Assembly (NCBI RefSeq): GCF_028640845.1
Contig: NC_080539.1
Coordinates: forward strand, 304,206,016-304,270,015
Length of the DNA stretch: 64,000 bases
Reading direction: 5' to 3'
Source of the DNA: Ahaetulla prasina
Lineage: Eukaryota; Chordata; Lepidosauria; Squamata; Colubridae
Part shown: positions 1-64,000 of the stretch, piece by piece
How positions within the stretch are numbered: the first letter of the stretch is position 1
How the letters are laid out: each line of letters opens with the position of its first letter
Notes under the pieces: model-generated
Told to the model about the DNA's origin: nothing
Databases searched by the model: none
The model's input: the letters and a program-made list of their open reading frames with translations, nothing else
Position numbers and translations under genes: made by a program

Positions 1-128
1 GTTGCCCCACAAAATTTAGCAAGATCAAATATAGAAGCAGGTGTCCTGTCTGAATGCAAAAAAAACAGAAGCATTGAATTGGGAAGACCTGTAAATTTTT
101 TTAAAATGGCCATAATAAAAAATAATTG

Positions 129-595
129 CTACCAACCTGCCTTCCATTGAAGACCTGTATACTGCACAAGTCAAAAAGAGGGCGGTGAAAATATTTACAG
201 ACGCCTCACATCCTGGACATAAACGGTTTCAACTCCTACCCTCAAAACAACGCTACAGAGCACTGCACACCAGAACAACTAGACACAAGAACAGTTTCTT
301 CCCGAACGCCATCACTCTGCTAAACAAATAATTCCGTCAACACTGTGAAACTATTTATTAAATCTGCACTATTATTAATCTTCTCATTGTTCCCATCACT
401 CCTTCCAGTTATGACTGTTTGACTGTAACTTTGTTGCTTGAATCCTTATGATTTACATTGATATTGATTGTTTCCTGGTTGCTTATTTGTACCCTATGAC
501 TATCATTAAGTGATTTACCTTAGAATTCTTGATGAACGTATCTTTTCTTTTATGTACACTGAGAGCATATGCACCAAGACAAATTCCTTGCGTGT
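129..595 (+). mobile_element. LINE 3' end with ORF2 C-terminal remnant
   Basis: The + frame reads KKRAVKIFTDASHPGHKRFQ and then RALHTRTTRHKNSFFPNA before a stop, followed by a 3' UTR. This is the C-terminal signature of CR1/L2-group reverse transcriptases. A closely similar copy lies inverted at 42849-43345. Confidence 0.75.
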
Positions 596-724
596 CCAAT
601 CACACTTGACCAATAAAAAATTCTATTCTATTCTATTCTATTCTATTCTATTCTATTCTATTCTATTCTATTCTATGCTATGCTATGCTATTCTATTCTA
701 TTCTATTCTATTCTATTCTATTCT
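596..724. repeat. (TTCTA)n microsatellite
   Basis: Pentanucleotide array immediately at the LINE 3' end, with three variant units (TATGC) near the middle. It stops about 50 nt before the exon 1 acceptor. Confidence 0.97.
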
Positions 725-778
725 AATAAGTCAATTATCACCTGTATTTGTAACTGATTTCTACATTTCCTTCCTTAG

Positions 779-1005
779 GATGCTGACGAGAAGATAAAGA
801 AGATAGAAAGGATGCTTCGAAATGCAGAATTGAGTCATGATTTGCGTTCTAGTCGCAATTTACTCAAGGAACATAGACAGCTAGAAAATGAAATGCAGGC
901 ACTGGCTGAGAAAATGAATTCCATTGTGTCTCATGCCAAAAGTGTAGCTACACATCACTTCAATAGAGAGAGGATTCTTGATGAGACCCAGAGTTATCTG
1001 GAAAG
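779..1005 (+). CDS. SPTBN5: Spectrin exon 1 (of window)
   Basis: Acceptor TTCCTTAG, donor AAAG|GTAAGT. Begins in phase 0 with DADEKIKKIERML and ends after two bases of an Arg codon. Encodes helix B/C of a repeat whose start lies upstream of the window. Confidence 0.85.
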
Positions 1006-4000
1006 GTAAGTTATTCTTCTTCCAGGGATCAAAAATCCAAAGGCTACTTCTAAACTACAGCAAATTAAGGTACAAGGCAGGGAACAGAAAAAAACAACAG
1101 CTTACACTATGCTTACAGTGACTGAATACTGAGATTGGCTGTTGTGAAAGTCAATGAGACAAATCATTCTTCCATTCTTCTATGGAAGAATAACAAGACA
1201 TATATATCTTTAAACTTTCTATATTCATCCTCATTGCGTAATCACCTACTATCAAGTGACCTTATTATGTTGAATTTTTCTGTCCTTGCAGATCAATAAA
1301 TAACAAAAAAAAATGCTGTTGGCAGTCACCCCAAAAGTTTTTTTAAAATTTCTTTTATTTTTCTGGAAAGTACTGCATAAGAAAATACAGCAAATTACAC
1401 AAAAGTAATACACTCAAATTAAAATTGCCACACTTTCAATAGATTGGATAATTATAATGTAAAATAGTTGTGAAAAATGTCCCTATTGCTTTCTCTTCTT
1501 GTCTAGCATTATTCCTTTATTAACAGTAGTAATAGCATTAGTACTAATAGGACCAATCAATTAGACATGTTTAGTTAGTGAGGAACCCTAATGATTCTTT
1601 TTAAATATACAAACATGAACAGCCTTTTAAAAAAAATCTAATCTACAGATTTGATTCCCTCCAAAAACCTCTTGCGGAGAGGGGGCACCTGTTGGAGGCA
1701 AATGTGGAACTGTTTCAGTTCTACCATTACCATGACATGGAAATGAAGTGGATTAATGAGCGAATGTCCATTGCCAATTGCACAATCCAAGGAAAATCTT
1801 TAAATGGGGCTCAAAGCTTGCTACAGAAGCAGAAGGTAACTCTTCAATTAAAATGGTTCTTTTGGAAGTCGGAATAGGGACTTTCAAAAGCATTTCACTT
1901 TTTACATTTGGGTTATCATTAGCAGCTCATTCTTCAGTCAGATGGAAAACTTACTATGAGCAAGGATTCAGCCTATCCAAACATCAGTCCTACATTAGAC
2001 ACAATTCTAAAAACAAAATGAAACGTGTACTCTCTCAAGATCCCTCAGCTTTGCTTATTTTCCTGTTTTGATTGAAATCTACAAAGTGGTCAAGAGCCAT
2101 AGAGAATCTTAGTGCAAGTGAGCCAAGACCTTGGCATTGAATTATCAATGAACTTTGTTTGTTTGTTTGTTTGTTTGGTTGATTGATTGATTGATTGGTA
2201 TCTTGCCTTTATTGCTTAATAAATAACTCAAAGCAAACTTGAATTGTTTAATACCTTCCTTCCTTCTCTTATTCTCGCCACAAGAACTCTGTGAGGTGAA
2301 GTGAGCTGAGAGACTGGCCCAAGATCTCGCAGCTGTCTCTCAGGCTTAACATAGGACTAGAACTCACAGTCTCCTGGTTTCCAGCACCTTTACCGGTATA
2401 ACAAACTGGGGTTTTTTTAAAAAATGTTGTTGGGGACCAGTTTCAAAATATTATCACTATCGTGCATTAGGTTTAAATCGTGAAAATTATATACCTGCAA
2501 TTAAGAATGAAGCTATGACCTGTTTGGCAGAACAGTGCTGGTCAGGTCATCAACACAGTTGTTCCTGCAACTGCCATCAAAGAAATATTACAGACAATAG
2601 ATGCATGTAGTAAACTTTCCCTTCAGAATGAAAATAAGAGTTTCAGGAATCCAGGTTTTTCTCTTCTGGTTCATATATATCTCTGGATATAAGAACAAAC
2701 ACTAGGAGAAGGTTTTTTGTTTGTTTTTTGAGATTTGGATCAAAAAAATAACTCAGTAAAATTTAGGCTTTGAAAAATAGGACATAGACTCCCAAGTTTC
2801 TCTTGGATTGCTTCTTTCGGCTATTTGTCCTGTATCTCGCCTTTCCGTCACATTTCTTCCTGTTTGTCTTCTAGGAATTACAAGTCGAAGTGAAAGCCCA
2901 TAAGCAGCAAATCTCCAGGGTTCTGAAAAAGGGGAATGCTATGGCAGAAGATACATGCATGTCTTCTCAGAGAATCAAAGAAAAGTGCCAGGAACTGAGC
3001 AAAAAGTGGACAGAGCTAGAAGAAGCTTGTGATAAAAAAATAAAGCAACTGCAGCAGTCAGTTGTTTACTATCAGGTATATATATACTGTATATATTAAT
3101 ATTGTAAGCTACCCAGAGCCTTTGGATATGAGACGGGCGGCAAATAAATTTTATAAATTTTGACAACACTCCCTTTTACATCATGCAACTAACAACACAA
3201 GAGTTCCACGCAGTTTGGTGTTGGTCTTGGAACTGCCTGTTTCTTATTATGGTTTGGCAGCTGAACTAATTTGCCTCCAGCTCTGCCATCGCTCAACATA
3301 GATTGAAAACTTTCAATTTGCAGTATTGCAAATTGCAATATGGAATTCTGCAAAGCTTAAGGAGTCCATTTTCCTTTTGGTGAGAATTCCCAGACTTCTG
3401 GTTCTTTGGCTTGTTTACTTCGCAGTTCTCTGCTACAATACAACCATTACTTTGCAAGTGAATTCGCCTGCATTTCCTGTTTAATACTTCATATTCCATT
3501 TTTTCATTTCCCCCTTTTTTTTTCAAGAATGTGCAATGTATATGACAATAAAGAAGAGATATAAACCAGTGTTTCTCAACTTTGGCAACATTAAGATGTG
3601 TGGACCTCCACTCCCAGAATTCTGTAGGCAGCAAGGAATTATGGGAGTAGACATTCACACATCTTAGAATGGCTGAAGTTGAAAATAGTATTATTGATGA
3701 TGATATCAATGATAAGGCATAGATAGGAGGCCTTCCTACTTCAGGATATGGGAATCAGACCTTATATATACATCAGCCCCCTGATATAAGTCCTAAATCC
3801 TTTTCTTCCTTCTCTTTTGAATCAACAGACTTTTGGCCATTCTTTTCCCATCCGTCAAAATAAGGGATAGCTACCTTGTCTTTATATGCTTCATCCTTTA
3901 CAAAAGCTGGCCGATATATATATATCTTGCTTTTTTCCTTTTGAAAAAGGATAGACTCCTTTCTGACCTTGGTCATTTGTTCTTTTGAATATGTCTTATC

Positions 4001-7000
4001 ACTGTAGTTTCATATTTATAAGTTCCTTGGCATTGTCTCCTGAAGCAGCGACCAAGTACTTTGCTTTGCACTGAAAGTTTTATCTCTGACCTTGTATGTA
4101 ATTAATATATATAGTCCTTTTAGCTGCCTTTTCATTTAATATTGAGAATGCAAAAATACTATTTTATAGAACTAATCTATGAAAGTTAGTGCCTCTAATG
4201 TTTACTTAATATCACCATGTGTATTTTTCATTTTTTAAAAGTTCTTAATGGATACTTGGGATCTCGAGAATTGGGTGGCAGAGAAGCTTCCACTGGTCAC
4301 CAACAAAGATTGTGGTACTGATGAAGCTGCAACTCTTAACCATATAGCAAAACTTAAGGTAATTTATATATACAGACTACAAACTATGTAGGATTACTGA
4401 GATGTTGAATAGTTACATTCCTAGCCTTAAGGATATCTACATAATGTAGAGGCTAAATTTAAAATATTGATTCTTAATTGGTATGACAAAGTCGTATTGT
4501 CTATAGCAATAGCACTTAGACTTATATACCATTTCACAGTGCTTTGTAGCCCTACAGTTTACAGAGTCAGCATATTGCCGCCAACAATCTGGGTCCTCAT
4601 TTTACTGACCTTGGAAGGATGGAAAGCTGAGTCAACCTTGAGCCTGGGGAGATTCGAACTGTCAAATTGCAGGCAGGCAACAGGCAGCAGAAGTAGCCTA
4701 TAGTATTGCACTCTAATCACTGTGCCACCATGGCTCTTGAACTATGAACTATGTTGTGTTCTACATGAAACACTTTTTAAAATGAGAACTGGTCTACCAC
4801 CACCCCTTATTTTTCTTGGTCTAAGATAAATCCTGCTGTAAGGGCCCTGTAAAATTCCTGTTGATAAACCAGTCAACATTATCAATACATATTGGGTTCC
4901 TGGTGGTCTCTGAGCCTGTTTCTGTTCCTGCAGATATTTCCTTTCCAAATTAAGAAATATCACTAATGCATGAGATCTAGGAAAACAGTCTAAATCCAAA
5001 AGTGAAAGAAAATTCCTGAGGACATGGCACTCTGATTAACAGATATATTAAGATAAGATCAGTCTATAAACCATTCAAGAAAGGAAGCAATTGAAGGTTG
5101 AACATTCATACACCTATTAACTAATATTAGATAATTGAGAACCAGCACCAGATAAACAAGAACAAGCAAAGAAGAAACAATGCCCCTCCCAAAAGCATTT
5201 AACAAGAAATAATACCACAATCAAGATTGGTAGGAGAAGTTACCATACTATATATAAACAGTCAGAAAATTATATTCCTTCATGCACTGATGATGTTATT
5301 TAAGATGCTAAGGAAACTTCTGCAAGAAAAGAAGCACGCTGAGAGAACACCCAAAACTCAACAATTCAGCCTTGAATATTTTCCACCATGGACTACTCAG
5401 CACCTTGTTCAAAGAGATAATATATTTAATCATATTCAACTTTATGTCAACTTCATGGATCTATCTAGTTTTTTACATCATCTATGTGAAAAACATCGTC
5501 ACATCATCTATTTTTAATTGCTACAAATAGTAGCAACATGTCAAAGGACAGAGGAATTAGGCAATAATAATAGTCATCTATTGATGAATAATTTCCACAT
5601 ACACTCTACAAGGCTCTAGTCAGGTTTTTGCCCTCTTAAGTATGTCCCAACCTATATTTATAGTTCTGTACAGTCCTGAAATAAACTTAGTATGGTATTT
5701 CAGTCTCACTGTGGAAAAATATTGCTGAATGCACAAACAACTGAGAACCAACAACTAAAGAGTGCTTAATAAAGTTGCTTCGTTGAGACTATGATCAGAG
5801 TGTTTTCTCACAGACGATAAAATTTGCAAGAAAAAAAGCTCTTTTATCAAGTTGGTTAGAGGCATCACCTTCACATGTACCTTATTAGGATCAAATAACA
5901 GTTCTCAAACAGTAATTGGTTGGTTTTGAAAAATGACTTATTTGCCTTTAATCAGATACAGACTTATAAATCTCTTCCTTTCTTAGGAAATCCAGTGTAA
6001 ACAACTTGCTTCTACTTCTGCTTCCACTTCCATATAGTTTATGCTTCTTATTAGTAATTCCCTGTCAGTACATTATTTATGTCAGTACATTATTTATGTA
6101 CTTAATCAATGGTGGGTTGCTACTGGTTTGCCCCGGTTCAGGCGAACTGGTAGCAGCGGTGGTGGAAGGCTCCCCCCATTCACCCTGATGTCTCCGCGCA
6201 TGCATAGAAGCATCGCATGCACGCATGCGAACGAGCGAACTAGTAGCTATGGGATTTGAAACCCACTACTGTACTTAATCTGTTTATACAATGGCTTCTA
6301 ACAAACTTTGCATTTGGAAGACTCATGTAAGTGGCTTCTAGTTTGTTTTATATATATTGAATTTGGCTTCAGTTAAATCTGATATTGTCTGCTAATTTGG
6401 GGTTCCTGAATCACTTTTGCACATTAAGTAAAACTGGACTACTTTTTGTCAGTGTTGAATGTTCTATGTTTTCTTTTCAACTGGTACTTATTTTGGGTCA
6501 GGCACTAGCACATGAAATTGGCATTTATCAGAACTTAGTCATGGAACTAGAGGAAACTGCCAAAACTCTACCACTTTCAGACTCCATCCATTATGATGAA
6601 GTTGATATGCCTCAAAGACAGGTCCACACAAAGCTTCAAGAACTACAAACATTGGCCAATGCAAGGTAGGGAAGGAAAAAAGACTGTGTGATCTGATTAT
6701 ATATTTTCTTGTTGACTTTCTTTTCTTCCCTCTTTTCTTTTCATCAGGAAGTGAATATCAATTCAATTCATCAATCTTCTGAATTTGTGTGTGTGTTGGT
6801 TTTATGTTGCCAGAGAGCTCAATCCTAATAATTCAGTAAGATATAATCATACATCATGTCTGCAGAGACAAAAAAATGCATATGGGTCTATGTTATCATG
6901 AAGGAAAGTTGCAGCATGTGTTGGTTTCTATATAATCGTATGTTATGCTTCATATGTCTAGTTTAATGAAAAGAAGGACTAGGGAGACATGATAGCAGTT

Positions 7001-10000
7001 TTCCAATATCTCAGTGGCTGCCACAAAGAAGAGGGAGTCAAACTATTCTCCAAAGCACCTGAGGGTAGAACAAGAAGCAATGGATGGAAACTAATCAAGG
7101 AGAGAAGCAACTTAGAACCAAGGAGAAATTTCCTGACAGTTAGAACAATCAATAAGTAGAACAACTTGCCTGCAGAAGTTGTAAATGCTCCAACACTGGA
7201 AATTTTTAAGAAGATGTTGGATAGCCATTTGTCTGAAATGGTGTCGTGTTTCCTGCCTAAGCAGCGGGTTGGATTAGAAGACCTCCAAGGTCCCTTCTAA
7301 CTCTGTTATTCTATTCTATTCTGTACACAACAAGGTGCAAGTATTTGTCCTGTTCATGGAAATGACTTTGACTAAAAAAAACCCAGGCAGTTCATAAGAA
7401 AAAAGGGAAGCAGGAAAGTGTGCTTAGACACAGGATTATGTCACAGCTGACTTCACAAATGCACCACCTATTCATATCCAGAGGAACTTCCTTTTGTGGC
7501 TGTTTTCAGAGTACTATTTATTGTTAAACTGATGCTGCGTCTCTACTTGTATATAATGAAGCCACGTTTTTGCTAATATTGTTTTTATTGGTGTTGTTAC
7601 CCATTCAGGGTCACATCTACAAGAAGGGAAGCCTTACAAATTGATAAAATAAATAAATAAAAGTGTAATCTTTCTGGAATACACCCATATTTTTATAGCA
7701 TTCTTCCTATCTTTTTTTCCTTTAATAAAAGATGTCTGGCCATTTTTAAGGAGGAAAGATGAAGAAGGCAAAGTACACTAACACAGACGTCTTTAGTCTA
7801 ACAGTGCATTCACAAGGGTCCTCTATACATACCCTACCAGTTATAATCATTGGCCCTAAGCTTCAAAATGATATTGAATGTGTAATTTTTACAGAGTGGT
7901 TGTATCAAAACTTCTTCGTTTTCTGTTGCCTTTCTTCTGTCTATTTTATCTTCAAATTAGGGGTAGAAGGTTGGAGGAGACACTTGAACTACATGACTTC
8001 CTGAGAGAATATGAAGATCTTGAGAGCTGGATCAATGAGCAAAAACAGGTGGCCAGTTCTGAAGATTATGAAGCTGATTATAACCATGTTCTTGTAAGTT
8101 ATAATGCTAATGGTTAAAAAGATTTCCAGAATACATTGCAATGGTATAAAATATATTACATGACTGTTCAGGAAGAGTCGCTTCATACATGTAAAAGAAA
8201 CAGAACAAAAGAACATGTTCTTTGGGGATGGAATAATCTACTGTGCTGTGAGTTAAGGTGTTGGTCAGTGGTGGGTTCTATCCGGTGTTACCAGTTCGCT
8301 TCGCGCATGCGCTTTGTGCAGAATTGGTGCTTTGCGCAAGAGCGTTGACTGGCTGAACAGCTGAGGCATTGCAATCCACTCTGCCGTGCCTTTCACCTGG
8401 GCTAAAAGCAGAGGAATAAAGGTAGATATAATGCAGGGGCAGGCGGGAGGGCCTAGATGACGGTCGGAGCAAACCGGTTCACTGCCACTTCAACATCTCC
8501 GCTATCAGTGCTCCCGAACCGGGGAGAACCGGTAACAACCCACCACTGGTATTGGTGAAGCTGATTACTTTCAACTGAGACTTGCCTCTGGCCAACCTTG
8601 TCTGGGCTTAGAAGGTAAACTGTTTGAGTCTAGCTAATACTTGTATAGGAGACATTAGAGCTATAGGCTGGACTGAGAAGTTGAAATAGCATCTCAGAAG
8701 AAGACAAAAGTATATTTCTGTATTGCTGTCAAGGATACCATGTGAATGTATCTATGAAGTCACTGGAATTTGACTCATCTTTTTAGGCATTTTAATGCTT
8801 TGATTAATAATTATTTTATAGAGCTTTTGCAGACAAGAAATATTTATGAAATTTAAGTGCTTGAATAAAGGGTAATGTATTCATGATTACTCATTGTTCC
8901 AAATAATTAGTAAGATGTCAACAGAATAATGATGAAAATATTGTTTTTCTGATCAAGGAGATTGCAAAAAAAATCAAAAGAAGTATTCAAAAAGTATTCA
9001 AAAAAATACTCTTATTTGAAATAAACATAGATATGATCATCAATTGAAGTAGTAACTGAACACCCTTAGATTAGAGGCTAAAGTTTGAAACTCCAAATAA
9101 ATAATCCCTTACCCCCCCCAAAAAAACCCACTGTTTATATGATACATGATCTCACTGAGGTCACTACTTTTTTTCTTTCCTTTTTTGTTTTTACACTTGA
9201 GATGATTTTAAAAAACAGATTTTGCATGATTAGATTTCATTTATAATTAGCATCATAGAATTGGAAGAGATTTTCAAGTAATTGAGACCAAGTCACCACT
9301 CAAGCAAAAGTATTGTACTACTAGATTATAAAAGTCAGTTGGCATAATTAAAAAGCAATGCAAAAAAAATATTCTAATGTCCTAAAATGGTATAAAAAAC
9401 AAGCACATCAATCTAATAAATGCTTGGCCTTATTTGGTTTCTATTGGAGTCTTTGGCATTTTGACAGAATCATGTGGAGATTAGAGATCCTCTATAGAAG
9501 TTGAGCAAAATTTTAGCTCTTATGAAATAAAATCAATACCATGAATGGACTCCATGTGTAATATTTATTATTATTTGAGCAGGCATAAAACTGCACAAAA
9601 CATGGTAAAGCATTTCAAATTGCTCTAGGATTATCCTTCTAGAACAAAATATGGAACAAAGATATTCGGAATTTCAGACTTTAATAGATACCGTACTTTG
9701 AAATAAATTCATACTGGGATCATACAGGAAAAATCAGATGGGCTAACTTGGAAAAGTTATTCAAAACTATTCATCACTTCAATTTTTCCCTCTATTCGTT
9801 TTCTTCAAAAGCTTCTTTGTGTCAAATATGAAAAATCTCAGCATCAGATGGAAATTGCTTCCCAGAGAGTTGTTGCATGTCATCAGTTAGCACAGAAAAT
9901 GTTGGATCATGGCCATGTTGAATCCAGGGAGATTCGGAAGAAGCAGAAACAGTTGAGGTAAGAAAGCATTCTTGTCTTTTCCCATTATTTTTTCAGTCTG

Positions 10001-10374
10001 ATCTTTTCTTTCAAAAGACAAAGATCAGGAAGCTGTAAAAGAGCCATATGAGGGGGGGGGGGGAATATTCCATGAAGAAGAAGATTTGGGTGGCATGTCT
10101 ACTTTGCTGCAAGACCAAAGATCTTTCTTAAACTATTCAGAATTTTGCAGAAGTTGAAGGAGAAATGCAGATTTGATTTGCAACAATGGATTGTTATCAA
10201 TATTTAAATTCATTACTTGTTCTCAACCAAGAGGAAAGGGAGAAGATTTTTGAGCAATATAACATATATATATGCATTTTGATGATTTTTATAAATTTGT
10301 ATATTTTTATTAGTTTAAAGTATGGTGTTATTGGTTTGTTTATATAATTTTATCTGTATGAAAACCTCTCAGAT

Positions 10375-10457
<83 letters not shown>

Positions 10458-13400
10458 AAATGATTGGCTATTGCTAGAACCTTTTCCATCATCATCATCA
10501 TCTCCAGTCTTATATGCATACATGTATACTTTTGTTAATTAATACAGTGCAATAAAATTGTATACATGCACACATTTTTTAATTTATTTTAAATCTTAAC
10601 TCAAGAAATTCTGAAAGATTTCTTGTAAGGAGAAGGTTGATAGATTTATAGTATGACACCAGTGTGTATTTTTTAACTGCCGTTCCAGAAAAACACCATC
10701 AGAAAAATGGCATAGCTGATTGATAGGTAGCTCATCACTGACTGACACATTCTTTCATGACTGTCCACTTCTGACTTGCTTCTGGATACTGCTTCATACC
10801 TCTGACTTTTTTCCCACTTTAGCAACAACTGGCAGGAGTTGCTGGAGATGACAAACTACAAAGGCAAACAGTTGGAAGATGCTAAAGCAATTTACAAGTG
10901 CCTGCAGGACTTAATGGAAGCTCTCAGCCACATTGAGGTGAAATTTGTGTCAGAAAGCAAATGTGTCTTTCTAAGGCTCAGATTAGATGTGAAACAACAA
11001 CCATTCGTTTCTATTGTTTGCCTAGCCTTTCCACACTAAGTAATCTTGATAGCTAACAATAAATGTAAAATTATAGTATTGTGAAAGTTTACATTTGCCC
11101 ATAACATTTTTAAATCAGGAAAATATAGAAAGGGAAATAAAAACAATTGTCCAATGTTTTATTCCCATATTTCTTTCATATATACATATAGAAATTTAGA
11201 AATTTGGCTCCGATGAATAATGGGATTAAACTGTACCCCACTGCATGGCATACTTTTTTCTTCAGTCTCTTTCTTTCCAGTATCAAAGATGGGTTGTAGA
11301 GCAGGGGTCTCCAACCTTGGCAACTTTAAGACTTGTGGACTTCAACTCCCAGAGTTCCTCAGCCAGCCAAATTCAAATAGTTCGATGTCACTCCCTTTTT
11401 ACTCTTACACACCCATTATAACAATTCATATATACTTGAAGATGATATATGAAAAAAGAAGATCAGCCTTCTCCATGTAAACACCAACAAAGGAATGCCA
11501 GCATTTCTCTCTGGCTCTAGTCAGATTTGATTGAACATTTTCGTCTTTGTTTGGATCAGTAGAACTTATCCACACACCTTTCATTCAGCTGTTCTCGGCG
11601 TTGGTGTATTATTTTCATCTCTTCCTCATTCTGCCTCTTCAATCGCAGAGCGAGAGCATTGATGCCTTTGATGTGGGTATCATCCACTGTTACTCCCTAT
11701 AAGAAGAAAGTCAAAGAGAAAACAGATAGTAAAGCAAAGTCTTAATTCTCTCCTCCCTCTTCTCCTTCCTTCTAGGACAGAGGTCATCAACCTTGGCAAC
11801 TTTAAGACTTGTGGACTTCAACTCACAGAGTTCCTCAGCCAGCTTTGCTGGCTGAAGAACTCTGAGAGTTGAAGTCCACAAGTCTTAAAGTTGCCAAGGT
11901 TGGAGACCCCTGCTGTAGAGCATAGGTTTTATACAGTGGAAGGGAAGGGATTTAGATCCCTTTATGGGTATGATTCTTTTCGTTTACAAATAGACTCCCA
12001 CATATGCAAATGAAAAGAGTTTTATACACTGCCTATATTAGAACAAAATCAAACCAGAATGATTAACAGAAAACATGTTTGGTCTTTAGGACAAATTGAA
12101 GACCATCCCAGATTCCATTGCTAAAGATCTGAATGGGGTGCAGTCACAGCTACGTAAGCAAGAAACTCTTGAGCATGAATTATTTGGGAATGAGCAGCAG
12201 GTAAGATATACTGCAGTCCTAAAAAAAATGTATTAAGAAAATTTACATGGCTGCCCGACACACAGCAATTCTGGGCAGGTTACAGATATTGTCGTGTCCC
12301 ACTCCACCTCCGACGACCGGGTCTAGGAAGTCCGTATCAGGCGTGGCAACAAAGCCTCTGCAGCTTTGCCAAATTTCTCCGAGGTTTCTCAGGGCAGGCA
12401 GGAGTCCAAGCTGTGACTTCAGCAAACTAGATGAGACTTTGCTTGACTCAAGGTTGCTTGACTCAAGCAGGTCCTTTATATAGGCTGTGGGGTGTGGCTC
12501 CATGACTCAGCATTTATCCAGGCCTGCCCCTCCCTTCCTTCTGCTGGCGTCACCTTTCAGATCTCTGGAAGCAAGGATCCTCCCACTTTGAATTGTCTTC
12601 TGCTGTTTGAGAAAGGGAGGGGTCAGAAGGAGTAGGCCCGAGTAATTCCAATCCGTGGCTGACTTCCTCTGATGGCTGAGCCAAAGGAACACATGCCATA
12701 TGAGTGAGGTTTGTTTGTTCATTCCTGACATCCTGTCCGGACATGGGGCCAGGGCCGGGGGCTGGAGGCATGACAGGCCGTTCATCTTCATTATCAGACT
12801 CGGAGTCTGATAGCAGGCCCAGGAGGAGACGGGAGGGGCCCGGCTGAGGAGAGGAGGGAGGACAAGGCACAACAGATATAATGGCCTTGTTTTGAATTTG
12901 CCTGTGGTTCTTGTCTTCTAAATATGAATATGCTTTAAATGTGAATTTGAACTGAAACTAATCATCAGCAAGATGCCATCAACAAGTGGTTAATGCATAG
13001 GGCTAGGAGCAGGAGAGGCCAGGTTATAATCCACCTTCAGACATGGAAATTCATTGGGTAACACTAGGCCAGCCACCCTGCCTCAATATAAAGTGGTGTT
13101 CCAGGGAAAATTAGGGGGTGCGAGTGTTAGGTATGCCACCTTGAATTCATGAATGAAATATGACACATCTTATTCTTCTAATGATCCCATAATCCCGTGC
13201 GATGTGGAGTCTGGGCAACTGAATGGGGCTGAATGTTTACTGGCCAGATGCCCTTCCTGTCACCAATGCGGAGTTTTGTTCAGTGGATATATTCTCATTG
13301 TGCCCAGAGAGAGAAATAGCTGCCTCTACCTAGGATGGAACTCAGAACCTCTTGATTGTGAGGTGAGAATTCCACCTCAAGGCCACCGCACCACTCAAAT

Positions 13401-16400
13401 AAAATATGAGACATAAATTTAATAAATGAACCAAAGAAGAAAGCACATATCTTGAACCAGGACATTCTCAGAAGGTTCTTTCAAGTGCTGTGGATAAGAT
13501 AGATAGAGTCCTTCCTTGCCTTGAAATGAGGGTACCCCACCTATGACTCTTTTATCTCCTTACCTCCCAGGAGGAGAAATTATATGGATTACCAGGCCAA
13601 GACTTTTGGGAAAGAAGAGGAAGCTCCAGAGGTGCAATCCCACTCCACTCCAGCCTTGTCCTTACTTTCACCTTCCTAGTATTTGTCCAGCATTGTTTTT
13701 GCTATCTTGTGATCTGCTAGCTTCAGCAATTCTTCTTCCACCTCCTTTTGGAGGAAGAGAGGGAAAGAGGATGAACATATTGAGTAGCGAGAAGAAGGAA
13801 AAACAGCACTTGATCTGACAGATTTGCTGATGGACGAATGAGAGGCAGTCTTATCTGCAGAAGCAGAAACGATTTGGCGGCGGCGGCTGCTCCTCTGTAT
13901 TCCTGCCAGGGCTATCGGACTATTTCTCATATAGACATGACAGATTGTCCTCCTGGACTACTTAATACAGCCAGCTGCAGATATTGTGCCAGTTTCAAAT
14001 CCCCAGCTAGTGTAAATAGACTAGACAGACAGTCTGTTTCAATCATTTTAATTTTCTGAGGCCTCCTCCTCTCTGCAAACTGAAATTCAAGATTCTGGCT
14101 GCTTATGAAGTGGAGTTTGGGGAAATGTCACTGATGGATGGGTTCTTAAACTTTTATTTTAAAAGTTAAACGATTCACTTCATTTTTTCCCCCTGTTTTG
14201 CAGCTGCATGTTTTGATGGATACTGCAGATGGCGTGCTCTGCCTGTGCTCTGAGAGGCAAGCAGTGGAGATCAAGGCAAAGCAACAGGCCTTAGTGGAGA
14301 ACTGGGAAGTCTTGCGGTGTAAAGTGGAACAAAACAGGGAGCTGCTGGAACACGCTTGCAGATTATACCGCTTCCAAACCTATGTGAGAATTTCAATGTT
14401 CTTTTCTAAAAATATTTTTTAAAAAATCCTATATTACTCTGTTCTCCAGTTGTCTTGGCCAGTATTTTCCAGAATGGTAAACCAATATTCTGCAATTGAT
14501 CCAGTGGTGAAATCCAAATTTTTTTACTACTGGTTCTGTGGGCGTGGCTTGGTGGGCATGGTGTGGCTTGGTGGGCATGGCAGGGGAAGGATACTGTAGA
14601 ATCTCCATTCCCTCCCCACTCCTGGGGGAAGGATATTGCAAAATCTCCATTCTCACCCCACTCTGGGGCCAGCCAGAGGTGGCATTTGCCGGTTCTCCGA
14701 ACTACTCAAAATTTCCACTACTGGTTCTCCAGAACCTGTTATAACCTGCTTGATTTCACCCCTGAACTGATCCATACAATTGCACACATTTAATTGCAGA
14801 CTGTTATATCATGGACCTGTATTAACATATCATTTATAGTATACATTCCAAAGATGCATAATCCTGCTTAGGTCTTGTGGAAAAGAAGAGGCCTTTGTAC
14901 TGCAGGCAGGATCTTCTATGAGGCTAAAGGGTAATAAACATCTTTCATACGGATCTATTAAAAGTTTAATATAATATTGAGAGCATAATTATTATGAAAA
15001 ACATAAAAGTATCTGTCTCAACAGCATCTTTGTCAAGTTCTTTTATCTAATAAATTTCTAGGGTAGTTATTCAAAATATTTGAAATCCAGGCAGTTCTTT
15101 TTTATCATAGTGTCTGAGATTTTCCTGAACTTGTAATATTCAACTTGACTTTCCTCAATTCTTTCCTTTATTTGTTTCACTTTTGTTTGCTCATATAGTC
15201 TTCCTATATGATTTCTTTTTACATCATTACTTGTTTTTCCACTCCTCCCCTATATTCCTAAACCAAATTGAATGCAGTGGGGGGTTTCTATTACTTTTCA
15301 TCATCACATTTTCTGCCAAAGGCCATAAAATCTATGAGAATAATGGTTTTTATTATAGCAATAGCATTTAGACTTATATACTGCTTAATTGTACTTTACA
15401 GCACTCTCTGAGAGGTTTACAATACCAATATATTGCCCCCAACAATCTGAGTCTTCATTTTACGAACCTTGGAAGGATGGAAGGCTGAGTCAACCTTGAG
15501 CCTGTCAGGATCGAACTCCAGATTGTGGCCAGAATTAGCCTGCAATACTGCATTCTAAGCACTACATCATCAGGGATCATTGTGATAGAAAATGTAATCA
15601 AAGTGGTCTTTTTTAGGTATGGTTCTTAACCATTCAAAAGGCACTTTGATTAGAAGAAGTTCTACAAACACTCCCGGGCAAGCAAATCTGGTACTGTGGA
15701 ACATCTAGGGCACTGGAGAAAAATAATTTGGCAGCTATGCACAGCAAGATTCAAAATATCAGTCAGAATTCAAGATAAAATCATCAAGATTTTTATTTCA
15801 TGGGATTCCATAGCAATGGACCCTTCGATTGTCTTGGAGCCCATCAGTATACCTCAAACACCTATTCTTAACACTGACCATATGATTTTTTTTTCTTCTC
15901 CCACTTGAATTCCTTCCCACAATTGTAATCTAGACAGGTATAATAATGGATGACACACAATTAACCATCGAAGAGAAGGTCAAACTGGGGTATGAAGCTC
16001 AATATTATTGTCTCTGAATCTTTCCAGTCCTTTTGTAGACTCGGATCTCTAGCATATAGAAGGAATTTTCTGAACATTTAAATAAGGAAATAGCTCCACC
16101 TAATCCTGATCCTTCTGGGTTTTGCTTTGTTTTTCAAATCAATTACACTACATTTATTTCCTATTTGTGTCCTTAGGATCATACCTTTTCCTCCTGGAGT
16201 TCAGAGTCATGCATTATCTTCATTACAATCATGTAAAATAGGAGAATTTTCCCCAAGAATTTCAAAGATGAGCAGAGTTTTGAGTCAGCCATTAGTTCAA
16301 CTATTCCAAGTACTCTATTATAGTACACTGTCTCAGGCAGTTTAGTTACTCTGTGAAAAACTGCAAGAGGCACATCGATGTGCATTTGAGATACTGCAGG

Positions 16401-18664
16401 TGTGTAGCTTGAAACTAGTAAGGTGAGAAGTCAAATTGGAAGCTAAACAAAACCATTACCAAAGTACTGTGCAAGTTCCATCAACATCCAAACCAGTAAG
16501 ATAGTATTCTACAAAATGGAAAATAAAGTAGTTTTAATATTTAGGGTTTAACGTTACTTTCTAATTGTATTGTGCTATAATTTTGGTTCAGACTGATTGT
16601 ACTTTTATTGCTATTCTACTGCAATATTGTTCTTTTACTCCATTTAAATTAGAATAAAATTGCATTATTACATTTTAGAGAAGGACTATGTGTCTGCAGT
16701 AGATGCATACTTTATTATTAATTATTATTTATGTCATATTAAAATGGAGCTGGGAAAAATCCTTCTCTTACACCACGGAGATCCGTACCAATTATTGAGA
16801 ACGCTGACAATGACTGGATTCACATATCCTAAAAAGTCATTATGTGATTCCTGGGAATTCTCCAAAATGAAAAGAAAACATCCTGATATTACATTAGGCA
16901 TTTAGTATCACAAAATCAGGAACTAATGGAAACTATATCTCATACCCAAGAGAGATTTACCGCCAGAGCTTTATGCAAAGAAGAAAGAGGCACAGGAAAT
17001 TTGAACATGAATTGTTATAAATAGAACTTGCATTTGATGCATGCACAGCAGTTACATGAATTATTTTGTAATTGCTTTACAGTTTTGCTGCACTAAATTC
17101 ATTTATAAAAATCCACTTAATAAAATTTATGGATCTTGGGCTTTCTTATTCAATCTGCCTTTGGATTATGGATTTCCTGTCTGGCTGCTCTCAGAGGGTC
17201 AGATTAGGTAATCATATCTCTTTAGCCCTTATTCTTAACACTGGTACACCACAGGGTTGTGTGTTGAGTCTCTTACTCTATATTCTTTATGTGCATGACT
17301 GCATTCCCACTCCCGCCTGTAATAATATTATTAAATTTGCAGTTGATACAACAGTAGTGGGACTCATCTCACTACTAGTGGGGGATGAGTCTGCCTATTG
17401 AGTTGAGGTGGACCAGTTGCTTTTGTGGTGTGGAGACAATAACTTTGTCCTTAACACCAATAAGACCAAGAAGCTTATAGTCAGTGGTGGGATTCAGACA
17501 GTTTGCACCACTTCGGGAGAACCGGTTGTTAACTTTCTGAGCAGTTTGGTGAACTGATTATTGGAAGAAATCATTAGGGCAGAGAACCGGTTGTTAAATT
17601 ATTTGAATACCACCACTGCTTATAGTGGACTATAGAAGGAATAGATCAAACATCCAGTCCTTGCTTATCAATGGAGACCGAGTGGAGCAAGTGGCCAGTT
17701 TTAAGTTTCTGGATATTATCATAAAAGAGGACATTGCAGCACTGGTCAAACGGGCCCAGCAAGAAATTATACTACCTGAGATTGCTCAGGAAACAACAAC
17801 TGTATGAAAAACTGCTGATGACCTTTTACCGTTGCACCATAGAGAATATTTTAACTCACTGCACCTGTGTATGGTTTGCCAATTGCACAGTGGCAGATAG
17901 GACAGCACTCCAGAGGGTTAACATCATTGCCTAGGGAATCATTGCCCTCTCCCCAGGGTTGAAATGCTACCGGTTCAGGGTGGTTCTCCCAAATCGGTAC
18001 TGAAAATACTATTGGTTCGCCTGAACCAGTAGTAAAAAAATGCTTTAAAAAGTAAAAAAAAAAAGTTCCAATGTGACACAGCTGATCGTCTGAACTTTTT
18101 TTTTTTTACTTTTTTAAAGCATTTTTTTACTACTGGTTCGGGCAATAGGTAGTAAAAAAATGCTTTAAAAAAGTTTAAAAAAAGGTTCCGACAATCAACT
18201 GTGACAATCATCTGTGCTGTATGATGGTCAGAGCTTTTTTTTTTTTTACTTTTTAAAGCATTTTTTACTACCTATTGGCCGAATCGGTATTTTTGTGTAA
18301 AAGTATGAAGGTTTGTTTTTGAGTTCTCTGTGGGGTTCCTGCTTGTTGCAGGGGTCATTTTGTGTGAAGTCCAGCTGCTTTTGCATTGTGTGTGAGTCAG
18401 TTGTGTAACTTCTGTGTTATTTTGTGTAAAGTTTGATAGTTTGTTTTCCCAGTCACATGACCACCAAGCCACACCCATCAAGCGGTAGGGAAAATTTTTG
18501 AATTCACCACTGCCTCTCCCCTTTTTGGAAGAGCTTTATAGTTTATTTTTTATTTTATTTTATTATTTATTTATTTATTTTGTCACAACAATATATGTAG
18601 ATATCATACAAAAAAGATTATATAGTATATAAACACATATATGAGTAAATATAAGGAGGTATAA

Positions 18665-18697
<33 letters not shown>

Positions 18698-21330
18698 AAG
18701 AAGAAAAGAAAAACAATAGGACAGGAACGGTAGGCACATTTGTGCGCTTATGCACGCCCCTTATGGTCCTCTTAGGAATGGGGTGAGGTCAATAGTAGAA
18801 AGTTTTTGGTTAAAGCTTTTAGGATTATGAGAAGAGACCACAGAGTCAGGTAAAGATTCCAAGCACTGATGATTCTGTTACAGAAGTCATATTTTCTGCA
18901 AGCTAGATTAAAGCGGTTAACATTAAGTTTAAATCTATTAGTTGCTCTAGTATTATTGCAATTAAAGCTGAAGTAGTCTTTAACAGGAAGGACATTACAA
19001 TAAATGATTCTGTGAGTTAAACTTAGGTCTTGTTGAAGGCGACGGAGTTCCAAGTTTTCTAAGCCTAGGATTTCAAGTCTGGTGGGATAAGGTATTTTAT
19101 TGTTTTCAGAGGAATGGAGAACTCTTCTTATAAAATATTTCTGGACACGTTCAATTGTATTGATGTCAGAGACGTGGTGAGGGTTCCAAACAGGCGAGTT
19201 CCCGCTGCCTTAAGAAAGTTCAAAACATTCTTAAAGATCCATCTCATCCTGGGCACCCTTTTTTTTTTAACTATTACCATCTGGCAGATAGTACAGAATA
19301 ATCAAATCAAATCAAATAGGCTGAAAAACAGCTTCTATCCCAGGGCAGTAACTATATTGAATTCTACTGTATAGTGCAATATTAATGCAATATCAGGGGT
19401 TTTCAATTCAATTATATAGAATGTAAAGGATGTGTGTTTGTGTTTTATTTTTCTAGTTATAATGTACACTGAAGATGGCATTTAATTTCATTGTACAGGT
19501 GCAATGACAATAAAGTAAACTAGACTTACAGTAGCTGAGCCTTGATGCCCAAGGATATATATTCTATACTTGATAGATAGCTTTTTTTTTGTTTGACAGG
19601 GTGTTGTTTTTTTTGTTTGAGGCAAAACACAATGTGTAACCAACCACATTTTAGTGCTATGTGTGAACTGAGCCACAGGAAGTGTCATCTGTTATCTATA
19701 TTATCATTTAAGGATATAAATCTTACCCCACATATTAAATTTCCTTTCCTCAATTTTAAGGTATGGGACTATTGTTCCTGGGCATCTGAGATAATAAGAG
19801 AAATGGCAGCTGAAGAGACTATACGAGATGTGTCTACCAGTGGTCTGAAGATTAATCAGCATCAGCAGCTATTGCCAGAGATTGAGTCTCGAGATGAGAT
19901 TTATGAGCGAGTATCACAGCTGGGGCAAGCGCTTGCGCTGGAACAGAAAATGGCAACAGGAGAAGTATATATACATGATACAATTTTGTAACTTTGCATA
20001 GAGCTCAGCCTCCGACCACCAACATTTCCATAAAATTAGCCTGTTATGAACAAATTTTTAAACTCAGAGATTTCATGAAATAAAAACCAAACAAGATATG
20101 GTACTTTTCAAAGGAAAAATGAGTTTTATTAAAACACACCCACCTGCGTCTTCATGTATAAACAGACAATTGCTGTAATTATAATTGGAGATTGAGCTTT
20201 ATCATATTTCTGTTACAGCAATATAAATTACATATCAACCATTGCCCCTTCGTGGATTATTACTGACATTTTATAATGGCTTCTTCTTTTCAGATCCAAA
20301 GTGTATTAGAAACTCTGATAGAAGCAAAGCATAGAGTGTACCAGGTATGGGCACAAAAGAAGGAATGGCTGGAGAAGACCCATCTTTTGCAGATATTTTA
20401 CCGAGACTGTGAATACCTGGACAACACCTCAAACTCTCAAGAGGTAGTGCTAGCACATGCTTTTATTAGTGCTTTAATGCTTTATAAGGTGTACTTTAAT
20501 CTATTAAGTACTTAATTTCTTCCTTTTGTCCCATGCTCCACCTATTCCTTCTATCTTACACATAAGTATTTGCATGTATAGAAAACGTATCATATTAGTA
20601 AGAAAACATTTGCTTTTGATCAATCTTATTGTTATCCCTAGAAGGAAATTTGCAATTTCTGACTTTTTAATAGCATGGTCAATAATACATCTGTGCAAGG
20701 ATATATGATGCAAAATTAATCCTTTGATTCTGAAAAAAGAAAACCTATCACAGAATAACAAAATAATAGAATAGCAGAGTTGGAAGGAACCTTGGAGGTC
20801 TTCTAGTCCAACTTCCTGCTTAAGCAAGGGACCTTGTACCATTTCAGAAAAATAGTTGTCCAGTCTCTTTTTAAAAGCCTCCAGTGATGGAGCACCCATA
20901 ACTTCAGAAGGCAAGCCATTCCACTGGTTTATTGTACTCACTGTCAGGAAATTTCTTTTTAGTTCTAGATGGTTTCTTTCCTTGATTAGTTTCCATCCAT
21001 TGCTTCTTGTCTTATCTTCTTGTCTTGCCTGCTTTGGAAAAAAGCACAGCCTCAAGCATTACAATCTGATACTGAGTTTGGTTGATGTAATGGTATTACA
21101 TATTTGCTTTTTAAGTTAGCAACTGCAAAGGAAAGCATCAGGAGTTAGCTGTTGTAGTAGATGAGAAGGAAGAGATTATTCCTTTTCTACATATTATGGT
21201 TCAGTTGAAAATTACTTCCCTGATAGCTGCTATATGTCCCAGAAGTGAAGAAACTGTTAGCTGCTGACAGCGTAAGCCACATTACCCTCTGGTTAAAATA
21301 GCAGTTTCTGTTTGTATGATTATGGTGTAT

Positions 21331-21361
<31 letters not shown>

Positions 21362-24300
21362 TTAATCGAACTTATATACCGCACCATCTCCTATAGGACT
21401 CAGGGCGGTTCACAGGCATATTAAAACAGTACAATAAATAAACATTAAAACCCAATTAAAACTAGATAATATCATGGCCTGATCACTAAAAAATAAAAAA
21501 CCTATAAAAACCCCATTAAAATATGCTAAAACCTTTTATCTTAGGCTAGTCCTGCACGCTGAAACAATAAAGTCTTCAGTTCCCGTCTGAAGGTAGAAGG
21601 TTTTTCTTGAATCCATGATACAGGTCAGAATATCTTGAACTCATTTCCACCTGGCTTATAGTGCAAGCTCATTCTATATTTGAAGAGGACGAATTCATGT
21701 TTAATAAGAGTTTTTTTTGTTACTGTTCTTTGGAAAGGAGACCAAAAGTCTTTCATCTAAATTCTTACATTTTCCTGTCTCATACACCAAAGTTTCAGAT
21801 GGAGCTTTCAAGCAGCTTTATCTCAGCCAGATTAACCCCTGTTAAACTGAACGATACTAGCAGAAAGCAAGCATTTCAAACTGAGAGGCAATGCACGGTT
21901 AACTTTTCATCTGTATTTGGAAAAGGGAGTGTGTGGATGGTGTTAACTGCGTGTGAATATTTGTCTTTTATCGCAATGGGTCTTGATTGAACTGAACTGT
22001 GTCTCTAAATTTATATAAAGGCTATCCCAGCAGTGGCATGTAAAGGAACGAAAAGCATGGGGTCATGTTCCAAAGTAGAGTGTTTTCCCATTCATTCCCT
22101 GTGCCAGTGTGCCTGGCCTTGATTTTATTCCAGAAGCTTAGGTTACATCCAAATTACTTAAGGCTTCAGAAGATTTCAGCAAGGTTTAGTCTAGGATTTC
22201 TCTCTCCTAAAGTAAATAACAGCACATATGGAGGAAATTAAGCAAGTATATATCTGTCTTTTTTATTACTGACTCTGGGTATGCCATTACTTGGAAGAGT
22301 TGTAGGAAATATTTCTAAGACTTGTTAAACAGAGAAGCTGCTATTCTTTGTGCAGATTGAGAGAAGGATAGAGAACATTATAGTGCAGCTCGTTAGGTTT
22401 TAGCACCAGTGGAACATAATCTTGTCTTTCAAGGCTATAGAAGCACCGGTGAGTTAATAACTTTTTTTTTTAATCTAAGAACTGTTAATTAGGTCTTGGA
22501 TTACACATCTGGCATCTGCCTCATCGTCTTGATCGTTTTTTCAGTTTGCTGCATGCTCCTATTATTTTGCAGACTGAATAAGCAGCCATGCCAATTCTAC
22601 TATGTCTCGTTCTTAATCAAATACAGATGCCTTCATTATAGAATTACTTCTTTACATTTCACTTATTCACACCAGAGGAAGAATGGAAATCTCTACTGCC
22701 AAGCTCAAAAGGATGAAACGTTTCTTTTAAGCAACAGCTCAGAAGCAGAGACTGCTTTAGCTTTTCAAACTTTAGGATTAAAAACTGCAGGATGTCATGC
22801 AGATATCTTCCTAACAAGACTTCAGACTCACCCATCTATATTTCCACAGTGGAAGTTAGGTTGTCTTCTGCCAGAGTGGTTCCATCACCGATCTCCAGAG
22901 CTGCTGTTTATGGTGCTTCTTTCCAAAGGATGCCACCGGCAGAAAATGTATCAGACTCAACCTGGTATTTTCCAGATCATTCATCATCTACAGAGACCTT
23001 TTCAATAAGTGACATCTTGCCTTCTCCCTGCCTGCCTTCAGAGGTTCACAGCTCAAGGCTAGATATAGTGTTGGCAAACTCAAAAAAGAGGAACGGTTTA
23101 GAGAAAGATAACAGCTGTATTAAATCCTCCACCTTCAAGTCTGCTTGTCCCACACTTTTGAGAGCTACTCAGTGCAAAAGATACAACAGCACTGATGCTC
23201 AATCGTTGCTTGTCTCCTGCAGTGGTGCAAGTGACTGGAAAGGAAATGACTGGGATGCTTGTCATTCTTCTGCAGCAACTTTCCACTCGGCTGCTTCAAG
23301 AGTTCTACCATGCTGGACATCACGTCTAGATGTTTCTCTTTGTGCCATTCCAGATGCTTCATCATCTCAGAATAAAAATCTGTATCAAATTCTTGCACCT
23401 TGTAACGCCAAGTCAACAGAGCAGAACTATAACCAGTGCAACTCTCAGTTTTCAGATCTCCATGCTTCAGTAAAACTCTATATTTCAACTTGCAGTATTG
23501 CTATCAAACCAATTAGACCTGCTTATTCCAGTGTTCTATTACCTCATCTGAAAAAGATCTCAACTACCTCTCCTGGTCTTACAAGAGGAACCCAGAAGAG
23601 TCATCAAGTTATCCCTTCTGGAAACTCTGCAGATCACCAGGTTAACCAACTTCATGTCACCAATCCCACTAAGTGTCCCATTCTTCCTCCACAGACAGTC
23701 TTCAAAGAAATATGGTTGACTCCATCTACATTAGCTAAAGCAGATACCCTTCTTGGCAAAAGAACAGTTACGCATTCACAATTAGATACTGATATGCTCG
23801 GCTTTCAGAACCATCACTCAGCTAGCAAAGAATTTAGGAAGACTTCTAGTATTGGAATAATTTCTGCTCATCACAAGATTTCCAAGATATCTTTAATACT
23901 TGCCACTCCTTGGACATCCTTTCCTATTAAAGTAGTAAGAGAATTCAGAAAACAGCCAGCTCCTTCAGTCTTGATCAAAGCTTCATGTTCAGATATGGGT
24001 GGTTCTACTTTACAGTCAGATTGTAAAGGTTCTAGTATCTTATTGTCCATAAATCCTGTTTATTGTCCTGAATACCAGCCTTCACAAGAGCATCTTCAGG
24101 ATCCAGTTGCTGCAACAAATGAAAGACAAGCTGCCTTCTTAACAAATATGCAGGCGTCATCTCGTGGACATGGTGAGAATACATGGTGTCCATCTATCTC
24201 AGTAAAAATTGCATCCTTTGGAACTGGGAGAAAAGTGGTCAAGATTTCCATTCCATTTTAGAAAAATGTACCCTCAACTGTATTTTGTTCTGGGATTAGT

Positions 24301-24737
24301 TTTATCTGACAGTATTATCAATTCTTATGTTAATTTGTTGCAAAAGTTTCTAGGAATGGTAAAGCTTTCAAGAATACTTTTGTTTTCTTAAAGCAGGATG
24401 ATTAGAAACTGTAAGACTGAAGAGGTGGGTTTGTTTCTTCTTGACATTGGAAGCCTGTTTACTACTTGTTGGTTAAATTCTGCTGTTTCAAGCTTTCACA
24501 TGGAGTAAAACAAGTTATGCCTTCATTGGCTCTAAATATTGGGCTTTAGTGAAATAGACTCTGTGTGTTTGTGTGTGTATGTGTTTGTGTGTATGCTTGC
24601 GCAGACACATGCACACAACCCGCAAATGCCATTCACATTTGCTGAATTTCCCAGTGTTTGTATGTTTGTATATAGGTATGTATATACTTTCTGTAAACTG
24701 TCATCTAATTATTAGTAGTAAGAACCATGAATGTATT

Positions 24738-24805
<68 letters not shown>

Positions 24806-27800
24806 GTGTGCATAGATACACATACACATATATTTTCAAATCAAAAATATATTAAATCTTTTTTTCAAAAAATATTTTATTAGTTTGTCAGCTTATATCA
24901 GGAAAAATAGATTTGGAAATGGATCTGGTTTTGGGACAAGGTATTAAAGCCCTCCAATTTTTATTATTAGTTTTAGCTGAAGAAAAATACAATAGGAACA
25001 AATTTAAAAATCCACTTGTGTATTATGTAGTATACAAAAATGTAGGTCTTCTATTAGGGTCGCATTCTGACAGCAGATTAGTGGAAGATGGAGTCTTAAA
25101 TACTTTCTATGAAGGAAAAAAAGTTGCTATAAATAAATTTATAAATTTTTATTATAAATAATAAAAAGTATTATTTTAATAGAGAATTCAGTCTGATTTG
25201 AAAAATACATTTCTAGTTGTTATTATTCTATATATGCATTTTTGCTCACTTTAAAAAAATGTCTTTTAAAAGATCTCTTGATTTCTCTTGAATGTTATTG
25301 TTTCTTGATAAGATAAGTAAAATTTAACCTTAATCATGATCTGCATTTCACTGTTATGTAAATAAGATGATAAATCCTGACATTGGTTCATGTATCATAC
25401 TTTGTGGAATATTTAGATCTTATGGAGAATATTTCAAAATAAATATTGTTTAGTTCTAGAATGCAGAATCCTGCTTTCCTACCTGTACAAAGATTCTATT
25501 CCTTTTTTTTTAAAATGGAAAACCCTTGTGTGTTATTGCGACGGGACATTGGGCATGCCATTCTTCAGCCTGTGATAAGCTGACAGATACTTGAAGTAAT
25601 GACCTCAGGAGCCGTAATGTTCAATATGAAATGCCACTCTGAGTATTGCTTTCATTAGTGAGCTGCTCAAATTCGCTGCCGTATTTACACAGTGGTGCAG
25701 CTGTGCTCTCTGAATCTGCAAATTGTCATCCGTAATGGCAGCTATAGTTTAATATGTAAATGTTGTGCTTAAGATGGGATTGAAACAAAAAACTACCCTT
25801 TCCAATAGTCACCCTTGTATTGATACCCTTCAAAGCAGTGCTGGTTGCTACCAGTTCTCCCCGGTTTGGGAGAGCCGGTAGCAGAGATGTGCAGTGACAG
25901 CAAACTGGTTCACTCTGACCATTATCTGCCCCCCCCCCCGCCCCGCACTATACCTACCTTTATTCCTCTGTTTTTAGCCCAGCTGAAAGGCGTGGCAGAG
26001 CCGATTGCAATGCCTCAGCTGTTCAGCCAGTCAATGCGCTTGCACAAAGCATGAAGCACGTCGATTGTGTGCAAAGTGCATGCACGAAGCGAACCGGTGG
26101 TAACACCAGTTAGAACCCACCACTGCTTCAAAGGGGTGGGTGAATGGCAATCTAGAAAAAAAGAATCTAGAATCTAGAAAAAAGTTCTGGACAGAAGGTC
26201 CTGGCTCCAGTCTGCATTAGGGTGTAACTCAATATGTGAAGAAATCTCTTTGGAACTGCTTGACCTGTTGTCTTCTCAGGTATCATCCTCAGATGAGACC
26301 ATGACAACCTGAGTGGATTCAGTTTAGAATGGGTATAGGGAGAAGAACAATGGGAGGTTCTGTTATGTGAATAGCCCTCTGTTCCCGGGGTGATATTCAC
26401 TTACCTTTGCTACCGTTTCACAAATCTGAATACACGTGCCACCTCCGTGCATGTGCAGGACCTTCTGCACATGCGCAGAGTGTAAAGAACAGGACGTGAT
26501 GATGTCTGGTCGGGTGGGCGGAGCCTCCCGCAGCCACCTCTACTGGTTCACCTGAACTGGATATAACCGGCTGAATAGCATCACTGCTCTGTTCATAGGA
26601 CACTGCATGGAATCCCTTGTAACACATATCTTCATATTTATGGCGTATTTTATTTAGAGTATTCAATTACCTGTGTTATAAATGTTTTGCAGTTATTTGC
26701 TTTATGGGCACTTGCTATGTAATATAAAATGATTCACATAAAAGTACAGCTACTATCATTTTCATATATTAAAGATAGTAATTTTAAAGAAAAGATAGCA
26801 GTGTAAAATACTTACTTGCACCAGGGGGCATTCTGTTCTCATCTGTGTTCCACTTGAAAAAGTATTTATCTACCTATTTTAATTCTGGAATTAGCCAACT
26901 TGGTATACAGGGAAAGTGGGTATAGCAATCGGTCTTTGGGAATGATGCCAGAGACCACAAGCATACAATATTAAAAACAATAGAAATCAAAAGAATATAA
27001 AAAAGAATATCCTTCTTAGAAGAAAACATTCAAGCAATATATGCAGTCCCAGAAAAGATTGCTACTCACTCAAACCCAAGGCCTGGAAAAAAACCAGGTT
27101 TTCAAACACTGTTTAGAAATAGTCAGACTGGGACTTTGTGGAATTCTGTTCAGAGGCAGATACTGTACCATGACAGAGAAAGCTTCCTTCCTGGATCCTA
27201 CCAGGTGACATCGTTTAATCAAAGGGACCTGTTAAATGCCCACTCTCTCCAATCTTTCAGGAAGACAGAATCTATTGGAGATAAACAGTCCTCAGATAGC
27301 GAAGGTCTCTAGAGGTGGTGACCAGCATCTTAAATATCATCAGAAGCTAATTGCAAACAATGCAGCTTGTTGAGCAGCAGTGTTACATGGGTATAATATG
27401 GCACGCTCATCACTAGCAGTGTGCTGCAGCTGCCAAAAAAGCTAACACAATTCTAGGCTGCATTAACAAAGGAATAGGATCAAGGTCATGTGAAGTGTTA
27501 ATACCACTTTATGACACCTTGGGAAAACCTTGGAATACCGCATCCAGTTTTGGTCGCCACAATGTAAAAAAGATGTTGAGACTCTAGAAAGACTGCAGAG
27601 AAGAGCAGCAAAGATGATTAGGGGACTGGAGGCTAAATCATATAAAGAACAGTTTGCTGGAATTGGGTATGTCTAGTTTAATGAAAAGAAGGACTAGGGT
27701 GACATGATAGCAGTATTCCAATATCTCAGGAGTTGCCACAAAGAAGAGGGAATCAAGCTATTCTCCAAAGCACCTGAAGGCAAGACAAGAAGCAATGGAT

Positions 27801-28396
27801 GGAAACTAATCAAGGAGAGATGTAACCTAGAAGAAGAAATTTCCTGACCATTAGAACAATTAATCAGTAGAACAAGTTGCCTCCAGAAGTTGTGAATGCT
27901 TCAACACTGGAAGTTTTTAAGAAGAGATTGGACAACCAGTTGTCTGAAATGGTGTAGGGTTTCCTGCCTAAGCAGGGGTTAGCCTAGAAGACCTCTACGG
28001 TCCCTTCCAACTCTGTTATGCTATGCTATGCTATGCTATGCTATGCTATGCTATGCTATGCTATGCTATGCTATGCTATGCTATGCTACGCTACATTCTG
28101 CCCAGTTACATAAATTTCAGGGGCAGCCCAGTGAAGTGTTCATTGCAAAAATCTACACCCGAGGTGACAAGGTCATAAATGATCATTTAGCGGACTCAGG
28201 TTGGGATTATATACTCTTTAGAATGTATATAGCTGATTTTAAAATTTTAGAGGGAATATTTTTATCTATAAGTAGCCAAATTAAATAGGTTTTTTAAGGG
28301 TTGTTTTTAGTTTTGTATTGTTGTTTTCTTTCTGTATTTTATTTGTGGCTGTACACCGCCCTGAGTCCTTTGGGAGAAGGGAGGTCTATAAATAAA

Positions 28397-28483
<87 letters not shown>

Positions 28484-31400
28484 TATTCCTGTGCCTAATT
28501 TTCAAGCTATATTCTTTTAGGGATGCGTGGCATATAAATGTAATCAATAAAACAAACATCTTTATGTTATCCATTGAACATGGTTTTCTATTTGGAATTC
28601 TTGAAAATAATATTTACCCAAAAAAACCCAACCTCCAAACAGGCTACACTATATGCCTCTTCTCTTGATTAATCCAAATGTCTGAACTAAGAAGAGGCCA
28701 GAGCTGTGTAAAGAAACACATCTTGTAAATCTCTTAAAATCATTTGATCGTCTGATGTTTCTTGAGTTTCATTCCAAAAAGCAGCAGATTTGGACCCATA
28801 ATTCCATGTATTTTTAAAAAAACTATATTGCCAGAACTGATTCCAATTTTTCACAGATGTATTTGAAAAGCTGTGATTTTGGAAGCAGTGTGGATGAAGT
28901 GATACAGCAGATCAAGAAACAGGAGGCTTTTGAGAAGATTCTAGCCTCTCAGGAAGAAAAGGTAAAAATCTTTATATATAATATATAAAGACATGGGCAA
29001 ATATCCAAGTAAAACCTGATGTTTATTTGTCATCTCAATGGACTGGGAAAAGTACTGTGACAAACTTGCGAAAGCAATTCAGACAATAGATATAACATTG
29101 TTTTATAGAAGCTGCTTTATGAGAATACTTTGAAGTGTTGATTTTCAAGAAATATGGGAGTTCTTCAGGCAAAGTATCACGGAAATTTTACCTGGGGAGA
29201 AAGAATATCTTAGTTTGACACTAAATATCACAGAAAACAAAATATACAGTGAATTTAAGGATTTACCCTTAAATAAAATTTCCCAAATAATATTTCAAAT
29301 AATAGCAACAAGGTAAGAAGAGGTTATCAGAAAGCTTTACTCATTCATATCGCACAAAACATCTGTATATTTTTGTTACTGGTATTTGATTATGGGCAAT
29401 TTTGAACTTCCAGTAGAAAAAAATAATATTTTATATATGCAACCTGTGATCAGTTAACTGTAGTTGTGATTTTAAGTGTTGGTCTTTCAGGAACTCTCTC
29501 TTCAGGAGCAAATGGAAAAATTGCAACCAGGTAGTGAGTTGGAAGTAACACAGATTCAACAGAGGCTCAATGTGGTGTTAAAGAAAAGAAGATGCATCAG
29601 AGATCTTTCTCAAAGTAGGCAAGAAAAATTGCAGGTAGAACTCCTGCTGGCTCTATTCTACCGGAGTCTAACTGAGGTGAGAATAAGTTGTGTATTGGTG
29701 AAGCATTGTCTGGGAAATAAAAACATTTATTCTCTTTGCAAATAGTGAGAGGTTGCTGTCTCACTCTCCATTCAGACTGTGTAGTCAGGTAGGCCCCACT
29801 TACTGATTGCAGTTGGAACCGGTAACTCCGTCATTAAATGATGCAATCGTAAAATGAAACATCACATGACTGTTGAGATGTCAGTTCCAGCTGCAATCAT
29901 GAAGTAAATCACTCATGGTGATAAAGATTAAATCCAGGATTTCCTGCTGTTTCCCCATTGACTTTGCTTGTTAGAAGCTGGCTGTGAAGGTTGCAAATAG
30001 TAATCAGATGACCATGGGATGCTGAGATAGCCCACATTTGAGAAACGATGATAAATCTCCTTTTTCAGGGTTGTCATGACTTTGAATGGTTGCTGAATGA
30101 GCAGTCATTAAATGCCTTTCATGGTTAATTGTAATGTGTGTGGCTATAAAAAGGCGGCCTACTTCAACATAGTAATTAAAATAAGCAATTATCTGCTAAG
30201 CAAATAATTGAGGCAGAATAATTAAAGTATCATCTGGAAGCAATCACTACATCTCATTTCCAGAAGAGGTAATAGCAATAGTACTTAAATTTATATACCG
30301 CTTCACAGTGCTGTACAGCAGTGGTAGGTTGCCCAAATCGGGCAAACCGGTAGTGGCGGCAGGAGGCTCCGCCCACCCACCCGGACACTTCTCGCATGCA
30401 CAGAAGCGTTGTGCACACATCCCACTCCTTTTTGATTTTTTCTCACATCTTTTAAAGAAAGAAAAATCCAAAGAGCTATTGTACATTATTATAATTCTGG
30501 GGCTTTGTGCTTTGGAACATGGTGTTCACATTCCATGTATTCCTATATACATTTACACATAAACAATATAATGCAAAATTTAAATGCTACAGCAGCTTTC
30601 CCCAACCTAGTGCCCTCTAGATGTACTTAGATTAGACTCTAAATCAAAATTCGTAGCCATTGTGGCTATGTATATGGTCTATGAATTACAGCAATAAAAT
30701 CCAGTTCATCTGGAGACCATAAGGCTGGGAAAGGACATATTATATGAGTACTAGAGAGCTACTATTATATCTCATTCCTCTACATTTGGAAGAAATCCAA
30801 GGTTTTCTTTATCAACTAGCTTAAAGCCTTAATTTTATCAGTATTTCTTGGCCTGACTCAGTTCTTCAGGAGACCCAACTATAGTAAAACCTGAAGGAAT
30901 GTTGCAAACATTAACTTCCACTTGGCTCTTCATAGTGGATCTCAAGTCTTGCAGAAATAGTTACACTGCATTCATTTAAGTCTGATCCCTTTTGATGTAG
31001 AGTTAAGGGGCTGAGCAAAGCTTTTGTTTGCAGTTTTATTTCAAAGCTAGTTCAGTTACATCACGGGTGTCAAACTTGTGGTATCCCGTTGCCGTCATGT
31101 GACATTTTGCAATGTTATTCCCCTTTGCAGAGCTGGGGTGGGTGTGGCCTGCGCATGATGCATCCGGCCCGCGGTCCACCAGTTTGACACCCCTGTGTTA
31201 CATTATATCACATCTTTGAAATGGCAGACTGGCTTACAAATTCAATACTTTTGCAAGAGACACACATCTTTAGCAAATCTACAGATTTGAAATTCAGGTC
31301 AGACGTTGGACTGAGTAACACCCTTGAACTGAAAAGCAAATCTGATCTTATTAGATTTACATATACTACTCTTAGCCTTACATGCAGTGATAATCGTGTT

Positions 31401-34400
31401 GCTCTTTTGGTGACAGGCAGAGGATTGGATTGATGAACGCATGCAGAAGATGAAGGTTCCTTCTTTTCAAAACTTCAACAAGTCATGTGACAAAATGAAG
31501 CTTCTTCAGAAGCATCAAGTCTTTGAGGCTGAAATTCTGGCTCATAAGGATATAATTGCAACTGTTAAAATGGCAAGTATCAATAGCTTATGCTTTGTGT
31601 TTTTGGGTTCCTGTGAGATTCTTCTGTTGCATGAGGTCAAACCATGGATAGATAAAATACATAGAAAAGTTGGATAAATGATGGGTCAAATGTTTTTCAA
31701 CTTAGCTTCATTAAACAGTTAGATCAATCTGTATTGCAATTGTTAGAAAATCTCAGTAAGAACCAGGAATATACAGGCCTAAATATATTGATGTCTCGCA
31801 TCACCTTGGCTGCCCTCTGAGACGTAGACAACATTAGGCAAGTGTAATCTTTCTACTTCTCTCTCATATCTTCAATTAATTTACTTGTCAAATGAGTCAA
31901 TTTCTATCTCTGCTGGATACAAATCTGAATCAGATACCCTGGAACCAGTCTTAAGTACACTATGTGTTTAACCCATGAAAAAATTCAATTTCTTTTACTA
32001 CTGGTTCTGTGGGGGTGGCTTGGTGGGCAAGGCAGGGGAAGGATATTGCAAAATCTCCATTCCCACCTCACCCTGGGGCCAGCCAGAGTTGGTATTTGCC
32101 GGTTCTCTGAACTGCTCAAAATTTCCGCTACCGGTTCTCCAGAACCTGTCAGAACCTGGTGGATTTCATCCCTGGTTTAACCTTTTCCACTGGCCTTCCA
32201 ATCTTTTAGAAATGAATTGGTTAGAAATAGCATAGAGATACTGCAATCTTCTTATTATTAATTATTCCTTCTTAACTAACTAAAGAGAGGCGAAGCTCTA
32301 CTACACCATAATATTCCCCAATCAGAAGAGATCCGCCAAAAGATGTACTTGCTCCAAGAACATTGGGAAATGTTGAATCAGGCTGTTGCTGCCCATGGAA
32401 AAATGCTTGAGGAGAGCAGGGATTTTCTTGAATTTCTACAAAAAGTTGAGCACACAGAGGCTTGGATCAGAGACAAGGTTAGTGAATTTGCAGACCACTG
32501 TTTCTGTTTAGGAAAGACATTTATAGCTGAACATTTGTAAAATGGTAATTGTAGCAGAAAATGTACACTTTTGTTTTATTTTGAAAAATAAGTGAAGTGT
32601 TTTCCTGTTTCCAAATATGTGAATATAAATCAAGCCTGTGTTACACAGAGACTGCTACTGTGTTCTATATGCATGGCTCTCCTTCTAGGATATTAGTTTG
32701 TTATGCACTCGAAATTTATTCCAAAAAAGTAAGCAATATTCAAAAGAGTACAAAATATACATCTTCCAACCATTAACTAGGTGATCATCAAGGAGGAGGG
32801 ATTTCTTGTTCCAAAATGTATTAAGACACTTTTGTTAAGCATTACTATTCATTTTCTCTGGGAATTTTAGAAAGTTTTATTTTGCACAAAAAAACCTGTT
32901 ACGTAATTTTATGAACTGCAAGTGGGCATTTATTGGACTCTAATGTTAGTTAATTGTAGGACCAACTGAAAATATTTAATATTTCCCAAATTCAAGGGAA
33001 ACCTTATTGTTATCATGAATCTTTTTTCTTCATCAAGCACATTTTGCAGTCATTTCATCGGCCACTGGTTGCAGAATTTTAAGATTTTAAGAATTCGAAG
33101 TATAATTGGAATTAAAGGTTAGGATTACAGATGTTTTAAATCACAATTCAGAAAAAAACTACTAAACCCATTCACTAAAATGTTGCATTTATTCCTTCAA
33201 GCTGCTGCGCTGATTTCTGGATTGTTTTACTTCCATGAATACAGTACTTTTTAAAAGATCCAATGAATCAATTTGCATGAACTTTTCAAACAAGTAACAA
33301 GTACTGTTATCAAAACAATTCATAATGCAGGAATGTGTTATTTAGTATGTTACTGATATTGCATTTAGGAAGACAGATTGCCACTCCAAAAATAAACTTG
33401 AATTCCAGTGAAAAAAAGGCTAGATAAACATTGAAAATTTCATTGTGTTTTAACGGACGCCTAATGATATTAGTGTTGCTCACCAGGTCGTCATGGTTAA
33501 TATTGGTGATGTGGGAAATGACTATGAACACTGCCTTCAGCTTTTGAAAAAATTAAATGAATTCCGAGGAATGTCAGAGGTAAGTGATATTGTTTCCATT
33601 AGCTTAATAAATAACATTTCAGGACATTGGTATTTTAGAATAATTTGATTGATGAAAGGTATTGTTACATCAGAAGTTTTGGGTTTTTAAATCCTGTAAA
33701 TTGTTGGCCTTCTAATTTACCATGTGAATGTTAGAGTTAATTATTTCCCTGAATTACATTATACAACGAAGAGACTTCAAAATGATATGCATGGCATTTC
33801 TTCTCATATTTTATCCTTATAATAATCCGCCGAAATAGGTTTGGTTTAGAGGCTGCAATTGGTCTAGAGTCACGTGGCTAAGTATATTTCAACAAGAGGA
33901 TTTTGGGCTGATTAGAAAACTGACATGGTTCTTTATGTTTCATAATGTCAGGAAGGTTAGAATTCATTTATTTCTAGATCAAGTGTGATCTATTTGAAAA
34001 AGCTATGTTTCATTTTGTTTATAGAAGCTGTAGCACCATTACAGGTAGTCCTTGGCTTACAACCACAACGGAGCCCAATGTGGCTAAGTGAGACATTTGT
34101 TCAGTGAGCTTTGTCCCATTTTGTGATCTTTTTGCTACAGTTGTTAAGTGAATCACAGCAGTTGTAAAGCTAGAAACATTGTTGTTAACTGAATTTGACT
34201 CCCCCATTGACCTTGCTTGTCAGAAGTTCACAGAAGGTGATCACATGACCTGGGTCGTCATAAATATGAGTCAGTTGCCAAATGTCTGAATTTTGATCTC
34301 ACGACTATAGGGATGCTGCAATGGTCATAAGTCATAAAAACAGTCATAAGTCACTTTTTCAATGCCCTTGTAACTTTGAACAGTCACTAAATAGACATCT

Positions 34401-37400
34401 GAATGAAATGGAGTTATAAGACTCACACTGCCAAGATGCAAAGTTTTGTAAGCTTTGAGGATTACCTGTATTTTATATACTGAAGAAAACTTCACATTTT
34501 TGTTTCCATTTCTACCCCTTTTCACAGCAAAGAATTATTTAAAAAAATAGTGACAAGGCAGTTTAAAGTGCCAGTTATAAGGATGTTCCTTTCATCTGGC
34601 TTTCCTCTGGCTTTCAGGAAGCCAGAGAGATAGTAAATGTTGAGAAATGCAGATACTCAATAGGAACTCGCAGTTAGGTTTAACATAGTCATAGATGTAA
34701 GACTTAACCTCCTAGAATAGGGGTCTCCAACCTTGCCAACTTTAAGACTTGTGGACTTCAACTCCCAGAATTGAAGTTGAAGTCTGGGAATCTGAAGTTG
34801 AACTCTGGGAGTTGAAGTCCACAAGTCTTAAAGTTGCCAAGGTTGATGACCGCTGTCCTAGAAGGAAGGAGGAGAGGGAGGAGAGAATTAAGACTTTGCT
34901 TTACTATCTGTTTTCTCTTTGACTTTCGTCTTATAGGAGGTGACAGTGGATGATGCCCACATCAAAGGCATCAATGCTCTCGCTCTGCGATTGAAGAGGC
35001 AGAATGAGGAAGAGATGAAAATAATACACCAACGCCGAGAACAGCTGAATGAAAGGTGTGTGGATAAATTCTACTGATCCAAACAAAGAGGAAAATGTTC
35101 AATCAAATCTGACTAGAGCCAGAGAGAAACGCTGGCATTCCCTTTTTGGTGTTTACATGGAGAAGGCTGATCTTCTTTTTTCATATATCATCTTCAAATA
35201 TATATGAATTGTTATAATGGGTATGTAAGAGTAAAAAGGGAGTGACATCCAACTATTTGAATTTCATTCCCAATGCTAGTTAATAAGTTTTATTATAAAC
35301 ATCACTGAAATCTAAATTGCTAAGGCAATGGCAATCTTCTAGTTAAGAATAAATGTCAATGTAACCTCAAGCTACTCAACCCACATAAAAAATATAATGA
35401 TGAAATAAGAATGATTTCAATTAACTTGGTATCGTCTGATTAAAATCCCCCTGGTGACAGAAAACACTGGTCAGCAGAATGGAAGTCAGTACTATTGCGG
35501 GGGGGGGGGGGGGGCAGTGATTCCCTCCCCCCCAGCCCTTTTATTGCTACCCAATCAGATCCAGTCTTGTACATTAATCACTTTTGATGTCATTATGTTT
35601 GTACTTGCTTAATCACATAGATAAATAAAGTTGGGCTGGTGGGAATCATAAACCCAAATATATAATTGTTTTATTGCTCTAATCCCATATTCGAGCTATT
35701 TGATCTTCTCAAATAAAATTAAATGTTTCACTATCAGGTGGAACAGTTTCCATGGTGATCTTAAAATGTATAAGAGGAAGTTGGAAGAAGCCCTGCAGAT
35801 CCATGCCTTGATTAGAGAAATTAATGACATCACAGACAGAATTGGTGAAAAGGTGATTTATTTTATTATTTTTAAGGGCGCTTTTTTAACTTGACAAGTT
35901 CTCCAGAGCAGTGGTCACCAACTGGTGGTCCGTGGACCACAGGTGGTCCATGAGAAAATTTTTGGTTGTCTGCAGAAAATTATTTGCATTTTTTATATTG
36001 CACTAAATCCTCAAACTATGGCCCCTGGGCTGGATAAGTGCAATAAACGTTTGTATTGCTGCAGAGAGTCTCTCCTTTCGGGGTCTTTTTGTGCGGGTCG
36101 GAGGGAAGCAGAAATTCTGACTTGGGATCTGCTTCAGCCTCCTGGTGCGGGGCTTTGGGTGAAGGATGGAGGGAAGTGCCGCTGGTAGTGAAGAGCTGGA
36201 GGGCCTTGTTTCAGTGGGATTGCCTCATGGCCTGGAACTGGCTGACCATCTCAGCCTGCTGAGCCTCCAGGTGCTGGTACCTGGCCTTGCACTCCTGCAG
36301 GTCTTCCCTCTGCTTGGGAAGCCTATGCTCCTAGTCCTCAGTGAGGTGCTTCTATTGAGCCTCCTTCTTGGTCAGATCCAATTCGAACTGAGCTGTTTTG
36401 CCAACTCTTTCTCATGGTGGCTGCTTAGCTCCAACAACTGCTTCCTGTTGGGGCCCTAAGGAGCCAGGCGGGGTGGCAAGGAGTGGCTGGCAAGGGTGGT
36501 GCGAGTAGAGGCTAGCAAGGCGCCCCTCGATATGAGTGACATCAAGTTGCCCACGCCCACCCAGCCGGTCATTAAGCAGATCGTATTAGTAGTCCGTGGG
36601 ATTTAAAATTATGAATTTAGTGGTCCCTGAGGTCCAAAAGGTTGGGGACCCCTGCTCCAGAGGGGATAAAATTTCAGAAAACCAAATAGTAATAAAATAT
36701 CAAGAGGGAATTTTGACAGTCAGAGGTACAAAGAAAAGAAAGAGTCAGAAAAACTTTCCTGATTATCATACACAAACAGTACTTGCTCTATGTCTCTCCT
36801 TTATTTTAAGAGCTTTTGTGAAATATTCTGAAAATGCTAACAGAATTAGGCATATAATTTTTTTCAGATTCATAAGCTTTATTAAACTTGATAATTTTGT
36901 TATTTTTTTAATCTTGTAAAAAGAAAATTATTCAAACGGTTTTCAATATTTTACTATGGTATTAGAATACATTTTATTCAGCAGTTCCTGAATAACAAAT
37001 AAATAAAAACAAATATGCATGGAAATATTAATTTTGATAGAAAATGGATTTAGTTTGATCTAATATTTCAGATTAGAAAAATTCTAATTTTACTTAAATC
37101 AGGGGCGGATAATCCAGAGCTCTGAAAGACTAAATTATTATGATTGGTGGTACAGTAAGCCAAATGTTTAGATTAGATTTGGGATTTTTAATCATCTATC
37201 AAGTTATGTTACGTTATTTATTTATTTATTTAACTACCCAAATCTCAGTGATGCGCCAATCCATCTAGAGATATACCGTAGATATATTATGCTATATCTA
37301 GACATAATAGTATATACTGTGGATGTACTATTATATTTGATTGTGTTATTTTATTTCAAAGTGATTACTCAGTGCCTAATAATTTGTTCTATAGAAATCT

Positions 37401-40400
37401 CATAAAACTTCATATTATATAAAGATGTAAAATTTAAGTTAGAAATATCAAAAGGATGAAAATATTCAAAGATGTAATTTTGTAAAAAATCAAGTAATCA
37501 TCTTTTCTTCATTTTTCGTATTCCTCAGAGTTCACTGATACAAGCATTGGATTATGGAAAAGATGTTGAAAGTGTAGAAAATCTACTTCGGAAGCATGAT
37601 GAAATGGAGAGAGAAATTGGAATCATTCAATCCAAGATGGAGGTAAAACATATAATTGATACTTGATATATAATTGCAAAAAAAGGAATGTAAATCCTAG
37701 AAATTTGCCCTGCATATAAACTACTTAGAATTGTATAGTAATCTCATTTTTATAATCTCAATCCCAAAACTTAGTTCTTTTCAGAAGTTTGATTTATTCT
37801 GCAGTTTTCAACAGGGAATTAGAATAGTATGAATACAAGCATACCACCTCTAGATTATACATTTGAAACCTTAAGAATAGAATAGTGGAATGAAAATTTT
37901 CTTTAAATAATGAATTAAATTGCAGCCTACAGTTATCACTTTCAGGGATGAGTGTGATTAGTTTCCTTTTGGGATGATGAGAATATTTTTACAGAGTCCA
38001 AAGAATGCCAGTTTTATTGTGACTGTGTTTTCAACACAGAGGTAAATTGATAAATCAAGGTGTCCCCATCATTCAAACTTTACTGCCAAGTCCCCCTTTG
38101 GGACACTGCCATTCCGATGGATGAGTGGGGAAGGAGACTATCAGGGTTGCATCAGGGGTGAAATCTAAAAATTTTCCCTACCAGTTCTGTGGGCATGGCT
38201 TAATTGGTGGACGTGGCTTGGTGGTCAGGTGACTGAATGGGCATGGCCAATAATAATTAATAATAAAAATAATAAAGTATTCACACTGGTCTACCTTCTT
38301 TAAAAATAGAGGCACTGGTCTATTAGCCACCTCCAGCGCTGATCAGCTGTAGTGCGACCCTTTGAAGCGCCGCGGTGGTCATTTAAGACTGTTTGCAGCT
38401 ATATCATCACCAAGAGCTTCAGGGACAGAGAAGAGGAACAGTGAGGCGTGGGCGGTGGGGTGGGTTTTGCTACTGGTTCTCCGAACTACCCGCCCCCAAC
38501 GCTACCAGATCACACGATCTGGTCCAAACCAGGAACATTTCACCCCTGGGTTACGTTTCTTGCATGTTTTTGTTTTTGCGGTAACAGTGTGGGATTTAGG
38601 AAAGGGGACTATTTTGGAGACATGATGAACTTTCTCCCAGCTGGTTCTAGCTTGACACCAAGGTTGCTGCATTCTGGGGATGAACTACTATCAAGCTAAT
38701 GCCTCAGAGTTCTCAAAGCACCTTCAGATCTGTATTGGCTACGGTGGACTGATGAAGGGGTGGGGTTTTGAAAGGGGAAGAATAGCTTAACGTTTTGCTC
38801 AAGAACTTCAGATTCTGCCTCGCTGCTCTTCAATCACTTTCTCCCAGTAAAAGTTCCTTTTGATAACTACTTGTTTCAAGACTCATGCTTTCCTGAGGGG
38901 ATAGCTGAAGCAAGTCCTTACGTTTATATTTCGCTTTGTGGAGTGGCTTAAAGATGTTTACTTATCCTCATGTTTATACTTATTCCAAAACCGGGTCCCA
39001 TAAGGGAACTCTAAAAATTACGGGGTGAGCCATGCTGTCCTACTGCACCAAAACCAGTTGCAGAACTAATAATGGTTTTCTTAAGAACAGCAAGAACAGC
39101 AGGTTCAAGCAGGAAGAATGCTGTTATCTGACCCATACCTCAGCTAAGCTAAAGCTCCAAGCAAGGTAAAGCAGTCTACCAATGATTTGCTGGGAAAGCA
39201 TGTCAGCCAAGCCTTATTCTGTCACAGTAATGAGGCTGTGAGCAATGTTGCCCATACAGTTTTAATAAAGGAAAAATTAAAGAAACTTATTGATGACTTC
39301 CTTTCCCATCCCATCAAGTGCTACCTAACAGTGGAAAAACAACAACCACCAATTGTTCTTTTTAACTTGTGATAGGGCAGGGCTAGGCAAGTGTAGGCAG
39401 GTGTCTTGAACAGCAAGTTTAATTTCCTGTCAAGTTGTTTAATCAGATGCTCCACGCCTGTAACCAGTCAACCAAAATCTGTCTGTATTGGATACATCCC
39501 AGTCCATAAAATTTTTTTTTCTTTTAATGGTACAATTTAGGGGAGGGATAACCCAGTGTCCTGTTTATCCCATCTCTGTTCTGCTGCTGTGATGTAGATA
39601 AAGAGTTAAATCAAGAATAATGAAAGGCTATTCCATAAGGCAGGGGTGTCAAACTCGATTTCATTGAGGGCCGCATCAGGGTTGTGTTTGACCTCTGAGG
39701 CCCGGGTGGGTGTGGCCAGGGTGAGCGGGTCCAGCTCGGCATCACTCATGTCAGGGGCACCTGTGGTGGCATGAGCGCTCTGCCAGTGAAAATGGAGCTC
39801 AATAGGGCTGCGTGCAGCCCTCCTGAGCTCCATTTTCAACGGCACAAGGCTGCAGGAGGCAGTCGCAGCTGAAACGGAGCTCAGGAGGGCTGCGTACAGC
39901 CCTCCCGAGTTCCATTTTCGCTGGCAGAGGCACCACAAACCAGTCTTTTGCTGTTTCCAGGGTGGGTCCACAGGCCAGATCTAAGCACCACGCAGGTTGG
40001 AATCTGGTCCTCAGGTTTGAGTTTGACACCCCTGGCCTACAAGATTGTCCATGCTAATTATCCTCTAGATACTTTTCATTAACTCTGGAAATGTCTGTGA
40101 TTCTTTGATTTATAAATTGAGATATGTAGATTGTTGATATTAAGTTCCTCTGCCATTTTGGTCTTCTACCGTATCTTTCTTCTACTTTCTCCCTACCTTT
40201 GCCTGCTTTTTGTGCTGATTGGTTTTTTATAAGTGGCTGATGTTTAATAAATACATAAACATCAAGCTATATGTTTGGCCAGGTGAATTGAGTGGTATAT
40301 GTGCTTGCTCTGATTTGGTCACAAAGATTGTCTGGAAATGTGGCTGGGTGCAAACTAAATTGGCTCTCTCTTTTTTTTTCATTCTGATAAGCTTTTTGAA

Positions 40401-43400
40401 GTGTCATGAAAAGAAAAGCCTGACACAGAATAGATTTTTAAATTAAGAGCAGCTTCAGAAGAAAAAGCATGTTAACTAGACAAGAGTGCCTGTTTTTCTT
40501 TTAGTCACTGGAACCAGAACTTTGTCAAATTAAAAGGAATCCATCTACTATAAGTAACAAACTGACTACAAAACAAAAGGAAATGAGAAACCACTGGTTA
40601 CAACTACAGAATCAGACCAAACAAAGGTAAATTCAAGGTGCAATTCAAAGTGCTGGCTATTACCTTTAAAATGCTACATGGCATAAGATCAGATGTCCTG
40701 TGAGACTGTCTCTGTCCGAGGACATCTGTATGCTCCATTAGAGCAGATTGGATAGGCAAGCTCCATGTTCTTTCCTTTAAATATTTCCATTTTATAGGTC
40801 CATGGAAAAATGCCTTTTCCATTGCAGCCCCTGCTCTATGGAATCAGATATTGTTTATCAGACCTACAGTATGTCTGGGTCTGATATCAAACCTATGTGG
40901 CTCTTCCTCCTGTCTCCTCTGCATACATTACATCTTCAATCTGTAGATTTCACATACTGTGCTTTAGTTTGTCCTGTTTTGTGCCATTATTTAGTGGAAA
41001 TTTAAAATAGACTTCCAACATTTAGAATCCACAAATGCATTCTACGATATATTAATAAGGTGTATTTAATCACAAAGTTGAGAGAAAGTCCAAGTCCCTG
41101 CTAAGTGCAGGATACAGACGACATTTTAATAGGCGATCCGTTCTTTATTTTAAGAACTCTGGTGCCAGAGAACTTCATGTAATTAATAAAATAAATAAAT
41201 GCGGCAATCATACAGCCATTCTGTGATTAATAAATGCTCTTAGAATTTAGATGGGTCAGTGGCTAAAACACTGAGCTTGTTGATCAGAAAGGTTGGCAGT
41301 TCAGTGGTTTGAAACCACTGAAGCGTGAGCAGGGGATTGGACTAGATCAAGGGTCTCCAACCTTGGCAACTTTAAGACTTGTGGACTTCAACTCCCAGAA
41401 TTCCTCAGCCAGCTTTGCTGCCTGAGGGATTCTGGGAGTTGAAGTCCACAAGTATTAAAGTTGCCAAGGTTGGAGACCCCTGGACTAGATGACCTCCAAG
41501 GTCCCTTCCAACTCTGTTTCTTTTAACTGATCATTAAATGCTATTGCTGGTTGTGAAAAGGACTGAAATCTTTGTGAAGAAGCAAAGTTCCTCCATCTTC
41601 TGTTATAGCTGAATGTTAGGTTTATGCAAAGATACAGAAATAGGAGTCCTGGCATTGAATTCCATCCTACAAAGGTACAGGATTTCTTCTCCTTTGGGAC
41701 CTGATAGCCTTCAGAGTTTTAGTTATTTTGGATCACTTAGTTTAGTTCCTGTTTGGGGGAAAAAAGTGAGTAAATGGATTGGGGGATAGGGGGAGAAAGT
41801 GAATCTAGCCAAATTCTGGCAGCAGAATCCGATTGGCATGTACAATAATAGAGTTCTTCTCTCTAGGGACTTTAATGTTGTTAAAGGAAAATATATGGCT
41901 TGAAAACTAGAAATGTGAAAAGCCCACGATGTCTATGTATGTATACTTATATCCCCCTTGAAATAAGTAAACAACAATTTATTAGCTTTCTGTTTTCGTT
42001 AAACTCAATTTTATTCCAGCAGATTATATTTAGTAAATTTCAATTATGTTTATGTTCTTTTGTGTACAACAGAGGTGAGAAGCTGATAGCTTCTTACCAG
42101 TTACAGAAGTTTAACTCTGAACTGAAGGAATTACTAGACTGGATTCAGGAAATCAAAAGTCAAATCGAAATTGGAGATCTTCCTAAAAGTCTAGCTGAAG
42201 CAGAAAGCCTGATAGAGGAGCATCAAGAAATAAAGGCAAGTATGAATTATAACAGCATAGCATTGCCATCTTTATAACAGTTTCCATTACTTTAAGAAGT
42301 TCCTAGTGAGCAATTTCAATACTTGACAACTGAAATAGCATTGATTATAACAATACGCACACCAAGTGATTACTTATTTCTGTACTTACTTTTTGAACTG
42401 GAATATTCTTTTCTAAGCTCAGATGTGGTCTCTTCTCTCTGTAAACCTGAGTTTTATTTGGACATTGCTAAAATTCATAGCAGTGTAAACATGAGCATGA
42501 GCTCATGAGCACATTTCTTGCAAGTCTAGAAATCATGGAATATTAACACTCAGCTACTGGCAATTTGGAAGTCATATTGTAAATACTTATTGGTTTGAAT
42601 AATTTTGCCACTGAAGAGGCCTATATATGCCCAAATGCTCAAACAAATGCTCAGGGTGGGTGCTATTAAGCCTATTGAAGTCAAGAAAGTTATAGAGAGG
42701 CTCCCTTGGAATATGCACATTTGGTCCAGTTGCCTCATGACCTGGATGACTGAGAAACCCCATAGACATATACATTTGGAGGTACTGTGCTAAGCTTGCA
42801 TTTGTACTACAAACATTCTTCTGAACCACAGAGAAGAGAAGGAGAAAATAGAATAGAATAGAATAGAATTTTTATTGGCCAAGTGTGATTGGACACACAA
42901 GGAATTTGTCTTGATGCATATGCTCTCAGTGTACATAAAAGAAAAGATACGTTCATCAAGGTACAACATTTACAACACAATTGATGGTCAATATATCAAT
43001 ATAAATCATAAGGATTGCCAGCAACAAGTTATAGTCATACAGTCATAAGTGGAAAGAGATTGGTGATGGGAACTATGAAACGATTAATAGTAGTGCAGAT
43101 TCAGTAAATAGTCTGACAGTGTTGAGGGAATTATTTGTTTAGCAGAGTGATGGCCTTCAGGAAAAAACTGTTCTTGTGTCTAGTTGTTCTGGTGTGCAGT
43201 GCTCTATAGCGTCGTTTTGAGGATAGGAGTTGAAACAGTTTATGTCCAGGATGCGAGGGGTCTGTAAATATTTTCACGGCCCTCTTCTTGATTCGTGCAG
43301 TATACAGGACCTCAATGGAAGGAACATCAGGGGTTGATAGTATTAACACATGTTCTGAGACACTGAAAGCTCCATGAACAGGATGCGAAGTCTCAGGAGG

Positions 43401-46400
43401 AAAAGGGGGAGAAAAGAGTAATTACATTTCCTGAAGGTCTTCCCCTCGGAGATAAGGTGCAGAAGTTCATTTGTTCAGAGAAATAAAAGTGAGGGGGAAA
43501 GTTTCTCTTTTGAGGAAAAGATGGGAGCAGGAGGACCATCCGCACCATAAAAATGGCCAGTGAGTCACATAATTTACTACCGGTAGCAGATTTAAAAAAG
43601 ACATCTGGAATTTTTCATAGTATCCAGAGCTTAGCTTAGAAGTTCTTATACTAGAGGTAAATGGAGTGTATTCTGGAGATGATGGAGCAATTTGTAGTTG
43701 CTTCTTGTGAGTTATGCATCTAGTTTGGGACAGCTATCAGTAAGATGCTTCTGTAAAGTAGCAGAGGCTGGTTTTTGTCTTTTTTGTTTTGTGAGGATAA
43801 TGACATTATTCAAGAATAGGAAAAGGGATAATGGGTCAAATTGTTTAAGAATCACTGATTTTACTTCTTTCATAAATTTGAAATGATGGAAGATATCCAT
43901 CATCATTAAACACATTTGATGTTATTAATTATCACGAAATCTTCTTATAATGAAATCTACTGTAAACACAAAAAGAAAATAGAAGTTTTGGGGATATAAT
44001 TTACCTCTCTTATAGGTGCCACTGTTTGTCTTAATAATAACATATTAATAAAAACATGTTTCATTTATAGCTAAAAGTTTCCAGATTTAACTAGGGTAAA
44101 AACTAGTCTTAGCTAAGGTGAAAGAGAGGGTAACTTCTTTATATATTTTTTCAAATTCTGAAAAATTCTTTCCCAAACCAAGTTCTCTTTACTTTCCACA
44201 TAAATATTAATGGTGAAAGGTTGCTGAATAAAGTCTACTTTTGTTTTCCAAAAAACCCAAATGTTGATTCTGCTTAAACATTTACCATCAATCTGTCTGA
44301 CATCTTTTAGGCAGAGATTGAAGCTCGAGGGGAAAGATTTGGTGCTCTTAGCAACTACGGTCAGAAACTTGGCGATTCTGGTCATTATGCAGCTCCCAAG
44401 ATCCATCATTCCCTCATCAAATTACAACAAGCATTAAATGAAATGATCCAGGCCTATGAAGAACAAAGTCTAAAATTACATCAAGCCAGAGACTTACAGG
44501 TAGGTAAAAAATAAAAATAATTTTGGAGTAGCTCACAAAAGTAAATGCTGTCAGGAAGGTTTTTGATTAGTAGTTACGGCATGGCAGATGGAAGCAAACA
44601 GTGGTTGCTGGTGGATATTCTTTAAACATAGAATCCTCTCCAAAGAGAAGAAGTATATTTATATTTCTTTTCTTTGCATCCTGAAGCAAATCTTCAGCTC
44701 AGCCTCAACCTTTTCTTTTCTTTTCTTTTTTTTGTAATTTTGATTTAGTGGGATAATTCTCCTTAAATGCATTTTGGCATGGTTTCAGTTTTAAATAACA
44801 GGAACTGGAACTTTTGGTCTACTCTCCATGTATGGGAAAACCTTGAAAGAATGGGTATGCTTAAGGATCGCATGTTCTTTGAAATGGTGTATGAATCAGG
44901 GAACAACTGCAGAATACCAAAGGACCACATAATGCATGCAGAAATGCTTAATTCGGTCCCTGATGTTCCCAGTTAAAAGTTAAAATGCTGGGTTATATAC
45001 CTGAGCTAATTCTTTTAGACTAGAGAGAACTGATTTAATCACAACTTTCTGTAACTAGCGGTATCATATCTGCCCTGTTTAAATATGGATAATTGCTAGA
45101 TGGCTGTAGATAAAATTAGTAGAACAATGATAGCCACCAGTTGTGGTGGATAAAATCTGTTTACAATAGGTATGTAATCTTGCAAACTCAAAAAAGGCAA
45201 AACTGCCCAATCGCTTATCTACCACTATTCTGAACCTACAAATTTCTCCTTTGTTAATACTACAATGGCTCAGTTGACAGCTTTTCTTTACTGTACTATA
45301 GTGTTCATCTATGGGTCCAATTCTAAGCACTTCTATTTCCAACTAAGCCCCATTGAACTTTGAAATGTAATTACATTGGGAAGTGACAGCGCTTTTTTTT
45401 TCTCCTAAACAGATATTCTTTGGTTATGTGGAAGAGAGTGAAAGTTGGCTAAGCAGCAAAGAGGCCTTCCTAACAAACAAAGACTTGGGGGTAAGTGAAA
45501 TAGACTATTCTCACTCAAAAGTGAAAAATGTAGGCATAGAATAAAAGTGCAGAACAAAACATTTTGGAATACTTACTTTCAGGATCTTTTTTTTCTATCA
45601 CAGTCCAACTGAATTTCTCATTCTATCATGTACCTTTTGGGATGCTTAGAAAGATTATTGGGTTTTGCCTTCTGGTCTGGGGCATCATTCTCTAACCCAG
45701 TTTTGCTGCCATACATTCAAGAGAAACAGAAGTATGTGCAAAATGAGAATTTTTGAAAAAAACTGCAGTGCTCTAAAGTTTGCTTCTTTAGTTATTTCCA
45801 CTCAACTTACCGATAAACTGACTCTGGACAGCTTATTATATCTGAATTCTATAGACCTGAAAGTAAACAAAGGTTGGTTTGGGAAGAACCCAATATTCTT
45901 TGATTTCATATTAAAAAGGAAGTTTCACAGAAATAATATGAATCCTGTTTAGGATAGTGATCCCCAAATCTTTCTCTTCTTCTATGCATACATGATTTAT
46001 ACACATTTAGGCAGTTTATAAACATACTGTAACTCTTCTAATGGAGAGTAGGTTGGAGTAATCCATATGGCATTAGATCAGCTCTTCCCAACCTGGGCAT
46101 TTTTCAATTGCCAACCAATTCCCAGAATTCTTATCAATTGCTGTTCCTTATTACATTAACTTGTTCTAAATTGATGCAGGATTCCATATCCAGTGTGGAA
46201 AGTCTGCAGCAAAAGCACGTGCAATTTGAAAAAGACTTGAACACCCATCTGATGAAGATTGATAATATAGCTGTCTTTGCCCAAAAGCTGAAGGACAGTC
46301 AGCATTATGATACAGAGAATATAATGACTAAGTGCCAGGCTGTGTTGAGAAGGTACCATTCAAGTTTATTCTCCTGTTTCATCTCTATATCCTATATGGT

Positions 46401-49400
46401 TTAACCACCCCACCCCACTCCCCTCTCTTAATGTCTTTTTTTATTACTTGCCACTCATTAACTATATTATTGTGTGTTTCAAATAAAACCCTAGGAAAAT
46501 ACAGTCATTATCCACCCACCTGGTCACTCTGGAAAGAAGATAAGATTTTTATAATGTGCCCATTTGAGGAACAACTCTGCTGTGGCATTTCCTGTTTCAT
46601 TTCCTCATGGGTTTTCCTTCTATTGCCCTGGCAAAGATTAAGCTTGCATTTATAATCACTTCTGAAATGAAAAGCAGTTTAACAAGCTTCGTTGACTTAT
46701 ATCACCAGTATTATTTATTCTTCCTAGAAAGGAAAAACTTTTGGAAATTGCTTTAATGCGGAGCCGTCTGCTGGAGGAGTCCTGGCTATTACAAAAATTT
46801 CTGCATAATTCTTTTGAGGTATAATGTGTTCATTTAATTTCCTGAGGCTACATACTGTATATACATACATATGTGAGTATTTCTATACCACAGGGATGTT
46901 AAACTCAAGGCCTATGGGCCAGATCCGGCCTGCAGGGTACTTAGATCTGGCCTACAGAGCCACCCTGGAAACATGAAGGACCTGCCCACAGTGCTTCTGC
47001 CAGCAAAAAAGAAGCTCAGGAGGGCTGCACATGGCTCTCCCGAACTCCATTTTTGCTGGCAGAGCGCTCAGGCCCCCACAGGCACCCCTGACATGGGCGA
47101 AGTCAAGCTGGCCATGATCCCCCAGCCATGTTATGCATGCAGGGGTGTGCATAAGAGCACCAGTGTGCCTACCGTCCCTGTCCTAATGTTTTCTCTACTT
47201 GTATAGATTTTATGTATTCAATTCATGCTTATAATTATTTAAATTACCTAATACGTCTTTGACAAATAAATAAAAATAAAAAAAATTAAAATGTCCCCCC
47301 CCCCAAGAGGGTGGTGCAGCCCTCAATGAAATTAAGTTTGACACTCCTACTACACCAGAAAAAGACATTTGACAAGTTCCAATACTCAACAAATGCCATA
47401 AACCCTAGCCAACACAGCCAATAAGAACTAAATATAGTACAGTAGTATAGTCCAAAGAATATAGGAAGATACCAAATTGCTTGTTCCTGATTCTTGGTAG
47501 ACTTGCTGCCATTCTTTCATGGTTCTAGATGGGAGACTGTTCCAGTTTCTGGAACTATTAGGAATTGAATCTTCTCAGGGGTCTCATCACTGTATTTTTT
47601 CTATCCAAAGATAGCTGCCTGGATGAGTGAAAAAAACAGTATTGCCCTTGATGAGAGCTGGAGAGATCCCAGCAATCTTCAAACTAAACTACAAAAGCAC
47701 CAAACTTTCCAGGCAGAGATTGTGGCTAACAAAAATCATCTCAACAGGATCAAAACAGTAAGTAAATACCATGTTATGTACTGACCAGCTTCAGTACATT
47801 TCAAAGAATGAGATTTTCTGAAAAGGTGCTTCTGGAAGTATCTAAGTTAAACAAATAATTCACATTCTTATCTTAAGCAATTTAAATTTTATTATAATGA
47901 TAAGACTGTTGGAAGGTATAGTTGTTTAAAGACATCATATAGAAAGCTAAGCCACAAGAGATGACTTTGAGTATCTGTTCTGTCCGCTCCCGGCCTCAGC
48001 CACACGAGCTAGCTAAACGAGCCAGTAATTGAGTTCACGGCTGCTATCAGTCCTGGCAGGGAATCTGCAGCTGCCTGCCAAAGTCTCCCTTATCTTGGGG
48101 TTGCCGGGCAACCAAGAAGTCAGCAATCCAGGTCAAATGTTCAGCTCAATTCTCAAACAGTCAAAAAGTTCAGCTCACTTCTCCACAAGTCAAATAGTTC
48201 AGCTCAATTTTTGCTCGTCACAGAGCAGAAGAGCAGCCAGGGCTGCTTTTATACTCTGTGGGGTGTGGCTCCGTGACTCAGCACTCTTTAGGCCTGCTCC
48301 ACCCCTTCCTTTGTTGTAGCTGCCTCTGGTATCTCCGAAACCTGGGATCCAGCCAGGCCTGATTGCCATCAGCTGGATCTGGAGATGTGGCCTGGGGGGG
48401 GGGGGGAAGAGTCAGGGGATGGAGGCCTCGTTATCTCCTCCACCTGGCCTGCCTCTGGCTCCTGGAGCTGAGCCAGAGGAGCTGGTGCTCCAGAGGTAAG
48501 TCCTGATGGCCCTTCCCCCTCACTTTCCGAGTCACTTTCTGGCAGGGAGCCCAGCTCGGGGGGCGCAGACACAACAGTATCTTTTTATTTATTTTTTCAG
48601 GAAGGAGAGAAAATGCTCCATGAAAGGCATTATGCTTCTGATGTCCTCCAGTCTAGACTCCAGGAAATGGATGAGCTTTGGGATGAGTTGGTGGAAAACT
48701 GTGAGGAAAAGAAAAGAAAAATTCTGGATGCTTACAAGGTAAAACACAACAGGAAAGAACTCAAGGCTTTAGTGGTAACTTAGTCATTCTGGAAATTCCC
48801 CAAACTGGTTAGCTAACTTTCAGTTAGCAAAAATCAAAAGGACTAAAATAAATGTATTGTGTTCATGTGTAGGTTTGTGTGAGGGTGTTGCAGAGATAGA
48901 ACTGATCAATCCACAAAGGATACTAGTAGCTCAAATAATGTCATTATTTATATGGGTTTTCCCCCTCTGGCTTCAGGCTCTGCAATTTCTACATATTGTG
49001 GATGAGGCTGATAAATGGTTGGAAGACCTAGACGGCGAGATGAAAATACCAGAAAGCGGTGATAATCTACTGATTCTGAATGATCTCCTAAAGAAACAGG
49101 AAGAATTGGAAGCCAGTTTTGCTGCCCATAGGGATCATTTCCAAAGTCTGATCAACAGAGCGCAAGAATTCCAGGAGGAGAAACATTTTTTGGCAGATGA
49201 GATAGAGATTAGAGTGGATCAGGTGGTACACAGGTGCTTGAACAGTTCTGCAGTTTCCCCCTGCTCTGCTCTCCCTTCTAAATATTCTAATTTTCAGCTT
49301 TAATAATATTATCATTCTTCAGTTTATCAGCCTGGTATCTTTAATTTTAACAGTCAATGAATGCTAGTCCATAATCTTTCTTCCTTAAAAAAAAATCAAA

Positions 49401-52400
49401 CCCATTTTGAATCTCCAGATACAAAAGTTTTAGGGAGCCACTCCAGGAAAGGCAGCAGCGTTTGGAAGCCAACAGATTGCTGTACCAGTTCCTCCAGGAA
49501 GTCAATGAAGAGTTTACCTGGATTCACGAGAAACTTCCTCTGGCATCTTCCAGAGACTATGGTCAGTCACTGGCAACTGCTCAAATCTTACAGGAAAAGC
49601 ACCAGGTAAAACAGCTGGAGTGACAAAGCAGGAAATACTGAAGCAGAGAGAAATTCTTTGCCACTTATTTCATTGATTTATTTTTATTTATTTTAGCTAG
49701 CTTACCACAAGGCCTAGAAGCTCACTTTCTGTTCTTCAGAAAATTGCATGTTTTTCACAATTCCACATCATAGTGAAGTGAATTAAATGAACAATATCTT
49801 TTTCAACAGCAATTTTTCCCAAGTTCAGCAAGCTTAAGGCGTGTTGCTGGGAAATTCTGGGGGTTGAAGTCCAGATGTCTTTAAGTTGCTGAGGTTGAGA
49901 AACACTTTTCTAGAGGAAGAGTAATTTTCTGCAACATGAAATATCACTGCCACTTATTTCTGCTATTATTCAAGCTATCAAGAAATATGTCTGCGCCTCT
50001 TATCTAAATACAAATGAATATTACATTCTCTGTGTTGCATCTGCTATTATTTATTGAAAAAAGGTAAAGACCAGTAACACAGAAATAAAAATTACACTAG
50101 CCTTTTGGATTCATAATTTAAAACAGTGACAATTTTATCTATTTGTTTGTTTAATCAGTTTTAAGCCACCTCTATCAACCTTGTGGTGTACAGATTAACA
50201 GCAAAAATAGTGTAAGCAATAACAGCAACAAATACTACAAAACCTACATCAGGGCCATATTTCATTTATACTTAAAGTATTACATTTTTGTCCTTGTAAT
50301 TAGCGAAATTGGCTTGTTTGTATTCTAAAAAAGAAGCATATAATATTAGTTAGGTAGTTTCTGTGATGGTGACAAGAAAAGTATCTAAATCTACATCTAA
50401 AATCCCCAGAGCAATTTTGCATTTTTAAAAGATGTCCTTCTATTTATTAATAAGGCACAACTTGCTCCTAACCTCTTTAAGTTGATAGCTAGAGAAATAA
50501 ATTAGGGTGTGCTAACTTTCTTTACCATTCCCTGTTGGTATAGGACAGTTGGTATAGGAGAGTTCAACTATTAAAGAGACTCCACCAAAGTGGAGACTTT
50601 TATTACACTCATTTGAGTAGACACTTGCTTATGTTGACAAAACTCTTGCCTGGGTATTTAAAATTGTTAGCATAATCTAAAAGAGGTGTGCCACAGCTTG
50701 ACAACTTCAAAACATAGACATACTGATGAATATATGGAGAAAGTCCTTACATTTTTAAAATACATGTATCGTTTATCTTGTATTTTCCAGAATTTAGAGA
50801 ATGAGATTAACAGCCATGATGCCCTGATTAAAGCAGTTATCAGTTCTGGGCAGAAGCTGATGCAAGAAAAACAGGTTGCTTCCCATACAATCTTGGAACA
50901 AATAAAGGAATTGATAATTTCCTTTGAAAATCTGAAGGATGAAGCTCAGGAAAGAAGATGGAGGCTTGTAGAATCTCATAAAGCCCATCACTTTTTCAGT
51001 GAGGTAAAGTAGCAACGGAAAGCCATTCTCAATTTCTACCATTTAGATCATTGGAATTATAACTGTTTTGCCAAGAGGACATCACTTCTTTTCCAGACCA
51101 ACTCAGCTGAACTGACCAAATTTTTTTATCCTTGATGCTCTTCTTCTCTTCTAACTCTTTCCCACTTCAACTATGTTATCCCAAGGGGCTCTTGCAATTC
51201 AGGAGCATCTTTCCATAGGTTGATGGGTAGCTATATAGACAACCAAATCAGGGAAGCCACTTGGTGTGAGCAGGCCTCTGTTTGCTTGTCTCTGTATTCA
51301 GATATGCAGAGAGTCAGATATTTTCTATTAATTTAGTAAATACATTATTAGAGTTTGAATGGATATTACTGCCTATCTTTTATTAAATTAAATGTTAAAT
51401 GAAATGAATGAAAAGAAATATAATGTTTCCTCTTTTTAGAAAAGTCTGACTCCTCAAAAGTCAAAGAATTGTACTGTTTTTTCCAGTTTTGTTCCTTTTC
51501 CTCATCTGAAGCAGAATGCTGTAGGGCTTTCTTTCCTGCAGTTACCATTCCTCTTCCTTGGAGTCCTGTCAGCACTGAGTCAACATGTTCCATGTGTAAC
51601 CCTTGCATCTTTTTCTGTGTTTATTCTACCCCTTTCTTCTTCTCTCCTCCAATTCTGTAATGGACAAAAACTGGAATAACTACACAATACCTTTGAACTG
51701 CCAGTGCTAGGAACTATGAAACAAATATCCTATGAAATCTAATATTCCTTCAGCTTTGTAGAAACTTGTGTACAACTATTGCATAGTTTTTGAATTAAAA
51801 ATAATGCGTTGAATACTTGACAGAAGGGACTAATATATGTAGTGGGTTGCAAAATCCGTCGCTACTGGTTTGCTTGTGTGTGTGCATGTGTGCAAGCGCA
51901 TCCATGCGCAGTGGACAGAGCCTGCTGTCGCCGCCACCAATTCACCGATCCAGATAGAACCGGTAGCAATCCACTATTGATGTATAGATGCTATACTGGA
52001 TAGGATTTACATTGATCCACATATTTAGCTGAGAGCATGCCTAGTTTGTTTTGTCTCTGTTGAATATAGTTCTGTTTCAGCAGATTACAACAATCTGTTT
52101 CATGTGCAAATCCTATCAGCCCTGCTTTTCTTTCAGCTTTTGCAAGTGGAATCCTGGCTGGCAGAAAAAGGACTTCTGCTAGAAACTCCGGATTATGGGA
52201 GAAATGAAGAATCAACTCAAGCACTCTTACGTAAAATGGAAGCTACAAAGCTTGATCTGGAGGGATTTAAATCCCGAATTGAGAAGCTGAAGGAAACAGG
52301 AGACTATTTCTTGAACAGTAATAACCCAGAAAGGTAGGTGTCCATATACCTACTAGAAGAGAATCAAGTAGTAAAACAGTTTCTGTTATCTTCAAGACTT

Positions 52401-55400
52401 CTTCAGCAGAGCTGGTATTCAGCTGGTTCATACCGATTCAGGCGAACTGGTAGTGGGGATTGCGAGGGTGGGGTCACCCACCCACCCCAGCATAATGCCA
52501 TCCTATTTAGCCCCGTTTTTGAGGCTGGGCACATGCGTGGAAAGCACGCATGAGAGCAAAGCACATGCATAGAAGGTCAGAAAATGCAAAAGGCATGCGT
52601 GTGAAGCGAGCATGCATGCACGCGCACGGCGAACCAGTGGTAAGAAAATGTGAAACCCACTGTTATTCTTCAGGCATTATTTCATAAAGCCCCTTCTGCA
52701 TGCAAACATTTGTGCTATTTGAATTTTTGCTTTGTCACAAGCATATGAGTTGTAAAACTCTAAGAACAACCCTGTAACTACTTGATTGAGTTGATAAATT
52801 TCAAAGGATCTGAAATCTTAACAAGTTTTCTTAATGTCACAATAAAGTTGATTGTGTTTTCAAGAAGATCAACAGAAAAAGTTTTCACTGGCATGTAGGC
52901 ACAGATTCAAATGCGGATCCTCTTACCTATGGCAGCTGTTAGTTGCATCAGATGGGGAGGAGGTCTAAAGGCAAGGAAGAAAACACAAGAGAAATTATAG
53001 CTTAGCCAGTTGCACACAGTTTCTACTGACTAGCAATTACTTCTTAATAGATAATCCCAGAAATGCTATTAAAATCAGGTTGGCTTCAGAGGATATGAAG
53101 ATTCAAGAAACTGTGTAACCATTAACATGAATAGGGCAAATGTTACAAGCCATGGGAAAACAGATCAAGAGGCTGGAGAGATATGTAGAAGTTCTTGGGA
53201 TAGATCAGAGCTATGGGGCTGTTTATCCCTTAACAATTTTTCATATTTGCATATTAATTAAACCATCTTCAGTAAACTGGATGAGAACTCCTTTGTAATT
53301 GGAATTTTTGTATAATGAAGCATACATAAACAGCTGATAAGGCATGATAAGATTTCCATATCAATGTATTCTGTTTTTTTTGGATAACACAAATTCCAAA
53401 AAAGCAAGTTCATTTCTTTACTTTTAATTTTTACATGTTTCAAGAATTTTAAAAACTATATACATGTTACTCTAGTTCAGATTTATGAATGCAAAACATC
53501 GGCTTCGTGGTGCTTTTATTCATGCAATATTTCTGATGCTTGCAGACTCAACAAAATGAGACTCAACCATAACAAAACAAACAGGTTTATTATGCACTCA
53601 GGCTTCTTGATTGATAATTTCTTTGTTCAGAATCCATGTTATTATTTAAGTCCAGTTGACTTCTGTATGAAAACTTCATGTTCTTATATCATTTTTACCT
53701 TTGATAATCAAAATTTGAAATTCTACATATAAGAAGTTAAGTAGGAATTACAAATATCCCTTCTGATTTATCAGGAATAACTTTATCTGATTTATCAGGA
53801 ATTTATTTACTTAAAATATTTACATCTTTAGCAAACTCTGGTAAGCTTGCAATCAAAAATCAAAACAACATAAAAATCATATTAAAGTTATAAAAACCAA
53901 GTACATTAAAAACAAAAGCCTAGTGCCAAGTCAAGCTTTCAATATGCAGTTATCTCATCTTATCCCAAGACTTGGGAGAAAAGCCAAAGTAGAGGTCCTT
54001 TTCTCTATGAATAGAATGCCATCAGGGTACTTAAAAAGTGGTCATCCTGCTCAGATTTAAGCATGGCTTGGATTACATCTGGAATTAATAAAGACCCTGA
54101 ATATACAGTACTAATTTTGCAAACAATGGATTTCTCTGGAATCAAATAGTATTCATGCATATCTTATATGTACGGTTTCACATTTCAGACCATTGCTGAT
54201 ATGTAGAATGACAGACAAATAGGTAATAAATATATTTTTTTAGTTTGAGTTAAACAAGAGCTGTATATGAAAATTGCTGGGAACAGGGATAGTGATATAA
54301 ATGAGTGATGCCTATTTTCTAAACTTTCTTCTCTGTCTGTCTCTGTCTCTGTCTCTGTCTCTCTATCTCTCTTTACAGTCCAACTATCCTGCCCAAACTC
54401 CAGTCTGTTTTAGAACAATATCTGTCTCTCCAGGGTAGAGCAGAGAGACAAATAAAAGCTTTGCAGGAACAATCACAACTGCATCAATTTGAGAGGGAAA
54501 CCCAACTGGTGGATGCTTGGCTCTTGAGCAAACAGAATATGGCTGAATCAGACAACTATGGTCAGGATTTGGAGAACGTGGAGGTAAAGTAGATGTTGTC
54601 CTTGGAATACCTCAACTACACTATTTTATATTTTTATATTCTATATTTCCTGATGTTCCTTGATTTTTAAAAGTTACCTGAGACTGACTACTGATAGTAG
54701 TCAATTAGTTGTTAAGCATACACTTTTTAAAGATGCTAAGTTACTTTCCAAGCCCTATTTTCCACTTTTTTATATTATCTCAAGACTAATATCAAGAAAT
54801 AGGAGGGAGATTTTGAATAACTCTGACTGCTACTTCTTTGTTGATGCGACAGATTCTAGAGAAAAAATTTGAAGATTTTATGAAAGAGGTGGAAACTCTA
54901 GGCCATACCAAAGTTCTGTTGATAAACAATCTAGCCTCTCATCTTAGAACTGTGTGTCACAATCAAATAAGCCACATCCAGAAAAAAACCCAGGATATCC
55001 ATGACAGATGGGATAGATTGCAGCAAGCTGTCCAAACAAGAGCAGAGGTGAGCTTCTTGGTATTCAGATGTGCTCCTTAGGACATGAATGAGCCATGTAT
55101 GGGACATGTGTCACATACCATCCCAGTCTTTTGTTGTAGTCTTTAAAAAAAAATAGATCATCCAAGATTGGCAGAATGATTCTGAGTTTCCCTGTTATTC
55201 AGTTATATTAAGTAAAAGAAGTGTGTTGGGTTTTCAATAGGCTATATATATCTTTTTTATCTTTGTACCTTTGTACCTTTGTAGCTTTCCCAAACCCCTG
55301 GCTCTCCAGTTAGCAGATTATTACTCTGCCCTTTGAAAGGCCAAGCCTGTTAAAATGTAACCTCTGATGTCCATAAAATGACCCACTTTTGCATTATCGC

Positions 55401-58400
55401 AGTGTTGTCGTGATTGAAAATCGTTGATTATACTTTATGAGTTACTATATATAATCAAAAATTATGGACAAGCTGATTCACATAAATGGAATACAGAATA
55501 ACAAGGTGAAAAGTATGGTGTGGTTTTACTGTTCTTGATCATATAATGATCAAGACTCTGGCTCAGACTGCTAAGACAGTCTGTTATTAACACAGCTGCT
55601 TGCAATTACTGCAGGTTCTAGTCCCACCAGGCCCCAAGGTTGACTCAGCCTTCCATCCTTTATAAGGTAGGTAAAATGAGGACCCAGACTGTTGGGGGCA
55701 ATAAGTTGACTTTGTATATAAATATAAAAATAGGATGAAGACTATTGCTAACATAGTGTAAGCCACCCTGAGTCTTTGGAGAAGGGCGGGATATAAATGC
55801 AAAAAAAAAAAATGCTATTACCAGTACAAGTACCACTAATAATGCACATTTATTTATTTACTTATTTATTTGTTTGTTTGTTTGTTTGTTTGTTTGTTTT
55901 ATTTCATCAAGCATGTATTAGATAACAGATATAAGTATAAACATAATAATGAATACGTGAAATGGATACAAATAAAAGTGCTTGATAGGAGCATAACTTA
56001 CCTCTGTGTGATCTTGTACCATTAGAATAAGTTTTGTTGATGGGTAGTGACTGTGTCAAACAACCACAGCATTTTCCTTAAAAAATGAAGGAGATGTAAC
56101 TGAAACTGACCAGATTATTTAGAACATAATTTATAACACACAAACGTATGATACTACAGCAATGTGAGTCAGTATCTCTCACTTGTATCTGCCTTACATT
56201 ATGAGCAATTTTAAACTGGTTGCTAGGGATAATTCTTACTGAAACATTTTTCCTTTCATCAGAATCTCAGAGCAGCTCATCAAGTTCATCAATATGATCG
56301 TGATGTGGATGACCTAAAAGGCTGGATGCAGGAGAAAGAGGCTGTTGTGACCAGAGATGATTATGGTTATGACCTTCTTGGAGTTCAGACCCTCCTTAGC
56401 CAACATGAAGGAGTGGAGGTAAGCAGAAACAGTCACTTTGAAAAAACAGACTTTATATACATACGAATAATCAAAAGATCTGACATTTCAGTCTGCAGAA
56501 TTTCCAGTGATGGGATTATTGTTCACAGCCTTAAAGAAATTGGCTGCTCTCTTACTATAACTCTTACTTACTCATACTCTCTTACTTACTCTTAATAGCA
56601 ATCTACTCAGGGTTACCATATTTATTGTATTTCATATTGCTGCTTGGGAGAGATATTTGATTTTTTAAGAAAATGATAAAATCATTCTAAAATAGAAGAA
56701 GAGTGAAAGACTAACAATAATAAATAACATAATAAAAACAAAGTAAAAGAGTGTAAATGTATATTAACATCAAAATATCAAAGAGAGTTAAGATTACTCT
56801 TTTTTGCCAAATAAATGCATTTTCTTCAAGTCCCTGGGTGGGCAGTTTGCTTTGCCCTGACAGATCATCTCTTCCATCTTCAGTGAAAGTGCTGTTATCC
56901 TGAAAAGTTTATTTTGGGACAAGTTAAGGAAATCAATTAATACATTTCTTACTGGCAGGAAAAATATCTGTCATTTGCTTTTCTAATGTAAGTAGGGGAG
57001 CAGATAAGTATTGACTAAGCTTGCTATGGGACTTTTACATTACCCACCTCTCTATTAGCTGATCCATGGATGCCATCTCACATTGTTTTTTTCCACTGTT
57101 CTCTCTCTGTTCTGAGTTCCTCTTTTTCTCAGATTGTTTTCCTTCTTCACATTGTTTGAGATGGTACTAATGACAGGTGATTCATTTATATTTATTTAGT
57201 TAGTTAGTTAGTTAGTTTGTTTGTCAAACATACGAGAAAACAGGTATAAGTATAAACATGGACATGAAGACAGGAAATGAGTAAGAATAAATGGGGACAG
57301 TAGGACAGGGTCGGTAGGCACGCTGGTGCGCTTATGCACCAGAGGTGGGTTTCAGTAGGTTCTGACCAGTTCTGGAAAACAGGTAGCAGAAATTTTGAGT
57401 AGTCTGGAGAACCGGTAGTAAAAATTTTGACTGGCCCCACCCCCATCTATTCTCTGCCTCCCAAGTCCGAGCAGATCAAGAGGAAATGGGGATTTTTGCA
57501 GTAACCTTCCCTTGGATTGGGGAGGGAATGGAGATTTTACAGGATCCTTCCCCTGCCACACCCACCAAGCTACACCCACAGAACCGGTAGTAAAAAAATT
57601 TGAAACCCACCACTGTTATGCACGCCCCCTACAGACCTCTTAGGAATGGGGTGAGGTCCACAGTAGACAGTTTAAGGTTAAAGTTTTGGGGGTTTGAGGA
57701 TGTAACATTCCAGGCATTGACCACTCTGTTGCTGAAGTCGTATTTTCTGCAATCGATTCAGATTGCAGCAAACTGCAGTTCAGATCCATCTCACTCTACC
57801 TAATAAAAAGATATGAAGCCCTATGGGAAAGAAGCAAACAAAAGGGGTCTTGAATATTCCAAGCTAATTAGTTTTCCTTTGTGTATTTCAGAGGGAACTA
57901 GCAGCCATCGCAAAAGAGTTGGAAAGGGTTAGAGGAGAGGCCTGGCGCCTGGGCCGCCTCTACCCTCTGCCCAGGGAGAACATGATGAAGAGACTTTCTG
58001 AAGTTGATGAGTGCTGGGAGAAACTAGACAAGAAGTGTGTGGAAAGAAAGCTGAAATTGCAGCAGGCTGAACAAGTCCAAATCTACTTCAATGACTGCAG
58101 AGAGTTGGTGTATGTATGAATTAGCCTGAAAGAGCTTCCTTTCATAACATGAAAGGCTGGGGGGAGGGTGCAGATGAAATCTTGATGCAGCAAATTTTAA
58201 AAACTTTTGGATACATGTATAATAGGGGTGAAATGCAGCAGGTTCTGATAGGTTTGTAAGAGGTCTATAAAGGGCTTGCATAAGAGCACAAGCGTGCCTA
58301 CCGTTCCTGTCCTATTGTTTCCTTTTGTTATATCCAATTAATATAGTTATTACATACTCATATATATGATTATATATTGTATAGTTATTACATGCTTATG

Positions 58401-61086: not shown

Positions 61087-61507
61087 GTAAGCTACTGATT
61101 AAAGAAAGCAATTAAGTTGAAATAGCAATTATAGAATGTTGTGAAGCTTCAGAGTATACACACAATATAGTTAATTTGTTTGCTTCTTGTTATTTTATAT
61201 TTCTGCATTTTCACCATTGTTGTGAGATGCCTAGGACTACAAGAGAATGTACTTTAAATGCTGTAAATGAATTGAAACAATGAATGCATTTACTGGCATT
61301 AAAGCACTTGAATGAGCGAACTGTGAACTGCCTTCTTGCAACCAAGTGTTTGCATCAATCAATAGGATAGCATAAATTATTATTACTGCATACACAGGTA
61401 CACAATGGCAGGCCTGTAGGAAAAGGAGCTAAGTCAAGAGAAGCTTGTGATCAAATGTAGGATTCTTCTTTCATCAAAACAGAAGAGTCTGCATGTTTGG
61501 TTTCTAC

Positions 61508-61732
61508 CAGAGGTGGTATTCAGCAGGTTATGACCAGTTCTGGAGAACCGGTAGAGGAAATTTTGAGTAGTTCGAAGAACCGATAAATACCACCTCTGGC
61601 TGGCCCCGCCCTATCTAGTCTCTGCCTCCCGAGTCCCAGTTGATCGGGAGGGAATGGGGATTTTGCAGTAACCTTCCTCTGCCACGCCCACCCAGCCAAG
61701 CCATGCCCACATAATTTTGAATCCCACCACTG
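61508..61732. mobile_element. hAT element B, right partner of the triplication
   Basis: Ends CAGAGGTGGTATTC / GAATCCCACCACTG, flanked by GTTTCTAC/GTTTCTGT, so it is a complete original insertion. Confidence 0.88.
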
Positions 61733-61740
61733 GTTTCTGT

Positions 61741-63115
61741 ACTTAATTTACAAACATACAAACTTTTCCAGCTGGGTTCAGAAATTAGCTGTGACCTCAA
61801 AGCAAGAAAAAATTAGGAGCATGACATCAAGATCCATGCTGAACCCAAATGAAACTAATGGAGTAGGTTACTAGCTAGTGAGATATCAAAGCGCCTCTTA
61901 GAATGTGCTAGGCTAGAATAAGCATTAGTGTGTATGTTAATGGCTGTCTATCTTCTTGAAAAAGTAAGTTTTCAAACCCTTTTACACTGAGCTTGCTTCT
62001 TGAGCAGATACTAAACAGTTGCAAATCTTATGCATTTACATTTACTAAAAAGTTTTCAGTTGCCTCACTTTCTAGCTGAAGCTGGTATTCTCTCATTTTC
62101 TTATAGGGCTTGTCAGGAGATTTCTTTCTCCTATTCTTTCAAATAGGCTGCAGAATATTTGAGACTTGATTCTGTAACATTTTTATAGTGCAATCTGGAG
62201 TAAAACTAAAAAATTAAAAGCGTTTACAAGTTTTAAAAGTGAGGACCTTATAACTTTTTATTGAAAACTGACAAACTATGCCCCATCACCAAAAGTGAGC
62301 AAAAAACAAGCTTCCCTTATGCCAAACATTCAGAAACTATATGCCCATGCTTACTTTATCTTTTATAAACTGACATATGAATGAGGGTTTTTTGATGCAA
62401 ATGCAGCCCTGCCTGCCTGCCAAGATTCTCAATTCATTTAAATTGGAAAATTACGGGAAACTGTTCAACAAACTAGGATATTAAGCAATTGTTTTAATTG
62501 GATTTAACTCCCGCTATAATGAACCTTAGTTCTACACATCATAAGCAATGATTCTTGGAGATATACATGCATGAAAATTTTGTATATTTTTTTTCTACAA
62601 GGAAAATTACTTAAAATGGAAAGCCCAGCCTTTCCTAATCTGACATTGTCCAGATCTGTTGAGAGTGCAATTCCAACAATATTACCTGGAAACTGCAATT
62701 CCAACACATCAAAAGGATGTCAGGTTGGAAAATACTGAAGTGGTTAATTTAACTTGTTTCACTTCTTTAAAAATTACTCTGAATCTTGTGTCTTAAATTG
62801 ACTTCAACAAACATTACCTAATTATTGCACTTGCATCTGTGATATGGATATAGAAATTATTGAGGAGATTCCAGTTTAATTTTCTTTTCAACTGCAAGAG
62901 TCACTTGTCTTACCCCTCTTTTCAGAGTGATTGAGAGGATTAAAATAGAGATGGCAGAAGGCATCTAGATAAAGTTTCAAAATAAATAATTGGATCTTGT
63001 GATCTAAAAAAAGTACAAACAGCATAGGGAGAGAATAAGATGGTAACTTGATATGAGACAACCCAGTCAGGCTCCAAGGTTTCGAGATCTAGACAGAACA
63101 AGTGATCCTTCAGAC
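61741..63115. other. Intron after exon 37
   Basis: No spectrin exon, no recognised repeat. The next exon must lie beyond the window. Confidence 0.5.
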
Positions 63116-63176
63116 TAGGAGTCTCCAACCTTGGCAACTTTAAGCCTGGCGGACTTCAACTCCCAGAATTCCCGAG
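63116..63176. mobile_element. Half palindromic MITE
   Basis: AGGAGTCTCCAACCTTGGCA to CTCCCAGAATTCC; only one arm present. Confidence 0.75.
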
Positions 63177-63329
63177 CAAACAAAGAGAAAGAGGGAAGAG
63201 AAGAACAGGATTTGTTTGAAAAGTTCTCTATGGTCATGATATCTTAGTAACTTAATAACTTGTTGACTTTTATAATGCTACTCAGCTTGCCTTATGAATT
63301 GTAAAAAGATCTGAAAATGACACAGTGTG

Positions 63330-63339
63330 TGTGTGTGTA
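63330..63339. repeat. Short (GT)n
   Basis: About five to six GT units. Confidence 0.7.
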
Positions 63340-63552
63340 AAAATTTTTAAAAGTCCTATTACTAAATATGAATTTTGCTGGGCATTTTTAGGAAACTATT
63401 CAATTTGCATTTTTCAGGATAAAAAATTAAAAGTTATTGCAATCTACAAAAATGAATTGGTCAAGTCCTCAAAATATTCAGCTTGCTACAATATAATGGA
63501 TCTGCAGAACTTCCAGAGAAAGATTACATTGTACAATTGATCCGCCTCATTT

Positions 63553-63775
63553 TTGGCATTTAAAGCCGAGCCTTATGTTCGCTCTTCTCTTTGTCCATCT
63601 TCTTCTTTCTTTCTGCCATGGCAGAAAAAGTAAACGCAGCTGCATTTTGCACCAGGTGAAATTTCCAGATATTCTTCAAGAGCCGCTCCATGGAGGCCAT
63701 GTTATAGTAACCCATTCTAGAGGTAAACAGGGCATGTAGTTCAGGAAAATGTGCAACTGGTGTACAACTCAAAGT
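63553..63775 (-). mobile_element. Probable LINE ORF2 fragment
   Basis: The minus frame reads SRMGYYNMASMERLLKNIW then FHLVQNAAAFTFSAMAERKK. LxLVQNAAA is a recurring motif in CR1/L2-group ORF2. Only this block is recognisable. Confidence 0.45.
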
Positions 63776-64000
63776 TATGCAAAGGTCCTCCTATGCATCT
63801 CTGCCACCTGCTACTCAAGCAGGAATCAGCAGTTTAGAAGGACACCCAGACTGCACAGAGTTTGTCTGTGCCAGATCATGAAGAACTGATCCAGAAGGCC
63901 CCAAAACCAGAGCCACTTGTTTCCTGTTAGGGTTCAGCTGAAACCTGTTGTTTCCCTATCCATATGTTACTATATCCATTTGTTGTTATTCTCTCAGTTA

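Follow-up and report, generated by a model that had tools for sequence, protein, structure and literature searches.

A hAT MITE composite carrying an inverted copy of a spectrin-repeat exon in Ahaetulla prasina, probably formed in place by copying through the arm of a sister MITE

In the abortive gap repair of Ds elements, interrupted synthesis leaves foreign filler between the ends of the transposon. In animals, 370 Pack-TIRs have been reported from 100 genomes, 208 of them with hAT elements and 4 of them multicopy (Tan et al. 2021, PMC8277862). As far as the sections of that survey cited here go, single-copy animal Pack-TIRs are mostly ascribed to gap filling, internal breaks are argued for most cases, and microhomology is given for the breakpoints of 67.6% of cases; the pipeline is described as seeking parents that have no association with a TIR TE, so that linked cases may be missed (PMC8277862). 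Satellites derived from MITEs have also been described, for instance Xstir in Xenopus (cited here from parts of PMC12628747 and PMC9659126).

The stretch of DNA analysed here, referred to as the window, comprises 64,000 nucleotides of Ahaetulla prasina (C1:304206016-304270015, C1 being contig NC_080539.1 of assembly GCF_028640845.1; the genome is 1.77 Gb in 745 contigs). It holds a gene on the + strand, presumably that for beta-V spectrin, with many spectrin-repeat-like exons, a few of which were tested against Pfam and PDB. Joined exons elsewhere in the window score up to 82.2 bits with PF00435 and their PDB matches are spectrins; the exon at 34937-35055, joined with part of the next exon, reaches E=3.1e-05 and 24.8 bits, below the cut-off of 29.9, and alone it has one match in PDB at E=6.3, which is not meaningful. 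A unit of ~1.03 kb was also observed three times in tandem at 58448-61698 (95.8% identical), each time with the same spectrin-repeat exon (58850-59020, 59862-60032 and 60895-61065), which may be a triplicated exon in the gene or a duplication in the assembly.

Between two of the spectrin-repeat-like exons lies an element at 11302-11912, the parts of which are collected with those of its parental locus in Table 1. The original prediction had described it as a Pack-type hAT element with MITE TIRs and an 8-bp target duplication that carries a duplicated exon of the host gene, and this was confirmed: the TIRs are CAGGGGTCTCC (from 11302) and GGAGACCCCTG (to 11912), and the flanking 8-mers TTGTAGAG and CTGTAGAG match at 7/8 positions, the chance of a match of at least 7/8 being 0.0004. 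The copied exon indeed retains the neighbours of both splice sites and an open frame, and a MITE of the same family, with TCCTAGAA on both sides, indeed stands beside the parental exon, 81 bases from it. Since the gene extends beyond the window, the number 18 that the original prediction gave to this exon is provisional. On its right the element has a whole MITE (11778-11912) and on its left half of one (11302-11367); its outer ends together make up a single palindromic 135-bp hAT MITE, whose halves differ at 2/66 positions and, when joined, fold as one hairpin. The MITE is short, has terminal inverted repeats and has no coding capacity. A MITE nested in a MITE was ruled out, since beyond 11912 there is no partner for the inner 8-mer TTCTAGGA.

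Table 1. Parts of the composite element and of its parental locus (positions in the window)
Feature	Position	Strand	Remark
Left target-site duplication TTGTAGAG	11294-11301	.	7/8 with 11913-11920; central TA
Resident MITE left half, TIR to palindrome centre (...CAGCCAGC)	11302-11367	+	64/66 = reverse complement of right half
Single base C at join	11368	.	G at matching parental place; centre in 11778-11912 is TTT
Captured flank, inverted copy of 35264-34864	11369-11769	-	96.5% identity, without gaps
Copied spectrin-repeat exon (of 34937-35055)	11578-11696	-	AG/GT neighbours, open frame, antisense to host gene
Copied target duplication of parental MITE, TTCTAGGA = inverted TCCTAGAA	11770-11777	-	now internal to element
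Inner MITE arm, parent-specific GGTCATCAACC at outer end	11778-11837	+	
Right half of resident MITE, ending GGAGACCCCTG, with its TTT centre	11838-11912	+	start of this part placed by hand
Right target-site duplication CTGTAGAG	11913-11920	.	
Parental MITE left target duplication TCCTAGAA	34710-34717	.	
Parental-side MITE, same family, rearranged centre	34718-34855	+	
Parental MITE right target duplication TCCTAGAA	34856-34863	.	
Copied parental flank	34864-35264	+	
Parental exon, part of spectrin repeat	34937-35055	+	

The source of each part of the element can be read from the comparison with the parental locus. In blastn, 11369-11911 is aligned in inverted orientation to 35264-34719 (93.4% over 547 columns), and the captured flank itself differs from its parent by 14 substitutions in 401 columns with zero gaps. 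An inverted copy of about 34856-35265 had been predicted: the inversion was borne out, but the copy, instead of stopping at 34856, extends across the parental MITE's target duplication (11770-11777) and into the arm of that MITE. Amongst the 109 distinct TIR contexts of the fetched loci and the window (motif GGTCnnnAACCTTGG), GGTCATCAACC is found in two, the parental MITE and the copy, and because it is limited to these the copying is taken to have gone through the parental TIR. Against the parental right arm the inner arm shows 5 differences in 60 positions, and against the element's left half 4 in 66; the element's right half differs from the left arm of the parental MITE at 9/60. The centre is the ordinary TTT in 11778-11912 and is rearranged in the parental MITE, a difference that fits a template switch but also a later change in the parent. 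A subfamily sharing the parental centre was considered and set aside, the next best match to the whole 66-bp centre being only 83%; partial matches reach 95% over 42 bases and 100% over 30-32, and other rearranged centres occur in many members of the family. The simplest account of these parts is a single resident MITE that came apart at its centre and took up the filler via the arm of a sister MITE. The divergence between parent and copy (3.5%), taken with that between the MITE halves, would agree with a capture soon after insertion, the numbers being small.

The family to which these MITEs belong was characterized from 63 pairs of TIR-like ends in the fetched loci, with up to two mismatches allowed between the 8-mers of a pair and the first 8-mer scored. 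Position 4 of the 8-mer is T in 60/63 pairs and position 5 is A in 60/63. The 8-bp target duplication nnnTAnnn is given as a Buster-type signature in the part of PMC3517528 cited here. Judged by target duplications and TIRs, the family is accordingly a putative Buster-type member of the hAT superfamily. Across L040-L068 the centres of the MITEs were seen to be variously rearranged with the arms intact (for example GAATTGAAGTTGAAG), as if repeatedly broken and mended; these loci were chosen via a search with one rearranged centre, and their share of rearranged centres is thus not a rate. Two candidates for further composites were rejected: L036 consists of two neighbouring MITEs, and L046, examined by eye as a possible second capture, is a MITE interrupted by a different type of hAT-like element (L046:985-1580, TIR CAGCGGTTCTCAACC), whose ends we take to resemble those of SPIN-type elements.

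The element was probably made where it now lies, by a break at the centre of the resident MITE, copying via the arm of a sister MITE into the sister's flank, and end-joining at the centre. The palindromic 135-bp hAT MITE first inserted into an intron of the spectrin-repeat gene, as is shown by its TIRs, its target duplication and its matching halves. Later its centre would have been broken or the MITE excised, the first damage being done either by transposase in the course of excision or by the hairpin breaking. From the right side, new synthesis may then have copied the right half and the centre of the MITE before switching by homology, within the arm, to the arm of the sister MITE, which lies in this gene 23 kb off. 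Copying would have proceeded outwards through the sister's TIR and its target duplication and on through 401 nt of flank that include the exon, in the order in which these parts are now found, and the new end would have been joined to the left half, halted at the palindrome centre, where the join is seen. The result would be a Pack-type composite formed in place, with no movement. This formation in place is argued from the order of the parts and their diagnostic bases, from the two genomic places of the insert, from the recurrence of the architecture and from the leaning of the joins towards the centre. The join itself counts against it, since at 11367-11369 there is no microhomology and one extra base is present.

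The same architecture recurs elsewhere in the genome. A join pattern consisting of a TIR end, a TA-centred 8-mer, 0-60 nt and a half MITE from the centre is found at 499 places, against 0 for a backwards control; amongst the matches listed, many of the places belong to tandem arrays (C3:2.0-5.4 Mb, C1:2.1-3.4 Mb, C1:365.83 Mb and C14:3.92 Mb). The array unit was observed to be a half MITE from the palindrome centre, its TIR, a TA-centred 8-mer and at most ~36 bases of flank. With the rejoining point left open the pattern gives 1115 places against 0 in the control, a result that was kept out of the counts as the matches listed, which lie in C1:2.18-3.43 Mb, consist almost entirely of array units. 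The first fifteen loci of the listing, every one of them on C1, were retrieved for comparison; L081-L085 are the same array as L080, leaving 10 composites. Five of the 10 hold their own right flank at 15-17 of 17 bases (L072, L073, L077, L078 and L080, the last compared with the next unit of its array), two hold their own left flank inverted (L075 and L076; 17 of 17), and in the remaining three the flank is neither (L071, L074 and L079; 6-8 of 17). A composite's own flank can hardly have come from elsewhere, and those composites are thus concluded to have arisen after insertion, in place.

Capture from a distance is seen in two further cases. An eleventh composite, L068, contains a piece of L067 (96% over 127 bp, 18 kb away), and its order is of outer arms of GGTCCC type, an inner arm of GGCAAC type like that of L067, ACCTAGAG with a few bases of flank, and its own half from the centre. 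The captured flank of L079 occurs at one other genomic place, L087, 7.4 Mb off on C1, which adjoins a MITE with the 8-mers GTTTAAAC/GTCTAAAC; the left TIR of L079 has a base change in common with this donor (CACGGG), which would fit repair beginning at the TIR edge after excision in L079. Compared by eye, the outer 8-mers are identical in five of the 11 composites (L068, L075, L076, L077 and L079), differ by one mismatch in L073, by two in L071, L072 and L074 and by three in L078, and in L080 match its array unit; that only 5/11 are identical was counted against formation in place. At C9:4628534 and C9:4628806 a telomere-like TTAGGGTTAG stretch was observed inside the captured flank.

At the locus itself, the insert is found at two places in the genome, the parent and the copy, 23 kb apart on C1 (2/2 candidates scored), and a query with all 611 bp of the element gave the same two insert places (40 of 2974 candidates scored). 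With no more places than these, there is no evidence of the composite having multiplied or travelled as a whole; several copies with distinct target duplications, the mark of unit movement, were not found in the genome-wide search for the insert. The original prediction had the exon captured and then reinserted 23 kb away; further copies of the 611-bp element, also envisaged there, were sought genome-wide and the insert was met only at the parent and the copy. This, the own flanks held by comparable composites, and the outer halves, which resemble one another more closely than the right half resembles the parental left arm, speak against the reinsertion, and the 23-kb jump is not needed to explain the element. 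An unlikely variant, close to the FoSTeST model as outlined in the cited part of PMC8277862, is that assembly of the composite took place at the parental exon or close to it, with a second MITE past 35264 or by fork switching, and that hAT transposase then moved it as one TIR element to 11302. It would suit the two intact outer TIRs and the 7/8 target duplication, and some composites do look dispersed: the type CTCTAGACTCCCAGGAGGGAGG... was observed at distant places on C2, C6 and C7 (C2:240.28, C6:13.44 and C7:98-100.6 Mb), a distribution from which some composites may have spread. However, such a history sits poorly with an insert at two places only and with a right half that differs from the parental left arm at 9/60 positions and from its own left half at 2/66. 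Unit movement would moreover require a second MITE end at the far edge of the parental flank, and 35240-36300 holds no trace of a TIR, with no 19-base match at fewer than six mismatches.

Where the rejoining falls bears on formation in place through a break at the centre. For one and the same set of outer motifs, a spacing that permits joining at the centre (35-65 nt) occurs at 105 places, many of them array units, and a shorter one that does not (0-30 nt) at four. The 100 listed of the 105 and three rows from the four were collapsed to 29, arrays and look-alikes being reduced to one row each (C6:13.4 and C7:98-100.6 Mb into C2:240; C10:30.99 into the C3 array) and C2:268709731 and C3:172639100 being excluded as adjacent MITEs. 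A script placed 15 at the centre and 12 in the arm and left two without an anchor; by eye, C2:240, C9:4.6 and C14:3.92 were assigned to the centre. In all, 18/29 collapsed places rejoin within the 9 of ~36 positions at the centre (binomial P = 3e-05, which assumes even rejoining over 36 positions and is a guide only) and 11/29 rejoin in the arm, the latter being counted against the reading of a break at the centre repaired in place. One of the places scored as central by the script, C1:11431415, may be an adjacent deleted MITE, and C2:240 and C7:96.35, having similar captured flanks, may be one event, which would give 17/28. At several joins bases common to flank and centre were noted by eye (CCAGC in L073, AGCAAA in L078).

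These arm joins speak for a plain inverted duplication or gene conversion between the two MITEs, in which a break at the palindrome centre plays no part and the edge at the MITE centre falls there by chance; this is nevertheless very improbable, in that the left half stops at the centre, where rejoining is frequent in comparable composites too. Least probable of all is mobilisation of the parental MITE along with its flank through a cryptic downstream end, for although the captured flank does adjoin a MITE, the element closes at its far side with a true and full half MITE rather than a cryptic end, and no TIR-like site is present at the far edge of the parental flank.

The captured exon lies antisense to the host gene and would not be expected to be spliced into the normal transcript. 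Copy and true exon belong to one gene, the copy being 23 kb upstream, and the two make a long inverted repeat with a strong predicted duplex (-705.5 kcal/mol over 401 nt). Substitutions are about equally frequent inside the exon (4/122, this exon window extending three bases beyond the splice site) and outside it (10/279), and the open frame of the copy is therefore uninformative on its use.

The locus suggests that a transposon can copy the flank of a neighbour, an exon included, without moving, and that the donor's target duplication is then trapped as a marker of the event. There is about an even chance that the palindromic MITEs of this family are, more generally, standing repair traps, a break at the centre being mended by copying through any family arm and beyond it. 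If so, one pathway would yield captured exons, a MITE's own flank duplicated in tandem, the opposite flank copied in inverted form, and tandem arrays of half MITEs with a target duplication, and TE-linked captures may be missing from earlier Pack-TIR counts, for which parents were sought that had no TIR link. Exon capture and the birth of satellites may then share one repair outcome. The signature can be counted in genomes rich in palindromic MITEs, as a TIR end, a foreign nnnTAnnn 8-mer, flank, and half an element from its centre.

No description of the element's particular join was found in titles and the openings of abstracts, mainly of the non-subscription literature. Gap-filled Pack-TIRs are already known as a class, and the element is a TE-linked form that the published survey pipeline leaves out. 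It has captured non-TE sequence between TE parts and a parental copy elsewhere, as a Pack-TIR does, and the single copy and the parent on the same chromosome (C1) that go with gap filling; the parent is, however, associated with a TIR TE, the MITE at 34718-34855 adjoining it, where the survey required a parent with no such association. As in abortive gap repair of Ds, interrupted synthesis would have left foreign filler between two transposon ends, but here the stop is at a palindrome centre and the bridge is the homology of an arm to another copy. With the gap-filled animal Pack-TIRs, as characterized in the cited sections of PMC8277862, it shares the hAT superfamily, TE parts on both sides, a parent on the same chromosome, a single copy, a breakpoint within the TE and no need for transposition. 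It is unlike the Pack-TIRs of those sections in that the parent lies beside a sister MITE, whose arm forms the bridge and whose target duplication is now inside the element. Plant Pack-MULE and Pack-TYPE elements (see PMC8903248) are likewise TIR elements with captured gene sequence, but the present element has no sign of amplification and is read as made in place. Lastly, the tandem arrays resemble the Xstir-type satellites, as these are presented in parts of PMC12628747 and PMC9659126, in having arisen from a MITE; unlike them, the unit here is a half MITE with a target-duplication-like 8-mer and flank, which has the same join as the dispersed composites.
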